Source of the DNA: Clostridiales bacterium
GTDB taxonomy: Bacteria > Bacillota > Clostridia > Christensenellales > Aristaeellaceae
Direction of reading: 5' to 3'
Assembly (NCBI GenBank): GCA_022787165.1
Contig: JALFVL010000038.1
Coordinates: 1 to 64,000, forward strand
DNA: 64,000 nt
In this document: positions 1 to 64,000 of the stretch, one piece after another
Position numbering within the stretch: the first letter of the stretch is position 1
Layout of the letters: every line of letters starts with the position of its first letter
Made by a program: the position numbers and the translations under genes
Notes under the pieces: model-generated
What the model saw: only the letters and a program-made list of their open reading frames with translations
Told to the model about the DNA's origin: nothing
The model's database searches: none

Positions 1-1351
1 GGCACTGCATGGCGCGCATGGCGTTTTCGTCGCTCGCCGCGCTGATGGAGAGCGCGATAAGCATCTCGTCGGTATGCAGGCGCGGATTCTGGCTCTTCAT
101 GTAGCCCGTCTTCAGCGTCTGAATCGTACCAATGACCTCGGGGGAAATGAGCTTGATCTCGTCGGGGATGCCGGCCAGCGCCTTGAGCGCGTTGAGCAGC
201 GCCGCTGAGGAGGGGCCGAAGAGATCGGTCGTGCGTCCCGTGACCACCCGGCCGTCGGGCAGCTCGATGGCAGCCGCAGGCATGCCTGTGCGCTCCGCGA
301 CGGCAAGCGCCGCTGGCACGACGCTGTGCATTTCCGGCTCGATGTTGAGCGTGCGCATCAGCAGCTCGATCTTGCCGACCTCGTCGTCCGAGGTCAGGCC
401 CTGACGGCGCAGGCAGGCCGCCTTGAAGTAGCGGCGGATGATCTCCTGCCTGGATGCCTCGCAGCAGGCCTCGTCGTCCGTGATCGAGAAGCCTGCCATG
501 TTGACGCCCATGTCCGTCGGGCTCTTGTAGGGACATTCGCCGTAGATGCGCTCGAAGATCGTGCGCAGCACGGGATAGATCTCGATGTCGCGGTTGTAAT
601 TGACCGTCGTGACGCCGTAGGCCTCCAAATGGAAGGGATCGATCATGTTGACGTCGTTGAGGTCAGCCGTCGCCGCCTCGTAGGCGAGGTTGACCGGATG
701 CTTGAGCGGAAGATTCCAGATCGGGAAGGTCTCAAACTTTGCGTACCCCGCCTTGACGCCGCGCTTGTGCTCATGGTAGAGCTGCGAAAGGCAGGTCGCC
801 ATCTTGCCGCTGCCCGGGCCAGGCGCGGTCACGACGATCAGCGAGCGCGTCGTCTCGATATAATCGTTGCGGCCGTAGCCTTCATCGCTGACGACAAGCT
901 TGAGATCCGCCGGATAATTCGCAATGCGATAGTGGCGATAGACACGCAGGCCCAGCGCCTTCATCCTGTTCTCAAAGACGACGGCGGACGGCTGAGACGC
1001 ATACTGCGTCAGCGCAATGGAGCCGACATACAGCCCAAAGCCGCGAAAGATGTCGATCAGGCGCATGACGTCGGTATCATAGGTGATGCCCAGGTCGCCG
1101 CGCCGCTTGTTCTTTTCAATATCTCCCGCGTTGATGGCGATGACGATTTCCGCCTGATCGCGCAGCTCCAGCAGCATCTTGATCTTGTTGTCCGGCTCAA
1201 AGCCCGGAAGCACACGCGAGGCATGGTAGTCGTCAAAGAGCTTGCCGCCGAACTCAAGATACAGCTTGCCGCCGAACTGCGCAATCCTCTCCCGGATGCG
1301 CTCAGACTGCAGGCGAATATACTTCTGACTGTCAAAACCGATCCTCTTCAT
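1..1351 (-). CDS. DUF1846 family protein, 3' end cut by window edge
   Basis: This frame is absent from the ORF track because its stop lies outside the window. Reverse translation from 1351 gives [12 protein letters not shown] and then the diagnostic DUF1846 segments [56 protein letters not shown] and [12 protein letters not shown]. About 450 codons are present; the family is usually near 500 residues, so only the C-terminal tail is missing. The biochemical role of the family is not established. The glycine-rich [12 protein letters not shown] stretch looks like a nucleotide-binding loop, which is inference. An ATG six codons earlier (1369) has no ribosome site, whereas 1351 has AAGGGA nine bases upstream and matches the usual family N-terminus. 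It lies downstream of the LRR gene on the same strand. Confidence 0.9.
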
Positions 1352-1438
1352 CTTCTGATTTCCCTTCATCTTAATGTCTGTTGTGCAGTTGCCTCGTTTC
1401 CCCGCTGTCCTCCTGCCGGCGCAGCACGGCAGTCCGGC

Positions 1439-2572
1439 TCACAGCGCCACGGGGCTTCTCCCGGCGTTCACGCCGCCGAACACGCGCAGATTCGGCGCGC
1501 AGCCGTCAAAGGCCAGATCACTGACCCGCGTCGTCGCGGGCATTTTGACAAATGAGAGTCGTGAGCAGCCAAAAAAGGCCATCCGCCCAATGCTGCCCGT
1601 TCCCCAGGGAAGCGTCACCTGCGTCAGGTTTTCGCAGCCGGCAAACGCGCTGTCGCAGACGTGCTCCAGCCCGCGCTCAAAGCTGACGCTCCTCATGGAG
1701 CGGCAGCCAAAGAAGGCGCTCTCCCCAATGGCGCGGACATTGCCGCCAATGACGAGCTGCTCAAGCGTGCCGCAGGCGAAAAACGCCTTGGGCGCGATTT
1801 CGCAGACAGCCCGCCCGCAGAGCTCCCCGGGAATCTCAATTCGGACGGGGCGTTCCTCCCGGGCTCCGAGCACGCGCAGCGAGCCGTCCTCCGTCTCTTC
1901 AAGGACAAGCGTTTCATCCTCCCGCCAGCTTTCGGAATCGTAGCCGATGCCGTTGAGCTGCGCGTACCGCCGGGCCGGCGCATCCTGCGCGCCGTGGAGC
2001 ACGAGCTGCCTGCCGCAGCCAAAGAACGCGCCGCCGCCGATCTGCACGACGCTCGAGGGGATATCCACCCGCGCAAGCGCGGCGCATTTGGAAAAGCACG
2101 ATGGGCCGAGCGCCTGCACCCCCGGCTCGATGCGCACGCGCTCCAGCCCGGCGCATTTGGCAAACGCCAGCGTGCCTACCCGGCCGACGCTCCCCGGGAT
2201 CGTCAGCCGGGTCAGGCGCGAGCAGCCGGAAAAGGCCATTTCGCCGATTTGCCTCAGGCCCTGCGGCAGCGTCACGCGCCGCATCGCCGTGCAGCCCTCA
2301 AACGCCCGGGCGGCAATCGCCGTCACCGGGCAACCGCCAGCCTCGAACTGGATGTCCAGATCGTCTGCTGCTTTGTCGATGCAGCGCACGACGGTCAGCG
2401 TTCCGTCCCCATTGTCCGCCAGCTCGAGCACATGCCGCGCAGCCATCGCGCAGGCAATGCCCGCTGCGGGATGCGTCACATTCTCCCGCGCAGGCGCGCT
2501 TCCCTGCACGCTGGCGCTGAAGCTGTCCTGCCCCAGCGTCTGCATGTCCCCTTTTTTCCTTGTGATGAGCAT
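1439..2572 (-). CDS. BspA-type leucine-rich repeat (LRR_5) protein
   Basis: A 377-residue protein with two blocks of LRR_5 repeats of the form AFxGCxxLxxVxLPxGLxxIGxxAF, for example LTRLTIPGSVGRVGTLAFA and SVSFERGLEHVCDSAFAGC. A non-repeat segment rich in E and D (about residues 200-240) separates the blocks. BspA-like repeats form a solenoid used in protein-protein contacts, often at the surface of host-associated bacteria. Here I see neither a signal peptide nor a sorting motif, so the protein may be cytoplasmic. The ORF-track start at 2647 lies upstream of the predicted transcription start. ATG 2572 follows AAGGAG with seven bases of spacing; ATG 2545 behind AAAGGGGAC is the alternative. 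Confidence 0.85.
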   Translation of the reverse strand: MLITRKKGDMQTLGQDSFSASVQGSAPARENVTHPAAGIACAMAARHVLELADNGDGTLTVVRCIDKAADDLDIQFEAGGCPVTAIAARAFEGCTAMRRVTLPQGLRQIGEMAFSGCSRLTRLTIPGSVGRVGTLAFAKCAGLERVRIEPGVQALGPSCFSKCAALARVDIPSSVVQIGGGAFFGCGRQLVLHGAQDAPARRYAQLNGIGYDSESWREDETLVLEETEDGSLRVLGAREERPVRIEIPGELCGRAVCEIAPKAFFACGTLEQLVIGGNVRAIGESAFFGCRSMRSVSFERGLEHVCDSAFAGCENLTQVTLPWGTGSIGRMAFFGCSRLSFVKMPATTRVSDLAFDGCAPNLRVFGGVNAGRSPVAL

Positions 2573-2618
2573 GTCCTGTCTCCTTGACCGTCCGCCGGAT
2601 TTTGTCACATTTCGCTCT

Positions 2619-2647
2619 ATTATATCATTGCCCGCCCGGATTGGCAA
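2619..2647 (-). promoter_or_regulatory. SigA-type promoter for the LRR gene
   Basis: On the minus strand TTGCCA, a 17-base spacer, then TATAAT. The start point would fall near 2612, about 40 bases before ATG 2572. It is back to back with the SPFH promoter. Confidence 0.75.
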
Positions 2648-2700
2648 TCGGCCTGCGGGAACAACGCGCGAAGTTTTTCCGCGCTTTTTTTCGGTTTCTC

Positions 2701-2729
2701 TTGACAGTCTCCCGCTTCCGTTGTATCAT
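2701..2729 (+). promoter_or_regulatory. SigA-type promoter for the SPFH gene
   Basis: TTGACA, 17 bases, TATCAT, with the start codon about 47 bases downstream. The -35 is perfect consensus. Confidence 0.8.
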
Positions 2730-2776
2730 GATGATATCAAAAAGCTATCATGTAAATCCGAAAGGGAGGGTTCTTT

Positions 2777-3784
2777 ATGGAAAACCGCATCGTTCAGCTG
2801 CCACAGGAGAAGACCTCGCCGCATTTAAACGGCTTTGCCGTGCTTCCCGTCGTGCTCGTCGGCTTTCTCGCCGCTGTTGCCTGCTTTGTGCTGAGCTGCT
2901 TCCGCCTGTCCCGCGCGTCTTATGTTATCGGCGGTGTGCTGCTGGGCGTGGGCATCGCAGGCATGGTCATCTTCCCAATTCTGATGGTGGGCTTCCGCGT
3001 CGTCGGGCCGAACCAGGCCATCGTGCTGACGCTCTTTGGCAAATACTTCGGCACGCTCCGAAAGCCCGGCTTCTACTATGTCAACCCCTTTGCCCTGGCC
3101 AATGCGCCCGCTGCTGCCGCGACCGAAGCAGCCGAGCCTGCCGTGCGCAGAAATGTGAACGGCCTCGAGTTCTCGTCCCTCCTCCGTGCCTCGAAGAAGA
3201 TTTCTCTGAAGACCCGCACGCTGGATAACCGCAAGCAGAAGGTCAACGACGCGCTGGGCAACCCGATCATCATCGGCTCCGTCGTCATCTGGCGCGTCGA
3301 CAACCCGACCGCCGCAGTCTTCTCTGTCGAGAATTTTGAGCAGTACCTGTCCATCCAGTGCGATTCCGTGATTCGCAACATCGCCCGCCTCTACCCCTAT
3401 GACACGATGGAAAATGACGCGGACGAGAAGACCCTGCGTGGCTCGAGCAGTGAGGTCTCCGAAATCATGCAGCAGGAGCTCGCCGAGCGCGTCCGGGATG
3501 CGGGGCTCGTCATCGAGGACGTGCGCATTACCACGCTCGCCTATTCCGATGAGATTGCCGCCGCCATGCTCCAGCGCCAGCAGGCGACCGCTATCATCGC
3601 CGCGCGCCAGAAGATCGTCGAGGGCGCGGTCGGCATGGTCAAAATGGCCATCGACCAGCTCAGTGAGGACGAGGTCGTCGTGCTCGACGAGGAGCGCAAG
3701 GCCGCGATGGTCTCCAACCTGCTTGTCGTCCTCTGCGGCAGCAAGGACGCGCAGCCCGTCGTCAACAGCGGCAGCCTCTACTGA
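2777..3784 (+). CDS. SPFH/Band 7 domain membrane protein
   Basis: A 335-residue protein. Two hydrophobic helices (about 22-44 and 50-75) are followed by an SPFH domain: [62 protein letters not shown] and a C-terminal helical part beginning [17 protein letters not shown] proteins (stomatin, flotillin, HflK/C) oligomerise on membranes and organise or protect membrane protein complexes. The start has AAAGGGAGGG ahead of it and a clear promoter. The gene is followed after 17 bases by a ribbon-helix-helix gene, so the two form one transcript ending at the hairpin at 4072. The specific partner complex cannot be read from sequence. Confidence 0.9.
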
Positions 3785-3801
3785 TTCCCGGAGGTGATCC
3801 C

Positions 3802-4059
3802 TTGAACGAACAGGAAATCCGGGAGCGCGAGGCGCAGCTTCAGGCGCGCCTCGCCCGCATCAGCGAGCTGGAAGCCGCCATTCTGCAAAAGGAAAAGGCC
3901 GTCAAGGACAGAGAAAAGGCGAAGAAGCAGGTGCTCCTTCGCCTCTCGCCGTCCCTCTGGGATGAAATTGCCGCCTGGGCGGAGGATGACTTCCGCTCAA
4001 TCAACGCGCAGATCGAATATCTGCTCAGCGAGGCTGTCCGGCACAGGAAAAAACGATAA
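3802..4059 (+). CDS. Arc-like ribbon-helix-helix protein paired with SPFH gene
   Basis: An 85-residue protein: an N-terminal charged coiled coil (about residues 1-40, EREAQLQARLARISELEAA) and then a ribbon-helix-helix fold, KKQVLLRLSPSLWDEIAAWA followed by SINAQIEYLLSEAV, resembling Arc/MetJ repressors. The start is TTG, placed by GGAGGTGAT three bases upstream; no ATG fits. It lies 17 bases after the SPFH stop. Arc-type proteins usually bind DNA as dimers, so it may regulate this operon, but a structural role as the cytoplasmic partner of the SPFH ring is also possible. No toxin gene is adjacent, which argues against a toxin-antitoxin antitoxin. Confidence 0.8.
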   Translation: MNEQEIREREAQLQARLARISELEAAILQKEKAVKDREKAKKQVLLRLSPSLWDEIAAWAEDDFRSINAQIEYLLSEAVRHRKKR

Positions 4060-4071
4060 TGCTGTTTTCGC

Positions 4072-4110
4072 AAAAGGGCATGCGCGGGTCTGCGTATGCC
4101 CCTTTTCTTG
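4072..4110 (+). terminator. Intrinsic terminator after the SPFH-RHH operon
   Basis: AAAAGGGCATGCGC pairs with GCGTATGCCCCTTTT around a short loop and runs into T residues. The following stretch to 4260 holds no gene that I can support. Confidence 0.8.
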
Positions 4111-4260
4111 GCCTCATCCCGCATGGCCGCGCCATAGGCGCTCCCTGCGATTTCCGACGTCTGCATGAGTCGCTGCTCGCGGCGGCTGACTCCCAGCCTC
4201 CAATCTGCCCAAAGGGCCTCATCTCTCAGGCCTCATTCTTCTGCGTTTCTCCTTTGGGGA

Positions 4261-5304
4261 TTACAGATACCGCCCGATTGCCTCGACAACCTCGCCGTTT
4301 TCCGCCGTCACGTCATCCGCGCAGCAGAGCGAATTGAGCACGGCCTCCTGCGTCGCCTCCGCGATCGCCCGGAAGGCGAGCTCGAGCGAATGCTCCGTGA
4401 CCACCTGCTGGGTCAGCACGCGATGCATGCCGCCATGGGGCATCCGGTTGGCCGTCGTAAAGCCGATCATCACGTCGCCGCTGCCGTGGCCGAAGTAGCT
4501 GCCGCAGCGCGCGAGGCCGACCGAGCAGCGCTTGAGAATCCGCCTGAGCTGGCGGTCGCTGACGGGCAGATCCGTCGCGACAATCATCATGATCGACCCG
4601 CGGTCATTGGGCTCCTCCCGCGGCGCAGCCTTCCTCCTGGCGAGAATCTCCTCGCCCAGCCGCCGCCCGCAGACGGTCAGCTCCTCCAGACAGCCGTGGT
4701 TGCTCTGCACGAGGACGCCGAGGGTGTAGGTCTTTCCCGCGATCATCAGCTGACGTGAGGCCGAGCCGATGCCGCCCTTGAGTCCGTGGCAGACCGTGCC
4801 CGCACCCGCGCCGACGTCGCCCTCGTCAAAGTCCTCCACTGCGTCCGCAATCGCCTGCATGACATGCGCCGCCGTCACGGGCCTGTCCTCAATGGCGTTG
4901 AGCGTCGCGTCGTTGCATTCGCCGACAACAGGGTTGATCGAGTGCATCTCCACCCGATCCTCCCGGCACCGCGCGGCCATGTAGCTGACCATCGCATCGT
5001 GAACGATGCCGACGTTGAGCGTGTTGGTCAGCGCAATCGGCGTCTCCAGCGTGCCCAGCTCGTCCACCTGCACAAGCCCCTGCGTCTTGCCAAAGCCATT
5101 GAGAACAAACGACGCCGCCGTGAGCTTGCTTTTGAACATGTTGTCCCCGCAGGGGAGAACGACCGTCACGCCGGTATGATGCCGCGCATCGCGGATGGTC
5201 GCGTGGCCCACGCGGACGCCCGGCACGTCGGTGATCTTGTTGAGTCTTCCCTTCGGCAGCATGCCGACCTGTATGCCGCGATCCGCGGCGCGTTTTGCGT
5301 TCAT
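4261..5304 (-). CDS. P1 (S58, DmpA-type) family peptidase
   Basis: A 347-residue member of the DmpA/L-aminopeptidase family of N-terminal nucleophile hydrolases. Family marks are ITDVPGVRVGHATI near the N-terminus, GVTVVLPCG, LNGFGKTQGLVQVDELG, GAGAGTVCHGLKGGIGSA and HGSGDVMIGFTT. The segment RGSIMMIVATD (about residues 235-245) corresponds to the site where these proteins cut themselves between Gly and Ser; the freed serine (about 237) is the nucleophile. These enzymes remove N-terminal residues, including D-amino acids, from small peptides. The start follows AAGGAT with GGC spacing. It begins two bases after the CapA-like stop, so the two are co-transcribed. The actual substrate is unknown. 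Confidence 0.9.
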   Translation of the reverse strand: MNAKRAADRGIQVGMLPKGRLNKITDVPGVRVGHATIRDARHHTGVTVVLPCGDNMFKSKLTAASFVLNGFGKTQGLVQVDELGTLETPIALTNTLNVGIVHDAMVSYMAARCREDRVEMHSINPVVGECNDATLNAIEDRPVTAAHVMQAIADAVEDFDEGDVGAGAGTVCHGLKGGIGSASRQLMIAGKTYTLGVLVQSNHGCLEELTVCGRRLGEEILARRKAAPREEPNDRGSIMMIVATDLPVSDRQLRRILKRCSVGLARCGSYFGHGSGDVMIGFTTANRMPHGGMHRVLTQQVVTEHSLELAFRAIAEATQEAVLNSLCCADDVTAENGEVVEAIGRYL

Positions 5305-5306
5305 GC

Positions 5307-6617
5307 CTATCCTTCGCCCTCTTCTTCCCGCTTGGATTGTCCTGTGATGTCGCGAACAGCCTGCGCGGCCTCCTTCGCCGCGCTCTGCTCCTGTGCGCTG
5401 AGCGCGGCCAGCGCGGCCGCATTGTCCGTGTCGACGACGCGATAGACCGTCGTCATGTCCACCCTGTCCCGCGCAATGTATACCGGTGTGCAGACGAGCT
5501 CGCCCAGCGTCACACGACGGATGGACGGGTCATAGCTCACGGACAGATGCGCGATCATGCCCGCCGTGTTCTCCGCAGCGCGTGCGTCCGTCAGCAGGCT
5601 GCCCAGGGAATAGCAGACCACCGTCTCATAGTCAAGCCCGTCCGCGCGCGTCACACGCAGACGCTCCGTCTCCAGCACCACATTGGGATGCGTACCCAAA
5701 ATGATGTCCGCACCGGCCTGCGCCAGCGTCACGGCCAGCTGCCGGATCTCCATGGGGGTCTCCTGCTTGTTTTTCGTTCCCCAGTGCGGCAGCACGATGA
5801 CGACATTCGCCCCTGCCGCGCGCGCCTGGCGGATATCGTCGACCATCCGCTGCGCATCGATGGAACAAACCGCCGCGCGCTCCGCCTCCCGCGTCTGCTG
5901 CTTGCCCTCGTCGCTCAGCCCATAGGTATAGGCGAGCACGGCGACCTGCACGCCGTTGACGCCAAAGAGGCTGCTTCCCTGCGCGCTGCCGTTCAGCGAG
6001 ATGCCCGCGCTCGCCATTCCACGGGCTGTCAGCTCGCCGGCCGTCAGCGCCAGGCCTTCATAGCCCTTGTCAAGCGCCCGCTCTGTCGCAAGTGACACGA
6101 GGTCCGCGCCCACGGCGCGAAGCCCATCGAGGATTTGCGGCGGCGTATTGTAGTTTCCGTAGCCCTTTTGCGCACCGGCGGTCGTCGTTTCAAGCGTGAC
6201 GATAGACAGATCCGCGCTGCTGAGCGCGTCGCCGAGTCCCGCAAAGACGGGCTCAAAGTCATAATGGTCGCTTCCCTCCATCGCGCTCTCGCGGATGGCC
6301 TTTGGCGCGTAGACGGTTCCCCCAGCCGAGAGCGTAAACGTGCTCACGGCTGGCACGGGAGATGGCGAGGGCTGCGGCACATCCGCCTGTCGATCCTCTG
6401 TGGGCGAGGTCTGTGGCGCAGCGGCTTCAACCGCCGGCGCCTCCTGCGTCCCGCTCTCCCCGATCGGGAGGGAAAAAAGGACTTCGCTGCGCTCGGTCAG
6501 CCCGTTTCCGGCGATCACGGCCAGAAACACGCCGCATAGAATCAGGACGGCAGCGGTCAGCAACAGCATCAGCAGCGTCCCCAGGGAAACGCGCCGGTGT
6601 GTCCTGCGCTTTTTCAA
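5307..6617 (-). CDS. CapA-like (PGA_cap) membrane-anchored protein with degenerate metal site
   Basis: A 436-residue protein: a basic N-terminus (KKRRTHRRVSLG), one membrane helix (LLMLLLTAAVLILCGVFLAV), a linker rich in A, P and E, and then a CapA/PGA_cap calcineurin-like fold. Recognisable parts are YDFEPVFAGLGDALSSADLS, GLRAVGADLVSLATERALDK, VVIVLPHWGTKN and DIILGTHPNVV. The canonical ligands GD and NNHxLD appear as GG and TERALD here, so several metal ligands are missing and catalysis is doubtful. The start is TTG 6617, set by GGAGGG seven bases upstream; the ORF-track start at 6827 would run through the ferredoxin terminator. It lies outside the membrane by topology and is co-transcribed with the P1 peptidase. 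Confidence 0.82.
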   Translation of the reverse strand: MKKRRTHRRVSLGTLLMLLLTAAVLILCGVFLAVIAGNGLTERSEVLFSLPIGESGTQEAPAVEAAAPQTSPTEDRQADVPQPSPSPVPAVSTFTLSAGGTVYAPKAIRESAMEGSDHYDFEPVFAGLGDALSSADLSIVTLETTTAGAQKGYGNYNTPPQILDGLRAVGADLVSLATERALDKGYEGLALTAGELTARGMASAGISLNGSAQGSSLFGVNGVQVAVLAYTYGLSDEGKQQTREAERAAVCSIDAQRMVDDIRQARAAGANVVIVLPHWGTKNKQETPMEIRQLAVTLAQAGADIILGTHPNVVLETERLRVTRADGLDYETVVCYSLGSLLTDARAAENTAGMIAHLSVSYDPSIRRVTLGELVCTPVYIARDRVDMTTVYRVVDTDNAAALAALSAQEQSAAKEAAQAVRDITGQSKREEEGEG

Positions 6618-6702
6618 GCTCCATCCCTCCTCTGTCGCTTCTTTATAAACAGAAACTCCGGACAGCCCATCATGCCCCCCCGCCCGGAGCCATCCGATCA
6701 AG

Positions 6703-6740
6703 CAAAAAAAGATGCACCCGGAAAAGCTCCGAATGCATCC
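6703..6740 (-). terminator. Intrinsic terminator after the ferredoxin gene
   Basis: Reading the minus strand, GGATGCA pairs with TGCATC across a 19-base arm and loop and is followed by seven T residues. Confidence 0.85.
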
Positions 6741-6753
6741 GCAGTCGCAAGAC

Positions 6754-6924
6754 TCAGGCCTGAGCCGGGGCGCCCACCGGGCAGTTCTCCGCGCACGCAC
6801 CGCAGTCGATGCAGGTGTCCGCATCAATCACGTACTTGCCATCACCCTCGCTGATCGCGCTCACCGGGCAGTTGCCGGCGCAGACGCCGCAAGAGATGCA
6901 ATCGTCAGAAATCTGATAAGCCAT
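6754..6924 (-). CDS. 2[4Fe-4S] ferredoxin, 56 residues
   Basis: Too short for the ORF track. Translation is MAYQISDDCISCGVCAGNCP, a short linker, and a second motif CIDCGACAENCPVGAP. Two CxxCxxCxxxCP clusters mark a clostridial-type 2[4Fe-4S] ferredoxin, a soluble low-potential electron carrier for fermentative oxidoreductases. The start is fixed by GGGAGGTGA at proper distance. The gene stands alone, with its own promoter (6966-6994) and terminator (6703-6740). Confidence 0.95.
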   Translation of the reverse strand: MAYQISDDCISCGVCAGNCPVSAISEGDGKYVIDADTCIDCGACAENCPVGAPAQA

Positions 6925-6965
6925 ACTTTTCACCTCCCGGATAGTCTTTGGGTTTTTCCCGCTTC

Positions 6966-6994
6966 ATTTTAGCACGGTGCATAGGGTTTTGCAA
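6966..6994 (-). promoter_or_regulatory. SigA-type promoter for the ferredoxin
   Basis: Minus strand TTGCAA, 17 bases, TAAAAT, about 42 bases before the ATG. Confidence 0.7.
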
Positions 6995-7032
6995 GGTGAT
7001 TTTCGACTTTTCCCGCAGAATCCGCGCTCTGC

Positions 7033-8364
7033 TCAGAGCAGGTCCTCCGGCTCGTCGCCTTCCGCAAACTCAATTTCCTCGGCAGCGTTTTGTCTCGCCT
7101 GTACCGGGGCTTCCACCGTTTTCTCCTGCGCGGCGGGTTCCTCCGCAATCAGGTCAATCGTCTGCACGGAAGTCTCCGTCTCCTCGAACAGGATGGCGGC
7201 CTCCTCTGCCTGACGCAGGTTCGGTTCTGCCGAACTCCGTTCAGCCTCCGGCGCCATTTCCTGCCGATCTGCCGGCCAGGGCCGCGCCTCAGGCCTGCGC
7301 GGCGCCTGCCCCTGCTGTTCAGGTCTGTCGCCCTGTCCGCCGCGGCGGGGCGGCTTGTCCCCGCGGCGGGGCTTGCGTTCGTCGCCGCTCTCGGGCCGCG
7401 GACGCTCCCTGCGCGCGCCGCCCTCCTGCCTGCGTTCCGCCCGCTCGCCGCGTTCGCCCTTCTCGGGCTTCTCGCCGCGCTCTGGCCGCCGTCCCTTCTC
7501 GGGCTTCTCGCCGCCCTCGGGCTTCTCCGGGTGGGGCGCGGCGCTCTGTGCGTCCTGCGCCGGGCGCAGGCAATCGTCGATCGCGTAATCGCGCAGCTCA
7601 AACGAATCGCCAACCGCAATGCGCACCCGGACGCGCTCCTCAAGCACATTGATCGCGTTGATCGTGCCGACGCCATCGGGCGTGATAATCTCCCTGCCCA
7701 CGCGCGGCATGCGCTTGCGCGTCGTCTCATATTGATCCTGCTCGTATTTCAGGCAGCACATCAGCCGGTCGCAAAGGCCGGAGATTTTGGTCGGATTGAG
7801 CGAGAGATTCTGCTCCTTCGCCATCTTGATGGACACGGGCGTAAAGTCGCCCAGGAAGGAGCGGCAGCAGATCGGCCGCCCGCAGGGGCCGATGCCGCCG
7901 AGCATCTTCGCCTCGTCGCGAACACCGATCTGGCGCAGCTCAATGCGCGTCTTGAAGATACCCGCCAGATTCTTGACCAGCATTCTGAAATCGACGCGCC
8001 CGTTGGCCGTAAAATAGAAGATGATCTTGGAATGATCAAACGCGTATTCAACATCCACCAGCTTCATCTCGAGCTTGTGATCCGCGATGCGCTCCAGCGC
8101 GATGTCGAAGGCATCCTTTTCATATTGCTCGTTTCGCCTCTGAATCGCCAGATCCTGCTCTGTCGCAATGCGGATGATCGGCTTGAGCGGGGAGACGATG
8201 TTCTCGTCCGGCATCTCCATCACGCCGGACATGCACTCGCCCAGCTCCACGCCGCGCGCGGTCTCCGTCACGACGCTCATGCCGGTATGCAGCTCAAGCC
8301 CGTTCGGGTCAAAATCATATAGCTTGCTGGCGCGCTTGAAGCGCACCCTGACTACCATTGCCAC
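7033..8364 (-). CDS. ricT: RicT (YaaT, PSP1 domain) with long disordered tail
   Basis: A 443-residue protein. The first ~265 residues are a PSP1/YaaT domain: VVRVRFKRASKLYDFDPNG, YFTANGRVDFRMLVKNLA, then the cysteine motifs PCGRPICC and CDRLMCCLKYEQ, which bind an Fe-S cluster in the Bacillus RicA-RicF-RicT (Y-) complex. That complex assists RNase Y in mRNA processing and affects sporulation and biofilm formation. The remaining ~175 residues are low complexity, first R/E/G/K/P-rich (EKGERGERAERR) and then acidic, unlike the short tail of Bacillus YaaT. ATG 8358 overlaps the holB stop; GTG 8364 has GGAGG ten bases upstream and is preferred. It is the last gene of darA-holB-ricT. Confidence 0.88.
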   Translation of the reverse strand: MAMVVRVRFKRASKLYDFDPNGLELHTGMSVVTETARGVELGECMSGVMEMPDENIVSPLKPIIRIATEQDLAIQRRNEQYEKDAFDIALERIADHKLEMKLVDVEYAFDHSKIIFYFTANGRVDFRMLVKNLAGIFKTRIELRQIGVRDEAKMLGGIGPCGRPICCRSFLGDFTPVSIKMAKEQNLSLNPTKISGLCDRLMCCLKYEQDQYETTRKRMPRVGREIITPDGVGTINAINVLEERVRVRIAVGDSFELRDYAIDDCLRPAQDAQSAAPHPEKPEGGEKPEKGRRPERGEKPEKGERGERAERRQEGGARRERPRPESGDERKPRRGDKPPRRGGQGDRPEQQGQAPRRPEARPWPADRQEMAPEAERSSAEPNLRQAEEAAILFEETETSVQTIDLIAEEPAAQEKTVEAPVQARQNAAEEIEFAEGDEPEDLL

Positions 8365-9335
8365 TTTGCATATTCCTCCGAAACCTTTAACAAAACCGTC
8401 TCCAGTGCCGAGGCGAAGGCGACGTTGCTGCCCAGCATTTTGCGGGCCTGCGTCACCTGCCGAGAAAGCGCTATTCCGCCCTCCGGCGGCACCGCGCGCG
8501 CATAGGCCTCTGCCTCCGCTGCATAGCCTGCGCCCTCCAGCGGCGATCCGCCGGACTGCGCGATCAAAATATCCCGCACAGCGCACTCGAGAACATCCAT
8601 CACCAGCGCCTGCCGCTCCTTGTCCTCCTTGTAGCGGTTAACCACCGCGAGTGCGCCGGACGGGCTGTGAACCGAAAAGACGTCCTTCGTCAGCGTCTGC
8701 CGGAGGGAAAGCTGCTCCTCGTCGATGGCAAGCGCCTGTCCCACACAGCCCTCCGCCATGCGCGCGCGCCGCGCCGCGTCCTGCGCGCCCAGCCCGAGCG
8801 CACGAAGCCGCGCCTCGGTCTGCTCCTGGGAGAGTGGATGAAAACGGATGACGCGGCAGCGCGAGACGACGGTCGGCAGCAGCGCGCCGGGCTGATCGGT
8901 CATCAGAAAGAAGACCGTCCCGGCGGGCGGCTCCTCCAGCGTCTTGAGCAGACAGTTCTGCGCGGCAGGCGTCATCCGCTCCGCCTCAGGAAAGAGCATG
9001 ATCTTCGCCCCGTCCTCAAAGGACTTGGTGCCAACCTCGTCAATGGCCTCGCGCAGCACATCCACGCCGATCGTCTTCTTGCCCTTTTCGGGCTCCACCG
9101 TGTGAACGTCAGGATGCGTACCCGCGAGCACCCGCCGGCACGGGCCACAGACGCCGCAGGGCTTTTTCTGTCCCTTGCACAGCGCCGTCATCGCGCACAG
9201 GCGCGCGACGCTCCGCTTGCCCGTTCCCTTCGGCCCGGCCAACAGATAGGCATGAACAAAGACGCCCCGCTCAAAATCGCTGTGAAGCCTGGCGATATGC
9301 GCGCTCTGCCCCTCAAAATCCTCAAACGCCGGCAT
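8352..9335 (-). CDS. holB: DNA polymerase III delta' subunit
   Basis: A 327-residue clamp-loader subunit. Seen: a P-loop GPKGTGKRS (about 34-42), the zinc module CKGQKKPCGVCGPC, GTHPDVHTVEP, and the sensor region AAQNCLLKTLEEPP followed by VVSRCRV. Delta' works with the tau/gamma and delta subunits to load the beta sliding clamp in the replisome. It starts three bases after the darA stop and overlaps ricT at its end. The order darA-holB-ricT matches Bacillus yaaQ-(yaaR)-holB-yaaT. Confidence 0.93.
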   Translation of the reverse strand: MPAFEDFEGQSAHIARLHSDFERGVFVHAYLLAGPKGTGKRSVARLCAMTALCKGQKKPCGVCGPCRRVLAGTHPDVHTVEPEKGKKTIGVDVLREAIDEVGTKSFEDGAKIMLFPEAERMTPAAQNCLLKTLEEPPAGTVFFLMTDQPGALLPTVVSRCRVIRFHPLSQEQTEARLRALGLGAQDAARRARMAEGCVGQALAIDEEQLSLRQTLTKDVFSVHSPSGALAVVNRYKEDKERQALVMDVLECAVRDILIAQSGGSPLEGAGYAAEAEAYARAVPPEGGIALSRQVTQARKMLGSNVAFASALETVLLKVSEEYAKWQW

Positions 9336-9338
9336 GCC

Positions 9339-9671
9339 TTACACCTTCAGGAACTGGCTGACCTCCAGCACAAAGACCGTCGCGCCGCCCACCGTCACGC
9401 GGATCGGATACGGCACATAGACGCCGCCCGCGCCGCCGCTCATCGGGGTTGTCGACGCGGTGATCTGCTCCCGGCTCTTGCAGATTTTCTCGATGATCGA
9501 GAGCGCCTCGTCAAGCTTGTCGTCCTCTACGCCGCTGATCAGCGTCGTATTGCCCGCGCGAAGAAAACCGCCGGTTGTCGCCAGCTTCGTCACGCCAAAT
9601 CCCTTATCCATCAGTGCGGAAACCAGACGGCCCGCGTCCTCGTCCTGCACAATCGCCACAATCAGCTTCAT
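9339..9671 (-). CDS. darA: Cyclic-di-AMP receptor DarA (PII-like, YaaQ)
   Basis: A 110-residue protein starting MKLIVAIVQDEDAGRLVSAL, followed by GFGVTKLATTGGFLRAGNTT and LISGVEDDKLDEALSIIEKI. This is the PII-like trimer that binds c-di-AMP. The upstream ORF extension is rejected because GGAGG precedes ATG 9671 and the length equals the family's ~109 residues. It heads the darA-holB-ricT unit. In Bacillus tmk stands directly upstream of this gene; here it does not, and thymidylate kinase is found fused to a HAD domain at 36977-38278. Confidence 0.94.
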   Translation of the reverse strand: MKLIVAIVQDEDAGRLVSALMDKGFGVTKLATTGGFLRAGNTTLISGVEDDKLDEALSIIEKICKSREQITASTTPMSGGAGGVYVPYPIRVTVGGATVFVLEVSQFLKV

Positions 9672-9737
9672 CAATCTATTTCCTCCAATCAATCCGGCAG
9701 CCGTCCGACCGGCGGAAGGCATGCCGTGGAAGTACCG

Positions 9738-9799
9738 CTGTGCCCTCCCGGCACAGTTAGGTCTGCTTCTATTATACAGGATTGCGCGCCAAAAAGCTA
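9738..9799 (-). promoter_or_regulatory. Probable promoter and hairpin leader for darA
   Basis: Minus strand TATAAT at 9776-9771 sits 17 bases after a weak -35 (TAGCTT). The leader that follows contains CTGTGCC / GGCACAG (9738-9756) as a perfect seven-base stem with loop GGGAG, then further GC-rich hairpins before the ribosome site. I could not match the leader to a known riboswitch. Confidence 0.5.
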
Positions 9800-9813
9800 G
9801 TGTTTCCTCCCGC

Positions 9814-11187
9814 TCAGCCAATCAGGATGGAGACAGCCTCGGCCAGCGTTTCCACACCGTAAATGCGCATGCCCTCCATCTTGCCAAGGCTCCTCGCGTT
9901 TTCCCTGGGCATGACGCAGGTCGTAAAGCCCAGCCGCCTGCACTCTGCCAGCCGCCGCTCCGCCTGCGAGATGCCGCGAATCTCCCCTGCCAGGCCGACC
10001 TCGCCCATCACGGCCCAGTCGCCCGGGATGCAGACCTCCCGCACGCTCGAGGCAACGGCGGCGCAGAGCGCCAGATCCGCCGCCGGCTCGCTGAGCGCAA
10101 GACCGCCCGCCACGTTGACATAGACGTCCTGCCCCAGCAGCGCGATGCCCGCGCGCTTTTCCAGCACGGCCAGCAGTAGCGCCAGGCGTCCGGCATCAAA
10201 GCCGTTGGAGGTGCGTCTGGGCATGCCGTAGGCCGTCTGAAGCGCGAGCGCCTGCACATCGACAAGCATCGGCCGCGAGCCCTCAATCGCGGGATGAACG
10301 CAGGAGCCCGGCACGTTGCGCGCCCGCTCCGAGAGCAGCGCCTCCGAGGGGTTGAGCACGGGCGTCATACCCGTCTCCCGCATCTCAAAGAGACCCAGCT
10401 CGTTTACCGAGCCAAAGCGGTTCTTGACCGCGCGCAGAATGCGGTACTGATGCTGATGGTCGCCCTCGAAGTAGAGCACGACGTCGACCATGTGTTCCAG
10501 CACCCGGGGGCCGGCGATCGCGCCCTCCTTGGTCACATGCCCGACGAGGAAGACGGCGCAGCCCGTCGTCTTTGCCATGCGCATGAGTAGGCTGGCGCAT
10601 TCGCGCACCTGCGACACGCTGCCCGGCGCGCTGGCCATGTCGGGTCTGTACATTGTCTGAATCGAGTCGATCACCATGTAATCCGGCTGTATCTCCTCCC
10701 AGCGCCTTTCCGCCGCGTCCATCGCGTTTTCGCTGAGGATGAAGAGGTTTTCGCTCGCCACACCCAGCCGTCTGGCGCGCATCTTGATCTGCCGCGCCGA
10801 CTCCTCGCCAGAGACATACAGCACGCGCGCGCCGCTTTTGGCCAGATGCTCGCAGGCCTGCAAAAGCAGCGTCGATTTTCCGATGCCGGGGTCGCCGCCC
10901 ACCAGCATGAGCGAGCCCTCGACCACGCCGCCGCCAAGCACGCGGTCGAGCTCCTCGATGCCCGTCGTTGCGCGCACGGCGCTCTCCTCGGGGATCTGCG
11001 ACAGCCTGAGCGCCTGCGCGCCCGTTCCGGGCCGCTGCTTGATCGCCTTGACCGGCGCGGCCTGCGCCGCCTGGGGCGCCTGCTCTTCCAGCGTGTTCCA
11101 GGCCCCGCAGCCCGGGCATTTTCCCATCCATTTCGCCGTCTCATAGCCGCACGCGCTGCACTGGTATATGGTCTTTTCCTTTGCCAT
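9814..11187 (-). CDS. radA: DNA repair protein RadA
   Basis: A 457-residue protein: an N-terminal C4 zinc finger (YQCSACGYETAKWMGKCPGC), a RecA-like ATPase with Walker A GGDPGIGKST and a Walker B-like YMVIDSIQTM, the RadA-specific KNRFGS motif, and a C-terminal Lon-like S16 domain (GQDVYVNVAGGLALSEPAAD). It processes branched DNA intermediates by extending strand exchange during recombinational repair. Start 11187 follows GGGAGGAAAGC; the ten extra ORF-track residues lack a site. Confidence 0.96.
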   Translation of the reverse strand: MAKEKTIYQCSACGYETAKWMGKCPGCGAWNTLEEQAPQAAQAAPVKAIKQRPGTGAQALRLSQIPEESAVRATTGIEELDRVLGGGVVEGSLMLVGGDPGIGKSTLLLQACEHLAKSGARVLYVSGEESARQIKMRARRLGVASENLFILSENAMDAAERRWEEIQPDYMVIDSIQTMYRPDMASAPGSVSQVRECASLLMRMAKTTGCAVFLVGHVTKEGAIAGPRVLEHMVDVVLYFEGDHQHQYRILRAVKNRFGSVNELGLFEMRETGMTPVLNPSEALLSERARNVPGSCVHPAIEGSRPMLVDVQALALQTAYGMPRRTSNGFDAGRLALLLAVLEKRAGIALLGQDVYVNVAGGLALSEPAADLALCAAVASSVREVCIPGDWAVMGEVGLAGEIRGISQAERRLAECRRLGFTTCVMPRENARSLGKMEGMRIYGVETLAEAVSILIG

Positions 11188-11273
11188 GCTTTCCTCCCGG
11201 AGCTGCCCGCTCCCCATTGACCCGTGTCTTTTCCCGATCTATCCAATTCTGCCATTTCTTTCGCGGAAGTCCC

Positions 11274-11302
11274 TTGATGTCCGCGCTCCAATGGGCTATA
11301 CT
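11274..11302 (+). promoter_or_regulatory. SigA-type promoter for the calcineurin-like gene
   Basis: TTGATG, 17 bases, TATACT, about 62 bases before ATG 11365. The intergenic region separates divergent radA from this gene. Confidence 0.7.
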
Positions 11303-11364
11303 TTTCCTTGTTCCCCTCCGGCCGCCCGCCGGCTTTTATCCCACGCAGGAATGAGGATTGCCCC

Positions 11365-12486
11365 ATGAACAGACGCCCCTCCAAGAGCCGCAGCGGCTAC
11401 GATGCCTTCTCCTCCGAGCATACGGCGCATTTCACGGCCTCCGCCCCGGATCACAGCTTCTTTGAGCCTCGCCGCAAAAGCCGCCCCGGAAGGCGTGCTC
11501 TCCTGCTGATCCTTTTGGCACTGCTGCTGATCCTCGTGCCCAACTTTGTGATCAACCAGTTTGTCAGCGTTTCGCGCATCAGTGTCCCCATCCGTGGGCT
11601 GACAGAGGCGTTCGAGGGCTATACGATTTTGCACATCTCCGATCTGAAGGGTGCGCTCTTTGGCAGCGGCCAGCAGCTCATGCGCTTCGCGCTGGGCAAA
11701 TCCGCCTTTGACGCCGTCGTGATGACGGGCGACATGGTCTCCTCGCGGGGCAACGCGCAGCCGCTGTATGCGCTCATCGAGCTGCTTCGCGAGCTCAATC
11801 CGGACGCGCCCATCTATTTCATCGCCGGAGACGACGATCCCGAGCCCGTCTCAATGAATTATGCGCCCGGCGGCAGCCCGTTCGCGCCCTGGGTGCTGGG
11901 CGCGCGCCAGCGCGGCGCGCAGCTGCTCAGCGCGCCGGTGGGCATCGAGCGGGACGGCCAGACGCTCTGGCTGACTGCCAGCAACCAGCTAAGCCTGGAT
12001 ATCGACGCGATGCAGGGCCAGTTTGAGCTGCGCTATCTGAGCGCACTGGCCGGCGGCGACGAAAACGAGATCGAGCTCGCCGCCTACAACCTGGGCTGGC
12101 TGGAGCAGACGCGCACGGCGCGCGCCGCCATGCGTGAGAGCGACGCCGTCATCGCGGTGACACATGTTCCGCCCTCCGACGAGGAAATTCTGCGAAGCAG
12201 CGGCCTATCCTCCGGCCAGGTCGGCCTCTTGCTCTGCGGCCACGCCCTGGGCGGGCTCATCCGCCTTCCGGTAATCGGCCCCGTGTTCGTTCCCTCCCAA
12301 AGCCTGCCGCGCTACGGCCTCTTTCCCGGCGCCGACGCCGTCTCCGGCCTCAGGCGCGCAGACCACACCTGGGTCTACGCCAGCCCCGGCCTGGGCAGCG
12401 AGGATGCACACTATCCTTCCTTCTTCTTTCGGCTCTTCAACCCGCCGACGGTTTCGCTCCTCTCGCTGACGCCGTCCGCACTGTAG
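11365..12486 (+). CDS. Membrane-anchored calcineurin-like protein with degenerate metal site
   Basis: A 373-residue protein: a basic cytoplasmic N-terminus, one membrane helix (ALLLILLALLLILVPNFVI, about 49-67), then a metallophosphoesterase fold outside. Landmarks are YTILHISDLKG, AVVMTGDMVSSRG, IYFIAGDDDPEP, VIAVTHVPPSD and LLCGHALGGLIRLPV. The consensus set is SDxH, GD, GNHD, H and GHxHGG. Here SDLH is SDLK, GNHD is GDDD and GHTHGG is GHALGG, so several ligands have changed while the fold signature remains. In YkuE/YaeI-type family members the active enzyme hydrolyses phosphoesters at the cell surface; activity here is uncertain. Start 11365 follows GAGG at eight bases. Confidence 0.82.
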   Translation: MNRRPSKSRSGYDAFSSEHTAHFTASAPDHSFFEPRRKSRPGRRALLLILLALLLILVPNFVINQFVSVSRISVPIRGLTEAFEGYTILHISDLKGALFGSGQQLMRFALGKSAFDAVVMTGDMVSSRGNAQPLYALIELLRELNPDAPIYFIAGDDDPEPVSMNYAPGGSPFAPWVLGARQRGAQLLSAPVGIERDGQTLWLTASNQLSLDIDAMQGQFELRYLSALAGGDENEIELAAYNLGWLEQTRTARAAMRESDAVIAVTHVPPSDEEILRSSGLSSGQVGLLLCGHALGGLIRLPVIGPVFVPSQSLPRYGLFPGADAVSGLRRADHTWVYASPGLGSEDAHYPSFFFRLFNPPTVSLLSLTPSAL

Positions 12487-12527
12487 TTTTCTCCTTCTCG
12501 GAAGAAAAACCCTTCTGTCGACAGCCT

Positions 12528-12562
12528 GCGCCTCCCTCCTTGTTGGAGAGAGGCGCTTTTCT
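12528..12562 (+). terminator. Intrinsic terminator after the calcineurin-like gene
   Basis: GCGCCTCCCTCC pairs with GGAGAGAGGCGC (one mismatch) and is followed by TTTTCTG. Confidence 0.85.
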
Positions 12563-12590
12563 GTCCTGAATTACCCGTGTCTCGCCGCAG

Positions 12591-13457
12591 TCAGGCTTGC
12601 TTTTTGCCGCTGAGCACGGCCAGCACGATGCCGCAACAGATAATCAGGCCGCCGGCGACAAAGTTCGTCGTGATACGCTCGCCCAGGATCAGTACGCCGA
12701 GGATCGAGGAGACGAGCGGCTGCATCGGATAGAACATCGAGCAGAAGCTCGCATCCATCAGCGAGAGACTCGTGTTCCAGAGCGTATGCGCGGCGGCGGT
12801 GCCCATCAGGCCCATATAAAGCACGGCCAGCAGGCTTTGCGCCGTCAGCGCGCAACTCGCCGTGCGAAGCTCCGCAATGGCCCATGCGCCCGTAAAGGGC
12901 AGCGCCGCGAGCATCGCCAGCATGGCAATCTGCATCGGATCATAGCGCCCGCTGACGCGCCTGATGATGATCGACGCACTCGACCAGAGGAAGACGCTCA
13001 GCAGCATCAGCGCGGCGCCCAGCGCATCGACTGTTCCCCCGACGCCGACAATCAGCACGACGCCCGCCATCGACACCGCCACACACCCCACCTTGGCCGC
13101 CGTGAGCTTCTCGCCCAGGAACACCGCCGCGAGAATGGGGATAAAAATGGGGTTCATCGCCCCCAACAGCGAGGAAACCGAGCCCGTCAGCCGGTTGATG
13201 CCCAGCATCTGAAAGCAGAAGCTGGCAAAGTATCCGACAAAGCCGATCAGGAAGATCGTCTTTCTGTCCTGTACGGCCACGGGCTTCATCGCCCGGCGAA
13301 GCCGAAGAATCACAAACAGCGCCGGAATCGAGACCAGATACCGCATGGCCAGCAGCGTGACCGGTGGAATGCTCCGAAGCGCAACCTTGGATACGATATA
13401 CAGGCTGCCCCAGAGCAGAAACGTGCCGAAAAGGGGAATCATATTCCGTTTGTTCAT
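12591..13457 (-). CDS. EamA/DMT family transporter
   Basis: A 288-residue hydrophobic protein with about ten membrane helices arranged as two EamA repeats, one starting MIPLFGTFLLWGSLYIVSKV and the second near VDALGAALMLLSVFLWSSAS. The C-terminal half carries YMGLMGTAAAHTLWNTSL and GVLILGERITTNFVAGGLII, typical of the drug/metabolite transporter superfamily. Members export amino acids, nucleotides or other metabolites; the substrate cannot be told. Start 13457 is chosen because the ORF-track extension is upstream of the TATAAT at 13519-13524. It faces the liv operon divergently. Confidence 0.88.
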   Translation of the reverse strand: MNKRNMIPLFGTFLLWGSLYIVSKVALRSIPPVTLLAMRYLVSIPALFVILRLRRAMKPVAVQDRKTIFLIGFVGYFASFCFQMLGINRLTGSVSSLLGAMNPIFIPILAAVFLGEKLTAAKVGCVAVSMAGVVLIVGVGGTVDALGAALMLLSVFLWSSASIIIRRVSGRYDPMQIAMLAMLAALPFTGAWAIAELRTASCALTAQSLLAVLYMGLMGTAAAHTLWNTSLSLMDASFCSMFYPMQPLVSSILGVLILGERITTNFVAGGLIICCGIVLAVLSGKKQA

Positions 13458-13518
13458 CGCCACCCGTCCTCTCCTGTGCCCGTGCCCTTCGTTGGCAGGG
13501 CGTCCTTCGTCTGCGTCC

Positions 13519-13547
13519 ATTATAGAAGGAAAACGGCCCGTTGTACA
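13519..13547 (-). promoter_or_regulatory. Promoter for the EamA gene
   Basis: Minus strand TGTACA, 17 bases, TATAAT. The 292-base region 13458-13749 between the divergent genes holds this promoter, the liv promoter and a palindrome; no gene is seen there. Confidence 0.6.
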
Positions 13548-13583
13548 GAGCAAAATGCAGCATTCTTGATTTCCCGATTCATA

Positions 13584-13602
13584 AAGTGAAAAAAAATCAC
13601 TT
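13584..13602. promoter_or_regulatory. AT-rich palindrome, possible operator of the liv operon
   Basis: AAGTGA, seven A residues, TCACTT is a perfect six-base inverted repeat placed 30 bases upstream of the liv -35 and 37 bases upstream of the EamA -35. The position between divergent promoters suits a regulator site, which is inference. Confidence 0.4.
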
Positions 13603-13632
13603 CAGGCATGAAATAAACTGAAAGCAAATCCC

Positions 13633-13661
13633 TTGTATACGCAAGGAAAATGATGTATAAT
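13633..13661 (+). promoter_or_regulatory. SigA-type promoter of the liv operon
   Basis: TTGTAT, 17 bases, TATAAT. The ~80-base leader ends with a small hairpin GGGCTGA/TCAGCCC (13713-13728) just before the AGGAGG site. Confidence 0.75.
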
Positions 13662-13749
13662 GTTTCCCATCATCGCCGGGCTCCGTGCTTTGGCGCTGAC
13701 AAACCATTTTCGGGGCTGATTTCAGCCCGGATTACAGGAGGAATTTGTC

Positions 13750-14871
13750 ATGAAGAAGATTCTCGTGGCCGCTCTGGCGCTCGTCCTCGTGATGACCGCG
13801 TCCTTTGCGGCGGCCGACGCCATCAAGATCGGCGTCATTGGCCCTCTGACCGGTCCCTATGCGCAGTACGGTCTGGCCGTTGAGTACGGCGCCAAGATTG
13901 CCGCCGAGGAGATTTCCGCCAAGGGCGGTGTTCAGCTCGAGGTGCTCGCCGAGGATGACCAGGGCGACGGCGAGCTGGGCGTCAATGCCTACAACAAGCT
14001 GCTCGACGACGGCGTGACCATCATGCTCTCCACCGTCACCTCCGGTTCCTGTGCCGCGGTTTCCGACGTTGCCTACGAGGAGCGCGTGTTCATGCTCACG
14101 CCCTCTGGCTCCGCCGACTCCATCACCCAGGGCAAGGACAACATGTTCCGCGTCTGCTTCAAGGACTCCGCTCAGGGCCTGGCCTCCGCGCAGTACATCG
14201 TTGACAAGGGTCTGGCGACCAAGGTCGGCGTGATCTACAACAACGCGCAGGACTACTCCATGGGCATCTACCAGTCCTTCAAGACCAAGGCTGCCGAGCT
14301 GGGCCTTGAGATCGTCGCCGAGGCCGCGTTCTCCGACGACACCAACGCCGATTTCTCCGTGCAGATCGCCAAGATGAAGGATGCGGGCGCTGAGCTCGTG
14401 TTCCTGCCGATCTACTACACGCCGGCTTCCATGATTCTGCAGCAGGCCAATGCTGTTGACTATGCGCCGGTCTTCTTCGGCGTCGACGGCATGGATGGCA
14501 TCCTGGGCCTGGAGGGCTTTGACAAGAGCCTGGCTGAGGGTGTCATGCTGCTGACCCCGTTCTCCGCCGATGCCGAGGATGAGCTGACGAAGAATTTCGT
14601 CGCCACCTACACCGCCGCCCACGGTGATATTCCGAACCAGTTCGCCGCGGACGCCTATGACGGCATCTACGCTCTGGCCGCTGCCATCGAGGCTGCCGGA
14701 ATCACCGCCGATACCTCCGCTGAGGATGCCTGCGAAATGCTGATCTCCGTCTTCCCGACCATCGAGATCACCGGCCTGACCGGCACCATGCGTTGGGATG
14801 CCTCCGGCGAGGTTGACAAGACTCCGACCGCCGTGGTCATCACCGATGGCGTCTACGTTGGCGTGAAGTAA
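13750..14871 (+). CDS. livJ: Branched-chain amino-acid ABC transporter, substrate-binding protein
   Basis: A 373-residue protein. The signal peptide MKKILVAALALVLVMTASFA is cleaved near AADA; no lipobox cysteine is present, unusual for a Gram-positive binding protein, although clostridial relatives often lack one. The mature part is a type I periplasmic-binding fold: IKIGVIGPLTGPYAQYG, EDDQGDGELGVNAYNKLLDD, TSGSCAAVSDVAYEERVFML, KVGVIYNNAQDYSMG, FFGVDGMDGI and FAADAYDGIYAL. It binds leucine, isoleucine, valine or related substrates for LivHMGF. Codon use is clearly biased to GGC/CTG/AAG, fitting high expression. A hairpin pair separates it from livH, which usually sets a higher level for the binding protein. 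Confidence 0.94.
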   Translation: MKKILVAALALVLVMTASFAAADAIKIGVIGPLTGPYAQYGLAVEYGAKIAAEEISAKGGVQLEVLAEDDQGDGELGVNAYNKLLDDGVTIMLSTVTSGSCAAVSDVAYEERVFMLTPSGSADSITQGKDNMFRVCFKDSAQGLASAQYIVDKGLATKVGVIYNNAQDYSMGIYQSFKTKAAELGLEIVAEAAFSDDTNADFSVQIAKMKDAGAELVFLPIYYTPASMILQQANAVDYAPVFFGVDGMDGILGLEGFDKSLAEGVMLLTPFSADAEDELTKNFVATYTAAHGDIPNQFAADAYDGIYALAAAIEAAGITADTSAEDACEMLISVFPTIEITGLTGTMRWDASGEVDKTPTAVVITDGVYVGVK

Positions 14872-14887
14872 TCCTTCAATCCCGCAT

Positions 14888-14932
14888 GCTCCCCGGCTTG
14901 GCCTGTGCTGGGCCGGGGAGCGTTTGATTTTG
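14888..14932 (+). terminator. Terminator or attenuator hairpin between livJ and livH
   Basis: GCTCCCCGGC pairs perfectly with GCCGGGGAGC, followed by GTTTGATTTT. With only a partial T run it probably lets some polymerase through to livHMGF. Confidence 0.75.
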
Positions 14933-14949
14933 AGACAGCACCCTTGCAG

Positions 14950-14996
14950 AGTAATCAACCTCACCGGAATGCTCCGTTTCGGTGGCGTTGATTACT
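14950..14996 (+). repeat. Long inverted repeat between livJ and livH
   Basis: AGTAATCAAC and GTTGATTACT are perfect ten-base arms; inside them CACCG pairs with CGGTG around a 13-base loop. It lies 58 bases before livH and is a second, separate stem after the terminator-like one. It may protect the livJ message from 3' decay or bind a regulator. Confidence 0.7.
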
Positions 14997-15054
14997 TTCG
15001 CATTTTCATCCTCCTGAATACCGCGCTACTACAGAAGGGAGAGTTAGGCGGAAC

Positions 15055-15939
15055 ATGATTCAGTTCCTTTCATATCTGGTCAACGGCATCAGCCTGGGCA
15101 GCGTGTACGCCATCATTGCGCTTGGCTATTCGATGGTGTACGGCATCGCAAAAATGCTCAACTTCGCCCACGGCGATGTCATTATGGTCGGCGCGTTCAT
15201 GTCTTTCAGCGCAACCCAGTACTGGGGCATGTCCCCCATGGTCTCCGTGCTGGTCTCTGTCGTTGTCTGTACACTGCTTGGCATGACGATTGAGCGTCTG
15301 GCCTACAAGCCACTGCGTCAGGCGACCTCTCTGGCCGTGCTCATCACCGCCATCGGCATGAGCTACCTGCTTCAGAACCTTGCGCTGCTCATCTGGGGCG
15401 CAAACCCCAAGAGCTTTTCCAGCGTTGTGAACATCGGCACGCTCTCTCTCTTTGACGGTCGGCTGCGCATCACCGGAGAGACCGTCGTTACCGTGCTCGC
15501 CAATCTCGTCATCATGATCGCCCTGACTCTCTTTACCGGCAAGACCAAGATGGGCAAGGCCATGCGCGCGGTTTCCGAAGACAGGGGCGCGGCTGAGCTG
15601 ATGGGCATCAACGTCAATGCGACCATCTCCATGACCTTCGCCATCGGCTCCGGCCTGGCGGCAATCGCGGGCGTCCTGCTCTGCTCCGCCTATCCCGTGC
15701 TGATGCCGACGACTGGCTCCATGCCCGGCATCAAGGCGTTCACGGCCGCAGTCTTCGGCGGCATTGGCTCCATCCCGGGCGCGCTCATTGGCGGCATCCT
15801 GCTGGGCGTCATCGAGATTCTCGGCAAGGCCTACGTCTCCACCGAGCTGGGCGACGCACTCGTCTTCGCCGTGCTGATTATCGTTCTTCTTGTCAAGCCC
15901 ACGGGTCTGCTTGGCAAGAAAGTCCATGAGAAGGTGTGA
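15055..15939 (+). CDS. livH: Branched-chain amino-acid ABC permease LivH
   Basis: A 294-residue integral membrane protein with about eight helices. Family marks: LVNGISLGSVYAIIALGYSM, YGIAKMLNFAHGDVIMVGAF, the cytoplasmic loop GKAMRAVSEDRGAAELMGIN (contact with the ATPases), and GGIGSIPGALIGGILLGVIE. It forms the channel with LivM. It is preceded by GGGAGAG and GGCGGAAC, and followed by livM after ten bases. Confidence 0.95.
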   Translation: MIQFLSYLVNGISLGSVYAIIALGYSMVYGIAKMLNFAHGDVIMVGAFMSFSATQYWGMSPMVSVLVSVVVCTLLGMTIERLAYKPLRQATSLAVLITAIGMSYLLQNLALLIWGANPKSFSSVVNIGTLSLFDGRLRITGETVVTVLANLVIMIALTLFTGKTKMGKAMRAVSEDRGAAELMGINVNATISMTFAIGSGLAAIAGVLLCSAYPVLMPTTGSMPGIKAFTAAVFGGIGSIPGALIGGILLGVIEILGKAYVSTELGDALVFAVLIIVLLVKPTGLLGKKVHEKV

Positions 15940-15949
15940 GGTGAGCAGC

Positions 15950-17031
<1,082 letters not shown>

Positions 17032-17035
<4 letters not shown>

Positions 17036-17889
17036 CCCAGACGAAAACGCCGAGAACGCCCACCCGAATGGTGCCCGCCCCGAGCCACGGCATCATCCCT
17101 GAGCGCGATCTCAATTCCCAGCCCGTGCTGGAGGCCCGTAACCTGGGCATCGAATTTGGCGGTCTGCATGCCGTCGAGGATTTCAATCTGATCATCGGCC
17201 GCACAGAAATCGCCGGCCTGATCGGCCCCAACGGCGCGGGCAAGACGACGGTCTTCAACCTGCTGACCAAGGTGTATCAGCCGACAATGGGTACCATTCT
17301 GCTCAACGGCCGCGACACCGCCGGCATGAACACGATGCAGGCCAACAAGCTCGGCATCGCGCGCACCTTCCAGAACATCCGCCTCTTCGGCAACATGTCC
17401 GTTGAGGACAACGTCCGCATCGGCCTGCACAATCAGGTGCGCTATGGCATGTTCTCCGGCATCTTCCGCCTGCCCGCCTATTATCGCGGTGAGCGCCAGA
17501 TGCACGAGCGTGCGCTGGAGCTTCTCTCCATCTTCGACATGCAGGATCTGGCCAGGCATCAGGCCGGTTCTCTCCCCTATGGCGCGCAGCGCCGCCTGGA
17601 GATAGTTCGCGCGCTGGCGACCAATCCCTCCCTGCTGCTGCTCGATGAGCCTGCCGCCGGCATGAATCCCCATGAGACCGAGGAGCTGATGGAGAACATC
17701 GCGAAGATCCGCGACAAATTCCACATCGCCATCCTGCTCATCGAGCACGACATGAACCTCGTCATGGGCATCTGCGAAGGCATCTGTGTGCTCAACTACG
17801 GCCGCATCATCGCCAAGGGCACGGCCGAGGAGATTCAGAACAACCCTGTCGTCATTGAGGCCTATCTGGGCAAGAAGAAGGAGGCATAA
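17032..17889 (+). CDS. livG: Branched-chain amino-acid ABC ATPase LivG
   Basis: A 285-residue ATP-binding protein: Walker A GPNGAGKTT, signature segment SLPYGAQRRLEI (LPYGxQRR in place of LSGGQ, as in LivG proteins), Walker B LLLLDEPAAGMNP and H-loop LIEHDMNLVMGI. A basic 30-residue N-terminal extension (QTKTPRTPTRMVPAP) precedes the ABC domain; it may be real or the start may be internal, but no better start with a site is seen. It overlaps the livM stop. Confidence 0.95.
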
Positions 17890-17892
17890 CCG

Positions 17893-18597
17893 ATGAGCAT
17901 GCTGAAAGTCGAGGATCTGCACGTCTACTACGGCAGCATCCACGCCATCAAGGGTGTCTCCTTCGAGGTCAACGAGCGCGAGATCGTCACACTCATCGGC
18001 GCCAACGGCGCGGGCAAGTCGACGACGCTCAACACGGTCGCCGGTCTGCTCAAGGCCCGCAGCGGCTCCATCACCTTTGAGGGCAAGCCTCTGAATGGTA
18101 TCCCGGCCAGCAAGATCGTCTCTCTGGGCATGGCGCTTTGCCCGGAGGGCCGCCGCGTCTTTCAACAGATGACGGTTCGCGAGAATCTGGAGATGGGCGG
18201 CTACACCCGCCCTGCCGCCGAAATCGCGCCCGCGCTTGAGGATGTCTTTGAGCGCTTCCCCCGCCTCAAGGAGCGCCAGCGCCAGGTCGCCGGAACGCTC
18301 TCCGGCGGTGAGCAGCAGATGCTCGCGATGGGCCGCGCGCTGATGAGCAAGCCGAAGCTGCTGATGCTCGACGAGCCGTCGATGGGCCTTGCGCCGATTC
18401 TCGTTGAGCAAATCTTCGACATCATCGGCGAGCTGAATCGCGCCGGAACGACGATTCTGCTCGTCGAGCAAAATGCGCAGATGGCCTTGTCCATCGCTAC
18501 GCGCGCCTATGTCATGGAAACCGGCCATATCGTCAAGGAGGGCGACGCCAATGCGCTCATGCATGACGACGCCGTCCGCAAAGCCTATCTGGGCTGA
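17893..18597 (+). CDS. livF: Branched-chain amino-acid ABC ATPase LivF
   Basis: A 234-residue ATP-binding protein: Walker A GANGAGKSTT, CPEGRRVFQQMTVRENLEMG, signature TLSGGEQQMLAMGRAL, Walker B LLMLDEPSMGLAP and H-loop LLVEQNAQMAL. It pairs with LivG to power LivHM. AAGGAGG is eight bases upstream, overlapping the livG end, so the two are translated together. It is the last gene of the operon. Confidence 0.96.
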   Translation: MSMLKVEDLHVYYGSIHAIKGVSFEVNEREIVTLIGANGAGKSTTLNTVAGLLKARSGSITFEGKPLNGIPASKIVSLGMALCPEGRRVFQQMTVRENLEMGGYTRPAAEIAPALEDVFERFPRLKERQRQVAGTLSGGEQQMLAMGRALMSKPKLLMLDEPSMGLAPILVEQIFDIIGELNRAGTTILLVEQNAQMALSIATRAYVMETGHIVKEGDANALMHDDAVRKAYLG

Positions 18598-18607
18598 TTC
18601 AACACGC

Positions 18608-18643
18608 AAGAGGCAGGAGAAACCGCTCTCCTGCCTTCTTTTA
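18608..18643 (+). terminator. Intrinsic terminator of the liv operon
   Basis: GGCAGGAGA pairs with TCTCCTGCC around AACCGC and runs into TTCTTTTAT. The remaining 18644-18804 carries only a fragment (TTGGGCTGCCGCCC) of the hairpin repeat better preserved near 46000. Confidence 0.88.
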
Positions 18644-18804
18644 TACGCTCAAACCGTTCTCAAATCAGATCGAGCGTTCAGGAAATTCACCGTCAGATAT
18701 CGCTTCGATTCCTGCCTGCTTTGCCAGAAGGAATTCTGCATAGGGAGTACGTTGGGCTGCCGCCCCCTTCCTTCGCACGAATGCTTTTTTGCTGCAAAAC
18801 AGCA

Positions 18805-19491
18805 TCAGGTCTGCGTCCCCTTTGGTTGATCCGGCAGGATATCAGCCGGGTCTCTCCGCTGACCCTCCCGTGTCAGCTCGAGATGAAGATGTGTGCCCAG
18901 CTCCGCCTCACAGGGAATCCGCTCAAGCAGCGTGCCGATCGTCTGCCCCCGGGTGACGTTCTGCCCTGCCGTCACGTCGCAGGCCGCAAGCCCTGCATAG
19001 ACCGCCTGCTGACCATCCGTTTGAGCGACGGCGACGCGCCAGCCCCACAGCTCATCGCGCACGGTGCCGGACACCGTGCCGTCCATCACACAGCGCACTT
19101 TCTCCCCCTCCTCGCCCGCCAGGTCGACTGCCGCATGCAGTTGTACGCAGTCAAGTGCCTCCCAGAGCACGGGCATCTCGCCGTCAAAGTCCCGAATCAC
19201 ACCGCCGGACACGGGCCATACGGTCGTTCCGCCCGGCTGGAGCGAGCTGTGGAGCGACAGCGGCGCGAGCGTTGCCAGCGGCACAAGCGTCGCCTCCGGC
19301 TGCGGCGCGGCGCTCTCCGCCACCTCTGGCGCGTTGGCCGCCGCCTGCACGCCCGCCGCCTGCCGCTCAAGTCCCCGTGTATACAGCGCGCTCGCCGCAA
19401 TGACGGTCATCACGGCGCCCAGCGTCACCCAGTAGGCATGATCCAGCATCCACTCCCTGATCCGATGAAAAATACCGCCCATCCTGTGCAT
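18805..19491 (-). CDS. M23 (LytM-type) peptidase-like protein, membrane anchored
   Basis: A 228-residue protein with a short cytoplasmic start, one membrane helix (about 18-37), an A/P/E linker, and an M23 domain from about residue 88: VWPVSGGVIRDFDG, LHAAVDLAGEEGEKV and GTHLHLELT. Zinc ligands of the HxxxD and HxH motifs are present. The usual YxHL motif, whose histidine helps catalysis, reads YAGLA here, so activity may be reduced. The layout (short N-terminus, helix, M23) resembles SpoIIQ, but nothing in the neighbourhood confirms that. It is the last gene of a five-gene unit that starts with the GNAT gene. Confidence 0.82.
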   Translation of the reverse strand: MHRMGGIFHRIREWMLDHAYWVTLGAVMTVIAASALYTRGLERQAAGVQAAANAPEVAESAAPQPEATLVPLATLAPLSLHSSLQPGGTTVWPVSGGVIRDFDGEMPVLWEALDCVQLHAAVDLAGEEGEKVRCVMDGTVSGTVRDELWGWRVAVAQTDGQQAVYAGLAACDVTAGQNVTRGQTIGTLLERIPCEAELGTHLHLELTREGQRRDPADILPDQPKGTQT

Positions 19492-19541
19492 CCCTGCCTT
19501 TCTCCGGCAGGATGCCCAGGATGGGCGGATGTTATTCTCCT

Positions 19542-20561
19542 TTATGGCGTCACTGTCATCGTTGTTCCGTCGGAGCGCAGCGTCATCACGCCGTTCTCCT
19601 TCGCAGCAAGCGTCTGTACGCCTGCGCGCTGCAAGCGGATCATGACGCTGTTGGCAGGCTCCATGCCCGTCAGCAGGGCGATTCTCGGCGTCACGGCGTT
19701 GACCAGCTCCAGGCTGGTCGCTGCGTCGCTTCCTCCCCGCGCGCAGATCAGCGCGTCAGCATCGAGACGCACGCCCGAAGAGATGAGCTCGCGCTCCCCC
19801 GCCGAGGTGATTGTCCCCAGAATCAACACGCTCGTCTGCCCGTAGTCGATGCGCAGCGACAGCCCGTCGTCGCGCTCGTCGGTATGGTTGGTCTTCGCCG
19901 GGCCGATGATTGTCACCGTCGCGCGCCCGAGCGAGAAGGTCAGCCCCGCATCCGCAGCGATCAACTGCGTCCTCTCCGTCTTCTGCGCGGCCTCGAGCAT
20001 CGCATTGTACGCCGCATTCTTGGTCTGCGAGTCCTGAAAAAGCAGGTATTCCGGCTTGCCCAGGGCGATGGCTGTCGCCATGCCGCCGGTCTGCACCGCC
20101 TCATTGCCGCAGGCCACGGCAACGTTCAGTCGATTGACCCCACAGAGCAGCAGCTGACCCGCCGTCAGCAGCCCGTTCTTCCCTGCGCCCACGAGCATCG
20201 TATAGCCGTCACAGCAGATGAGCACGGCTTCTCCCTCGCCGGCCCGAAGCGTCTTGACTGTCAGGCCGCTGGCGTCGACGCCGTAGGCCCAGGTGAGCAC
20301 AGGCAGGCTTCCGACAGCGGTTTTTGCGTTCTCGAGCCATTCCTGCGCCGTGGAGAGCGTCTTATCGTCAAGGCCGATGTTTTCAAGCGTCAGCGAGGGC
20401 TTGCCGGTTTCCGGGTCGTTCCTGACAAAGCCCAGCACGCAAGCGCCCACGAACACGAGCGCCGCCACGCCCAGCAGCAGCAGAATCCGCGTCAGGCAGC
20501 CTGTCACACAGCCTCGCCGGCGTCTTCGAACCTGGGAACGCGCTTCCCTCTCTCTGCCCAT
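19542..20561 (-). CDS. ComEC/MBL-fold-like membrane-anchored protein lacking metal ligands
   Basis: A 339-residue protein: a very basic N-terminus (RSQVRRRRRG), one helix (ILLLLGVAALVFVGACVL), a spacer helix, and a C-terminal domain reading like the beta-lactamase-fold domain of ComEC. Examples are VKTLRAGEGEAVLICCDGYT, LLLCGVNRLNVAVACGNEAV, TVTIIGPAKTN, LSLRIDYGQTSVLILGTITS and LDADALICARGGSD. At the place of the HxHxDH motif it reads ACGNEAVQTGG, and later histidines are absent as well, so hydrolysis is unlikely. Three bases separate it from ltaE upstream and 50 from the M23 gene downstream. The fold assignment is by pattern, not by a search. Confidence 0.65.
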   Translation of the reverse strand: MGREREARSQVRRRRRGCVTGCLTRILLLLGVAALVFVGACVLGFVRNDPETGKPSLTLENIGLDDKTLSTAQEWLENAKTAVGSLPVLTWAYGVDASGLTVKTLRAGEGEAVLICCDGYTMLVGAGKNGLLTAGQLLLCGVNRLNVAVACGNEAVQTGGMATAIALGKPEYLLFQDSQTKNAAYNAMLEAAQKTERTQLIAADAGLTFSLGRATVTIIGPAKTNHTDERDDGLSLRIDYGQTSVLILGTITSAGERELISSGVRLDADALICARGGSDAATSLELVNAVTPRIALLTGMEPANSVMIRLQRAGVQTLAAKENGVMTLRSDGTTMTVTP

Positions 20562-20564
20562 ACC

Positions 20565-21593
20565 TTACAGTGCCTCCAGCACGCCCGCCAGCGCCTCGGC
20601 TTCCTCTCTTCGGGTCGCCCAGCTCGTGACGAAGCGAATCACGCAGCGTCCGTCCGGCAGATCGCTCCATCGCTCAAAGGCGACGCGCTCCTCCAGATGC
20701 TTGCGCTGTGCCTCGGTGACGATCGGGAAAATCTGGTTGGTCACTGTCTCCTGGTAGCAGGGAATGCCTGCGCGCCGCATGGCCCCGCGCACGATGTCGG
20801 CCATTTCGTTTGCGTGGCGCGCCCAGGCGAAGTAGTCGTCGTGCTCCAGCGCCGTCAGGAACATCAATCCGCACAGGCGTCCCTTGGCCATCATGCCGCC
20901 GCGATTCTTGATCATGAAGCGAAAGTCCTTCTGCAGCACGGGATTGACGATCACCATCGCCTCGCCGAAGAGCAGGCCGTTTTTCGTGCCGCCGATGTAG
21001 AAGCAGTCCGCCAACGCCGCGAGATCGCGCAGCGTCACGTCACAACCCTCGCTCGTCAGCGCGCTGCCCAGCCGCGCGCCGTCGACGAACAGGATCAGCC
21101 CCTGCTCATCGCATACCGCCCGCAGCGCGCGCAGCTCGGCAAGCGAATACACCGTCCCGATCTCCGTCGGCTGGGAAATATACAGCAGCCGCGGATGCAC
21201 CATATGCTCGTCGGTATGGCGCAGGCAGACCGCGCGAACGCCCTCGGCACTGACCTTGCCCTCGCTGCCCTCCGCGACAAGCACCTTGTGCCCGCTGCCC
21301 TCGACAGCGCCGGTCTCGTGGACGTTGATGTGGCCGCCCTCGGCCGCAATCGCCGCCTCATACGGGCGCAGGAACGCGCAAAGCGCAATCATGTTGGCCG
21401 ACGTGCCGCCGGTCATCATGTGAACGGCCGCGCCCGGCTGCCCCGTCTTCTCGCGGATGAGCTCCTGCGCACGCAGGCTGTAAGCATCCAGCCCGTAGCC
21501 GCAGGTGTGCTCCAGATTCGTCTCCATCAGGCGCTGCATCACCAGCGGATGCGCGCCCTCGCCATAATCGTTCATAAAAAAGAGCTTGTCCAC
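20565..21593 (-). CDS. ltaE: Low-specificity L-threonine aldolase family (PLP) enzyme
   Basis: A 342-residue PLP enzyme of fold type I: MNDYGEGAHPLVMQRL, MTGGTSANMIAL (phosphate site), GGHINVHETGAVEGSGHKV, LFVDGARLGSAL (the aspartate that contacts the pyridine nitrogen) and FYIGGTKNGLLFGE, whose lysine carries PLP. It cleaves threonine or allo-threonine to glycine and acetaldehyde. The start is taken as GTG 21593 because GGAGG lies six bases upstream; ATG 21599 overlaps that site. Confidence 0.9.
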   Translation of the reverse strand: MDKLFFMNDYGEGAHPLVMQRLMETNLEHTCGYGLDAYSLRAQELIREKTGQPGAAVHMMTGGTSANMIALCAFLRPYEAAIAAEGGHINVHETGAVEGSGHKVLVAEGSEGKVSAEGVRAVCLRHTDEHMVHPRLLYISQPTEIGTVYSLAELRALRAVCDEQGLILFVDGARLGSALTSEGCDVTLRDLAALADCFYIGGTKNGLLFGEAMVIVNPVLQKDFRFMIKNRGGMMAKGRLCGLMFLTALEHDDYFAWARHANEMADIVRGAMRRAGIPCYQETVTNQIFPIVTEAQRKHLEERVAFERWSDLPDGRCVIRFVTSWATRREEAEALAGVLEAL

Positions 21594-21606
21594 AGCCATC
21601 CTCCTG

Positions 21607-22428
21607 TCAGCCCCTCACCGTGCCGGCGAGCAGCGTTTCGTCAATCGTGATCTGCGTCACCTGCGACAGATCCAGCGTCTCGGTATCGACGCCCGCAAGC
21701 ATCGGCGTCATGCGCGCCAGATGCGCGGCAAGCGCCGCACCGACCGGGCGGGTATACGTAATCGTCCGGCTTGCAAGAACCTCCATGTGCTCTTTGGCGT
21801 AGTCCTCCACCGGCGTGCCGTCGTAGCGCTCGCGGCGCAGCCTCGCGCCAGCCGCCTCGCGAAGCTCCCACAGATAGCCCTCCCGCGGCATAAGCTTCAC
21901 CAGCAGTCCGTCCGGCCTGAGCACGCGGCCAAATTCGGCGTAGTTTGCCGGTGTGAATACGTCGAGCAGCACGTCGGCGCAGCCATCCCGCAGCGGGATA
22001 TTGGCCAGATCGCCGACGAAGAACGACGCCTCCCTCGCGCTGCGTGCAGCCAGGCGGACGGCCTCCTTCGAAAGGTCAAATCCGATGCGCGTCATCGCGC
22101 GCGCCGCAAGCACCCTTCGCGTATAAAACCCTTCGCCGCAGCCGGCATCCACCAGCACGGGCGTCTTCTCCCCTGACAGCAGCGCGCCAAGCACCTCGTC
22201 AATCGCCCCAATCACGGGGTCGTACATGCCGCTTTCAAAGATCCTGGCGCGGCTCTCAAAGAGCGCCTTCGTGTAAAACGATTCCCGCTTGCCGGGCGCA
22301 AGATGCACATCTCCGAAGCGGGAAAGGTCGTAGCAATGCCCCTGACCGCAGACGAGGCTGTTTGCCCGGCGCGCAAGCGGACCGTGGCACAGCGGACAGC
22401 GAAGGAGCGATTCAGCTTCCTGTGTCAT
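21607..22428 (-). CDS. rlmA: 23S rRNA (guanine-N1)-methyltransferase, RlmA family
   Basis: A 273-residue methyltransferase. The N-terminal zinc module is CPLCHGPLARRANSLVCGQG followed by HCYDLSRFGDVHL; the Rossmann SAM domain has VLVDAGCGEGFYTRRVL, GFDLSKEAVRLAAR, FVGDLANIPLRDGCADVLLD and NYAEFGRVLRPDGLLVKLMP. RlmA proteins methylate G745 or G748 in 23S rRNA; Gram-positive members (TlrB type) act at G748, which can affect tylosin sensitivity. Which position applies here is not decided by sequence. AGGAG is eight bases upstream of the start. Confidence 0.9.
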   Translation of the reverse strand: MTQEAESLLRCPLCHGPLARRANSLVCGQGHCYDLSRFGDVHLAPGKRESFYTKALFESRARIFESGMYDPVIGAIDEVLGALLSGEKTPVLVDAGCGEGFYTRRVLAARAMTRIGFDLSKEAVRLAARSAREASFFVGDLANIPLRDGCADVLLDVFTPANYAEFGRVLRPDGLLVKLMPREGYLWELREAAGARLRRERYDGTPVEDYAKEHMEVLASRTITYTRPVGAALAAHLARMTPMLAGVDTETLDLSQVTQITIDETLLAGTVRG

Positions 22429-22454
22429 ACACGTTCTCCTGCCTGATCCCCAAA

Positions 22455-23681
22455 TCAGAAGTAATCCGAGAAATACGGCTGCTCGATGGGGATGATGTCC
22501 TCAAGGATGCGCACGGCGGTTTCGCCCGCGCGCAGGCGCTCCACGCGCTTTAAATACGTCGGCCTCTTGTAGCCAAAGAACATCGCCGTCAGCGTCTGGA
22601 TGTCACAGCGCACAAGCTCGCCGCGCGTGCCGCCGCGCTCAAGGATGGTGCTCCCCTCCTTGTCCCAGCGCAGCGAAAAATCGCCGCAGTTGCAATCCAT
22701 GATCGGGTCGTCGATGATGAAGTGCAGGTCGTCGTGAATCGAGATGATGTCAAACGGATACTGCCGGATGAATTCCTCGAAATCGACAATGCGCGCCATG
22801 ATGTAGGGCTCAATCTCCTCCTGAATCTCGCTGTCCTCGAGCAGGAACGCCATCGGCTCGTTGGTGTAATTGTTGCCGACCACCTTCTCGATCATCGAGA
22901 AATGCGCGGAGATGTAGTTCCAAAGGCCGTGCCGCGCCTCCTGGTTGATGGTCACCAGCTCCTTGATGCGGAAAACGTCGTTGGCGATGTAATAGACCAG
23001 ATACCCGGTCGGCTCCTCATCGGCGTCATAATAGACCGCGACGAGCACGTCGTCCGCCTCCCAGCGCCAGTATTCCTCCCATTCCAGCTCATTGCGCTTG
23101 AGCGCGCCGTGGCGCATCCTGGTAAACGCGTCATGAACCTTCCGGATGTCCTCATTGTCAATCGTCACGCGCTCGACCATGCCGCCAACCTTGCGCCGCT
23201 TGGGCAGCTGCGTGTCCTTGATCGTGTAGGTCATCTTGTCCGAGACAATCTCCCAGCCCTTCTTGCGGTAATACGGCACAAGGTAGGGATAGAGCATGGA
23301 GACGCTTTGGTGATTGCCGCGCATATTGTCAAGCGCCTGCTTCATCAGCTTACTCATCAGCCCGCGCCCCATGTATTCAGGATAGGTCGCCACGCCGGTC
23401 ACGCCGCCCATCCTGTACATCTGCCCAAAAAGGTTGACCTGCATCGGATAAATGCTGATCTGCGAGGCCAGCTTGTCCCCATCAAACCAGCCGAAGGACT
23501 CCGTCTTCTTGAGCACGGGCTTTTTGGATTTCTCCATCTCCTTCTGGTTCCATCCGAGGGAGGCCAGCTCGCTGTCCGTCACCTGGAACGCATATCGAAG
23601 CAGCGCATTGTACTGCGCCGTGTCATCCGTGGTCAGCCTGCGCATCAGCAGCCTGTCTTCCAGCTTGCCCTGTTTCATCAT
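22455..23681 (-). CDS. Eis-like GNAT N-acetyltransferase
   Basis: A 408-residue protein of the Eis family. Two GNAT-type domains (LLRYAFQVTDSELASLGWNQ; GGVTGVATYPEYMGRGLMSKL with the acetyl-CoA loop YMGRGL) are followed by an SCP2-like C-terminal domain (DFSLRWDKEGSTILERGGTR; LTAMFFGYKRP), ending with an aromatic carboxy-terminus YFSDYF that is part of the active site in Eis. Family members acetylate amines, including aminoglycosides in mycobacteria; the natural substrate here is unknown. It heads the five-gene unit GNAT-rlmA-ltaE-MBL-M23 and has its own promoter. Confidence 0.87.
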   Translation of the reverse strand: MMKQGKLEDRLLMRRLTTDDTAQYNALLRYAFQVTDSELASLGWNQKEMEKSKKPVLKKTESFGWFDGDKLASQISIYPMQVNLFGQMYRMGGVTGVATYPEYMGRGLMSKLMKQALDNMRGNHQSVSMLYPYLVPYYRKKGWEIVSDKMTYTIKDTQLPKRRKVGGMVERVTIDNEDIRKVHDAFTRMRHGALKRNELEWEEYWRWEADDVLVAVYYDADEEPTGYLVYYIANDVFRIKELVTINQEARHGLWNYISAHFSMIEKVVGNNYTNEPMAFLLEDSEIQEEIEPYIMARIVDFEEFIRQYPFDIISIHDDLHFIIDDPIMDCNCGDFSLRWDKEGSTILERGGTRGELVRCDIQTLTAMFFGYKRPTYLKRVERLRAGETAVRILEDIIPIEQPYFSDYF

Positions 23682-23707
23682 TCTCTCACTCCCTTTTCGC
23701 GGGCTCT

Positions 23708-23737
23708 ATTATACCACACAGAAAACTCCCCTTTCAA
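23708..23737 (-). promoter_or_regulatory. SigA-type promoter for the GNAT operon
   Basis: Minus strand TTGAAA, 18 bases, TATAAT. The -35 lies inside the loop of the terminator of the preceding gene. Confidence 0.75.
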
Positions 23738-23747
23738 GCCAGGGGAG
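23721..23747 (-). terminator. Intrinsic terminator after the CDF gene
   Basis: Minus strand CTCCCC pairs with GGGGAG around TGGCTTGAAA and ends in TTTTCT. Confidence 0.7.
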
Positions 23748-23754
23748 CCGCCTG

Positions 23755-24933
23755 TCAGCGCGCCGCGCTGATATAGCTGCGTTCAGTCGTGATGACGCAG
23801 TAATAATTCGGGTATTGCGCCGAAACGCCCTCGCTGATGCGGCGGCGGATCTCCTCCTCCGGCATCTTGAGGTCATACGGAACCACGCAGTCAAAGACGA
23901 CGTTGGTGTGCGTGTTGCCTGGCACCATGCGCAGATCGTGAATCGTCATCTGCGGATGGATTGCCGCTGCCAGCTCGGCGATAAATGCGCGCATGACCGG
24001 CACGCGCGGGTCGTCCGTGACGACCGGGTCGTAGTGGACGACCAGATGCAGCTTCTGCTCGTGCAGAAAATCGCGCTCGATGTTGTCGATGATGTCGTGG
24101 CTGATGAGCGGGTCCTCATTGGCGGCCATCTCGACGTGGACGCTCGCGAATTCGCGGCCCGGGCCGTAGTCATGCACCAGCAGGTCGTGTATGCCCAGCA
24201 CGCCGGGATAGGTCATGATCTTTCTTCGAATCTGGTCGACCTCCTCCCGGGAGGCAGCGGAGCCGAGCATCGGGTCGATTGTGTCGCGCACAAGCCTGAA
24301 GCCGCTCACAAGGATGAACGCCGCGACGGCCAGGCCCATGAAGCCGTCAAGCGTCAGCCCGGTGAAATGCGCAATCAGCGTCGCCAGCAGCACGGCGCCG
24401 GTGGAAATCACGTCGTTGCGGCTGTCATCCGCTGTTGCCATCAGGGTCTGGGAATCGATCTTCCGGCCAATCCTGCGGTTGAACATCGCCATCCAAAGCT
24501 TCACGGCGATGGAGGCCGCCAGCACAAACACGGTCGTCCAGCTGAAGAGAACAGGCGTCGGCGCGAGTATCTTCTCGATGCTGCTCTTGAGCAGCTCTAC
24601 GCCGATGACGAGGATCATCACGGCGACCATCAGGCCGGAGAGGTATTCGTAGCGGCCATGGCCGTATGGGTGCTCGGCGTCGGCGGGCCGGTCCGCCAGC
24701 TTGAAGCCCAGCAGGCTCACGACGCTCGAGGAGGCGTCCGACAGGTTGTTGACCGCGTCTGCCGTGATCGCCACGGAGCCGCTGATCGTACCCACGATGA
24801 GCTTGCCCGCGAAGAGTATCGCATTGCAGCCAATGCCCACCAGGCTTGCCGCCTTGCCGTATGCGCTGCGCACGCGCTCATCCTTGACGCTCCCGCCCTT
24901 TTCAATCCTGTTTTCTATCCATTTTGTCAGCAT
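23755..24933 (-). CDS. Cation diffusion facilitator family transporter
   Basis: A 392-residue CDF protein: six membrane helices within residues 25-225 and then a cytoplasmic domain (DIIDNIERDFLHEQKLHLVV). Metal-site helices read ADAVNNLSDASSS (NxxxD) and MATADDSRNDVIS (DxxxD); Zn-type members have HxxxD, so the ion may be Mn, Fe or another divalent metal. YGHGRYEYLSGL is the usual CDF loop. There is an extra C-terminal segment of about 90 residues (AELAAAIHPQMTIHDLRMV) beyond the common metallochaperone-like domain. It exports divalent cations using the proton gradient. The start follows AAGGATG. Confidence 0.9.
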   Translation of the reverse strand: MLTKWIENRIEKGGSVKDERVRSAYGKAASLVGIGCNAILFAGKLIVGTISGSVAITADAVNNLSDASSSVVSLLGFKLADRPADAEHPYGHGRYEYLSGLMVAVMILVIGVELLKSSIEKILAPTPVLFSWTTVFVLAASIAVKLWMAMFNRRIGRKIDSQTLMATADDSRNDVISTGAVLLATLIAHFTGLTLDGFMGLAVAAFILVSGFRLVRDTIDPMLGSAASREEVDQIRRKIMTYPGVLGIHDLLVHDYGPGREFASVHVEMAANEDPLISHDIIDNIERDFLHEQKLHLVVHYDPVVTDDPRVPVMRAFIAELAAAIHPQMTIHDLRMVPGNTHTNVVFDCVVPYDLKMPEEEIRRRISEGVSAQYPNYYCVITTERSYISAAR

Positions 24934-24955
24934 GGGAATTCATCCTTCCTTCTGT

Positions 24956-24972
24956 CTCCCGCCTGGCGGGAG
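24956..24972. promoter_or_regulatory. Perfect palindrome in the CDF leader
   Basis: CTCCCGCC T GGCGGGAG is a perfect 8+1+8 palindrome 23 bases before the CDF start codon. It could be an operator or a hairpin near the ribosome site; no promoter was clear nearby. Confidence 0.4.
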
Positions 24973-25035
24973 CATGCGCTTCCTTCTGCCGTACATGCCT
25001 GATTCAACATGTTAGCTTTATCAATCAAATTGCCA

Positions 25036-25070
25036 TATAAAAAGAGCTGCCCGTGCGCTTCGCACAGGCA
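25036..25070 (-). terminator. Intrinsic terminator after panE
   Basis: Minus strand TGCCTGTGCG pairs with CGCACGGGCA (one mismatch) and is followed by GCTCTTTTTAT. It closes the long dacF-to-panE unit. Confidence 0.8.
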
Positions 25071-25154
25071 ATTCCATTCTATGTCAGATTCTACGCGGTG
25101 TGCCGATTTCCTTCTTTTTCCAAAGTTTTTTCGCTTCCGCTGCGTGAAAAACGC

Positions 25155-26072
25155 TCAATACGCCGCTTCCATCGCCTTGACCGTGTCCAATAGCCAGCGG
25201 TTCACGGGCACATCGAGGTCATATCGCTGCGCACGGCGGACAATCTCCCCGGCGAAGAGCTCCACCTCGCTTTTTCTGTGCGCCTCCCCATCCTGACGCA
25301 TGCTCGGCTTGCCCATGGGCGACAGAGAATCGACCAGCGCGACCCAGGCGTCAAACTCCGCGTCGCTGATCGGGAAGCCCTCCCGCGCTGCAACCGCCTG
25401 CGCCTCTCGCATCGCGCCGAGCATCACCTCGCGCGGCCTGCCCGGGCGCTGCACCGTGCCATAATCGCCCTCAAAGACCATGACCGCCTGGTTGACGCCG
25501 ACGTTGAGCATCAGCTTGCCCCATTGGCGGCGCAGCATGTCCTCAACAGGCTCTGCCTTAACGCCGTGCGCGTTAAGATAGTCCGCAACCGCCTGCACGC
25601 GCGCCGTCACCGGGCCCGGCTCGCGCTCGCCGAGCACGATCTGTCCCGCGTGCTCGTAGGTCAGCGCCGGGCCGACCTTGACGGCGTCCATGCCCTGCGC
25701 CGTGCAGTAAAGCACCCGGCCAGCGCCAAAGCGCGCGCTAAGCGCCTCCTCGCTGCTCACGCCGTTGAGCACGGAGAGCAGCAGCGTCTTTTCCCCGACA
25801 AACGCGGCAGCGGTCTCCATCGCCGCGCTCAAACCGCCCGCCTTGGTCGCGAAGATCAGCAGGTCGACGGGCCTGCCCTGCGCGGGCGTCACGAGGTCAA
25901 ACGTCACGGGCTTCCCGTTGCAGGTCACGCCCTCTCTGCGGCAGCGCGCGGCGCGCGCCTCGTCCGCGATGATGATCAGCTGCGCGCCGCCCGAGAGCAG
26001 CCGCTCGCCAAAGAGCACGCCCAGCGCGCCCAGCCCGATCAGGCCGACCGTCTGAATCCGCGTCCCGCTCAT
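25155..26072 (-). CDS. panE: 2-dehydropantoate 2-reductase (ApbA/PanE)
   Basis: A 305-residue NADPH-dependent reductase: Rossmann start VGLIGLGALGVLFGERLL, FATKAGGLSAAMETA, LLSVLNGVSSEEAL and the catalytic-domain pattern GKLMLNVGVNQAVMV and SPMGKPSMRQDGEAHRKSEV. It makes pantoate for coenzyme A. The 80-codon extension in the ORF track is the shadow of nfo; ATG 26072 overlaps the nfo stop (ATGA) with GGGGGTAGAGGC ahead. No panB or panC is nearby, and the family includes paralogues of other function, so the substrate is a good guess rather than certain. Confidence 0.87.
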   Translation of the reverse strand: MSGTRIQTVGLIGLGALGVLFGERLLSGGAQLIIIADEARAARCRREGVTCNGKPVTFDLVTPAQGRPVDLLIFATKAGGLSAAMETAAAFVGEKTLLLSVLNGVSSEEALSARFGAGRVLYCTAQGMDAVKVGPALTYEHAGQIVLGEREPGPVTARVQAVADYLNAHGVKAEPVEDMLRRQWGKLMLNVGVNQAVMVFEGDYGTVQRPGRPREVMLGAMREAQAVAAREGFPISDAEFDAWVALVDSLSPMGKPSMRQDGEAHRKSEVELFAGEIVRRAQRYDLDVPVNRWLLDTVKAMEAAY

Positions 26073-26923
26073 GCCTCTACCCCCTTGAGTACCTCGTCGT
26101 AGGCCGCGCGCAGCAGCCGGATCTCCCTGGCGTAGCCCTCCGGCTCGTTGGGTGTCTCCAGCTCGAAGGGCAGATGGCGCAGGCGCGGATGCGTGATGAT
26201 GCGCGTCATCGCCTCCAGTCCGATGCTCCCCTCTCCGATCCTCTCGTGCCGGTCCTTGCGGCTCCCGATGGGATTTTTGCTGTCGTTGACGTGTATCGCG
26301 CGCAGGCACTCAAGGCCGATGATTCGGTCAAACTCGCCGAGCACATCCTCCAGCCGGCCCACGACGTCATAGCCCGCGTCGTAGACATGGCAGGTATCCA
26401 GGCAGACGCCCAGCCTGTCCCCCGCGCGGCAGCTGTCCATGATGGCGCGCAGCTCCTCAAAGCTGCGCCCGACCTCGCTGCCCTTGCCCGCCATGGTCTC
26501 CAGCAGCACGGGCGTATGAATATCGTCCGTGAGCACCTCATCAAGCATCTGCGCGATCAGGCGCACGCCCGTCTCCACCCCCTGCTTGACGTGGCTGCCC
26601 GGGTGAAAATTCAGCATGACGCCGGGAATGTGCTTAAGGCGCTCCAGATCCTCGCGCATCGTCCTGCGCGCAAAGCCGCGCAGCCCCTCGTCCGCCGCGC
26701 AGGCATTGAGCGTGTAGGGCGCATGCGCGACGACCGGCGCGAACTGATGCGTTTGCATCAGCTGCACGAGCGCCGCAGCGTCCGCCTCGTCAAACGCCTT
26801 GACCGAGCCGCCGCGCGGATTGCGCGTAAAAAACTGAAAGGTATCGGCGCCCAGTGAAAGCGCCTGCCTGCCCATCGCGAGATAGCCGTTTGAGCAGGAG
26901 AGATGACAACCGATATGCAGCAT
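26069..26923 (-). CDS. nfo: Deoxyribonuclease IV (AP endonuclease IV)
   Basis: A 284-residue TIM-barrel enzyme: IGCHLSCSNGYL, ADTFQFFTRNPRG, VVAHAPYTLNACA, LNFHPGSHVKQGVE, VLLETMAGKGSEVG, LGVCLDTCHVYDAGYDVV, AIHVNDSKNPIGSRKDRHER and ELETPNEPEGY. The H, E and D residues of the three-zinc centre are all there. It cuts the DNA backbone 5' of abasic sites in base excision repair. AAAGGAG precedes the start. It begins two bases after the acyltransferase stop. Confidence 0.94.
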   Translation of the reverse strand: MLHIGCHLSCSNGYLAMGRQALSLGADTFQFFTRNPRGGSVKAFDEADAAALVQLMQTHQFAPVVAHAPYTLNACAADEGLRGFARRTMREDLERLKHIPGVMLNFHPGSHVKQGVETGVRLIAQMLDEVLTDDIHTPVLLETMAGKGSEVGRSFEELRAIMDSCRAGDRLGVCLDTCHVYDAGYDVVGRLEDVLGEFDRIIGLECLRAIHVNDSKNPIGSRKDRHERIGEGSIGLEAMTRIITHPRLRHLPFELETPNEPEGYAREIRLLRAAYDEVLKGVEA

Positions 26924-26925
26924 GC

Positions 26926-28149
26926 TTATGCTCCTTTTTCTTTTTCGGCTCTGCCGCGCAGCGCATCCCGGCGGCGCCCAAGCGCCTTCGCCGCCGGCCG
27001 CTCAAACCCGTAGGTCAGCAGCGCAGCCACGGCAAACGCGCCGATAAAGCAGGCCGCCGTGAAGGCGAGCTGCCAGACGTGCTCGCCGTCGTAATTCGGC
27101 GTCGCCGACTGGCTGGGAATGAGGCCCGACTCGAGCAGCCAGACGGCCAGCGTCTGATGCCAGATATAAAACTGCATGGAAACCGACGAGACAAACCGCG
27201 TCAGCGGGTTGGAAAACACCTTGCGCAGCAGCAGGCCCGCATGAGCCGAGCACAGCAGCAGCCCCGCGCCCAACAGCCCCATCGAAAGCCGGTTCGCCAT
27301 CTGCCCCAGACGGATAGCCTCCGTGCCGGGGCAGGAGGCCTGCCTCCTGGCGACCCGCCAGAGCAGCATCAGCATCAGCACGCTCAGCGCCGTGCACAGC
27401 AGCCGCTGCAGCGCGCCATGCCGCTTTCCGGACAGTCGCACATGCGCAACCGCCGCCGCCATGCCCAGCGCAAACGTATCCAGATAGGCCGGAAGCTGGT
27501 TGAAATACAGGCTGACGTCCTCTACGTTTGCAGCAACCCAGCCGCGGAACGCGAGCGAGATACCCACCATCGCGGCAAGCGTCGTCGCAGGCAGGCGCAG
27601 AAACGCGCGCGCCAGCAGCGGAAAGAGCAGATAAAGCTGCATCTCGATGGCCAGCGTCCAGAGCGCGCCGCCCAGCGGCGTCGCATAATAGGTCTTGTAG
27701 AAAAACGTGTGCGTATAGGTCAGGTGCGCCAGCAGATCCTGCGCCATATCCGCCCGGCTTCTGTACGCCCCCCTCACAATGGCCACGGCCGCCATGATCG
27801 CCAGCGCCAGCAGGTAAGAGGGCTCGATGCGCATCAAGCGGCGCGCGTAAAAATCGCCCGTCGCCGGCAACGGCCTGCCCTCCTCTCTCGCGCGCACCCA
27901 CGGCAGGAACAGGCAGAAGCCGCTGATCAGGATCATGATATCCACCCACATGTAGCCCGAGCGCACCAGCGGATCCAGGCTGATCTCCCGGCCAAAGACC
28001 GTCAGCGACGGATAGAGCCAGGACTGCTGCCAGATGTGGAACCAGCCGACGATCAGGATCGCCATTGCGCGGATGCCGTCGCAGGTGTCCACATGGCGCA
28101 CATCCGGCGCGCGCCGCGCGTCATCAAGCCATGTTTTGAAGGGGTTCAT
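26926..28149 (-). CDS. Acyltransferase 3 family membrane protein
   Basis: A 407-residue membrane protein with about ten helices. Acyltransferase-3 marks: DGIRAMAILIVGWFHIWQQ with the conserved histidine, MWVDIMILISGFCLFLPWVR, FYARRLMRIEPSYLLALAI, GALWTLAIEMQLYLLFPLLA and MQFYIWHQTLAVWLL. Such enzymes O-acylate sugars or cell-envelope polymers from the membrane. It overlaps the NusG-II gene by four bases and is co-transcribed with nfo and panE. The target is unknown. Confidence 0.9.
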   Translation of the reverse strand: MNPFKTWLDDARRAPDVRHVDTCDGIRAMAILIVGWFHIWQQSWLYPSLTVFGREISLDPLVRSGYMWVDIMILISGFCLFLPWVRAREEGRPLPATGDFYARRLMRIEPSYLLALAIMAAVAIVRGAYRSRADMAQDLLAHLTYTHTFFYKTYYATPLGGALWTLAIEMQLYLLFPLLARAFLRLPATTLAAMVGISLAFRGWVAANVEDVSLYFNQLPAYLDTFALGMAAAVAHVRLSGKRHGALQRLLCTALSVLMLMLLWRVARRQASCPGTEAIRLGQMANRLSMGLLGAGLLLCSAHAGLLLRKVFSNPLTRFVSSVSMQFYIWHQTLAVWLLESGLIPSQSATPNYDGEHVWQLAFTAACFIGAFAVAALLTYGFERPAAKALGRRRDALRGRAEKEKGA

Positions 28150-28526
28150 GAAATAATCACATCCAAATCGTCATTCTGCGTGTCGATCGGCTCTCCGGTG
28201 AGGCTGACGGTCAGCTTGTGCGGCAGACAGACGATCGTCTTGGCAGCGTTGCGCATCTTCCCCTGGTGGATGCACAGCCCGTCGCGGCAATTTGCCTCCT
28301 TCATGTACACCGATCCGTTCTCCACGACGATCACGTTGACCGAGCCGTCCTCCTGGCGGATCTCATAGGTGTCATTGACCGCGAGCGGCTTGCGCAGCAC
28401 CACCTCGCCGTCCACCGTGACGACGACGGTGCTCGCCTCCCCACCCAGCGAGGCCTGCGCGAACAGATACAGCGCAAGCGCCGTGAGCAGCAGCGCGCCT
28501 ATGATCAGGATATCCCGTTTCTTCAC
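28146..28526 (-). CDS. NusG domain II-containing membrane-anchored protein
   Basis: A 126-residue protein with one N-terminal helix (ILIIGALLLTALALYLF) and an exported domain of the NusG_II family (PF07009): TVVVTVDGEVVLRKPL, IVVENGSVYMKEANCRDGLC, IHQGKMRNAAKTIVCLPHKL. The paired cysteines and CLPHK signature are typical. The family's job is not established. It is coupled by ATGA overlaps to the TPR gene upstream and the acyltransferase downstream. Confidence 0.88.
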   Translation of the reverse strand: MKKRDILIIGALLLTALALYLFAQASLGGEASTVVVTVDGEVVLRKPLAVNDTYEIRQEDGSVNVIVVENGSVYMKEANCRDGLCIHQGKMRNAAKTIVCLPHKLTVSLTGEPIDTQNDDLDVIIS

Positions 28527-31330
28527 TGTCCCTGCTCCTCCGAACCGCTTTCCTCAGGCGTCTGCCCCGCCTCCACGCTTTCCGCTTCGGCGCTCTCCTC
28601 CTTCGGCGTCGGCTCGCCCAGATAGGTCAATCGCAGCGTGGTGCCTGCCGCCCTGTCCTTGATCGTCAGCGTCTGATGGCGCAGGCTGACCACGCCGTAG
28701 CCCGCCGACGTCGGATACGGCGCGTCGCCCAGCGTGATGTCGTAATTGCTGCCGCCAAAATAGCGCTCCACGCCCGCAATCCGGCAGGTGCCGTCGCGGC
28801 GGAAGATGTATTCCGTGCCGCGCGTGTCCTTCCAGCGGCCGATGATCTGGTAGACATACGCATCCAGCAGCTTTTCTGCCTTCGTGTTTTCGGGAATCCG
28901 CTCGAGCACGGGCAGCGCGTCAAGCGGCCGCTTCGCGTCAATCAGGCTCTGCGCATAGGTCAGGCAGGCCTCCTCGTACATCTTCGGAATATCCGCATAG
29001 CGCTGCGGCAGCGCCTCCTGCCAGACGTCCTCCAGATCGGCGATCACGCTCGCGTAGTCGCCGTTTTGCATGTCCAGCCGCGCAGCCGTGTACGTCGCGC
29101 CGAGCCAGGCCGTCTCGCAGGCCGCCGTGCGCGCCTTCGCGTCCTCATAGCTGCCCAGCGCGGCAAACGCCGACGCCGCCTCCTGATACCTTCCCTCCGC
29201 CTCCAGCGCGGCCGCCGCGTCGTAATGCGCGCACATCGCCAGGCTTTCCGCGTCCAGATAGATGCCGCAGGCCTCAAACTGCGCCGCGGCCTCGTCAAAG
29301 CGCTTCTCGCTGCTCAGCTGCTGGGCCAGCGCATAACGACTGCGCATCGCCTGGCCCGCACTGTCCGCGTAATCCTGAAGCGCCGTAAAGCGCTCCAGCG
29401 CCATTTCGTAATCGCCCTCGTCAAAATCCGCCTCCGCGAGCGCATAGCGGCAGGCCTTTGCCTGCTCCGGCGCATCCTGATACTTGCCCAGGCCCTCAAA
29501 GCGTGCGAGCGCCGCTTCGGGGTCGCGCTCCATGTCGCGCACGGCCAGCGCGTATTCGATGGCGTTGCGGCGCTGCGCGGCATCCTCATAGCTGCCCAGC
29601 TCCGCATATACGCGCGCCGCCTCCTCGCTGCGCCCGGCTTCCTCCAGCGTCTGCGCATAGGCGTATTTCGCCTCTTTGAGCAGTTTGCCCGCCTCGCCCT
29701 CGCCGCCGATCGGCTCCAGCCAGCGGATCGCCGCCTCATAATCGCCTGCGTTGAGCGCCGCCGAGCCGAGCGTCAGCGCCGCGTCGGCAAAGCGCTCCTG
29801 CGCGTCCTCATAGCCCTCGGCCAGGCGGAGCTGCTCCGCCGCCGTCTCCAGCTCGCCCTGCGCGAGCGCCTGCATGCCGACCGTATAGCGGCACATCCGC
29901 GCGCGCGTCTCTGCCTCTTCATAGATGCCCAGGCTCTCGTAGAGCTCCGCCGCCGCGACGTATTCGCCCGCCTCCTGCTCCTCAAGCGCCTGTGCATAAC
30001 GGCACTGGCGGATGAGTGCAATTGCGTCGGGCTCCTGCGTCACCTGCAGGAATTGCTCGCAGGCCAGCTCGTATTGCCCCTCGCGCATCAGCTGCCGTCC
30101 ATAGAGATAGATGCATTCCTCGCGCCGCGCGTCCGCGTCCCCTTCTCCGGCGAGCGAAGCAAAGCGCTCGATGGCCGTCTGATAGTCGAGCCGCTCCTGC
30201 GCGGCATCCGCAATGTCGTAGATCGTCTCGCGCAGCATCGTCTGCGCGGCTTCGCTGTCCTCAAGCGGCCTGAGCAGCGCCTCCGCCTGGAGCAGCTCGC
30301 CGCCCGAGCGCGCCAGCTCCGCGCGCTCAAGCACAGCGCGCTCATAGAGCGCAGCGCCCTCCTGCGTCTCAAGCGCCTGCGCGCGGCTTGCCGCCTGCGC
30401 GAGCGCCTCGTCCGTGCCCACGGAGATCAGGCCCTCGATGATCAGGCGCTCTGCCTCCTGCGCGCGCTCTCCCGCCTGCATGAATCCCGGCCAGTAGGCG
30501 TTCACCCAGAGGAACGTCTCCTTCGCGTCCGCCGCCCGTCCGTCGTCCAGCTGCTTCTGTGCCCACCAGCAGGCGCCATAGGGCACGCCCCAGCGCGCCG
30601 CCGCCAGACCGGCCGCAATCAGCGCCAGCAGCACGACCGTAGCCGTCAACCGCCTGCGCCGCTTTTTGGCGCGCTGCTGCGCCTGCGTCATTTCCCGGGC
30701 GGTCTCCTCGCTGCTGCGCCGCAGGGTGTCTCTCGTCTGCTGTTCCAGCTGCCGTTCCCTGCGGCCCACGGTCGAATCGATCGCCGCGAAGGAGTAGTCC
30801 TTGAGCACCTGCTCCCTTTGGCGCTCGCAGCGGCGGCATCGGTCGTCGCTCGTGCGGTTTGCCCGTCCACAGACGCACATCCAGACGATGTCATCCTCCC
30901 GGGCGTAACCCGCCGCGTCCGGCCCCGCGACCGCGCGCAGGCGGTCGAGCTCGCGCCCCTCCGGCAGCGCATTGGGGGTGAATTCGCGCACGTTGCGCTC
31001 CTCCCGCCTCCAGACCACGCCATCCTGAAACCAGACCTTCTCCACCGACGCCTCGACGCGCTGGACGCCATCCAGATGATCCGGCACAAACGCGCCGGAA
31101 AACCGCGCGCGTGCCTCACCCCGGGCCGCCGCGCGGACAAGACGGCCGCCGATGCGGCTGCCCTCTCCATCAAAGCCGACGATGTTCATCTGCAGGCTGT
31201 CGATGACCTTTTCCGACAGGTTGAAAAACTCAATGACGCAGACGAGCTGCCCCTTGCTGCCGGATTCCTCGCTCTCCTGTCCGATTCTGACGCTGACAAC
31301 CTCCACCGGGCAAGTCAAATCGCTCTTCAT
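28523..31330 (-). CDS. Large zinc-ribbon / membrane / TPR protein with lipocalin-like end
   Basis: A 935-residue protein of mixed architecture. Residues 1-110 form a beta-rich domain (LVCVIEFFNLSEKVIDSLQM). CVCGRANRTSDDRCRRC (about 152-168) is a zinc ribbon. A charged coiled coil leads to one membrane helix (about 229-245). About 260-800 hold many TPR-like units of ~36 residues ending in patterns such as YEDA and YQDA (AELYESLGIYEEAETRAR; AARVYAELGSYEDAAQRR). The C-terminal ~100 residues read like a lipocalin/DUF-type barrel (IIGRWKDTRGTEYIFRRDGT), followed by an acidic tail. TPR solenoids bind partner proteins; here they would be outside the membrane and the ribbon inside. ATG 31330 with GGGGTGAC is used. 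No function is assigned. Confidence 0.78.
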   Translation of the reverse strand: MKSDLTCPVEVVSVRIGQESEESGSKGQLVCVIEFFNLSEKVIDSLQMNIVGFDGEGSRIGGRLVRAAARGEARARFSGAFVPDHLDGVQRVEASVEKVWFQDGVVWRREERNVREFTPNALPEGRELDRLRAVAGPDAAGYAREDDIVWMCVCGRANRTSDDRCRRCERQREQVLKDYSFAAIDSTVGRRERQLEQQTRDTLRRSSEETAREMTQAQQRAKKRRRRLTATVVLLALIAAGLAAARWGVPYGACWWAQKQLDDGRAADAKETFLWVNAYWPGFMQAGERAQEAERLIIEGLISVGTDEALAQAASRAQALETQEGAALYERAVLERAELARSGGELLQAEALLRPLEDSEAAQTMLRETIYDIADAAQERLDYQTAIERFASLAGEGDADARREECIYLYGRQLMREGQYELACEQFLQVTQEPDAIALIRQCRYAQALEEQEAGEYVAAAELYESLGIYEEAETRARMCRYTVGMQALAQGELETAAEQLRLAEGYEDAQERFADAALTLGSAALNAGDYEAAIRWLEPIGGEGEAGKLLKEAKYAYAQTLEEAGRSEEAARVYAELGSYEDAAQRRNAIEYALAVRDMERDPEAALARFEGLGKYQDAPEQAKACRYALAEADFDEGDYEMALERFTALQDYADSAGQAMRSRYALAQQLSSEKRFDEAAAQFEACGIYLDAESLAMCAHYDAAAALEAEGRYQEAASAFAALGSYEDAKARTAACETAWLGATYTAARLDMQNGDYASVIADLEDVWQEALPQRYADIPKMYEEACLTYAQSLIDAKRPLDALPVLERIPENTKAEKLLDAYVYQIIGRWKDTRGTEYIFRRDGTCRIAGVERYFGGSNYDITLGDAPYPTSAGYGVVSLRHQTLTIKDRAAGTTLRLTYLGEPTPKEESAEAESVEAGQTPEESGSEEQGQ

Positions 31331-31365
31331 CTCTGTCACCCCTGTATATCGCTTGATGATGTCGT

Positions 31366-32076
31366 TCAAAGCGCCTTGAGCGCGGCGATCTCCTCCGCCG
31401 TCAGCTCGCGCCATTCCCCTCTGCGCAGCGCGCCCAGCTGGAGCGGCCCGAAGCGCACGCGCCGCAGCAGCAGCACCTTGTGCCCCACCGCGTCAAACAT
31501 CCGGCGCACCTGCCGGTTTCGCCCCTCGTGAATGGTCACCAGCACGTCGGAAAAGAGGCTCTCGTCACGCACGACGCGCACATCCGCCGGATAGGTCCGG
31601 CGCTCGTCCCCCTCCATGAAAACGCCGCGGCGAAGGCGGTCGAGCGCCTCGTTGCCGGGGTTGCCCGAGACGCGCGCCAGGTAGACCTTGTCCACCTCGC
31701 AGCTCGGATGCGTCAGCCGCTGGGCCAGCTCGCCGTCGTTGGTCAGCAGCAGCAGGCCCTCGCTGTCGTAGTCGAGCCTGCCGACCGGATAGAGCCGCTG
31801 CTCAAATCCGGCAAACCTGTCCATGACCGTCTCGCGCCCCTTGTCGTCGCTGACGGTCGTGACCTCGCCCGCCGGCTTGTGGTAAAGGATGTAGCGCTTC
31901 GTCTCCTCCGGTACAATGCGCCGCCCGTCAAGCGTCACCTCGTCGCCGTCCTCCACCTGCGTGCCCATTTGCGTGACGGTCTGTCCGTTGACGGCGACGC
32001 GCCCGCTCGCGATGATCTCCTCGCATTTTCTCCTGGCGGCCACGCCGCACATGGCCATATATTTCTGAAGTCTCAT
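31366..32076 (-). CDS. rluB: 23S rRNA pseudouridine synthase RluB-type
   Basis: A 236-residue protein: S4 RNA-binding domain (MRLQKYMAMCGVAARRKCEE) and an RsuA/RluB catalytic domain with GRLDYDSEGLLLLTNDGELA (the aspartate nucleophile) and IHEGRNRQVRRMFDAVGHKV. The RluB group modifies 23S rRNA near position 2605; RluE/RsuA-type specificity cannot be excluded. It stands between dacF and the TPR gene in the same unit, as often seen in Clostridia where dacF or scpAB precede rluB. Confidence 0.92.
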   Translation of the reverse strand: MRLQKYMAMCGVAARRKCEEIIASGRVAVNGQTVTQMGTQVEDGDEVTLDGRRIVPEETKRYILYHKPAGEVTTVSDDKGRETVMDRFAGFEQRLYPVGRLDYDSEGLLLLTNDGELAQRLTHPSCEVDKVYLARVSGNPGNEALDRLRRGVFMEGDERRTYPADVRVVRDESLFSDVLVTIHEGRNRQVRRMFDAVGHKVLLLRRVRFGPLQLGALRRGEWRELTAEEIAALKAL

Positions 32077-32119
32077 TGGCTCTCTCCATCCGGTATTTTT
32101 TCTCGTTTATGCCGCACAT

Positions 32120-33265
32120 TTACGGCAGCATCCAGCCGCGCATCACGCGGCGCACATCCATCGTAAACTTCCGGCTGTCGACACGCTCACAGGCGACCAC
32201 CTCGCATTGCCCGAGCACCTCGCCGCCCACGACGAGCTTCGCCGTGCCCAGGTGCATGCCGGGATAGACGGGCGCCTCCACGCTTTTCGGAATGTCAAGG
32301 ACGACCTGTGCACTCTCCCCCTCCCGGAGCGGCGCGCTCAGCTCGCCCATCAGGCAGATATCGGCGCTCTCCTCCCTGCCGCCCGTCACGGCGATGCTGC
32401 CCGCCGGCTCCGTCGGCCCGAGCACATGCACCATCGAGTAACCAGCAAAGCAGGCGTCCATCAGACGCTCGGCCTCGTCAAACCAGTCCGAGCAGCAGAG
32501 CACGACGCCGATGAGCTCCATGCCGCCCTGCTGCGCGCCGAAGACGAGACAGCGCCCCGCACGGCTCGTGTAGCCGGTTTTGACGCCCGTCGCCCCCGGA
32601 TAGGAGGTCAGCAGGCGGTTTTTGTTGGTCAGCTGGCGATTGCTCGTGCGTCCCGCCCAGGGGATCGTCGCCGTCTTCGTGGAGACCAACTCGCGGAAAG
32701 CGTCGTTGCCCATTGCCTCGCGCGCGATGAGCGAAAGGTCATACGCCGTGGTGTAGTGCGCGTCGTCCGGCAGCCCGTGCGGGTTGGCAAAATGCGTGTT
32801 CAACGCGCCGATCTGCTGCGCCCGCGCGTTCATCAGGCCAAGAAACTGCCCCGTCGACCCGCCGATGTGCTCGGCGATGGCGACCGCGGCGTCGTTGCCG
32901 CTGGCGAGCATCAGCCCCAGCAGCATGTCGCGCAGAGAGAGCGTCTCGCCCAGCGCGAGATAGATCGAGGTGCCCGGCACGCCGAATGCGTTTTCCGAGC
33001 AGACGACCTCCGACTGCAAATCGCCCAGCTCCAGCGCCAGCAGCGCCGTCATCACCTTGGTCGTCGAGGCCATGGGCAGCCGCTGATGCATGTTCTCTTC
33101 AAAGAGCACACGCCCCGTTCTCAGCTCCATGACACAGGCAGCCTTGGCGCTGGTTTCCCCTTGCGCCAAGCCTCCAATATGATTATACAAAAAAATCAGA
33201 GCAAAGAAAACCCCCGCAGCCCATCTTTTCGTTTTTCCCGCCTCCCCGCTGTCCATCGGCCGCAC
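32120..33265 (-). CDS. dacF: D-alanyl-D-alanine carboxypeptidase (DacF type)
   Basis: A 381-residue penicillin-binding carboxypeptidase of family S11: signal peptide ([19 protein letters not shown]), SxxK motif [16 protein letters not shown], SxN motif [13 protein letters not shown] and KTG motif [13 protein letters not shown], then the beta-rich C-terminal PBP5 domain. It trims the terminal D-Ala of peptidoglycan stem peptides; the DacF subgroup acts in spore cortex or vegetative wall. GTG 33265 has AAAGGG about seven bases upstream; ATG 33256 and ATG 33313 are alternatives. It is divergent from the collagen-like gene and heads the unit down to panE. Confidence 0.9.
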
Positions 33266-33291
33266 CGACGCGCCCTTTCCCTCATAGAGTA
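33263..33291 (+). promoter_or_regulatory. Candidate SigK (late mother-cell) promoter
   Basis: cACc at 33263-33266, a 16-base spacer, then CATAGAGTA (33283-33291), an exact fit to the SigK pattern mACm-N16-CATAnnnTA known from Bacillus. It is oriented towards the collagen-like gene, about 100 bases before its start, and no SigA promoter is evident there. Matching a short pattern by eye is weak evidence alone. Confidence 0.5.
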
Positions 33292-33339
33292 TGCAGGGGG
33301 AGGAAACATGCATTCTCCCTTTTGACCCGGGGCAGCGGC

Positions 33340-33360
33340 TGCGCGCCTTTGCAGCGCGCA
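33340..33360 (+). repeat. GC hairpin in the collagen-gene leader
   Basis: TGCGCGC pairs with GCGCGCA around CTTTGCA, about 40 bases before the start codon. Confidence 0.55.
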
Positions 33361-33399
33361 TGCTCAATCCCCCTCCTTAAAAGAAAGCAGGTGGCAATT

Positions 33400-34413
33400 T
33401 TGCCCTTCCATGTTGCCCGATCCCGCTGCGGCTGGCCCTCCGGCTGCGGCAGCTTCCATTCCTCTTGTGGCTTCGCCTCCGGCCGTTCCGGCTGCGGCTG
33501 TTCCAATTGGGGCTGCTCACATTGTGGATGTACGGAATGCGGAACCACGAATTGCGGCTGCTCAAATGGCGGCTGCACGAACTGCGGCTGCTCGAATAGT
33601 GACGGCTGCGCCCCTTCCTGGGGCTGCTGCTCAGGCTGCGACTGTGCCTGTGCCCAGGGGCCAGTTGGCCCAAGAGGCCCGCAGGGTCCTGTCGGCCCAA
33701 CAGGGCCCATGGGCCCTGCGGGACCACAAGGCCCTCAGGGGCCGATCGGTGAAACCGGTGCGACTGGCGCGACCGGCGCGACTGGCGCGACCGGGCCTCA
33801 GGGACCTGCTGGGCCTCAGGGGCCTGCTGGACCGCAAGGCCCTGCCGGTGAGACCGGTGCGACCGGGCCGCAGGGACCGCAAGGACCCGCCGGGCCGCAA
33901 GGCCCTGCCGGTGAGACCGGCGCAACCGGTGCGACCGGCGCGACCGGTGCGACCGGGCCGCAGGGGCCTGCTGGTCCTCAGGGACCGGCCGGGCCGGCCG
34001 GAGAGGGCATCGCAGCCTATGCGACAGGCTACAACACCGGCACGCTGACCGCGACCGCAAACACGCCCATTCCCTTCGCGAATTTCGTTTCCGAGCCTGC
34101 GACATCGGTCACGCAGTCCTCCGGCACGTTTACGCTGAACGAGGCCGGCACGTATCTGGTCACGGTGCTGCTGAACCTGCCCTCGCAATCGAACGTCAAC
34201 ACGACGTTCCATCTGCGCGCAGACGGCGACATCCTCCCTGAGTCACAGACGCGCGTCGTCTCTCCCTCGAATACGACCTCGCAGACGCTCTCCTCCATCG
34301 TCGACTCCACCGGCACGACGACCGTCTCGCTGACCGCCACCAGCGCGCTCAACCTGACCGGCAGCGCAACGACCGACGTGCTGGCGACCATCACCTTCCT
34401 CAAGCTGAACTGA
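33400..34413 (+). CDS. Collagen-like, cysteine-rich protein (probable spore-surface filament)
   Basis: A 337-residue protein in three parts. Residues ~9-84 hold 20 cysteines in patterns such as [15 protein letters not shown] and [10 protein letters not shown]. Then 38 uninterrupted Gly-X-Y triplets (nt 33658-33999), mostly GPQ, GPA, GAT and GET. The last ~135 residues form a BclA-like globular end ([38 protein letters not shown]). In Bacillus and Clostridioides, proteins of the BclA kind make the hair-like outer layer of the spore; collagen stretches trimerise and GXT threonines are glycosylated. The N-terminus is set by AGGTGG five bases before TTG 33400; no ATG is available. Cysteine-rich heads are known in clostridial exosporium proteins, so crosslinking to the coat is plausible. 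Confidence 0.85.
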
Positions 34414-34437
34414 TCGCATGAGCTTCACCAAAGCGTT

Positions 34438-34474
34438 GGCTCCCACCTGCAAAGCGGGTGGGAGCCATTCTTTT
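34438..34474 (+). terminator. Intrinsic terminator after the collagen-like gene
   Basis: GGCTCCCACC pairs perfectly with GGTGGGAGCC and is followed by ATTCTTTT. Confidence 0.88.
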
Positions 34475-34478
34475 GGGG

Positions 34479-35228
34479 CTATCGCGTCAGCGCGAGCGCT
34501 GCCCACGTCGTCGCGCCAACGACGCCGTCCGCCGCAAGCGCCTGATCCCTTTGAAAGCGGATCACCGCCGAGCGCGTCGCCCGGCCGAAGACGCCGTCCG
34601 CGCCGGAGGAGCCGATCTCGTAGCCAAGCCCCGCCAGCCGCAGCTGCAGGGCCCGCACATCCTCGCCCGACAGGCCCCGGCGCAGTGTCCGCCGCGTTGG
34701 CAGCTTGATAGGCGGATTGGGCGCGTCCGCCGCTGCGCCGTCGTCAATCGCCAGCCTCGCCCAATGCGTGAAGGACGTATCCGCGATCCTCCGTCGCACA
34801 ACGCCGTAGGCATGGCCGCGCGCGTCAATCTCCTCCCCGCCGCCGATGGAAAAGCCTGCATGGGTCATTGTCGACCCGGTCATCGTGAACAGGAAGATGC
34901 CGGGTTCATCGGGCAGCCCGGCGATCCTCCCCTTCTCCTTCCATGCCCCGGCTGCGCGCCATTGGCTCGAGGTGCCGCTGGGCAGGCTGAAGCCCGCCGC
35001 CGAGGCTACCTCCCGGGTGAACTGCGCGCAGTCAAAGCAGCGCTTGCCCATCCATCGGGGGCCGTAGCGCGCCATCAGCGGCGCATACAGGGGATACTGC
35101 CTCGCCTGCTGGGCCAGCCGCCCGGGCGTACAGATCCAGCCCGTCGCGCCATACACATATCCGCATCCGACGAGGGACAGCGCTCTCGCGACCATCACCT
35201 CGCGCTTGGTTTGAAGCTCTGAAGCCAT
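34479..35228 (-). CDS. NlpC/P60-like cell-wall hydrolase with peptidoglycan-binding domain
   Basis: A 249-residue protein with no signal peptide. The N-terminal part looks like an NlpC/P60-type amidase or endopeptidase: VARALSLVGCGYVYGATGW, KRCFDCAQFTREVASAAG (candidate nucleophile cysteine) and TMTHAGFSIGGGEEIDARGH (candidate histidine). The C-terminal ~65 residues are a PG_binding_1 domain (LRRGLSGEDVRALQLRLAGL; DGVFGRATRSAVIRFQRDQA). Lack of a leader and this layout recall phage-type or sporulation-phase lysins. Its ribosome site GGGAGG lies in the 3' arm of the terminator at 35229-35272, which may couple the two genes. It is convergent with the collagen-like gene. Confidence 0.82.
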   Translation of the reverse strand: MASELQTKREVMVARALSLVGCGYVYGATGWICTPGRLAQQARQYPLYAPLMARYGPRWMGKRCFDCAQFTREVASAAGFSLPSGTSSQWRAAGAWKEKGRIAGLPDEPGIFLFTMTGSTMTHAGFSIGGGEEIDARGHAYGVVRRRIADTSFTHWARLAIDDGAAADAPNPPIKLPTRRTLRRGLSGEDVRALQLRLAGLGYEIGSSGADGVFGRATRSAVIRFQRDQALAADGVVGATTWAALALTR

Positions 35229-35272
35229 GAAAAAAGCCTCCCTTCGCTTCAGCGTATGAAGCGTGGAAGGCT
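35229..35272 (-). terminator. Terminator hairpin containing the next gene's ribosome site
   Basis: Minus strand AGCCTTCCACGCTTC pairs with GAAGCGAAGGGAGGCT (imperfect) and is followed by TTTTTT, then C and the ATG of the NlpC gene. The GGGAGG in the 3' arm is the only ribosome site for that gene. Confidence 0.75.
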
Positions 35273-35291
35273 CCCGTGAAAGGACGGATTC

Positions 35292-35846
35292 TCAGGGCGC
35301 GGTTTTCTCCTTTTCGCGTACCCAGCGCCTGAGCGATGCAAACATCGCGTCCTCGCCCTCGTCGCGCAGCTGGGTCAAAAAGCGCTCCAGCAGCGCGCGC
35401 GTCTGCGGATGCATGCTGTCATGCATCTTGCCGGCCAGCAGGTATTCAAGCGGCGCCGCGTCCGTGTAGGCTTTGCCCTTGTAGATCTTGCTCGCGGCAA
35501 TGCGGTCGCAGAGCATCTCCGCCAGATAGCGCCGCGGCATGGGCATGGGCACGTAGCGGCGCTCTGTCACGCTGTAATCCGTCCAGTATTCCCAGTGGTG
35601 CCGGTTGCGGCCCTTGTGGTGCATCCAGGCGAGGGAGTATCCTAACGTTCGCCGCTCATCCTCCGTGGGTGAATGCGTGCCGTCAAAAAAGCGCACGCCC
35701 TGCCAGAATTCCGTCGGCGAATACTTGGAGAGATCGTGGCAAAGCCCCTGCGACAAAATGCCCGCTTTCGCGCAATGCGCGATGACCCTGTGACGGTGCT
35801 TCGTGATCGTCGCCAGATGTCCCCAGAATCGATTCCAGCCGTTCAT
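35292..35846 (-). CDS. DUF5662 family protein
   Basis: A 184-residue protein: NRFWGHLATITKHRHRVIAH, GLCHDLSKYSPTEFWQGVRF, LAWMHHKGRNRHHWEYWTDY, MPRRYLAEMLCDRIAASKIY and PLEYLLAGKMHDSMHPQTRA. The many conserved histidines and aspartates (HxxxxxxHCxK, CHDLSKYSPxEF, WxxHKxxNxHHWEYW) suggest an HD-like metal site, which is inference. The family has no proven function. It follows mnmA by ten bases and is the last gene of that unit. Confidence 0.87.
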   Translation of the reverse strand: MNGWNRFWGHLATITKHRHRVIAHCAKAGILSQGLCHDLSKYSPTEFWQGVRFFDGTHSPTEDERRTLGYSLAWMHHKGRNRHHWEYWTDYSVTERRYVPMPMPRRYLAEMLCDRIAASKIYKGKAYTDAAPLEYLLAGKMHDSMHPQTRALLERFLTQLRDEGEDAMFASLRRWVREKEKTAP

Positions 35847-35856
35847 GTGTACCCTC

Positions 35857-36963
35857 TCATTTCTTCATCTGTATGCCCGCATCGGTCACCTCGTCGCAGA
35901 CCGCGCCGCCCAGACAGACCTCGCCCTGATAGAAGACCATGCTCTGCCCCGGCGTCACGGCGCGCTGCGGCTCCTTTGCCTCGACATGCACGCGCCCCTG
36001 CGGCAGCAGCGTCACATGCACGGCCTGATCGCCCTGCCGGTAGCGGTATTTGCAGGTGCAGTCGAATTCCTGTGCCGGGGGCTCGCCCGCGATCCAGGTC
36101 GCGCCGCTGCCCAGCGCGTTGCGGCTGTAGAGCAGTGGATGGTCTGCGCCGCGCGCAACGATGAGCCGGTTGTGCTCCATGTCCTTGGCCAGCACGAACC
36201 AGCGGCCCTCGCCCGCCTCGCCCTCGACGCCGCCGATGCCCAGCCCGCGCCGCTGGCCGAGCGTATAATACATCAGACCGTCGTGGCGGCCGACGACATG
36301 CCCCTCAAGCGTCACCATGTCGCCCGGCTGTGCCGGCAGAAACTGCTGCAAAAACGGCTTGAAGCGCCGCTCGCCGATGAAACAGACGCCGGTCGAATCC
36401 TTCTTGCGGCTGTTCGTCAGTCCCGCCTGCGCGGCGATCTCGCGCACCTGCTTTTTCGTCAGATGGCCGACCGGGAACATCGCCTTTTCAAGCGCATTCT
36501 GAGCGAGCATGTAGAGAAAATAGCTCTGATCCTTGCCAGGGTCTGTTCCGCGCAGCAGCTGCCTTTTCCCGTCCGCCTCGCCAAGCCTACAAAAATGCCC
36601 GGTCGCCAGGGCATCCGCGCCCAGCGCCATCGCGTAATCGAGAAACGCCTTGAATTTGATCTCCCGGTTGCAGAGCACGTCCGGGTTGGGCGTGCGCCCG
36701 CGCCTGTATTCCTCCAGAAAATACGAGAACACGCGCTCCTCATATTCCCGCACGAAGTTGACCGCATAATAGGGAATGCCGATCGTGTCACAGACGCTGC
36801 GCACGTCGGCCCAGTCCGTTTCGCTCGTGCAGACGCCGTTTTCGTCCTTCTCCTCCCAGTTCTTCATGAACACGCCGATGACCTCGTGCCCCGCGCGCTT
36901 TAAAAGCAGCGCGGCCACCGAGGAATCGACGCCGCCCGACATGCCCACGACAATCCTTGCCAT
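35857..36963 (-). CDS. mnmA: tRNA 2-thiouridine(34) synthase MnmA
   Basis: A 368-residue enzyme: PP-loop VVGMSGGVDSSVAALLL, GVFMKNWEEKDENGVC, RTPNPDVLCNREIKFKAFLD (first catalytic cysteine), LATGHFCRL, KDQSYFLYML, KDSTGVCFIGERRFKPFL (second catalytic cysteine) and LGQRRGLGIGG. It thiolates U34 of tRNAs for Lys, Glu and Gln. It lies 13 bases after the HAD-Tmk fusion. No iscS-like cysteine desulfurase is adjacent. Confidence 0.96.
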   Translation of the reverse strand: MARIVVGMSGGVDSSVAALLLKRAGHEVIGVFMKNWEEKDENGVCTSETDWADVRSVCDTIGIPYYAVNFVREYEERVFSYFLEEYRRGRTPNPDVLCNREIKFKAFLDYAMALGADALATGHFCRLGEADGKRQLLRGTDPGKDQSYFLYMLAQNALEKAMFPVGHLTKKQVREIAAQAGLTNSRKKDSTGVCFIGERRFKPFLQQFLPAQPGDMVTLEGHVVGRHDGLMYYTLGQRRGLGIGGVEGEAGEGRWFVLAKDMEHNRLIVARGADHPLLYSRNALGSGATWIAGEPPAQEFDCTCKYRYRQGDQAVHVTLLPQGRVHVEAKEPQRAVTPGQSMVFYQGEVCLGGAVCDEVTDAGIQMKK

Positions 36964-36976
36964 GCTTTGCCCCCGA

Positions 36977-38278
36977 TCAGCTCAAACCGTTGGTTTCCTC
37001 CTGCGTGCAGCCCAGGCGCCCGTCCACCGCAAGGAGCATGTCCTGTGTGACGTCCTCGATCGCCTGCGCGGCGTCGATGGTCACAACCCGCTCCATGCCT
37101 GCCTGCGCATAGAGTGTCTCATAGGCCTCATAGGTGCGCATAAAGAAGGCCTCCTTCTCGCGCTCGAGCCGGTCAGGCTCGGAGGCGCTCAGACGGCGCA
37201 GAAGCGCCTTCTCCGGCGGCATGCGCAGATAGACCGTGATGTCCGGCCAGGTATCGCCGACCGCCTCGCGGTTGATGCCCAGCACGCGCTCAACGCCCAG
37301 CTGCCTTCCGCCGCCCTGATACGCGGCGGAGGAATCGACAAACCGGTCGCAGACGACCGCCTTGCCCTGCGCAAGCGCCGGACGGATCAGCGCCCGAACG
37401 TTCTGCGCGCGGGAGGCGGCGTAGAGATACGCCTCCGTCTCGTCCTGCATCGCGGTGTTCGCCGGATCGAGGATCAGCTCGCGAATCTTCTCCGCGATCC
37501 CGTCCCCGCCAGGCTCACGCGTCGTCAGAACCTCCCAGCCCAGACGGCCGAGATGGCGGACGAGCGCCTCGCGCTGGGTCGTCTTGCCGCAGCCGTCGAC
37601 ACCCTCCATCGACACGAAGATTCCCCGCGCCCGGGGCGCGTCGCCCAGCAGGAGGGCGTCAAGCTCCGCCACGCTGTGCGCAATGTACGTCGCGCCTGCC
37701 GTGCGCAGCTCTTCCTCCGTGCCGTAGCCGTAGGTCACGCCGATGGTGTCGATGCCGTTGCCCGCGCCGCCCTCGATATCGTAGCAGCGGTCGCCAATCA
37801 TGACGCACCGGCCGCCGAGCAGTGCCATCGCCCTGCCGACGATTTCGACCTTGCTGGCATGCTTCGTATCCATGCCCGGGCCGACAATCGCGTTAAGATA
37901 TGGCGCCATGCCGAATTTTTTTGCGATCCGCTCGGCAAAGATCTGCGGCTTCGCCGTCGCAATGGCGACCTTCGCGCCGTTGAGCTTCAGGCTCCGCAGC
38001 AGCGCCGCGATACCCGGATAGACCTCATTTTCCGCCCAGCCGACGCGCGAAAAGCGCTCGCGATACAGCGCCGTCGCCTGCTGCGCCTGCATATCATCCA
38101 TGCCCACGATCGTCCGGAAGGAATGATACAGCGGCGGGCCGATGAAGGCCTTGAACTGCTCCTGGGTATAGCCCGTAAATCCCATCTTCTCCGCGGCGTA
38201 GAGCGCAGAGCGGGTGATGCCCTCCTCCGAACGGGTGAGCGTTCCATCCAGATCAAACAAAATCGTTGTATATGTCAC
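36977..38278 (-). CDS. tmk: HAD phosphatase - thymidylate kinase fusion
   Basis: One continuous 433-residue frame. Residues 1-213 are a HAD-superfamily phosphatase (motif I ILFDLDGTLTRS; VAIATAKPQIFAERIAKKFG; acidic motif VMIGDRCYDIEGG; GVTYGYGTEEEL), close to phosphoglycolate-phosphatase types. Residues ~219-425 are a complete thymidylate kinase (GIFVSMEGVDGCGKTTQRE; TTREPGGDGIAEKIRELIL; CDRFVDSSAAYQGGGRQLG; ITVYLRMPPEKALLRR). Tmk makes dTDP from dTMP and is essential, and no other tmk is in the window. The start is GTG, overlapping the upstream stop, with GGAG nine bases ahead. A second, separate HAD of similar type lies at 43159. Whether both halves are active cannot be told, but both motif sets look intact. 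Confidence 0.93.
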   Translation of the reverse strand: MTYTTILFDLDGTLTRSEEGITRSALYAAEKMGFTGYTQEQFKAFIGPPLYHSFRTIVGMDDMQAQQATALYRERFSRVGWAENEVYPGIAALLRSLKLNGAKVAIATAKPQIFAERIAKKFGMAPYLNAIVGPGMDTKHASKVEIVGRAMALLGGRCVMIGDRCYDIEGGAGNGIDTIGVTYGYGTEEELRTAGATYIAHSVAELDALLLGDAPRARGIFVSMEGVDGCGKTTQREALVRHLGRLGWEVLTTREPGGDGIAEKIRELILDPANTAMQDETEAYLYAASRAQNVRALIRPALAQGKAVVCDRFVDSSAAYQGGGRQLGVERVLGINREAVGDTWPDITVYLRMPPEKALLRRLSASEPDRLEREKEAFFMRTYEAYETLYAQAGMERVVTIDAAQAIEDVTQDMLLAVDGRLGCTQEETNGLS

Positions 38279-39105
38279 GCTTTTCGTCTCCGTCTTTTCC
38301 GTTGATCCATCCCGGACGCTTCGTCGCGGGGCTTAGAATCTGTCTTTTTATCGGGCTTCCTGCGCGCCGTTGCCTCCCGCGCCTGCCGCAGCGCGTCCTC
38401 GTCGACCAGCGGCCTGACATAGGGGTACAGCGCCGGAAAGGCCCGCTGCAGCGCGCGCGCCCAAAGCGTCGTCTTTTCCCCGCGCTGCGCACGGTCGTCG
38501 AGGCCGAAGGCCTGCGGCAGCGCCGTGCTCAGCGCGTCGCAGAAGGCCTCGTCCGGGCAAAAGACGCAGCAGCGAAGCGCACCGCTTTCCTCAAACACAA
38601 TGGCATGGCCGATGATCGCCCCCGCCTGCGCGCCCGCCAGAAGCCGGGCCAGCCGGGCAGAAAGGAGGCTCGCGGCAAACGCCGCGCGCGCGCGAAATGG
38701 CGAGCGCGCCTGCGGGTCGATGGCCGTCACCTGGCGGTAATACAGGTGAAGCCGCTCGGCCGCCGCGACCGGCCGGATGGCGCGGATCGCCCCAAGCGGA
38801 ATCTCGATCACGGAGGTCGTGCTGTCCCCGAGCATCTTCTGCAAAACGAGCGTCTCCTCCTTGAGGGTGTAGACGGTGCCCGCCACAAACCGCTGCATGA
38901 AGCGCAGCATCAGCACGACGGCGTAGATGTAAAACGCGACGTTGATCAGCCCAACGCCCGTCAGCACGATCAACAGATTGACGGCAATCTGCGCGATGGC
39001 CAGCCGCGCGATCACACCGGCGACGCCGAGCAAAAAGCCCTTGCCCGTCGGCGGCTGCGCTGTCCTCTTCTGTACGGCCGTGATGGCTTCAATCCGCTTG
39101 TCCAT
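38275..39105 (-). CDS. Hypothetical membrane protein, possible PH-like domain
   Basis: A 276-residue protein of unrecognised family. Two membrane helices (about 25-70: FLLGVAGVIARLAIAQIAVN, LTGVGLINVAFYIYAVVLML) are followed by a domain reading AGTVYTLKEETLVLQKMLGD and SVIEIPLGAIRAIRPVAAAE, the layout of a bacterial PH-like (DUF304-type) domain; this is inference. The rest is helical and ends in a very basic, likely disordered tail (MDQRKRRRRKA). ATG 39105 follows AGGAGG. It overlaps the HAD-Tmk start (GTGA) and so is translationally coupled to it. Confidence 0.65.
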   Translation of the reverse strand: MDKRIEAITAVQKRTAQPPTGKGFLLGVAGVIARLAIAQIAVNLLIVLTGVGLINVAFYIYAVVLMLRFMQRFVAGTVYTLKEETLVLQKMLGDSTTSVIEIPLGAIRAIRPVAAAERLHLYYRQVTAIDPQARSPFRARAAFAASLLSARLARLLAGAQAGAIIGHAIVFEESGALRCCVFCPDEAFCDALSTALPQAFGLDDRAQRGEKTTLWARALQRAFPALYPYVRPLVDEDALRQAREATARRKPDKKTDSKPRDEASGMDQRKRRRRKA

Positions 39106-39164
39106 GCTCCTCCTGCCCCGCCGATCATCGTGGGGAATGCCGTGTGTTTTGCTCGGGCGGGGAA

Positions 39165-39503
39165 TCAATCCTCCGCCAGTCCGCTGCGCTCCAGAAAGTC
39201 CTGCTGCGCCGCCATGTAGGCGTCCAGCCGCTGGGCCAGCGCGTTGAGCTCGTCCTCGTCGTCCGTCCCGTCCGCCAGGCGCTCCAAAAGTACCTCAAAC
39301 GCCTCGTCGTCGTCGTATTCGCCCTCGCCCATATAGCCCTGCTCGTCGAGCACGCCGGTCTCCTGCATGTAGCGGAAATCCTCGTCGATGGCGCGGCGGA
39401 CGAAGGTCTCCAGCTCCCCGCGCGGAGCGCGCACGCCGGTCTTCGTCATCGCCGCGGCGATGAAGGGCACAGCGGCTTCAATATCGTAGCCCTGCATGAT
39501 CAT
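39165..39503 (-). CDS. Small acidic hypothetical protein
   Basis: A 112-residue protein, helical and strongly acidic (GEYDDDEAFEVLLERLADG, TDDEDELNALAQRLDAY), of no family that I recognise. No signal peptide or helix for membrane insertion. Its ATG overlaps the pepF stop (ATGA) with GGGGAG upstream, so it is translated with pepF. Such small acidic partners may regulate or stabilise a neighbour, but nothing shows which. Confidence 0.7.
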   Translation of the reverse strand: MIMQGYDIEAAVPFIAAAMTKTGVRAPRGELETFVRRAIDEDFRYMQETGVLDEQGYMGEGEYDDDEAFEVLLERLADGTDDEDELNALAQRLDAYMAAQQDFLERSGLAED

Positions 39504-41296
39504 GCTTCCAGCTCCCCGTAGGCCAGCACGAGTTCGGCGAAGTAATCAAGCGCCTCACAGACCGGCTGCGGCGTGGACATGTCGACCCCGGCGACGCGCA
39601 GCTCGTCGATGGGCTTCATGCTGCCGCCCAGCGTCAGGAACTTGCGGTATGCCGCCAGCTTTTCCGGGTCGCCGCTGAGGATGCCGCGCGCCAACGCGAC
39701 CGCCGCGCAGAAGCCCGTTGCATACTTGTAGACGTAGAACGGGCTGTAGAAGTGCGGAATGCGCATCCACTCGTAGGCGACCTCCTTGTCCACCTTGCAG
39801 GCGCCGCCGTAGTAGAGCTTGTTCAGGTCGTAATACATGGCGCTCAGGCTGTCGCGCGTCAGGCTCTGGCCCTCCTGCGCCATGCAATGCGCCTTGTATT
39901 CGAACTCGGCGAACATCGTCTGGCGGAAGACCGTCGTGCGGAAGTGCTGCAGCAGCGAGTTGATCAGCGCCGCCTGCGCCTTGGGATCATCCGCATACTT
40001 CCTGCGCAGGTATTCGGACAGAAGGATCTCGTTGCAGGTCGAGGCGACCTCGGCGACGAAGATCGTGTATTCCGCCTTGACAGCCGGCTGGGTCTTGTTC
40101 GAGTAGAAGCTGTGCATCGCGTGGCCCATCTCATGGCAGAGCGTGGAGAGGCCGTCGTAGGTCTTCTTGTGGTTGAGCAGCACATAGGGCGTCGTGCGAT
40201 GGACGCTGCCGCAGCTGTATGCGCCGCTGCGCTTGTTCTTCGTCTCATAGACGTCGATCCAGCGCTCCGGGAGCGCGCGGGAAGCATCGCGCACATAGTC
40301 CTCGCCCAGCGGCCTGACGGCCTCCAGGAAGATGTCAAACGCCTCGTCGATGTCGGGGTGGATGTCAAACTCCGTCGGCTCCTGCGCGTAGAGATCGTAC
40401 ATGTGCAGCTTCGCCAGCCCCATGCGGCGCTGCTTGATGCGCAGGTATTCGTTCAGCGTGCCGATGCCGCCATGCACGGCGTCGATCAGGCTGTCGTAGA
40501 CGCTCTCGTCGACGGCGTCCGGATAGAGCGCCGCCTGGCGCGGATTGTCATAGCCGCGCGCGCGGCTGGCAAACAGATCGCTCTTGACCTGGCCGGCATA
40601 GAGCGCCGCGAAGGTGTTGCCCAGCTTGTTGTAGCCGTTCATGATGTTGACGTAGGCGGCCTTGCGCACGGCGCGGTCGCGGCTCGCGAGCAAGGAAAGC
40701 AGGCGCGCGTCGGTCAGCTTCGTCTTCCTGCCGTCCTCGCCGCGCGTCATGCCCAGGTCAATATCGATGTAGAGCATGTCGGACGCGCTCTCCGGCACGC
40801 CGCGCACCTCGCCCGCCGATGCGAGCAGCTGCTCCTCCTTCGTGCTGAGCGTATGCGGCTTAAGCCGGAGCACGTCCCTCAGGAAGACGTCGTACTCGCA
40901 AAAGGCCGGGTCGGCGATCATCGCCTCCAGCGTCTCCTGCGGCAGCGCCAGCAGCTCCGGCGTCAGAAAAGCCGCCTTCGCCTCCGCGTCGCTGGCCAGC
41001 GAGGCCGCGCGGCCAAACAGCGCCTGATACTTGCCGTTCGCGCCGTCCTCATTGGTCTTCATCATCGCATAGGTATACAGCTCCGAGAGCTTCTGCTCCA
41101 GACCCATATACGCGCGCAGCGCCGCGAGCACGGCCTCCTTGCCGCCCGAGAGCGTCCCCGCATGCTGCGCAAACGCCTCAGCCTCTGCGCGCGCCTGTGC
41201 ATACGCGGTCTCCCAGGCCTCGTCGCTTTCAAAAATCCGGGTCAGATCCCATGTGTAGCGCGGGTCTACCTGCTCGCGCGTCAGTTCCTGTTCCAT
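39500..41296 (-). CDS. pepF: Oligoendopeptidase F (M3 family)
   Basis: A 598-residue zinc peptidase: an N-terminal helical domain (DPRYTWDLTRIFESDEAWET), then the M3B domain with the zinc motif LSTLCHEMGHAMHSFYSNKT (HExxH) and the downstream ligand segment FVAEVASTCNEILLSEYL (E), ending RIPHFYSPFYVYKYATGFCA. It degrades oligopeptides of about 7-17 residues in the cytoplasm. ATG 41296 follows AAGGGAG; the earlier ATG has no site. It heads the unit pepF - small acidic protein - membrane protein - HAD/Tmk - mnmA - DUF5662. Confidence 0.95.
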   Translation of the reverse strand: MEQELTREQVDPRYTWDLTRIFESDEAWETAYAQARAEAEAFAQHAGTLSGGKEAVLAALRAYMGLEQKLSELYTYAMMKTNEDGANGKYQALFGRAASLASDAEAKAAFLTPELLALPQETLEAMIADPAFCEYDVFLRDVLRLKPHTLSTKEEQLLASAGEVRGVPESASDMLYIDIDLGMTRGEDGRKTKLTDARLLSLLASRDRAVRKAAYVNIMNGYNKLGNTFAALYAGQVKSDLFASRARGYDNPRQAALYPDAVDESVYDSLIDAVHGGIGTLNEYLRIKQRRMGLAKLHMYDLYAQEPTEFDIHPDIDEAFDIFLEAVRPLGEDYVRDASRALPERWIDVYETKNKRSGAYSCGSVHRTTPYVLLNHKKTYDGLSTLCHEMGHAMHSFYSNKTQPAVKAEYTIFVAEVASTCNEILLSEYLRRKYADDPKAQAALINSLLQHFRTTVFRQTMFAEFEYKAHCMAQEGQSLTRDSLSAMYYDLNKLYYGGACKVDKEVAYEWMRIPHFYSPFYVYKYATGFCAAVALARGILSGDPEKLAAYRKFLTLGGSMKPIDELRVAGVDMSTPQPVCEALDYFAELVLAYGELEA

Positions 41297-41408
41297 GCCG
41301 GTTCTCCCTTTCTGCATCCATTGTCATGGGCTTGCCGCCCACTTTATGAATCGGCCCGGAGGAATCGCTCCCCCGGGCAGTCCGGACAGGCAGTGCCAAA
41401 GCTGCCCG

Positions 41409-42764
41409 TCAGTTCTTGAGGCTCTGCAGCGGCGCGGGAATGCGCCCACCGCGGGCGATGAACGCCTCCGCCGAATACGGGCTGACGCGCATGATCGGCG
41501 CGCGCCCGAACAGGCCGCCGAAGTTGACCTCGTCGCCCACATCCTTGCCGGGCGCGGGGATGATGCGCACGGCGGTCGTCTTGCTGTTGACCATGCCGAT
41601 CGCCGCCTCGTCCGCGATGATCGCGGCAATCGTCGAGGCGGGCGTATCGCCCGGCACGGCGATCATGTCCAGGCCGACCGAGCAGACGCAGGTCATCGCC
41701 TCGAGCTTTTCAAGGCTCAGCGCGCCGCGCTCAGCCGCGTGAATCATGCCGATGTCCTCAGAGACCGGAATGAATGCGCCCGAGAGGCCGCCTACGTGGC
41801 TCGAAGCCATGACGCCGCCCTTCTTGACCGCGTCGTTGAGCAGGGCGAGCGCGGCGGTCGTGCCATGGCAGCCGCAGACCTCCAGGCCCATCTCCTCGAG
41901 GATGTGCGCAACGGAGTCGCCCATCGCCGGGGTCGGCGCGAGGGAAAGGTCGACGATACCAAACGGCACGCCCAGGCGGCTGCTCGCCTCGCGGGCGATC
42001 AACTGGCCGACGCGGGTGATCTTGAAGGCGGTCTTCTTGATCGTCTCCGCGACGACGTCAAACGGCTGGCCTTTAGCCTCCTTCTCAAGCGCATGCTTGA
42101 CGACGCCCGGGCCGGAAATGCCGACGTTGATGCAGCAGTCCCCCTCGCCGGGGCCGTGGAACGCGCCGGCCATGAAGGGATTGTCCTCCACAGCGTTGGC
42201 GAAGACGACCAGCTTCATGCAGCCAGAGGCATCCGTGTCGCGGGTCGCCTCGGCAATGTCCTTGACCGCCTGGCCGCACAGGCGCACCGCATCCATGTCG
42301 ATGCCCGCGCGGGTCGAGGCGACGTTGACCGAGGAGCAGACGCGCTCCGTCGTGGAGAGCGCCTCCGGCAGCGAGGCGATCAGCGCCCTGTCGGAGGCGG
42401 TCATGCCCTTCTGCACGAGCGCCGTGTAGCCGCCGATGTAGTTGACGCCTGTCTCCTTGGCGGCCGCGTCCATCGCGCGCGCGACGACCACCGGGTCGCC
42501 GCAGGCCGCCGCGACGAGGCTCGCAGGCGTGACGGAGATGCGCTTGTTGACGATCGGAATGCCGAATTCGCGCTCGAGTGCCTCGCCGGTGGCGACCAGA
42601 TGCTCCGCCTGCCTGGTGATGCGGTCGTAGACATTCTGGTAGAGCGCCTTCCTGTCCGGCGTCGCGCAGGCGAAGAGCGAAATGCCCATCGTGATCGTGC
42701 GGATGTCGAGCTTCTCCTCGGAGATCATCCGGACGGTTTGCAGAATCTCAGACGTGTTGATCAT
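41409..42764 (-). CDS. PFL family protein (UPF0210, DUF711)
   Basis: A 451-residue protein of the UPF0210/PFL family: [80 protein letters not shown] and [20 protein letters not shown]. The fold is that of the glycyl-radical (PFL) barrel, but no function is proven and no C-terminal glycyl-radical motif is seen. It always pairs with an ACT-domain gene (UPF0237), as here. ATG 42764 follows GAGGAGG. Confidence 0.93.
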
Positions 42765-42774
42765 GGCGTCCTCC

Positions 42775-43050
42775 TCAGATGCGGTGCATCGCGTCAAAGA
42801 TCTCGCTGCGCTGGATGCGGATCTGAAGCCCGAGCTCCCCCGCCAGCACATCCAGCGCATCCTTCAACTCGCCAAAGCGGCTCAGCGAAATATCGACGAT
42901 CATGATCATGTTGAACATCCCTGAAAGGACGGTCTGAGAGATATCCTGAATATTCGCCTCATGGTGCGCCAGTACGGCGCTCACCCGCGCGATGATACCG
43001 ATCGTATCGTTGCCAACGACCGTGACAACCGCCGTGTTCTTCTTTTCCAT
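42775..43050 (-). CDS. ACT domain protein (UPF0237)
   Basis: A 91-residue single ACT domain: [40 protein letters not shown] and [23 protein letters not shown]0237 proteins precede UPF0210 genes across Firmicutes; the ACT domain probably senses a small molecule, such as an amino acid, for its partner. GGAGG lies nine bases ahead of the start. Confidence 0.92.
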
Positions 43051-43127
43051 TGGTGCTTCCTCCCATGCTCTCCTGCCGGACATCCACGTGCCGGCGGATG
43101 GTTTTTCTAAAATTCCCCTCGCGTTCT

Positions 43128-43156
43128 ATTGTACAGCGCCGCAGGACAAATTGCAA
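43128..43156 (-). promoter_or_regulatory. SigA-type promoter for ACT-PFL
   Basis: Minus strand TTGCAA, 17 bases, TACAAT. It begins only three bases from the stop of the upstream HAD gene. Confidence 0.75.
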
Positions 43157-43158
43157 GC

Positions 43159-43878
43159 TTACGCGCTCTCGCGGATCACGCGCAGGCAGGCCTGCGTCAC
43201 CTCATCCGTCGTCCCGCACAGGCAGTCCGCCCCGGCGAGCTCCTCCCGCGTGCCCAGCCCGTAGGTCACGCCGACGGCATAAGCCCCGGCCAGCCGGGCG
43301 TTTTCGATGTCCGTGCAGCGGTCTCCGACGACGATGACGCGCCGCGCCCCCAGCTCCCTCTCCCACATGGCGATACGCTGCGCCTTTGTGACGCCGCTGA
43401 CATGGCCGCTGTGCAGCGAGATATACGGCGCGATGGCAAATGCCGCGATGTTCGCGTCACAATAGCTGCCCGTCCCGTTGGTCAGAATCGAGAGCACCGC
43501 GTGCGGCGCCAGCGCTGCGAGCATCTGCGCCGTGCCGGGAAACATCCTGCCCGCGCTGCGCACCAGCTCCACGTCCGTCTCGTCGAGCAGCCTGTTGTAC
43601 AGCGGCCGCCTGTCCGGCCCGATGCCCATGACGCGGCAGACCTCGTCGGCGTCCGGTCCATTGAAGGAATCGGCCAGCTCGTCAGAAATCTCGCCAAAGC
43701 CCATCAGCGCAAAGACGCGCTTGAAGCTGATGCGCGCGAGCTCCTGGCTGTCGGCGATCGTGCCGTCCAGATCAAAGACGATCAGCACGGGCCGCTGCGC
43801 CTGTGCCGGAGCCAGCGGCGCGGAGCGGACGGTGTCCATTCCGCAAGGAACGTTTTCTGCAGTCTGCTTCATCGGCAT
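43159..43878 (-). CDS. HAD-superfamily phosphatase
   Basis: A 239-residue protein with a ~28-residue N-terminal extension and then a HAD core: VLIVFDLDGTIADSQELARI (motif I), AVLSILTNGTGSYCDANIAA (motif II), VIVVGDRCTDIENARLAGAY (motif IV) and GVTYGLGTREELAG. Cap type I, phosphoglycolate-phosphatase-like. It is similar in order and wording to the HAD half of the Tmk fusion, so the two are probably paralogues. It is coupled to fbp by a TAATG overlap; a role in sugar phosphate turnover is a guess from that. Confidence 0.88.
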   Translation of the reverse strand: MPMKQTAENVPCGMDTVRSAPLAPAQAQRPVLIVFDLDGTIADSQELARISFKRVFALMGFGEISDELADSFNGPDADEVCRVMGIGPDRRPLYNRLLDETDVELVRSAGRMFPGTAQMLAALAPHAVLSILTNGTGSYCDANIAAFAIAPYISLHSGHVSGVTKAQRIAMWERELGARRVIVVGDRCTDIENARLAGAYAVGVTYGLGTREELAGADCLCGTTDEVTQACLRVIRESA

Positions 43879-45848
43879 TATCCTCTCGCTTCCTTGATGA
43901 CGCCGCTGCGGTAGGCCTCAATCAGCGCCATCAGATCGTCTATGCGTTCGCGCAGGGCGTCGCCGTCGTCCGTATCCGCGATCAGCAGGCGATGCGGCAT
44001 CTGCTTGACAAGGCTCTGCACGGAGTGAATGTCCTGCTCCGAAGAAATCGCGCTGGCCGTCGATTCAAACGGCTGATGCGCGACGAGATTGAGCTCATGC
44101 GAGGTGAAGATCAGCGTGTAGCCCGCGATACCCGTCACGGGCTGATACGCGCGGGAGAGGCCGCCGTCGATCACCAGCAGCTTGCCGCCCGCCTTGATCG
44201 GGCTCTCACCCTTGGAGAGCTTGACCGGCACATGACCGTTGATGATGAAGCCGCTGTCGCTCAGGTCAAACTCGCGCAGGATACGCAGCGCGGTTTCCTC
44301 GTCGTTCTGGTAGTCGTAGTAGGCGTTTTTGACCTCGGCATGCGCCGCCTTGTCGGCGATGAAATAGCGCTCGAAGGTCGCCATCTTGCTCTTGCCAAAA
44401 AGCGGGGAATTCGGCCCACTGCCCAGGTACCAAAGGAAATCCTGCCCCGTCTGGCGCTGCTGCTGGCCGAGCTTGGCGAAATAGCCCTGCCGCGCAAGCT
44501 GGTCGGCCGCGTCGATGGCCACGCGCCCGCTCAGGCAGCTTTTCGCGGAGACCGGAATCGGCGCAAACGATCCATCCTCCTCCATCGGGATGCAGCCGTG
44601 GTAGAGCAGATTGCCGTTGCAGCGCAGGTACATGCCGCCCGCGCTGTAGAGAAACTGCACGTGGCGCTGCAGCTTCTCGGAATGGGCAAACTCCAGCACG
44701 AGCCTGTCCATGACCTCCCGCTCCAGCGGCGTGAGCGCGTATGGGTCTGCCGGGTCGACCGTCGGGAAGCTGCACGAGCGCAGCGGATAGACCGTCCCAC
44801 CGACCTCGACCGTCCTGTTGGCAAAGTCGATGCGGTGCAGCAAGCGCCGGCTCTCCATGCCGTATTCGGGATGGCGCTCCAGCAGCTGCCCCTCGAGCTT
44901 GAATTGCAGAATCGCGGCGGCCTTGTGCATCCGCGCGAGCTCCATCTCGTCGTCCTGAAGCTCCTCTCCGTTGTCCCGCGGGAGGAAGGCCTCGCAGGGG
45001 TCATCCCCGTAGCAGGTCATCGCCAGCGTCGAGAGCGGGCGCAGCGAAATGCCGTAGCCGACCTCCAGCGTCTCCAGATTGCCGTATTTGACCGAGGTGA
45101 CGATCACCTGCGCGATGCAGGCCTCCGAAAGCGCCGCCGCGCCCATCCAGGCGATGTCGTGATTGCCCCACTGCACGTCGACCTGGTGGTAGTTTTCCAG
45201 CGCGTCCATGATCAGGTCGGCGCGTGGGCCGCGGTCGAAGATATCGCCGATGATGTGCAGCCGGTCGATGGCCAACGTCTGAATGACGCGGCTGAGCGCG
45301 ATGATCATCGCGTCGGCCTGCCCGGTCTCCAGAATCGACTGCATCACCTCGCGGTAATAGCCTTCCTTGTCGGGCGTGCCGTCGCTGAGCAGCAGCTCCT
45401 CGATCAGCGCGCCCATCTCCTTGGGCATCGCGTCGCGCACGCGCTTGCGCGTGTACTTGACCGAGCAGACGCGGCAGACCTCCACCAGCCTGTAGATCGT
45501 CAGCCTGTACCATTCCTCGCAGACGACCTTCTGCTTCTTGAGCAGCGCCAGCTTCTCATCCGGATAGTAGATCAGCGTGGAGAGCATGTCGCGCTCATGC
45601 GTGGAGAGGATGTCCTTGTACAGGTCGTTGATCTTGCGCTTGATGACGCCGCTCGCGTTGTGCAGGATGTGCAGGAACGCGGCGTGCTCGCCATGCAGGT
45701 CGGAGAGGAAATGCTCCGTGCCCTTGGGCAGGCGCAGCACGGCGCGCAGATGCGCCACCTCCGCGGAGGCCTCCTGAATGGTCCTGTACTGCTTGCGCAG
45801 CAGGTTCAGATACCGGATATCCTGCGGGGAAAAGGGTTCTTCGCGCAT
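43878..45848 (-). CDS. fbp: Fructose-1,6-bisphosphatase, class III
   Basis: A 656-residue Firmicutes-type FBPase: YLNLLRKQYRTIQEASAEVA, LPKGTEHFLSDLHGEHAAFL, IIGDIFDRGPRADLIMDALE, DVQWGNHDIAWMGAAALSE, YFIADKAAHAEVKNAYYDYQ, GFIINGHVPVKLSKGESPIK and GYTLIFTSHELNLVAHQPFE. The metallophosphatase ligands (DLH, GDIFDRGP, GNHD, H) are complete, in contrast to the degenerate family members elsewhere in the window. It hydrolyses fructose-1,6-bisphosphate in gluconeogenesis. GGAGG is upstream. Confidence 0.96.
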   Translation of the reverse strand: MREEPFSPQDIRYLNLLRKQYRTIQEASAEVAHLRAVLRLPKGTEHFLSDLHGEHAAFLHILHNASGVIKRKINDLYKDILSTHERDMLSTLIYYPDEKLALLKKQKVVCEEWYRLTIYRLVEVCRVCSVKYTRKRVRDAMPKEMGALIEELLLSDGTPDKEGYYREVMQSILETGQADAMIIALSRVIQTLAIDRLHIIGDIFDRGPRADLIMDALENYHQVDVQWGNHDIAWMGAAALSEACIAQVIVTSVKYGNLETLEVGYGISLRPLSTLAMTCYGDDPCEAFLPRDNGEELQDDEMELARMHKAAAILQFKLEGQLLERHPEYGMESRRLLHRIDFANRTVEVGGTVYPLRSCSFPTVDPADPYALTPLEREVMDRLVLEFAHSEKLQRHVQFLYSAGGMYLRCNGNLLYHGCIPMEEDGSFAPIPVSAKSCLSGRVAIDAADQLARQGYFAKLGQQQRQTGQDFLWYLGSGPNSPLFGKSKMATFERYFIADKAAHAEVKNAYYDYQNDEETALRILREFDLSDSGFIINGHVPVKLSKGESPIKAGGKLLVIDGGLSRAYQPVTGIAGYTLIFTSHELNLVAHQPFESTASAISSEQDIHSVQSLVKQMPHRLLIADTDDGDALRERIDDLMALIEAYRSGVIKEARG

Positions 45849-45894
45849 GCAACCAGCCTCCGTTTCAACGATTGTCTTCAGCCGCCGGGCCGCT

Positions 45895-46110
45895 CATTCT
45901 GCTTTGCATCCAAAGCCTGGCTTTGCAAAATACACCCCGTCTCAATCGCAGAATGCTTGCATCCTGCTCTGAGACTGCGTTTTTTGATCCGATGGGAACC
46001 GTTGGGCTGCCGCCCAAATCCAATCAGGGGCGCTGCTCCTGAACCTCGCAAGGGGCTTGGCCCCTTGACCCTGCCTCGCTTCGCGCAAATACTCGGGCTT
46101 TTGCCGCAAA
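45895..46110. repeat. Intergenic cluster of hairpins (non-coding repeat)
   Basis: The 268-base gap between ridA and fbp contains no gene. It holds a chain of inverted repeats: CAAGGGGCTTGGCCCCTTG, CAGGGGCGCTGCTCCTG, TTGGGCTGCCGCCCAA, a longer imperfect stem (TCTCAGAGCAGGATGC) and CAAAGCCTGGCTTTG. The TTGGGCTGCCGCCC module recurs at 18748-18763. This looks like a family of GC-rich hairpin repeats scattered through the chromosome. Confidence 0.6.
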
Positions 46111-46116
46111 GCCGCC

Positions 46117-46503
46117 TCAGTCCTTCGCCCGGGCGATGCATTCGACCTCGATGGACAGGCCCATCGGGAGCCGGGAGACCTCCACGCAGGTGCGCGCCGG
46201 GAAATCCGGGCCGAAGTACTGCGCGTAGAGCTTGTTGACCTCGCCGAATTCGCCGATATCGGTCAGATATACCGTCGTCTTGAGCACATCCTCAAGCGTC
46301 GCGCCCAGCTCGCCCAGCACGGTCTTGATGTTCTCAAACGCCTGCTTCGCCTGCGCGAGCGTGCCGCCCTCCACGGGCTTTTGCACGGCGGGATCGATGC
46401 CGATCATGCCGCTGAGGTAGATGATGCCGCCCGCGATGGTCGCGGTGGAATACGGGCCGACCGCCGCCGGGCCCTTCTGCGTCTTGAAGCAAACCTTTTC
46501 CAT
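46117..46503 (-). CDS. ridA: RidA family enamine/imine deaminase
   Basis: A 128-residue protein: GPAAVGPYSTATIAGGIIYL, SGMIGIDPAVQKPVEGG, QAFENIKTVLGELGATLEDV, LKTTVYLTDIGEFGEVNKLY and ARTCVEVSRLPMGLSIEVEC. The arginine in ARTCVEV is the key catalytic residue of active RidA. It destroys reactive 2-aminoacrylate made by PLP enzymes. ATG 46503 follows AGGAGG; the upstream ATG overlaps that site. Confidence 0.94.
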   Translation of the reverse strand: MEKVCFKTQKGPAAVGPYSTATIAGGIIYLSGMIGIDPAVQKPVEGGTLAQAKQAFENIKTVLGELGATLEDVLKTTVYLTDIGEFGEVNKLYAQYFGPDFPARTCVEVSRLPMGLSIEVECIARAKD

Positions 46504-46565
46504 GTCAAAGCTCCTCCTCATCTGTCAGCCCGCTCTTTGGCAGGCCCCGTTTTGCCCTCGCGGGC

Positions 46566-48044
46566 TTATCGCTCCGTCACGCCGACATAGACCGTCGGCG
46601 CAATCGGGTCATAGCTGTCTGTGCTGACGGTCTCCCGCTCCAGCTCGTTTCCCTGCTTGTCCAGCGTCACGCGCTCGACGAGCGCCGTATAGCCCGGCTC
46701 GCCTTCGCCGACCGGCACACGCTCGTCCGTATACGTCGCATAGCGTCCCTCGTGGTCGCGGACATAGACGGGCTCCGTGGGGATCGCCGTCGCCTGCGCC
46801 TGCGTTTCAAGCGCATAGCGGACGGAGAGCGGCTCGCCGAAGAGCTGCACCTCGCAAACCGCCGCCTCGCCGTCCGGATAGACCCTCGCGCTCACGAACA
46901 CCGGGTTGTCCGTCGGGTTGCGCAGCACGAGATCAAGCCCCTGGTCGGAGACCGCCGCCTCCTGCCCGATCTCGCAGTAGCTCACCGGGAAGACCGCCGC
47001 GTGCCGCTCCTCCACTGTCAGACCGCCCAGCAGGGCCGCGCGGTACAGCGCCGTGGAGAGCTGGCAGAGTCCGCCGCCCAGGCCGACGGCGCCCGCGCCA
47101 TAGGCCGGTTCCTCCGCCTCGACGTAGCCCGATTCCGCCGTCCTTGCGCCGGCGATGGCGTTGAAGGAGAGCGTCCCGCCCGCGTCGATCCGAACGCCGC
47201 TGAGCAGCGCCGCCGCCTTCTGCGTGTTCGTCATGGAAGCCTCGTCCGCCGGCACCGTCATCACCACGCGCGAGCGCAGGCAGCAGGCCGCTTCCAGCTG
47301 CGCGCGCGTGACCGACGGCGCGCGCAGCGTCTCGCCGGTCTGCGCTTCTCCCGGCTCGAGGGAGAGGATCGACGCCTCCACCGCCTCCCGGAGCGGCGCC
47401 GTATCCAGCGCCCAGCCGTCCTCCTCATCGGTATAGCGGAAGGGCTCGCTGTTGCCCGGCGCAAAGGCGACCGTCGCATTCACCGGGTCGCATTCCACCT
47501 GCGCGCGGATCTCCTCAAGCAGCGCGTCTGCCGCATCCATCGAATACGCGAGCACGGGCGTCGCGATCATCGGCTCCTCCCGCAGGCGAAGCATCGCGAG
47601 GAAACGCGAAACCATGCCGCCCTCCCGGCCTGCCTGCCAGAGCGCACCGAGCGTCTTTTCTGCGTCCGCGTGCAGCGCGACATCCTGCGCGGTCAGCGTC
47701 CAGCTCTGCGCCTTCCCCCTGATCGTAAACGACCACTCCGCTATCGCTTCGCCTGTCAGTCTGTTCAGCACCTCCTCGCCCTGGGCATAGCTCAACCCCC
47801 CGAGCGGCTCGCCCAGCAGCGCCGTTCCAGGGAGAAACGCCCCGGCATACGGCTGTGTGCAGGTGTAGACGTAGACCGTCGCCGCGCCGATGAGCACTGC
47901 GATCAGCAGCACGGCCAGCGATGCGGCCGCCACGCCGTTCATCCGCTTTTTTCGGCGCTTTTTCTTCTTTTGTGGCGGCAGCGGCTTCTTCTCGGGCTGC
48001 TGATCTTTGGGCGGCACATAGCCCGCCCGCGTCAAAGACGGCAT
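46566..48044 (-). CDS. VanW family protein with PG-binding and G5-like domains
   Basis: A 492-residue protein. A proline- and lysine-rich cytoplasmic segment (KKPLPPQKKKKRRKKR) precedes one membrane helix (about 37-60), then a peptidoglycan-binding type 4 region (about 90-270), the VanW domain (SFNAIAGARTAESGYVEAEE; GAVGLGGGLCQLSTALYRAA; RNPTDNPVFVSARVYPDGEA), and a C-terminal G5-like stretch (ERVTLDKQGNELERETVSTD). VanW proteins occur in vancomycin-resistance clusters and widely in Clostridia as cell-wall proteins of unproven role; no van genes are near. GAGGTGAAACC precedes the start. Confidence 0.9.
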   Translation of the reverse strand: MPSLTRAGYVPPKDQQPEKKPLPPQKKKKRRKKRMNGVAAASLAVLLIAVLIGAATVYVYTCTQPYAGAFLPGTALLGEPLGGLSYAQGEEVLNRLTGEAIAEWSFTIRGKAQSWTLTAQDVALHADAEKTLGALWQAGREGGMVSRFLAMLRLREEPMIATPVLAYSMDAADALLEEIRAQVECDPVNATVAFAPGNSEPFRYTDEEDGWALDTAPLREAVEASILSLEPGEAQTGETLRAPSVTRAQLEAACCLRSRVVMTVPADEASMTNTQKAAALLSGVRIDAGGTLSFNAIAGARTAESGYVEAEEPAYGAGAVGLGGGLCQLSTALYRAALLGGLTVEERHAAVFPVSYCEIGQEAAVSDQGLDLVLRNPTDNPVFVSARVYPDGEAAVCEVQLFGEPLSVRYALETQAQATAIPTEPVYVRDHEGRYATYTDERVPVGEGEPGYTALVERVTLDKQGNELERETVSTDSYDPIAPTVYVGVTER

Positions 48045-48056
48045 GGTTTCACCTCG

Positions 48057-48896
48057 TCAATCCTTCAAAATGCGTGCCAGCAGCGCGGCCACATCGCTTT
48101 CCGCGTCCGTCCAGCGCTCAACGCCCTCGCCGATGCGGCTCTCGCGCACGGCCTCGCCGTGGAAATCGCTTCCACCCGTCACGAGCATACCCTCCCGCCG
48201 CGCCAGGCGCAGGAGCATCGCCGCATGGTTATTCTGCGCGCTGGGATGATAGACCTCCAGCCCGTCGAGCCCCTGCCCCTTCCATTCGCAGACGAGGGCA
48301 TCGAGCGCCATGTCGCCCAGCTTGAGCTGCATCGGGTGGGCGAGCACGGCGACACCGCCCGCCCCGTGAATCAGCGCCACCGCCTGCGCGACGCGAACTT
48401 CCTCCTTGGGCACGTAGCCACACTTGCCGGGCACGAGAAAGTGGTCAAACGCATCGCTCACCGAGCTGGCATAGCCCGCCTCGACGAGCGCCCGCGCGAC
48501 ATGCGGCCTGGCGACGACGCCGCGGGCCAGCTCATGCACGCGCGAAAGCGAGACCGTCATGCCCGCCTGCGCGAGCCTTTCGACCATCTTCCGGGCGCGC
48601 GCCTCCCGCTCCTCCCGCCGGTGGCGCGAAAACGCCAGCAGCGGCCCGTTCTGCGTGTCGATGCCGTAGCCCAGGATGTGGATTTCCTTCTGCGCGCCGC
48701 AGCTGAGCTCGACACCAGGAACCAGCCGAATACCCGCCTCCTGCGCGGCGGCCTGCGCCTCGCCAATGCCGTCAACATTGTCATGGTCGGTCAGCGCGAG
48801 CATTGTAAACCCTTCCTCCGCCGCGCGGCGGACGAGCGCCCCCGGCGCAAGCGTGCCGTCCGAGGCTGTGGAATGCAGATGCAGATCAACCTTCAT
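48057..48896 (-). CDS. PHP domain phosphoesterase
   Basis: A 279-residue PHP-family protein: KVDLHLHSTASDGTLAPGAL, MLALTDHDNVDGIGEAQAAA, LVPGVELSCGAQKEIHILGY, VARPHVARALVEAGYASSVS, GVAVLAHPMQLKL and LVTGGSDFHGEAVRE. The metal-binding H and D residues are complete. Relatives of the YciV/RnaAM type act as 3',5'-nucleoside bisphosphate phosphatases or 5'-3' exonucleases on short RNA. ATG 48896 follows AAAGGGG. It is upstream of VanW by 12 bases. Confidence 0.92.
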   Translation of the reverse strand: MKVDLHLHSTASDGTLAPGALVRRAAEEGFTMLALTDHDNVDGIGEAQAAAQEAGIRLVPGVELSCGAQKEIHILGYGIDTQNGPLLAFSRHRREEREARARKMVERLAQAGMTVSLSRVHELARGVVARPHVARALVEAGYASSVSDAFDHFLVPGKCGYVPKEEVRVAQAVALIHGAGGVAVLAHPMQLKLGDMALDALVCEWKGQGLDGLEVYHPSAQNNHAAMLLRLARREGMLVTGGSDFHGEAVRESRIGEGVERWTDAESDVAALLARILKD

Positions 48897-48984
48897 GAAC
48901 AAACCCCTTTCCACGCGCCGTTCCGGCAGTCCTTTGCTCCGTCAATCCTCTGAAAAGCTCCGGCCTCGGTCGCAAAGCTGTAAG

Positions 48985-49011
48985 GCAAAAAACCTCCCCG
49001 GAAAGGGGAGG
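48985..49011 (-). terminator. Intrinsic terminator after ftsH
   Basis: Minus strand CCTCCCC pairs with GGGGAGG around TTTCC and ends in TTTTTTG. The plus strand also ends in GTTTTT, so it works in both directions in principle. Confidence 0.88.
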
Positions 49012-49062
49012 CGTTTTTCCCCGGCGGGCGGAGGGGCGCTCCCCGCATCTGTCAGAGATTGC

Positions 49063-51006
49063 TTATTCTGCCTGTGCGATAGGCTCCGGCTCGCGCAGCT
49101 GTTCCTGCGCCTGCGGCTCCTCCTCGGGGAGCGGCTCGCCCTTCATGAAGGCCTCGAACTCGGCGCGGTTGAGCGTCTCCCGCTCGATGAGCAGCTCGCT
49201 CAGGCCGTCGAGCTTGTCGCGGTTTTCCGTGAGAATCGCCTTCGCCCGCTCAAAGCCCTCGTTCATTTTGCGCTGAACCTCGGCATCGATGCGCGCGGCG
49301 ACCTCCTCACTGTATGTGCGGGACTGCTGGCCATAATCGCGCGCCAGGAAGACCTGATCGTGATCGCCGCCCAGATAGATCGGCCCCATGTCGTCGCTCA
49401 TGCCGTACTGCGTCACCATGCGCCGGCAGGTATCCGTCGCATGCTGCAGATCGCTGCCCGCGCCGGTGGAAACCTCGCCAATGACGAGGCTCTCCGCCGC
49501 ATAGCCGCCCAGCGCCATCGCGACATAGTCAAGCAGCTGGGAGCGGGTCGTATAGTCGCTCTCCTGATCGGGGAGCAGCAGCGTGTGTCCGCCGCTGCCG
49601 CCGCGCGGCATGATCGTCACCAGATGCACCTTGTCGCAGCCGGGCAGCAGCTCGCCGACAATCGCATGGCCCGCCTCGTGGCAGGCGACGAGCCTCTTGT
49701 CCTGCGGCGTGACGATATGGCTCTTCTTCTCCGGGCCCATCTGCACGCGCTCGATGGCATCGTTCATGTGGCGCGCGGTGATCCTGTCCTTGCCCTCGCG
49801 CGCGCAGAGGATCGCCGCCTCGTTCATGATGTTTTCAAGATCCGCGCCCGCGAAATACGGCGTGCGCTTGGCGATGGTCGACAGGTCGACATCGTCCGCC
49901 AGCGGCTTGTCCTTCGCGTGTACGCGCAGGATCGCCTCGCGGCCGCGCACATCCGGATAGCCCACAGTGATCTGACGGTCGAAGCGGCCCGGGCGCAGCA
50001 GCGCCGGGTCGAGAATGTCCTTGCGGTTCGTCGCCGCCAGCACGATCACGCCCTCGTTGACCGCAAAGCCGTCCATCTCCACCAGGAGCTGGTTGAGGGT
50101 CTGCTCGCGCTCGTCGTGCCCGCCGCCGAGGCCCGCACCCCTGCGCCGGCCGACCGCGTCAATTTCGTCGATGAAGACGATGCAGGGCGCGTGGCGCTTC
50201 GCCTGGTCAAACAGGTCGCGCACACGGCTAGCGCCCACGCCGACGAACATCTCGACAAAATCGGAGCCCGAGATCGACATGAACGGCACGCCCGCCTCGC
50301 CCGCGACGGCCTTGGCCAGCAGCGTCTTGCCCGTGCCGGGTGGGCCGACGAGCAGCACGCCCTTGGGGATGCGCGCGCCCACGGAGGTAAAGCGCTTGGG
50401 ATTCTTGAGGAACTCGACGAGCTCCTGCATCTCCTCTTTTTCCTCCACCGCGCCCGCGACATCCGCAAACGTGATGCGGTTGCCGTCCGGCTCAAAGACG
50501 CGCGCCGTGCTGTGGCCGAAATTCATCATCTTTCCGCCGCCGCCCTGCTGGCGCATCATCATCATCCAGAAGGCCATGCAGATCACGAGCATGATCACAT
50601 ACGGCAGAAACTCGATGTACCACGGCGTTGTCACCGGCGGCAGATAGATCAGCTCAAAGCCCAGGTCAAGCTCCGTGACCGACTCGACCGGCTCGCCCGT
50701 GCGCTTCGCCGCCAGCTGGCGGCACGTTTCGACAAACGTATCCCGGCTGACCGTCGTCGCGTAATCATAGGCCTCCGGCGAGAATGCCGCCTCGGAGATG
50801 CTGCTGGCCTTCTGGCGCGCGTAGGCTGTGTCCCCCTGCAGCGCAACCTGCGCGATGACGCCGTCATCGATGTACTGCATCAGCTTGCTGTATTCGATGG
50901 TCACGCCGCGCTGCGTCGTCAGCGACTGGGAGAAAAGCTGGGCGGCGATGAGCACACCCACGATGATGAGCGCATAGACCGGAAAGCCCTTATATGATTT
51001 CTTCAA
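49063..51006 (-). CDS. ftsH: ATP-dependent zinc metalloprotease FtsH
   Basis: A 647-residue membrane protease: N-terminal helix ([20 protein letters not shown]), an outside domain, a second helix ([20 protein letters not shown]), an AAA+ domain with Walker [21 protein letters not shown], Walker [20 protein letters not shown] and the second region of homology [16 protein letters not shown], then the M41 protease with [17 protein letters not shown]. It degrades unstable or misassembled membrane and soluble proteins and is needed for sporulation in Bacillus. The start is TTG 51006 with GGAGG five bases ahead. It is the end of tilS-hpt-ftsH. Confidence 0.96.
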
Positions 51007-51068
51007 TGGAACCTCCAACCTGTCCCGCGTCCTGCGGGGCATTCGACATGATCAGGGACGAAACCCCC

Positions 51069-51629
51069 TTATTTTTCATAAACCTCCGGGCGCAGCACGC
51101 CGATATCCGGCAGGTTGCGGTAACGCTCGTCGTAGTCAAGTCCATAGCCAACGACGAACTCGTCCGGAATCGTGAAGCCGAAGTAGTCGACCTGAAGCGG
51201 GACGCGGCGGCGCTCCGGCTTGTCCAGCAGCGTCGCGATGTGCAGAGAGGCCGCGCCGCGGCTGAGCAGATTCTCCTTGAGGAAGGAGAGCGTCATACCG
51301 GAATCGACGATATCCTCAATGATGAGCACATCCCGGCCGTTGACCGGCTTGTCCAGATCCTTGAGGATGCGCACGACACCCGAGGATTTGGTCGCGCTGC
51401 CGTAGCTGGAGATGGCCATGAAGTCCATCGTCATCGGCAGGTCGATCTCCCGCACGAGGTCGACAAAGAAGACGACCGCGCCCTTGAGGATGCAGATGAC
51501 CGTCAGATCCTTGCCCTGAAAATCCTTCGTAATTTGCCGTCCCATTTCCTTAACGCGGCTGGCGATCTGCTCTCTCGTGAGCAGCAGCTCGTCCTTGAGG
51601 TCGGCATAGGTAACACGCTTTTCATCCAT
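51069..51629 (-). CDS. hpt: Hypoxanthine phosphoribosyltransferase
   Basis: A 186-residue purine salvage enzyme: LTVICILKGAVVFFVDLVRE, DFMAISSYGSATKSSGVVRI, DLDKPVNGRDVLIIEDIVDS (PRPP-binding DVLIIEDIVDSGMT), TLLDKPERRRVPLQVDYFGF and IPDEFVVGYGLDYDERYRNL. It converts hypoxanthine or guanine to IMP or GMP. The position between tilS and ftsH is the standard Firmicutes order. AGGGGG precedes the start. Confidence 0.96.
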   Translation of the reverse strand: MDEKRVTYADLKDELLLTREQIASRVKEMGRQITKDFQGKDLTVICILKGAVVFFVDLVREIDLPMTMDFMAISSYGSATKSSGVVRILKDLDKPVNGRDVLIIEDIVDSGMTLSFLKENLLSRGAASLHIATLLDKPERRRVPLQVDYFGFTIPDEFVVGYGLDYDERYRNLPDIGVLRPEVYEK

Positions 51630-51653
51630 CTGTCTGTTCCCCCTGAAATCTTC

Positions 51654-53054
51654 TCATGTCAAAGCGCCGTCTCCCTTTTTCAAGGGAAAACCGGCCCTCA
51701 AACCTTCTGCATGCATCCGGCGTCCAAGGAACGTCACGAGCTTCGTCCTTTCTCCCTCGCGCGCGCGGCAGGCCTCGCCGGGCCTCAGGCCGACCGCCCA
51801 GAGGATCCCCGCTTCTCCCCGGAGAATCGGCACGCTTTTTCGCATCGCGCGCTCTACGCCGGCCTCGATCATCAGCTTTTTGAGCGGCACCGGCGTATGC
51901 CGCCCAAAGGGCACCATGCTGTCGCCCTCGCGCCGGGCAGTCACCGCGCAGCCGCGCAGCAGCCGCTCCGGGATGACCTGCGAGGCCTTTCCGTCGCCCG
52001 TCTCGCCCGCGTTTGCGTCGCGCACGGCAAACGTCCCGAAGGGCGTCTGCGTCAGGCCGTCCGCAGAGAGCGGAACCGGCTCAATCCGCGCCTTCGCACG
52101 CGTCAGGCAAAGATAGCGCGCGCCAAGCCTCGCCTGGGCGCCGTTGGTCAGGTTGATGGCCGCCGTCTCCCGCTCCAAGGCGCGGGAAATGGCTCCAATC
52201 GTTCTGGCGCTCTGCGCCCCGACGCCCGCGCTCTGCGCCAGACGGACAATCGCGCGGGAGCGCAGCGCCTCGTGAAGCGGCTCCAGCTGCGCGCGCTCCA
52301 TCGCCGCGCCGTCGACCAGCGCCGTCACGCGCAGATCGAGCGCGTCCAGCTGCTGCACAAAAAAATCCTCGTCGCGCTGCGCGGCGCGCGCCAGACGGCA
52401 AAGCGCCTCCCCCGCGCCGGGACAGGCCCGCTCCAGCTCCGGCATCACGCGCAGGCGAACGCGGTTGCGCGCAGGCTCCGGGCTTTCGTTGGTCGCGTCC
52501 TCGCGCCACGGCTGGCCGATTTTCAGCAGGTAGGCGCGCAGCTCGTCCGGGGAAGCCTCCAACAGCGGACGGATCAGCAGCCCGCTGCGATACCGCATCG
52601 CGCAGAGCCCGCGCAGATCGCTGCCCCGGCCCGCGTGCAGCAGCACCGTCTCCGCCTGATCCCGCGCGTGATGCGCCAGCGCGATCGCATCCGCGCCGGT
52701 TTGGCGCGCCGTATCCTCCAAAAAGGCGTAACGCAGCGTTCTCGCCGCGTCCTCCAGGCCGCAGCCGTTTTCTTTGGCATAGCCGGGCGCATCGACGCGC
52801 GCGGTATACAGCGGCACCCTGAGCCTCTCGCACAGCGCGGCGACAAACGCCATATCCCGAAGCGATTCCCCGCCCCGGATGCCGTGCTCCACATGTGCGC
52901 AGGAGACCTTCAGGGAGAGCCTCTCCCTCGCCTCGCATAAAAAACAAAGCAGCGCCGTCGAGTCCGCACCGCCGCTGACCGCCGCGAGCACATGCGCGCC
53001 CGGCGCAAGACGGCACGCCCGCGTCAGGCGCAGGCAAAATTCCTCTGTCGTCAT
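51654..53054 (-). CDS. tilS: tRNA(Ile)-lysidine synthetase TilS
   Basis: A 466-residue enzyme: PP-loop VLAAVSGGADSTALLCFLCE, CAHVEHGIRGGESLRDMAFV, ALAHHARDQAETVLLHAGRG, RPLLEASPDELRAYLLKIGQ, EDATNESPEPARNRVRLRVM, and a C-terminal TilS domain (VTARREGDSMVPFGRHTPVP; PLKKLMIEAGVERAMRKSVP; GILWAVGLRPGEACRARE). It attaches lysine to C34 of tRNA(Ile)-CAU so it reads AUA, and is essential. AGGAG is eight bases upstream; it has its own promoter. Confidence 0.95.
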   Translation of the reverse strand: MTTEEFCLRLTRACRLAPGAHVLAAVSGGADSTALLCFLCEARERLSLKVSCAHVEHGIRGGESLRDMAFVAALCERLRVPLYTARVDAPGYAKENGCGLEDAARTLRYAFLEDTARQTGADAIALAHHARDQAETVLLHAGRGSDLRGLCAMRYRSGLLIRPLLEASPDELRAYLLKIGQPWREDATNESPEPARNRVRLRVMPELERACPGAGEALCRLARAAQRDEDFFVQQLDALDLRVTALVDGAAMERAQLEPLHEALRSRAIVRLAQSAGVGAQSARTIGAISRALERETAAINLTNGAQARLGARYLCLTRAKARIEPVPLSADGLTQTPFGTFAVRDANAGETGDGKASQVIPERLLRGCAVTARREGDSMVPFGRHTPVPLKKLMIEAGVERAMRKSVPILRGEAGILWAVGLRPGEACRAREGERTKLVTFLGRRMHAEGLRAGFPLKKGDGALT

Positions 53055-53082
53055 GCCGCATACTCCTGTCTACACAAGCTCT

Positions 53083-53111
53083 ATTGTACCCTCTCCCGCC
53101 CAAAATGGCAA
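53083..53111 (-). promoter_or_regulatory. SigA-type promoter for tilS-hpt-ftsH
   Basis: Minus strand TTGCCA, 17 bases, TACAAT, about 29 bases before ATG 53054. Confidence 0.78.
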
Positions 53112-53122
53112 GGCTTGCGCGC

Positions 53123-53154
53123 AAAAAAAGCGCTGGAAGTGACGCCCTCCAGCG
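53123..53154 (-). terminator. Intrinsic terminator after spoIIE
   Basis: Minus strand CGCTGGA pairs with TCCAGCG around GGGCGTCACT and is followed by CTTTTTTT. Confidence 0.88.
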
Positions 53155-53179
53155 CAGCGCGCAGAAAAATCCCCCCTCT

Positions 53180-55231
53180 TTACTCCATCCTCTCCCGGCT
53201 CACGCGCGCGCAGAGCACGGCCATATCGTCCCTGGCCGCCTCTCCGCCCAGCGCCTCGGCGATCAGACGCTCTCCGACCGCCTGCGGATGCAGCCAGGCG
53301 AGCCGGGCCACCGCCTCTCGCAGCGCGCCCTCCCCGCCGGGATAGGCGTCCGTCACGCCGTCCGTCATCATGACCACCACGTCTCCGGGGTGCAGCGTCA
53401 TGCGCAGCGAGCGCGATTCGACGTCCGGCAGCACGCCGACGGGCAGCGTGTCCGCGCCGATGGCGCGCACCTCCCCCTCTCGCACGACGTAGGAGACACA
53501 GGCGCCGAGCTTTTCAAATGCCGTTTCGCCCGTGTGAAGGTTGATCACGCACAGGTCCATCGTCGCATACATCTCCCGCCCCGTACACAGCAGCATCAGG
53601 GCATTGACGACGTCCAGCGCCTGCGCGCGGGTGTATCCGGCGCCAAGGCTCTCGCAGAGCAGCTTCAGCGCCATGTGACTCTCCTCCAGCGCCGAAACGC
53701 CGCTGCCCATGCCGTCGGAAAGCGCGAGCACATGCCGCCCGCCCGGCAGCGCGCGGGAGATGTAGCTGTCCCCTGCGACGTCCTCGCCCGAGCGGCTGCG
53801 CGTCGCCGCGCCGATCTCCAGATGCAGCGCGGGCGACTGTTCAAAGATGGCCTGCGTGCCAAGCATGTCCTCGCGTCGGCAGGGCCGCATCGCCACGCCG
53901 CAGGCCTGGCTGACCAACGCCTGCAGGGAGATGGCCGCGACGGCCTCCGGCTTGAGCAGCATGACCTCCATCCGCTCGCCCATGCGCAGCGCGTAGGCCA
54001 CGCGAACCTCCTCCATCCCCTCCCGCAGCAGCGCATAGCGGATGCGGCGATACGCCTCGTCGTCGGGATGGATCTCGCTGAGCGTGCGCTCGCAGACCTG
54101 ATGCGCGCTGGCGCTCGTCTTTTGAAGCAGGCTGATGCAGGCCTCCGCTCCCTCGGCCTGACCGCCGCTGAGCCCCTTCATCATCCTGGCGGTGTCCTCG
54201 TAGAGCTTCGCCCAGGCGTGGATCATCGACGCACAGCGCACGGCGACAGCCTCGCTCTGGGTCATCTCCTCGGGCTCCTCCCGCTCAATCAGCCCCGTGA
54301 CGGCACTGCGCCGCACGCTGGAGAGCAGCAGAAATGGCACAATGCCCGGCAGGCAGAACAGGAACAGGCGAATGGCGCTCAGATCGCCGCCGAGCACGGC
54401 CCCGGCCGCCGCCATGCCCAGCGTCATCAGCAGCGCGCAGAGGCTCCTGCGGCTGGTTCGCAGCGCTGCGGCGAGAAAGCCGCCGCAAAGCAGCATCGCC
54501 AGCGGATTCGCGCTCGTCAACTCGAGCGAGAGCACCGTGCCCATGACGCCCGCGCAGAGCACGGCCTGTGCCGCGCCGCCGACATAGGCATGCTCAAGCG
54601 TCAGATAGCAGCCAAGCGCCATCGCGAGCGCCGCGCCGCCGGGAATCGGCATCAGCCCCGCCGCCAGCGACGCGCAGACCGCCAGCATGCAGAGCGGCCG
54701 CGTCTGGCCGTCGAGCTCATCCCTGTGCGCGGCGCTGAGCACGGCGCCGTCATACAGTGCGCTCAGACCCGCGCCTGCGGCAGCCGTGAGCAGCAGCACG
54801 GCGACGCCCAGCGGCGAATCGACCCCCATCACCGCGCCGGCTGTCAGCTCTGCCAGAAAGACGGCCAGCGGCATCTGCCGCTTCACCCAGAGGCAGGCCG
54901 TCAGCCACAGCAGCGTCGCCGCCGGAAGCTGCCAGCAGCAGATGACCTCGCCCACGCCATAGCTGACGACGAAGCCAGTCATCATCCCGGCAAACGCTGC
55001 GGGCACAAGCAGCCCCCGTCGCAGCAGCACGGCGAACATCGCGAGCTGGCAGGCATAGCCGCCGCCCGGCAGTCTTGCGCCCGTCAGCGCCGCCATCATC
55101 GCCGCGCAGAGCACGCGCTGCATGGCAGTTCCCCGGGTGCGCAGCGTCCATTCAATGCCCTCCAGGAAGCGCATATCCCTCCTGTGCAGGCCGTCCTCCC
55201 GAGCATGGAGCGATCCCGTAGCCTGTGCCAT
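53180..55231 (-). CDS. spoIIE: Stage II sporulation protein E (PP2C phosphatase)
   Basis: A 683-residue protein: around ten N-terminal membrane helices (residues 35-320), a regulatory region (about 330-460), and a C-terminal PP2C-type domain with GEDVAGDSYISRALPGGRHV, LALSDGMGSGVSALEESHMA, DLCVINLHTGETAFEKLGAC, GDVVVMMTDGVTDAYPGGEG and AARDDMAVLCARV, giving the metal-binding aspartates. SpoIIE dephosphorylates SpoIIAA and so releases SigF in the forespore, and it also localises to the polar septum. It is shorter than the Bacillus protein (~827). Position upstream of tilS matches Bacillus and supports the call. GGGGGG is six bases ahead of the start. Confidence 0.94.
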   Translation of the reverse strand: MAQATGSLHAREDGLHRRDMRFLEGIEWTLRTRGTAMQRVLCAAMMAALTGARLPGGGYACQLAMFAVLLRRGLLVPAAFAGMMTGFVVSYGVGEVICCWQLPAATLLWLTACLWVKRQMPLAVFLAELTAGAVMGVDSPLGVAVLLLTAAAGAGLSALYDGAVLSAAHRDELDGQTRPLCMLAVCASLAAGLMPIPGGAALAMALGCYLTLEHAYVGGAAQAVLCAGVMGTVLSLELTSANPLAMLLCGGFLAAALRTSRRSLCALLMTLGMAAAGAVLGGDLSAIRLFLFCLPGIVPFLLLSSVRRSAVTGLIEREEPEEMTQSEAVAVRCASMIHAWAKLYEDTARMMKGLSGGQAEGAEACISLLQKTSASAHQVCERTLSEIHPDDEAYRRIRYALLREGMEEVRVAYALRMGERMEVMLLKPEAVAAISLQALVSQACGVAMRPCRREDMLGTQAIFEQSPALHLEIGAATRSRSGEDVAGDSYISRALPGGRHVLALSDGMGSGVSALEESHMALKLLCESLGAGYTRAQALDVVNALMLLCTGREMYATMDLCVINLHTGETAFEKLGACVSYVVREGEVRAIGADTLPVGVLPDVESRSLRMTLHPGDVVVMMTDGVTDAYPGGEGALREAVARLAWLHPQAVGERLIAEALGGEAARDDMAVLCARVSRERME

Positions 55232-55263
55232 AGCGAGCCCCCCAACCGTTATCAGATGGACTC

Positions 55264-55271
55264 ATTGTATA
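55264..55271 (-). promoter_or_regulatory. Possible -10 element of spoIIE
   Basis: Minus strand TATACAAT, about 35 bases before ATG 55231, without a good -35. Bacillus spoIIE also has an atypical promoter activated by Spo0A; the GCGACAGAAA sequence near 55286-55296 is only loosely like a 0A box. Confidence 0.35.
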
Positions 55272-55305
55272 GCCTGTCTGTTTCTTTTTCTGTCGCTTGA
55301 CGGCG

Positions 55306-55343
55306 CAAAAAAAGGGAAGCGCCGGACAGCTTTCGCGCTTCCC
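55306..55343 (-). terminator. Intrinsic terminator after rmuC
   Basis: Minus strand GGGAAGCGC pairs perfectly with GCGCTTCCC and is followed by TTTTTTTG. Confidence 0.9.
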
Positions 55344-55362
55344 CGTATTCCTTGTCAGCCTG

Positions 55363-56817
55363 TCAGTCCCATTCGTCCCCGTCGTCGCTCTGCGGCAGCT
55401 CCTGCTCGCCAAGCAGGCGTCTGGCCTCGCCCGCGGGCAGCTCGCCCACGTCGCTCAGCCTGCGCGCGATGCTCTCGCTGTGGCGCTGCGCGCTTTCAAT
55501 GCTCTCGCTCGCCTGACGAAGCTGCTTCTGCGTCCGCCCGAGCAGGCTGGCAAAGCTGCCGATGTCCGTGCGCACGGCCGCCAGCAGGTTGGCGATCTCC
55601 TCGGTCCGCTGCTCGATGGCCAGCGAGCGGAAGCCCATTTGCAGGCTCGAGAGCAGCGCGCTGAGCGTCGTCGGCCCGGCAACCACCATGCGGCTCTCCT
55701 GCTGGATGCGCTCGGCGAGGCCGCTGATGCGCAGCACCTCGCTGTACAGCCCCTCGCTCTGCAAAAAGAGCACGGCATAGTCCGTCGTATACGGCGGCGC
55801 GATCAGCTTTTCAGACATGCGCCGCGCGTGCATCCGCACGGCGGATTCGAGCAGGTCGCGCGCGTTATCCACCTGCTCGCGCGTGCCGTTTTGAAGCGCG
55901 GCGCGCAGCTCGCTGTATTCGCGCATCGGCAGGCTCGCGTCCAGCGGCAGATAGACCGTGTGCCCATGCCCCTGGCCCGGCATGACAACCGCGTAATCGG
56001 CCACGGCCTCGCCGCCCGGGCGCACGGCAGCATGCTGCGCATACTGCTCCGGCGCAAGCATCTGCGCCAGCAGCGCGCCCAGCTGCACCTCGCCCCAGAC
56101 GCCCAGCGGCTGCGCCCCGCCCAGCGTGCGGCTGAGCTCATCGACGCTCCCCGCGAGGGACTGCATTGCGCTCAGGCTGCTGGTCACCTGCTCCAGCCGC
56201 CGCGTCACGGCGGCGAACGACGCCTCCAGGCGCGAATCGACCGTCGCGTTCAGCTTTTCGTCGACCGTCTGGCGCATTTGCTCGAGCTGGGCGCGGTTGT
56301 CCTCGCTCATGCGCGCAAGCCCGCCCTCCAGCGTCTCGCGCATGCGCTCCATGCGCGTCTCGTTGCCGGCAAGCTTTTCGTCGAGCGTCCGGCTGACGCC
56401 GCTGAGCCGCTCCTCATAGACGCCCAGGCGCCTATCCATCGTCTGGCGGATGCGCTCGATGCGCTCCTCCTCCTGGCGGCCCGCCGCGCGCAGCTGCCCG
56501 CCCAGCGCGTCCATCTGTCCCTGCTGGGTGCGCGTCATCTCGCCCATCATGCGCATCATCGAATCGCTGACGGACTGCATCGCGCGGTCGATCTCCTGGC
56601 GCGCGGTCTCGCTGCTTTTCGCCGTCTGCTCGCCCGCCGCGGCCAGCTGCTGCGCCGTCTCCTGCGAGAGGCGCTCAAACCGTTCCTCCGACCGCCGCGA
56701 TCTGCGGCTGACAATCAGAAGCGCCGCGCCCATCAGCGCCGCCAGCAGCAGGCAAAGCGCCGCGAGTCCCAGCAGCAGCTGCTGCCCGCTCAGGGAAAGA
56801 ATGGATCCGATTTCCAT
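55363..56817 (-). CDS. rmuC: DNA recombination protein RmuC
   Basis: A 484-residue protein: an N-terminal membrane helix (LLLGLAALCLLLAALMGAAL), a long coiled coil (about 35-225) and the RmuC nuclease-like domain (SLAGSVDELSRTLGGAQPLG; GVWGEVQLGALLAQMLAPEQ; VVMPGQGHGHTVYLPLDASL; APPYTTDYAVLFLQSEGLYS; VVAGPTTLSALLSSLQMGFR). It limits inversions at repeats and is related to restriction-type endonuclease folds. In RmuC the segment usually reads KxPGxxxxxxPIDSKFP; here it is LPGQGHGHTVYLPLDASLP with serine/leucine in place of the lysine, so catalytic residues may be altered. ATG 56817 follows GGGAG. Confidence 0.9.
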   Translation of the reverse strand: MEIGSILSLSGQQLLLGLAALCLLLAALMGAALLIVSRRSRRSEERFERLSQETAQQLAAAGEQTAKSSETARQEIDRAMQSVSDSMMRMMGEMTRTQQGQMDALGGQLRAAGRQEEERIERIRQTMDRRLGVYEERLSGVSRTLDEKLAGNETRMERMRETLEGGLARMSEDNRAQLEQMRQTVDEKLNATVDSRLEASFAAVTRRLEQVTSSLSAMQSLAGSVDELSRTLGGAQPLGVWGEVQLGALLAQMLAPEQYAQHAAVRPGGEAVADYAVVMPGQGHGHTVYLPLDASLPMREYSELRAALQNGTREQVDNARDLLESAVRMHARRMSEKLIAPPYTTDYAVLFLQSEGLYSEVLRISGLAERIQQESRMVVAGPTTLSALLSSLQMGFRSLAIEQRTEEIANLLAAVRTDIGSFASLLGRTQKQLRQASESIESAQRHSESIARRLSDVGELPAGEARRLLGEQELPQSDDGDEWD

Positions 56818-56848
56818 GGTTTCACGCTCCCGTTCCGACCCGCCGCTC

Positions 56849-56877
56849 TTTTCCGCGGGGGACAAATGTGCTATAAT
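56849..56877 (+). promoter_or_regulatory. Extended -10 promoter for the small membrane protein
   Basis: TGCTATAAT is an extended -10; the -35 (TTTTCC, 17 bases upstream) is weak. Confidence 0.6.
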
Positions 56878-56919
56878 GATGCATCATGAATTCTGCCGCG
56901 CGGCAGAGGAGGTTATACG

Positions 56920-57543
56920 ATGGCCCAAAAACGCAGAAAAGACCTCATCGAAAAACGCAGGCAGCAGCGAATCACGCTGCTGTGCATCGCGGGCGGAATC
57001 GGCGCGATTCTGCTGAGCGTTCTGATCTGTCTGATCGCCTTTGACATCCGTCTGCCCGGCGGCGAGGAGGCCGCGCCGGAGCAGACGGCGATCCCCTACG
57101 ACGCGTCTCTCCCCTTTTCGCTCTCCGATCTGAGCAGCGAACAGCTCCAGCAGCTGCGCGCGCAGGGCAGCCTGCGCGTGAGCGACGGTCCGCGGGGTAT
57201 CAGCGTCGGGGACAGCCTCGACCTGCTGCTCACCCGTTACCCCTCGTCCTTCACGCAGAAGCAGGCGGACAGCGACCAGACCGGCGAGCAGTCCGACGAG
57301 GAGATCATCCTCTACTGTGCCGATTACTTCGAAAACCAGAACGGCGTGATGACCGCCCTGCCCCCGCGCGGCCTGCTGAGCGTGGACACGGGAAACATCA
57401 TTGTGACGCTGCTGGCGCCAACATCCGCCTATCCTGCCGGAACGCTGGATAACTACGGCAGTTATGAGCACGTCTACTGTCGCTATACCATCGATCCCGA
57501 CACGATGACCATCTCCTCCATCGTCCTGGGCCTGGACCGCTAG
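56920..57543 (+). CDS. Hypothetical membrane-anchored protein
   Basis: A 207-residue protein of no family that I recognise. A basic N-terminus (KRRKDLIEKRRQQR), one helix (ITLLCIAGGIGAILLSVLIC), an acidic linker and an extracellular domain with SLRVSDGPRGISVGDSLDLL, LTRYPSS, IILYCADYFENQNGVMTALP and YEHVYCRYTIDPDTMTISSI. The sequence GISVGDSLDLLLTRYPS is like the SmpA/BamE-type or PASTA-like phrase 'GDSxxxxxxxYP' seen in small surface proteins; not enough to name it. GAGGAGG precedes the ATG. It is the only plus-strand gene in its area. Confidence 0.78.
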   Translation: MAQKRRKDLIEKRRQQRITLLCIAGGIGAILLSVLICLIAFDIRLPGGEEAAPEQTAIPYDASLPFSLSDLSSEQLQQLRAQGSLRVSDGPRGISVGDSLDLLLTRYPSSFTQKQADSDQTGEQSDEEIILYCADYFENQNGVMTALPPRGLLSVDTGNIIVTLLAPTSAYPAGTLDNYGSYEHVYCRYTIDPDTMTISSIVLGLDR

Positions 57544-57562
57544 GGCACGCTTTCCTCTGTTT

Positions 57563-57591
57563 ATTATAGGGAGGAAAGCCGGGCTTGTCAA
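57563..57591 (-). promoter_or_regulatory. Perfect consensus promoter pointing antisense
   Basis: Minus strand TTGACA, exactly 17 bases, TATAAT, the strongest match in the window. It points left, antisense to the 56920-57543 gene and towards rmuC. A nine-base inverted repeat, GCTTTCCTC / GAGGAAAGC (57549-57579), encloses the -10. Confidence 0.7.
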
Positions 57592-57616
57592 CGCGGGAAT
57601 CCCCCCATACGAATCG

Positions 57617-57666
57617 CCCCCATACGGCGCTTGAAGCGTTCATCCGCCGTATGGGGGTTGTTTTCT
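57617..57666 (+). terminator. Intrinsic terminator after the small membrane protein
   Basis: CCCCCATACGGCG pairs perfectly with CGCCGTATGGGGG and is followed by TTGTTTT. The strong stem is 50 bases downstream of a copy of CCCCCATACG at 57602. The rest to 57753 holds the inverted repeat CTGTAAATCC/GGATTTACAG (57667-57718) and no gene. Confidence 0.85.
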
Positions 57667-57753
57667 CTGTAAATCCTTCTGCAAGGCTCCGCCCCGGTCG
57701 CAGACAACGGATTTACAGCATTTCGGAGGGCTTGCAGCCGGCATCATGCCGGT

Positions 57754-58668
57754 TTAGTCGTAGATGAACGCATGCAGCTCCTGCGTGCATTGCTCAAGAT
57801 CGGCGATGACCTTGGAGGTGCCGTCGCCGCTCTCATAGTGGTAATGCCCTTCGGAGGGAATCGAGAGCGTGCTGATGTCGCTGACGCCGTTGTCAAGAAT
57901 CGCCATGGCGAGGTTCATCATGTCCAGAAGCTCGATATTGGTGTCGACATAGCTGAGCGCGGTCGTCATGAAGGCGAGCATCTCCTCCATTGAGCAGCTC
58001 TTGATCTTCTTGAACATCGCCGCAAGCAGCTTTCTCTGGCGGCTCGTGCGGCCAAAGTCGTTGTCGAGCTTGCGGATGCGGGCGTAGGCCAGCGCCTGCG
58101 CGCCGCAGAGCGTCGCGGAGGTCGCGCCGCTGGGAATCTTTTTGATCTCCGCCGTGCCATAGCTCGGATCCGCCAGGCTGTTGATCGTGCCGGCCTCGCC
58201 CTTTTCCAGCGCGATCGTCACACCGCCCAGCGCGTCGACGATGTCCGCCACGCCATAGAAATTGATCGAAATGTACTGGCTGATGTTCATGTCAAACCGG
58301 CGGTTGATCGTCTGCATCACCAGATTAGGGCCGCCATAGGTGTGCGCGGCATTGAGCTTGTTCATGTGCCCATTGTCGCCCATCTCCACCCAGAGGTCAC
58401 GGGCCAGGGAGGTCAGCTTGATTTCCCCGCCCTGCTGATCGATCGAGCAGATCATCATCGTATCTGAGCGGCCGGAGGCGAGGTCATCGCCGCGCGTATC
58501 CGTACCGATGAGCAGGATGTTGATGTAGCGCTCGTCAAGCCCCTGCGTCACGCTCAGATCGCCGTCCTCGACGGGCATGCTGTATTCCGCCGGCACAGCG
58601 ACAGGCAGCAGCGCCGCCAGCAGCAGCGCTGTCAGCAGCGCCGCCGCCTTGAAAACTCTTGCTCTCAT
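57754..58668 (-). CDS. LCP (LytR-CpsA-Psr) family protein
   Basis: A 304-residue protein: N-terminal membrane or signal helix (AALLTALLLAALLPVAVPA) and an LCP domain with INILLIGTDTRGDDLASGRS, DTMMICSIDQQGGEIKLTSL, ARDLWVEMG, LNAAHTYGGPNLVMQTINRR, YISINFYGVADIVDALGGV and LAYARIRKLDNDFGRTSRQR. LCP enzymes transfer undecaprenyl-linked glycopolymers onto peptidoglycan. It overlaps the CpsB stop (ATGA). The last gene of the polysaccharide unit. Confidence 0.93.
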   Translation of the reverse strand: MRARVFKAAALLTALLLAALLPVAVPAEYSMPVEDGDLSVTQGLDERYINILLIGTDTRGDDLASGRSDTMMICSIDQQGGEIKLTSLARDLWVEMGDNGHMNKLNAAHTYGGPNLVMQTINRRFDMNISQYISINFYGVADIVDALGGVTIALEKGEAGTINSLADPSYGTAEIKKIPSGATSATLCGAQALAYARIRKLDNDFGRTSRQRKLLAAMFKKIKSCSMEEMLAFMTTALSYVDTNIELLDMMNLAMAILDNGVSDISTLSIPSEGHYHYESGDGTSKVIADLEQCTQELHAFIYD

Positions 58669-59354
58669 GCCTTTCTTTCCTCCCGAAGAACCCTGAGCGC
58701 CGCAGAGAGCCGGTTCTCCCGCGGCCATTCGCCGCGGAAGGTCCGGTATGCACGCTCAAAGGTGTCATAATGCTCGGGTCTGTGCGCATCCGAGGCCACA
58801 TAGGAGACCAGGCCCTCGCGAAGCAGGCGGCGCGCCGTCTTCCGCTCCGCGCTCAGCGGCCGGGCCAGCAGCCCGCCCGCGTCCACCTGCATCTCGCAGC
58901 CCAAGTCGCTCATCGCCTGCGCGATGCCGAAGTCCCGCTGAATGTAGAGGTACCGCTCGGGATGCGCGATGATGGGCAGGTAGCCGTTGTCCATGAGCTC
59001 GCTGACCACGCCCTCCCAGCCAGGCATCAGGTACTCATTGCCGAATTCCAGCAGCAGGCATCGCGTGGAGCCCAGGCAGAAATTTGTAAGCTGCGCCGTG
59101 CCTGCCTTGAGGGTGGCGCGGTAGTTGAACTCGCAGCCCATGCTCAGCGCAAGACCATAGCGATGCGCGATCTCCCGGGTTCGCAGGAACGGCTTCCGGT
59201 TGAAATCCTGATCCCGGGGATCATACACATGCGGCGTGCAGATGATCGAGGTCACGCCGGCCTCTCTGGCGCGGCGCAGCATGTCATGGGTCATCACCTC
59301 GCTGACAGACCCGTCGTCCACGCCGGGGAGAATATGCACATGCATATCGATCAT
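58665..59354 (-). CDS. cpsB: CpsB/CapC-type tyrosine-protein phosphatase (PHP fold)
   Basis: A 229-residue PHP-family phosphatase: MIDMHVHILPGVDDGSVSEV, VTSIICTPHVYDPRDQDFNR, EFNYRATLKAGTAQL, LLLEFGNEYLMPGWEGVVSE, LPIIAHPERYLYIQRDFGIA, MQVDAGGLLARPLSAERKTA and LVSYVASDAHRPEHYDTFER. Metal ligands (HxH, H, E, H, D) are complete. It removes phosphate from the tyrosine tail of the BY-kinase and thereby controls polymer length or export. ATG 59354 follows AGGGTG. It overlaps the kinase gene by the ORF-track start only; the kinase stop is at 59410. Confidence 0.93.
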   Translation of the reverse strand: MIDMHVHILPGVDDGSVSEVMTHDMLRRAREAGVTSIICTPHVYDPRDQDFNRKPFLRTREIAHRYGLALSMGCEFNYRATLKAGTAQLTNFCLGSTRCLLLEFGNEYLMPGWEGVVSELMDNGYLPIIAHPERYLYIQRDFGIAQAMSDLGCEMQVDAGGLLARPLSAERKTARRLLREGLVSYVASDAHRPEHYDTFERAYRTFRGEWPRENRLSAALRVLREERKA

Positions 59355-59409
59355 CGCTTCACCCTGCCTGTTCTCCGGATTGCGCCCGGCAAACAGGCGG
59401 CTCTTCCGC

Positions 59410-60861
59410 TCAGTTTCCGTCCTCCCGGTATTCTTCCTCGTCATCCCCGCCGGTGTGGTTTGTCAGCTCGCGGGTCGAGCGGCGCTCTTCCTTGTGCTGG
59501 CTGCCGTAACGGTAGTATTTGTTGTAGTAATAGCTCTTCTGGCGGTGCTGGACAAAGTTGAACGCAATGCCCAGCAGCTGCGCCTTGACCTGATGCAGCT
59601 GGTCGAGCACCTTCTGCAGCTCCTTGCGGTCCACGCGGCCGTCCGCAACGATGACGACCGTGCCATCCGTCTTCGCCGCCAGCGACGCCGCGTCGATGAA
59701 CATGCCCAGCGGGCAGGTGTCAAAGACCACGAGGTCAAAATACTGGCGCGTCTCCTCCAGGAAGCGGTCAAACGTCGCAAGGCCCGCGTTGACGCCGATG
59801 CGGTGGCAGCTGTCCATGAAGAAGAGGTTGTGGGTTCCGGTCTTGGAGACGACCTCCTGCAGCGTCGCGCCGCCGTTGAGGTAATCCATGATGTCCCTCT
59901 TGTTGCGCCGGCCGAGGTAACGGCCCAGCATCGGGGAACGATAGTCCATGTCCACGAGCAGCACGCGCTTGCCCTGTGCCGCCCATTCGCAGGCCAACAT
60001 CAGAGAGACGGAGCTCTTGCCCTCCTTGGGCGTGGTCGAGGTGACGGTCAGCGTGCGCAGCTCCCGCCCCATCGCGGCAAACTCGATGTTCAGCGCGAGC
60101 TTGCGGATGCTCTCCTGCGTATGCTCCGAGACGCACTGGAGCAGGTTGCTCTCCCTCGACTTGTGCTTCTTGAGGAAGGCGTCCATCTCCTTCTTGTAGC
60201 CCGAGATGTTGGAGAGCACGTTGACCTGGAACTTGACCTCCGCGTTGCTGTCAGCGCGCACCTTGGTGTTGAGTACCTCCAGCGCGACGATCGCCGCGAT
60301 CACCAGCGCCATCGCGCCGAAGAACGCGAGGAAGACGAGCCGCTCGCGGCCGCCGTTGGAGGGATATGACGGCAGCGTCGCCTCCGAAGCGATGCTCACG
60401 GAGTCGGACTGCAGCAGGTTGCGGATGTACTCCGTAAACACCTGCGCGAGCGTGTTGGCCGCGACCATGCTCAGCTGCGGATCCCAGCTCGTGACGCCGA
60501 TGTTGATGATTCGGGTATCCTGCACGGCGCTGACGGAGATCGACGCGCCGCTCGGCCAGTAGGGCCAGCCCAGCCGGCTGCAGGTCTCGCTCAAAACATC
60601 CTGCGTCTGAATCAGCTCCTTGTAGTCGCTGACAAAGTAGGCGCTTGAGGAGAGGTCGTAGCGGGTCGTGCCGGTCGAATCGACATAGTCAAACAGCGTG
60701 TACAGCTTGACCTGCGCCGTATAGACATCAATCGTGAAGTTCGCCACATACCAGTTGGCGAGAATCGCCACAAGGATCGGAATCACGATGATGAAGACCA
60801 GCCTGCGCTTGAGGGCCTTGACAATGTCGCCGATCGACAAACTCAGTTCTTCTTCTTGCAC
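59410..60861 (-). CDS. Wzz-BY-kinase fusion, polysaccharide tyrosine autokinase
   Basis: A 483-residue protein joining a Wzz/CpsC-like membrane part (helix IIVIPILVAILANWYVANFT, an outer domain with DTRIINIGVTSWDPQLSMVA, helix LVFLAFFGAMALVIAAIVAL) to a cytoplasmic tyrosine kinase: Walker A TSTTPKEGKSSVSLMLA, Walker A' RVLLVDMDYRSPMLGRYLG, Walker B FDLVVFDTCPLGMFIDAASL and the C-terminal tyrosine cluster SYYYNKYYRYG. In Firmicutes the two halves are usually separate genes (CpsC and CpsD), so the fusion is of Proteobacteria-like layout. It drives length control of a capsule or exopolysaccharide. GTG 60861 follows GGGAG; the ATG at 60876 lacks a site. Confidence 0.92.
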   Translation of the reverse strand: MQEEELSLSIGDIVKALKRRLVFIIVIPILVAILANWYVANFTIDVYTAQVKLYTLFDYVDSTGTTRYDLSSSAYFVSDYKELIQTQDVLSETCSRLGWPYWPSGASISVSAVQDTRIINIGVTSWDPQLSMVAANTLAQVFTEYIRNLLQSDSVSIASEATLPSYPSNGGRERLVFLAFFGAMALVIAAIVALEVLNTKVRADSNAEVKFQVNVLSNISGYKKEMDAFLKKHKSRESNLLQCVSEHTQESIRKLALNIEFAAMGRELRTLTVTSTTPKEGKSSVSLMLACEWAAQGKRVLLVDMDYRSPMLGRYLGRRNKRDIMDYLNGGATLQEVVSKTGTHNLFFMDSCHRIGVNAGLATFDRFLEETRQYFDLVVFDTCPLGMFIDAASLAAKTDGTVVIVADGRVDRKELQKVLDQLHQVKAQLLGIAFNFVQHRQKSYYYNKYYRYGSQHKEERRSTRELTNHTGGDDEEEYREDGN

Positions 60862-60917
60862 GGTTTTCACTCCCATTCTCAGTGTATCTATCGCCAGGCT
60901 CCGGGCCTATCCCGGAA

Positions 60918-63900
60918 TCAGGGAATCTGAATGCGGTTGAGGTTGAATTTCTTTTCCTCGGCCAGATTGCCGTCCGCGTCATAGCTGCGCTCGATGCGGG
61001 CGACGCCGTCCGTGTTGTTCGTGCCCCAGCCGTCAGCGCCGTAATACGTCTCCGACGTCACGCGGCTGTTCGCGTCGTATTCGTAGGCCACCTCGGCATA
61101 GCCCTTCGCGCCGTCGACCTTCGTCTCCCCATCCGCGAGCAGATAGACCTCCTGCGTGACGCGGTCCATCATGTCGCGCGTGTAGCGGACGACCTGATAA
61201 CCGCCCGCCGTGGTGACGGGATTCTTCTCCGCGTCCATGTAGTGCTCCTCGCGCACGCGGGAGAGGCTGTCGTAAACGTACTCGACGCGGGTGTAGCCTT
61301 CGGAGGTGACCATTGGCTCGCCGTCGGCATCCAGGCTGACGCGGGCGCTGACCAGGTTGTCCTCGCCGTATTCCATGCGCACCTGCAGGCTGCCATTCAC
61401 GCTCGCCATCGGGTTGCCGTTCGCGTCGGTGTATTTTTCCAGCACGGGCCGTCCGGAGCTGTCCACGACGATGTCCTTGGCCTCGTAGCCGTCCACGCAG
61501 GCGACCGGGCTGCCGTCATCCAGGAAATAGCCCTCCCAGATGACGTTGCCGCTCGCGTCATACTCCATGCGCTTGACCTCGTAGCCGCCCGCCTGGCGCA
61601 CGGGGCTGCCCTTCGCGTCGAAATAACGCTCCTCAATCACCCGGCCTGCCCAGTCACAGACGTATGTTGCGCTGGCATAGCCGCCCTTCCAGACGATGGG
61701 CTGTCCGTCGCTGCCGAAGTACTGCTCCGCAATCAGGCCGCCGTTTTCGTTGTATTGCGCCGTCCTGCCCGCAAAGCCATAGCTGATGACGTAGAGCTGC
61801 CCGTCCTCGCCGTAAAACGCCTCGCGCGTCAGGTTGCCGTTTTCGTTGTACGTCCGCTCGGAGTAGGCCTCGCCGAAGCTTCCCCTGCCGTATTCGCCAT
61901 CCGTCTTGTAATAGCCCGTGCGGATGCAGTTGCCGTCCGCGTCGTAGGCGTATTGCAGCAGCGCGTAGGTGCTCGCATAGTCGCAGGTTTCGCCCTTTTC
62001 GTTCTGATGGCGAACCTCCAGCACATGCCCCTGCGCGTCATAGGTGTAGAGCTCGCGCGCATAGCCGTAGGAGGATACAATCAGCTCGCCATTCGGATCG
62101 AGGAAATTGATCTGCGTAACGCGGTCGCGCTCGTCATAGGCATAGGTGATCTGCGCAAAGCGCATGTTGCCGAAGGTCGGCTCACCCTTCTCGTTCAGGC
62201 TGACAATCGACAGCTGGTTGCCATGCCCGTCATAGGTCATGCGCTGGCCGCAGTAGCCCGTCTGCGTCCTGATGGGGTTGCCGTCCGTCCCGTAATACCA
62301 AAGCTCTGTCAGCCTGTCGTGATCGTCATAGGTATAGCGGACCGCCCAGGCCATGCCCCGATGGAGCACGGGCTCCCCCGCCGCGCCGTAATAGGCCTCC
62401 ATGAGCAGGTTGCCCCGCGCGTCATATTCCAGGGAGACCTGCGCATATTCGCCGTTGATCAGCGCCGGCTGCTGCACATGGTCGTAAAACGAAATCCTCG
62501 TCGTATTCCCGTTGGCGTCGTATTCGTAGAGCACATAGGCATAGCCGCCGTAGCCGTTGATCAGATTGAGATTCTCGTCGAGGTAGGCCTCCTTGAGCAG
62601 ATTGCCCCGCGCGTCATACTGCCTGTCCAGCACGGCATAGCCGTAGTCCGTCACGACCAGCGCGCCGTCCTCGCCATAATAGCGCGCCTGCGTCCGCATG
62701 CCGTTCAGGTCATAGCTGTATTCCGCCGCGGCATAGCCCGCGCGGACGTTCATCAGCTCGCCGTCCGTGCCCAGCCAGGCCTCGCGCACGACGTTGCCCG
62801 CCGCGTCGTAGGCCGTCTGCCTGGCCGCATAGCCGCCCGTCGCCAGGCAGAGCGCGCCGCCTTCATCGTAATAGCCGACGTAGGTCTGCCGCCTGAGCTC
62901 ATCATAGGCATAGCGCATGATGGAGAAGCCGTTCGTGCCCATCATCGGCTGACCCTGCTGATCAAGATAGGCCATCTCGGTCGGCAGGCCCTCCTCGGTT
63001 CTGACTGTGCGGATGATCCATGCGCCGTCCGTCATGCGGCAGGCCTCGCCTGCGCGGTTGTACACCCGCTCCCAGCGGGTCAGCCCGTCGTCCGACCAGG
63101 CCGTCTCGATGATGGCATAGCCCGCCCTCAGATTGACCAGCTCGCCATTCTCGCCCAGGTAGCGCGTGCTCGTGCGGCGGTTCTTGGCGTCATAGGCGTA
63201 CTGAATCTGAGCAAAGCCCGAGGAAAGCATCGTCGGATAATGGCGCGCATCGAGGTAGCTCTCCAGCGTCACATTGCCCGCCGCGTCATACGTTCTTGAA
63301 ATCGCCGCATAACCATCCGAAATCACGCAGGGCTCATCCAGATCGTCATAGTACGCGACCAGCGTCTGGTTGCCGCGCTCGTCGTAGGCATAGCGCACGC
63401 AGGCGTAACCCGAGGCAAGCTGGATCGCCGTGCCATCCGCGCCCAGATAGCGCTCCAGGATGACGTGGTTGTCCGCGTCATAGGCGTACTGCGCGCCGGC
63501 GTAGCCCACCGAGGCGACCGTCAAAAGGCCTGCTTCGTCGCGGTAGCGCAGCTCGGTCACGCGGTTCTGCGCATCGAAGTCGCGCTCCACGCAGGCATAG
63601 CCGTCCGGAATACACACGGCATTGCCCCAGCCGTCCTGGAAGGTTTCCCGGATGAGGTTGTTCCTGTCGTCGTACTCAAACGTCCGCTGGCCGTAGCTGC
63701 CAAGCAGCGCAGAGGCGGCGCCATCCGCCCCGTAATAGCTCTCGCGGATGACCCGGCCGCGCGCATCGTAAGCATAGGCGATGGACGCGTAGCCCTCGGA
63801 GATCACCACACCCTGCCCGATTGTGTCCTGATAAGCGCGCAGCGTGACGCGGCCGTAGGCGTCGACCTGCGTCTCCACCTGCGCATAGCCCAGGGCCGTC

Positions 63901-64000
63901 ATCGTGACCTCCCCGTCCTCGCCCAGGTAGCGCAGCTTGATCACATTGCCCCGCACGTCGTAGAGATATCCGACGCTCGCATAGCCGGAGGGGCAGGTGT
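60918..64000 (-). CDS. Giant YD-type repeat protein, 5' end cut by window edge
   Basis: A frame open from the right edge to the stop at 60918, at least 1,027 residues. The ORF-track start (63956) is an internal ATG because the repeat pattern continues to 64000 without it. At least 32 tandem units of about 32 residues, consensus GYAxxxYxYDxxGNVxxExYYGxDGxPVxxx, as in GYASIAYAYDARGRVIRESY and GYAEVAYEYDANSRVTSETY. The YDxxGN core resembles RHS/YD repeats, but there is no RHS core, toxin end, sortase motif or membrane helix at the C-terminus (NLAEEKKFNLNRIQIP). It lies 56 bases upstream of the Wzz-kinase gene on the same strand, so it is likely part of the polysaccharide unit and probably exported. 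Its beginning, with any signal peptide, is outside the window. Confidence 0.82.
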   Translation of the reverse strand, partial: TCPSGYASVGYLYDVRGNVIKLRYLGEDGEVTMTALGYAQVETQVDAYGRVTLRAYQDTIGQGVVISEGYASIAYAYDARGRVIRESYYGADGAASALLGSYGQRTFEYDDRNNLIRETFQDGWGNAVCIPDGYACVERDFDAQNRVTELRYRDEAGLLTVASVGYAGAQYAYDADNHVILERYLGADGTAIQLASGYACVRYAYDERGNQTLVAYYDDLDEPCVISDGYAAISRTYDAAGNVTLESYLDARHYPTMLSSGFAQIQYAYDAKNRRTSTRYLGENGELVNLRAGYAIIETAWSDDGLTRWERVYNRAGEACRMTDGAWIIRTVRTEEGLPTEMAYLDQQGQPMMGTNGFSIMRYAYDELRRQTYVGYYDEGGALCLATGGYAARQTAYDAAGNVVREAWLGTDGELMNVRAGYAAAEYSYDLNGMRTQARYYGEDGALVVTDYGYAVLDRQYDARGNLLKEAYLDENLNLINGYGGYAYVLYEYDANGNTTRISFYDHVQQPALINGEYAQVSLEYDARGNLLMEAYYGAAGEPVLHRGMAWAVRYTYDDHDRLTELWYYGTDGNPIRTQTGYCGQRMTYDGHGNQLSIVSLNEKGEPTFGNMRFAQITYAYDERDRVTQINFLDPNGELIVSSYGYARELYTYDAQGHVLEVRHQNEKGETCDYASTYALLQYAYDADGNCIRTGYYKTDGEYGRGSFGEAYSERTYNENGNLTREAFYGEDGQLYVISYGFAGRTAQYNENGGLIAEQYFGSDGQPIVWKGGYASATYVCDWAGRVIEERYFDAKGSPVRQAGGYEVKRMEYDASGNVIWEGYFLDDGSPVACVDGYEAKDIVVDSSGRPVLEKYTDANGNPMASVNGSLQVRMEYGEDNLVSARVSLDADGEPMVTSEGYTRVEYVYDSLSRVREEHYMDAEKNPVTTAGGYQVVRYTRDMMDRVTQEVYLLADGETKVDGAKGYAEVAYEYDANSRVTSETYYGADGWGTNNTDGVARIERSYDADGNLAEEKKFNLNRIQIP

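Follow-up and report, generated by a model that had tools for sequence, protein, structure and literature searches.

One minus-strand frame in the window (the 64,000-nucleotide stretch analyzed here) joins a HAD phosphatase to a thymidylate kinase (Tmk), and its sequence indicates that this is a well-conserved fusion of two intact enzymes that has evolved repeatedly from a coupled pair and is apparently undescribed in the open literature that we searched. The explanation that we favor, in which our confidence is about even, is that the protein is bifunctional, combining the sole recognizable dTMP kinase of the genome with an active and independent HAD-IA phosphatase that is itself a 5'-nucleotidase, and that it arose by the joining of translationally coupled neighbors.

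The fused gene and its two halves

An earlier, sequence-only reading placed the gene correctly at 36977-38278 and left its strand unsaid; a plus-strand reading of this interval was rejected as an antisense ORF. That reading had also claimed complete HAD and Tmk motif sets in one frame. All of the named motifs were found and the profile tests agree, in support of a real fusion of two enzymes whose active sites are both intact (Table 1).

Table 1. Features of the window discussed in the text
Feature	Position	Strand	Remarks
Fused HAD phosphatase-thymidylate kinase gene	36977..38278	-	433 aa, GTG start; ORF list, Pfam, TIGR00041
HAD subfamily-IA phosphatase half, residues 1-213	37640..38278	-	Pfam HAD_2; predicted catalytic D9, D11, T108, K143, D163, D167; model match 3mc1
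Thymidylate kinase half, residues 219-420	37019..37624	-	TIGR00041; sole PF02223 of genome; model matches solved TMKs
297-aa ORF upstream of fused gene	38275..39168	-	4-nt overlap (GTGA) with start of fused gene
mnmA (tRNA 2-thiouridylase; name from sequence)	35857..36963	-	13 nt downstream of fused gene
darA-holB-psp1 cluster, usual tmk site	7033..9821	-	Here without tmk; other families have tmk within or next to the cluster
Second HAD protein, 239 aa, distant relative of fused HAD	43159..43878	-	Identity, residue, and profile comparison

By motif and fold, the N-terminal half is a phosphatase. Residues 6-181 match Pfam HAD_2 (89 bits, cut-off 23.8), which assigns them to HAD subfamily IA, and the frame contains DLDGT (9-13), ATAKP (approximately 107-111), and GDRCYDIE (162-169). 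Residues D9, D11, S/T108, K110, K143, D163, and D167 are kept in all 68 fused proteins checked (63 from family f1, 4 from f23, and 1 from f33). This half is approximately 45% identical to stand-alone HADs of other Clostridia, and its fold is alike over its whole length to those of 3mc1 from C. acetobutylicum (43% identity, TM 0.91) and 3sd7 from C. difficile (38% identity), which have no kinase attached and were deposited merely as predicted or putative phosphatases. None of the curated HAD equivalogs reaches its cut-off with the fused HAD: PpaX pyrophosphatase (NF009804) scores 94 bits against 218, phosphoglycolate phosphatase (TIGR01449) scores 79 against 180, and the YjjG nucleotidase (TIGR02254), of which the fused HAD is not a member, scores 21 against 159.9.

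The assignment of the C-terminal half to Tmk is firm on profile and motif evidence. Pfam Thymidylate_kin covers residues 225-413 (163 bits, cut-off 27), and the score of 183 bits for the TIGR00041 dTMP kinase family, against a curated cut-off of 83.25, places the protein within it. The motifs GVDGCGKTT (226-234), TREPGG (253-258), and DRF (311-313) are present, and the invariant positions of alignment A1 comprise the P-loop from G226 to K232 (with V227 and C230 varying), R254-G258, D311-R312, and D369-R370-E372. Motif set and fold are like those of solved TMKs from P. aeruginosa, S. aureus, and E. coli, with approximately 40% identity to 4edh over about 210 residues. A PF02223 search of the 2.49-Mb genome returned the fusion as its single match, and the fusion is therefore presumably the cell's dTMP kinase. 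ThyX and Tdk are also encoded, and no match to ThyA was found in the genome. In contrast to an ordinary bacterial thymidylate kinase, this one is preceded in the same chain by a HAD phosphatase of 213 residues, and its gene adjoins mnmA instead of darA-holB.

Across eight pairs of fused genes, the HAD half has dN/dS values of 0.05 to 0.25, lower than those of the Tmk half in seven pairs; these ratios and the retained residues show, at the level of sequence, that both halves are under purifying selection and that both active sites are intact. An AlphaFold model built with 21 related sequences has a mean pLDDT of 90, a pTM of 0.87, and a confidently predicted linker, and the orientation of the two domains in it is no more than suggestive. 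Foldseek matched solved HADs (3mc1 and 3sd7) and solved TMKs separately, with no listed structure spanning both halves.

The GTGA overlap with the 297-aa ORF and the close spacing to mnmA indicate that the fused gene lies inside an operon. The gene order, including this ORF upstream, is conserved in relatives, and mnmA occurs in the flank of 47 of the 63 fused loci of family f1. The earlier observation that darA at 9339 stands without tmk was borne out, the cluster being radA-darA-holB-psp1. The two ORFs 5' of the fusion (38275-39168 and 39165-39503, minus strand) keep the same order in close relatives and gave no match in a Pfam search.

Distribution and origin of the fusion

The families of the genome set are labeled f1, f2, f10, f15, f21, f23, f32, and f33, with f1, a large family of gut bacteria, the family of this genome, and one genus is labeled g107. 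A related-locus search yielded 14 fused relatives at 49 to 76% identity, including Candidatus Ventricola intestinavium and many ruminant-gut MAGs. We searched 300 genomes of f1 for PF02223: among the 150 matches listed, 148 sit in an open frame that is 422 codons or longer, and the other two seem to reflect the end of a contig (G247) and a break in the frame (G167). All sampled f1 genomes except G205 match the fusion profile A1 across both domains. The sequences show the fusion to be near-fixed in f1, and it occurs also in f23 (G071, G090, G108, G136, and G451) and f33 (G056). The sequence-only reading had proposed a search for the fusion in related genomes and had named a stop or frameshift at the junction, or absence from all relatives, as its refutation. 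Both checks left it standing: the fusion is conserved across f1 and in some members of f23 and f33, and the junction is read in the same frame, without a stop or frameshift, in independent assemblies of many species; an assembly artefact was rejected because so many independent genomes carry the fusion. Samples of the class and the phylum (391 and 399 genomes, including some order genomes already sampled) were searched with a threshold of E <= 1e-80 (fused proteins give values below 1e-150) and yielded matches to the Tmk half only, apart from two f1 genomes. As far as this sampling goes, the fusion is therefore apparently restricted to this order.

Unfused members of the order point to how the fusion may have arisen. 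In f2, f15, f21, f23, and f33, a HAD gene lies directly 5' of tmk, either overlapping it by ATGA or separated from it by a short gap (e.g., L078, L064, L059, and L058). HAD adjoins tmk in 10 of 23 unfused loci in the order versus 0 of 17 outside it (Fisher p 0.002, uncorrected for relatedness). The pairs of f2, f15, and f21 adjoin holB-psp1, and in f33 both the unfused pair and the G056 fusion lie beside darA (and holB-psp1 where the contig reaches). The adjacent HADs of f2, f15, and f21 score 122 to 209 bits on the fused-HAD profile, below the fused HADs of f1, and may be different HADs from the fused one. Tandem pairs of HAD genes 5' of tmk were observed in families f2 and f15 (L052:2102-3569 and L063:134-1475).

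The f33 fusion is sister to an unfused pair of its own genus (100/100), and a single origin of all fusions was rejected, since the Tmk halves do not form one clade (AU p 0.019, quick tree); together these results imply at least two independent fusions. Fused and unfused states are both present in f23, whose linkers are shorter. Within f1, a single origin is not rejected (p 0.5), and the g107 Tmks stand apart from other f1 Tmks (quick tree). A Shine-Dalgarno-like start near the junction, from which a free Tmk might be translated, turned up in no more than 9 of 84 fused loci (duplicates among them), which argues against an internal start as a general feature. In family f32, a Tmk lies in a 497-codon frame (L113:1454-2944, G140), which may be only a long open frame; the approximately 300 codons upstream of its Tmk gave no Pfam match.

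The sequence-only reading had derived the fused domain from a duplication of the second HAD in the window, at 43159, which then became joined to the kinase. This was not supported, and we rejected the second HAD as the donor: the two are only 29% identical, against approximately 45% for stand-alone HADs of other Clostridia, the lysines K110 and K143 of fused HADs are replaced in it by G and R, and it scores 75 bits on the fused-HAD profile, against 233 to 305 for the fused HADs of f1. A HAD gene already beside tmk in relatives would be a simpler origin.

Loss of the kinase half in genus g107

In nine g107 genomes, a stand-alone HAD ends where the kinase would begin, and the only Tmk is a divergent one located elsewhere. 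This protein of about 220 aa (L120:1483-2142, with equivalents in L121-L127 and L129) is dTMP-kinase-like and falls below the NCBIfam cut-offs; family f10 likewise has only low-scoring Tmk matches. In the HAD tree, the shed copies nest inside the fused g107 clade at no fewer than three places. When G250 (fused) is compared with G288 (shed), the flanks are mostly 92 to 95% identical, and the approximately 730-nt kinase stretch of G250 is reduced in G288 to about 200 nt, including a 119-bp remnant at 75% identity. The nesting and the remnant together set the direction of change, from fused to shed. One further candidate for a shed HAD, L179 (G160), was set aside because it groups with a Rhodanobacter HAD.

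In pairs that include a shed copy, the HAD dN/dS is 0.07 to 0.27, with one pair at 0.43, so that purifying selection is clear in most of them, and the catalytic residues are as invariant in shed copies as in fused ones. The retention of the HAD half after loss of the kinase implies that the HAD has a function that does not need an attached kinase. As the kinase was lost in at least three lineages with the HAD kept, coupling of the two activities is not obligatory, which weakens any strict balance device.

A separate feature of g107, the genus that sheds the fused kinase, is a ThyX with two tandem Thy1 domains in one frame of approximately 446 codons (G250:C2:167634-168842, G288:C31:19587-20795, and G205:C92:2279-3475).

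Possible role of the phosphatase half

In the mechanism that we propose, a HAD gene and tmk, neighboring and translationally coupled, would have been joined into one polypeptide, with the unfused HAD-then-tmk state apparently persisting in other families of the order. The HAD half, as a putative 5'-nucleotidase, would remove dTMP or wrong (d)NMPs, such as dUMP and damaged or analogue nucleotides; it would thereby oppose or proofread the kinase and send nucleosides back to salvage, where thymidine could be rephosphorylated by the genome's Tdk. Fusion on more than one occasion from genes that were already neighbors suggests that both enzymes probably act on related nucleotides. From the tmk association, the repeated fusion, and the HAD-IA precedent of YjjG, we infer that the HAD half probably acts on monophosphates resembling dTMP, as a 5'-nucleotidase or in house-cleaning. 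The dTMP/dTDP balance or house-cleaning role put forward by the sequence-only reading is plausible. That a single bacterial chain, at the final committed step on the way to dTTP, runs opposed dTMP reactions or proofreads dTMP against damaged dNMPs and dUMP, and that this evolved more than once from gene pairs of one kind, is a more tentative proposition that we think is rather less likely to be right than wrong.

YjjG of E. coli, also a HAD-IA protein, hydrolyzes dTMP, dUMP, and UMP and acts in house-cleaning in vivo (PMC8475336; also PMC12715507); it is thus a precedent for dTMP and dUMP hydrolysis, although the fused HAD lies outside the YjjG family. Plant AtFMN/FHy, which unites an FMN hydrolase with a riboflavin kinase (Sandoval and Roje 2005, as cited in PMC9678776), likewise holds a phosphatase and a kinase with opposed activities in one chain; according to that citing account, its kinase is a riboflavin kinase and not a Tmk, it is eukaryotic, and its activities were measured, whereas the Clostridiales fusion is known from sequence. 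Baculovirus fusions of tmk to pnk 3'-phosphatase and to dut (PMC4895240) also join Tmk to a nucleotide-metabolism or phosphatase domain but are viral, with other partner domains and from another lineage. Searching the open-access literature, we found no earlier report of a HAD-Tmk fusion and no biochemical data on the fused-HAD group. A 5'-nucleotidase-like HAD family, cd04302, which includes P. aeruginosa PA0065, is said to act on UMP, IMP, and TMP. Our search of the open literature for PA0065 and HAD_5NT returned nothing.

The main competitor to a nucleotidase role, less probable in our view but deserving weight, is that the HAD half acts on an unrelated housekeeping substrate (phosphoglycolate, pyrophosphate, or a sugar phosphate) and that the joining of two overlapping operon genes was neutral or served to couple their expression. 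The nearest curated profiles are indeed PpaX and phosphoglycolate phosphatase, though far under their cut-offs; for genes that overlap by ATGA or lie a few bases apart, little change is needed to become fused, and the HAD is retained by itself where the kinase half has gone. Chance joining fits less well with the recurrence of HAD-tmk adjacency in five families and of fusion in three, with a gene that is still fused at its mnmA site away from the darA-holB cluster, and with near-fixation across f1. It is improbable that the HAD half instead serves to fold or regulate the kinase, with catalysis of minor importance: the short, confident linker and the pTM of the model would suit a fixed domain arrangement, but fused and shed copies alike keep every catalytic residue, the HAD outlasts the loss of the kinase, and its dN/dS is the lower of the two halves in nearly every fused pair. 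We consider equally unlikely a strict substrate cycle in which kinase and phosphatase share a dTMP pool and regulation requires their physical coupling, for although HAD-IA nucleotidases can accept dTMP (PMC8475336), the plant enzyme is a fusion of such a type as described in PMC9678776, and Tdk is present to close the cycle, the kinase half was lost independently at least three times with the HAD retained, and G205 has no Tdk match.

The repeated fusion and long-standing tmk adjacency are a strong hint, of the Rosetta-stone kind, at what a common group of clostridial HADs, represented here only by structural-genomics entries, acts on. If that substrate is a dNMP, the only dTMP kinase of family f1 would be physically linked to a step that sanitizes or brakes. 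The kinase-shedding lineages are ready-made controls.

Elsewhere in the window, 33322-34413 (plus strand) encodes a protein of collagen-like GXY repeats that matches BclA_C weakly, comparable to spore-surface or exosporium proteins.

Follow-up and report, generated by a model that had tools for sequence, protein, structure and literature searches.

A conserved consensus promoter distal to rmuC, predicted to read antisense through a divergent membrane protein gene in a genus of Clostridia

I propose that a promoter sequence on the minus strand of a 64,000-nt stretch of Clostridiales DNA (the window), at positions 57591-57563, is probably the main promoter of rmuC. It would give the rmuC message a leader of about 740 nt that is fully antisense to the divergent gene 56920, a long 5' untranslated region of the excludon type. 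The arrangement belongs to a known kind, the excludon, but it is unusually well conserved. Promoters that read antisense are often dismissed as noise; here comparison of genomes shows one held in place by selection across about 20 species amid changing surroundings. That makes the locus a clean natural experiment on whether the order of genes is preserved for the sake of antisense coupling. The arrangement also connects RmuC, which is suspected to act in DNA processing, with an uncharacterised membrane protein that accompanies it, and this gives a lead on the functions of both. A search of the literature found no description of rmuC in such an arrangement.

A perfect consensus in an unusual position

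The sigma-70/sigma-A consensus consists of TTGACA and TATAAT separated by 16-18 nt. The sequence in question, TTGACA-AGCCCGGCTTTCCTCCC-TATAAT, agrees with it at 12 of 12 positions with a spacing of 17 nt, and by sequence it is to be regarded as a housekeeping promoter of the sigma-A type. The preliminary description of this DNA had called it the best promoter in the window, firing antisense through gene 56920 and on to rmuC, 0.7 kb away. The sequence bears this out: there is no other 12/12 match in the window, and the coordinates and strand are as described. Matches with at most two mismatches occur 5 times in the window, as against 0.38 expected from dinucleotide shuffles. The predicted start of transcription falls some 13 nt beyond the stop codon of 56920, from where the sequence continues for about 624 nt antisense to the 56920 open reading frame before the first gene in the sense direction, rmuC, is reached (Table 1). 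The ATG of rmuC lies at 56817.

Table 1. Positions of the features discussed, numbered from the first nucleotide of the window
Feature	Position	Strand	Remarks
rmuC terminator, intrinsic	55307..55343	-	GGGAAGCGC...GCGCTTCCC TTTTTTT; directly after rmuC
rmuC (RmuC family, PF02646)	55363..56817	-	Pfam RmuC E = 4e-53; first sense gene of the promoter
Predicted rmuC leader, ~740 nt	56818..57556	-	Would run antisense through the entire 56920 ORF and across its promoter
56920 promoter, extended -10 (TGCTATAATG), TATAAT	56872..56877	+	Aligned in 18 genomes; predicted leader overruns the box
Gene 56920, uncharacterised membrane-anchored protein, 207 aa	56920..57543	+	Conserved genus-wide; covered by the predicted leader
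Inverted repeat GCTTTCCTC (57549-57557) / GAGGAAAGC (57571-57579)	57549..57579		Perfect 9-bp arms; 13-nt gap holding the -10
Predicted transcription start	57555..57557	-	~7 nt past the -10, placed from the -10 position
-10 hexamer TATAAT	57563..57568	-	17-nt spacer; conserved at 21 of the 22 related loci (TATACT in one)
-35 hexamer TTGACA	57586..57591	-	Conserved at 21 of the 22 related loci (TTGACT in one)
Likely 56920 terminator, hairpin with T-rich tail	57617..57668	+	Beyond the antisense promoter

The perfect consensus is real, but it is not rare in this organism. TTGACA-N17-TATAAT is found 66 times in the genome (2.49 Mb in 42 contigs) and not once in a reversed control, and the other 28 genomes of the genus have 31-84 such sites each, with 0-2 in the reversed control. 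What is unusual is the position of this one site and its conservation. When genes around all 66 sites are called, using a codon model that had been retrained with known genes, the next feature is a sense ORF in 52 cases, and one further site falls inside a sense ORF. At nine others an antisense ORF comes next, more than 100 nt away, but a tRNA or 6S gene precedes it; three lie near contig ends, two of these with a tRNA. Only at 57591-57563 is the first downstream feature an antisense ORF within 100 nt (at 20 nt). Since nearly all of the other 65 sites lead to an ORF in the sense direction or to a gene for a tRNA or 6S RNA, perfect sites can be taken as real promoters in this genome, and the present one is out of the ordinary by its position.

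Conservation of the promoter in related genomes

The preliminary description had suggested looking for the promoter in relatives. The comparison covered the 29 genomes of a genus of Candidatus Ventricola-like Clostridia, whose named members include Candidatus Ventricola. A similarity search with the intergenic DNA yielded no matching site in the relatives, because only the hexamers are conserved; anchoring the search on the 56920 protein, which has a homologue in 25 of the 29 genomes, succeeded. The survey took in 22 loci in which the end of 56920 is complete and rmuC stands divergent to it with at least 46% identity. In 21 of these, a promoter of the form TTGACA-N17-TATAAT is directed towards rmuC, with 12 of 12 positions matching in nineteen and 11 of 12 in two. 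It is found beyond the 56920 stop, at a distance of 3-77 nt, with rmuC following after about 690-1220 nt, so that position and direction are kept along with the sequence. The excludon layout, a promoter from which the leader would run antisense to a divergent neighbour, is present in the window and 20 related genomes.

It could be supposed that the consensus is a chance match with no function. For this one can cite only the lack of an adjacent start codon, set against a site conserved in 21 of 22 loci amid diverged surroundings, when the genome-wide density predicts about 0.03 sites for all of these post-56920 stretches combined. The likelihood of this explanation is negligible.

The pattern of conservation is informative. 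The hexamer columns of the alignment hold 1.7-2 bits each, while most columns of the spacer and flanks are near zero, which indicates that selection holds the promoter itself. The surroundings have moved considerably: the 56920 proteins are about 50-75% identical to that of the window, and the gene ranges from about 594 to 732 nt (a difference of up to ~140 nt), with the promoter still at its 3' end. The neighbour downstream of 56920 varies as well (a gene for an LCP protein, tRNA-Pro, others), and still the promoter is kept. Judged by these alignments, the conserved sequence is the promoter, tied to the rmuC/56920 module. The two genes form a conserved divergent pair in the genus. Both are absent from three genomes and they are discordant in two, from which it appears that they travel together.

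The exceptions show that the wiring is not universal. G019, the one genome that has the gene pair and lacks the distal promoter, carries what looks by eye to be era, co-directional with rmuC and ending about 45 nt from the end of 56920; the hairpin between era and 56920 has a T run only in the 56920 direction. G024 keeps the promoter (L083, ~6420-6540), but a strong hairpin with a T run follows 18 nt after the -10 and could end the antisense transcript. The gap between rmuC and 56920 is about 400 nt longer there than elsewhere, and a loss or rewiring of the arrangement is possible. In the sister genus g50 the gene pair is kept without the distal promoter, with ftsY abutting; the terminator between the genes looks two-way in G077 and is directed only to 56920 in G116 and G140.

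Two further genomes lack the usual pair. The divergent rmuC-like gene of G012 is only 27% identical, and the promoter is absent. G021 has a 56920 homologue with neither an rmuC neighbour nor such a promoter, and the gene directly downstream leaves little room for one. The homologue (L084, 5734-6983) stands directly before a gene whose product, judged by eye, resembles SRAP/HMCES-type DNA-damage proteins, which again hints at a connection with DNA processing.

A distal promoter for rmuC

The model runs as follows. RNA polymerase would start at about 57556, transcribe the whole antisense strand of 56920, cross that gene's own promoter, read rmuC, and stop at 55307-55343. Hairpins similar to this terminator are found just 3' of rmuC in most main-clade genomes. 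The resulting rmuC mRNA would carry a leader of ~740 nt complementary to the entire 56920 message. In the opposite direction, the likely terminator of 56920 lies beyond the antisense promoter, so the 56920 mRNA would run back across the promoter of rmuC. The two genes would then damp each other, through transcription interference and through RNA pairing, as in an excludon. The sequence supports the promoter, its direction and conservation, the absence of a second strong promoter for rmuC, and the rmuC terminator; the start of transcription, the extent of the transcript, mutual repression, and physiological purpose are what I infer.

Over the 2.6 kb upstream of rmuC, single 10/12 matches in three genomes are the only other sites directed towards it that agree at 10 or more of 12 positions. 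The 100-bp gap between rmuC and 56920 contains the conserved extended -10 promoter of 56920. In the direction of rmuC it has only weak matches, about 7-9 of 12, and one of 10/12 with a 15-nt spacer. Several of them are the reverse of the 56920 -10 box, which in many genomes reads as a weak -10 (TATAAC) towards rmuC, and they are not conserved as a pair; a proximal promoter at the reversed box is possible. No conserved strong terminator was found in the leader, from promoter to rmuC, across the relatives. Weak terminator-like hairpins number 29 in the leaders, as against about 10 in simple shuffles. An untranslated leader of 740 nt might be vulnerable to Rho. The retention of the promoter in 21 of 22 loci, with no other strong promoter for rmuC and no conserved terminator in the leader, fits a distal rmuC promoter, and the proposal in the preliminary description that rmuC is expressed with a long antisense leader is strongly supported.

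A different view is that the promoter exists to silence or tune 56920, by antisense RNA or by collision, and that rmuC is transcribed mainly from a weak bidirectional promoter at the 56920 -10 box. The promoter is always close to the 56920 stop, so the overlap is full; the box reads TATAAC towards rmuC in many genomes; and bidirectional promoters of this sort are common in bacteria (PMC12825309). I nevertheless regard it as unlikely, if worth bearing in mind. The RNA should reach rmuC anyway, there being no conserved strong terminator on the way, and the proximal matches are poor. G021, in which 56920 stands without rmuC, has no antisense promoter, though its close downstream gene tempers the point.

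The preliminary description had also offered a regulatory RNA as the product. A strong promoter followed by a long non-coding stretch, in which a weak hairpin recurs 200-240 nt from the start of the leader, might be read as a separate antisense small RNA with a function of its own. The hairpin, however, falls in the conserved NG-MTALPP codons of 56920, which explain its recurrence, and its T tail is poor. Nothing in the window matches Rfam, and the conservation of synonymous sites in 56920 has no peak near the antisense start. These points, together with the want of a conserved terminator before rmuC, tell against the suggestion, and I consider it very improbable. A stand-alone cis-antisense RNA would have its own terminator, which only G024 appears to supply.

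Might the antisense strand encode a protein? A frame of 195-235 aa is open in the window, most high-GC relatives have long frames open on the antisense strand as well, and in a few of them a start codon with a Shine-Dalgarno-like sequence occurs near the predicted start of transcription. Against this, the antisense strands of rmuC and spoIIE are open over long stretches too, and in lower-GC relatives the frame is lost (55, 69 and 130 aa) while the promoter is kept. The open frame is an effect of high GC, and an overlapping protein is scarcely credible.

The distal promoter model can be taken further, to a genus-wide maintained excludon in which a constitutive consensus promoter couples RmuC and the membrane protein by mutual exclusion, the distal promoter being the only effective one. 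This fuller version is plausible, but I hold it tentatively.

Comparison with known systems

The textbook excludon with a long 5' UTR is mogR-lmo0673 of Listeria monocytogenes, in which a distal promoter yields transcripts whose long 5' UTR runs antisense to the neighbouring divergent gene; the distal promoter, P1, is SigB-dependent, and a proximal promoter, P2, exists (PMC7154746). As with mogR, the predicted rmuC mRNA would be both message and antisense RNA. Unlike that of mogR, the proposed distal promoter of rmuC is a perfect housekeeping consensus, present genus-wide, with a proximal promoter that is weak or absent.

A second comparison is with the noncontiguous operon menE-menC-MW1733-ytkD-MW1731 of Staphylococcus aureus (PMC7154746). 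There as here, the transcribed unit encloses the whole of an opposite-strand gene, with full-length overlap of two mRNAs (in the present case predicted). The likeness stops at the upstream side. The promoter lies between the upstream LCP gene and 56920, so the predicted mRNA would include rmuC and no gene from the upstream side; with 56920 the only gene between promoter and rmuC, the locus does not strictly qualify as a noncontiguous operon. G019, with era, and some of the sister-genus loci, with ftsY, may resemble a true noncontiguous operon more closely.

Bidirectional promoters (PMC12825309) offer a third. Being partly symmetric, the -10 box of 56920 might drive weak transcription towards rmuC, but the promoter proposed here is a separate one 0.7 kb away and does not share a -10 element.

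The inverted repeat and gene 56920

The inverted repeat around the -10 had been put forward as a possible operator. The repeat is real. It occurs in one exact copy genome-wide and is absent from the relatives, private to the species of the window. A conserved operator is therefore not supported, although the repeat may have a role confined to this species.

The product of 56920 has a basic N-terminus, what appears to be a single membrane helix, and a domain that is probably extracytoplasmic. The stretches SDGPRG, ILYC and LPPRG are strongly conserved in it. Searches of Pfam and NCBIfam gave no match, and a structure model of moderate quality (pLDDT 77) matched no fold at E <= 0.001. Several relatives (e.g. 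L087-L094) have an extra internal stretch of some 25-35 residues with a partial repeat of TGxQSDEExILYC, which suggests an internal duplication.

A few features of the DNA around the gene may be recorded. At the -35 position of its promoter (~56835-56865) there is a box, AGTAGCGC/GTGGCGC, that is conserved in the relatives and has diverged in the species of the window. The box sits inside a short inverted repeat, CTCCCG...CGGGAG; a regulator might bind here, or the box might serve as a -35 element of an unusual kind. A short hairpin, CTGCCGCGCGGCAG, is found at 56893-56906, where the 56920 mRNA is predicted to begin and immediately ahead of the Shine-Dalgarno sequence. The relatives have hairpins at this place too (GCCC...GGGC and others), varying in sequence with the pairing seemingly kept, in an alignment too gappy for the pairs to be counted. 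Finally, between 56920 and the LCP gene, at 57657-57719, lies a REP-like repeat (a hairpin CTGTAAATCC...GGATTTACAG), with partial matches at 14 other places in the genome.
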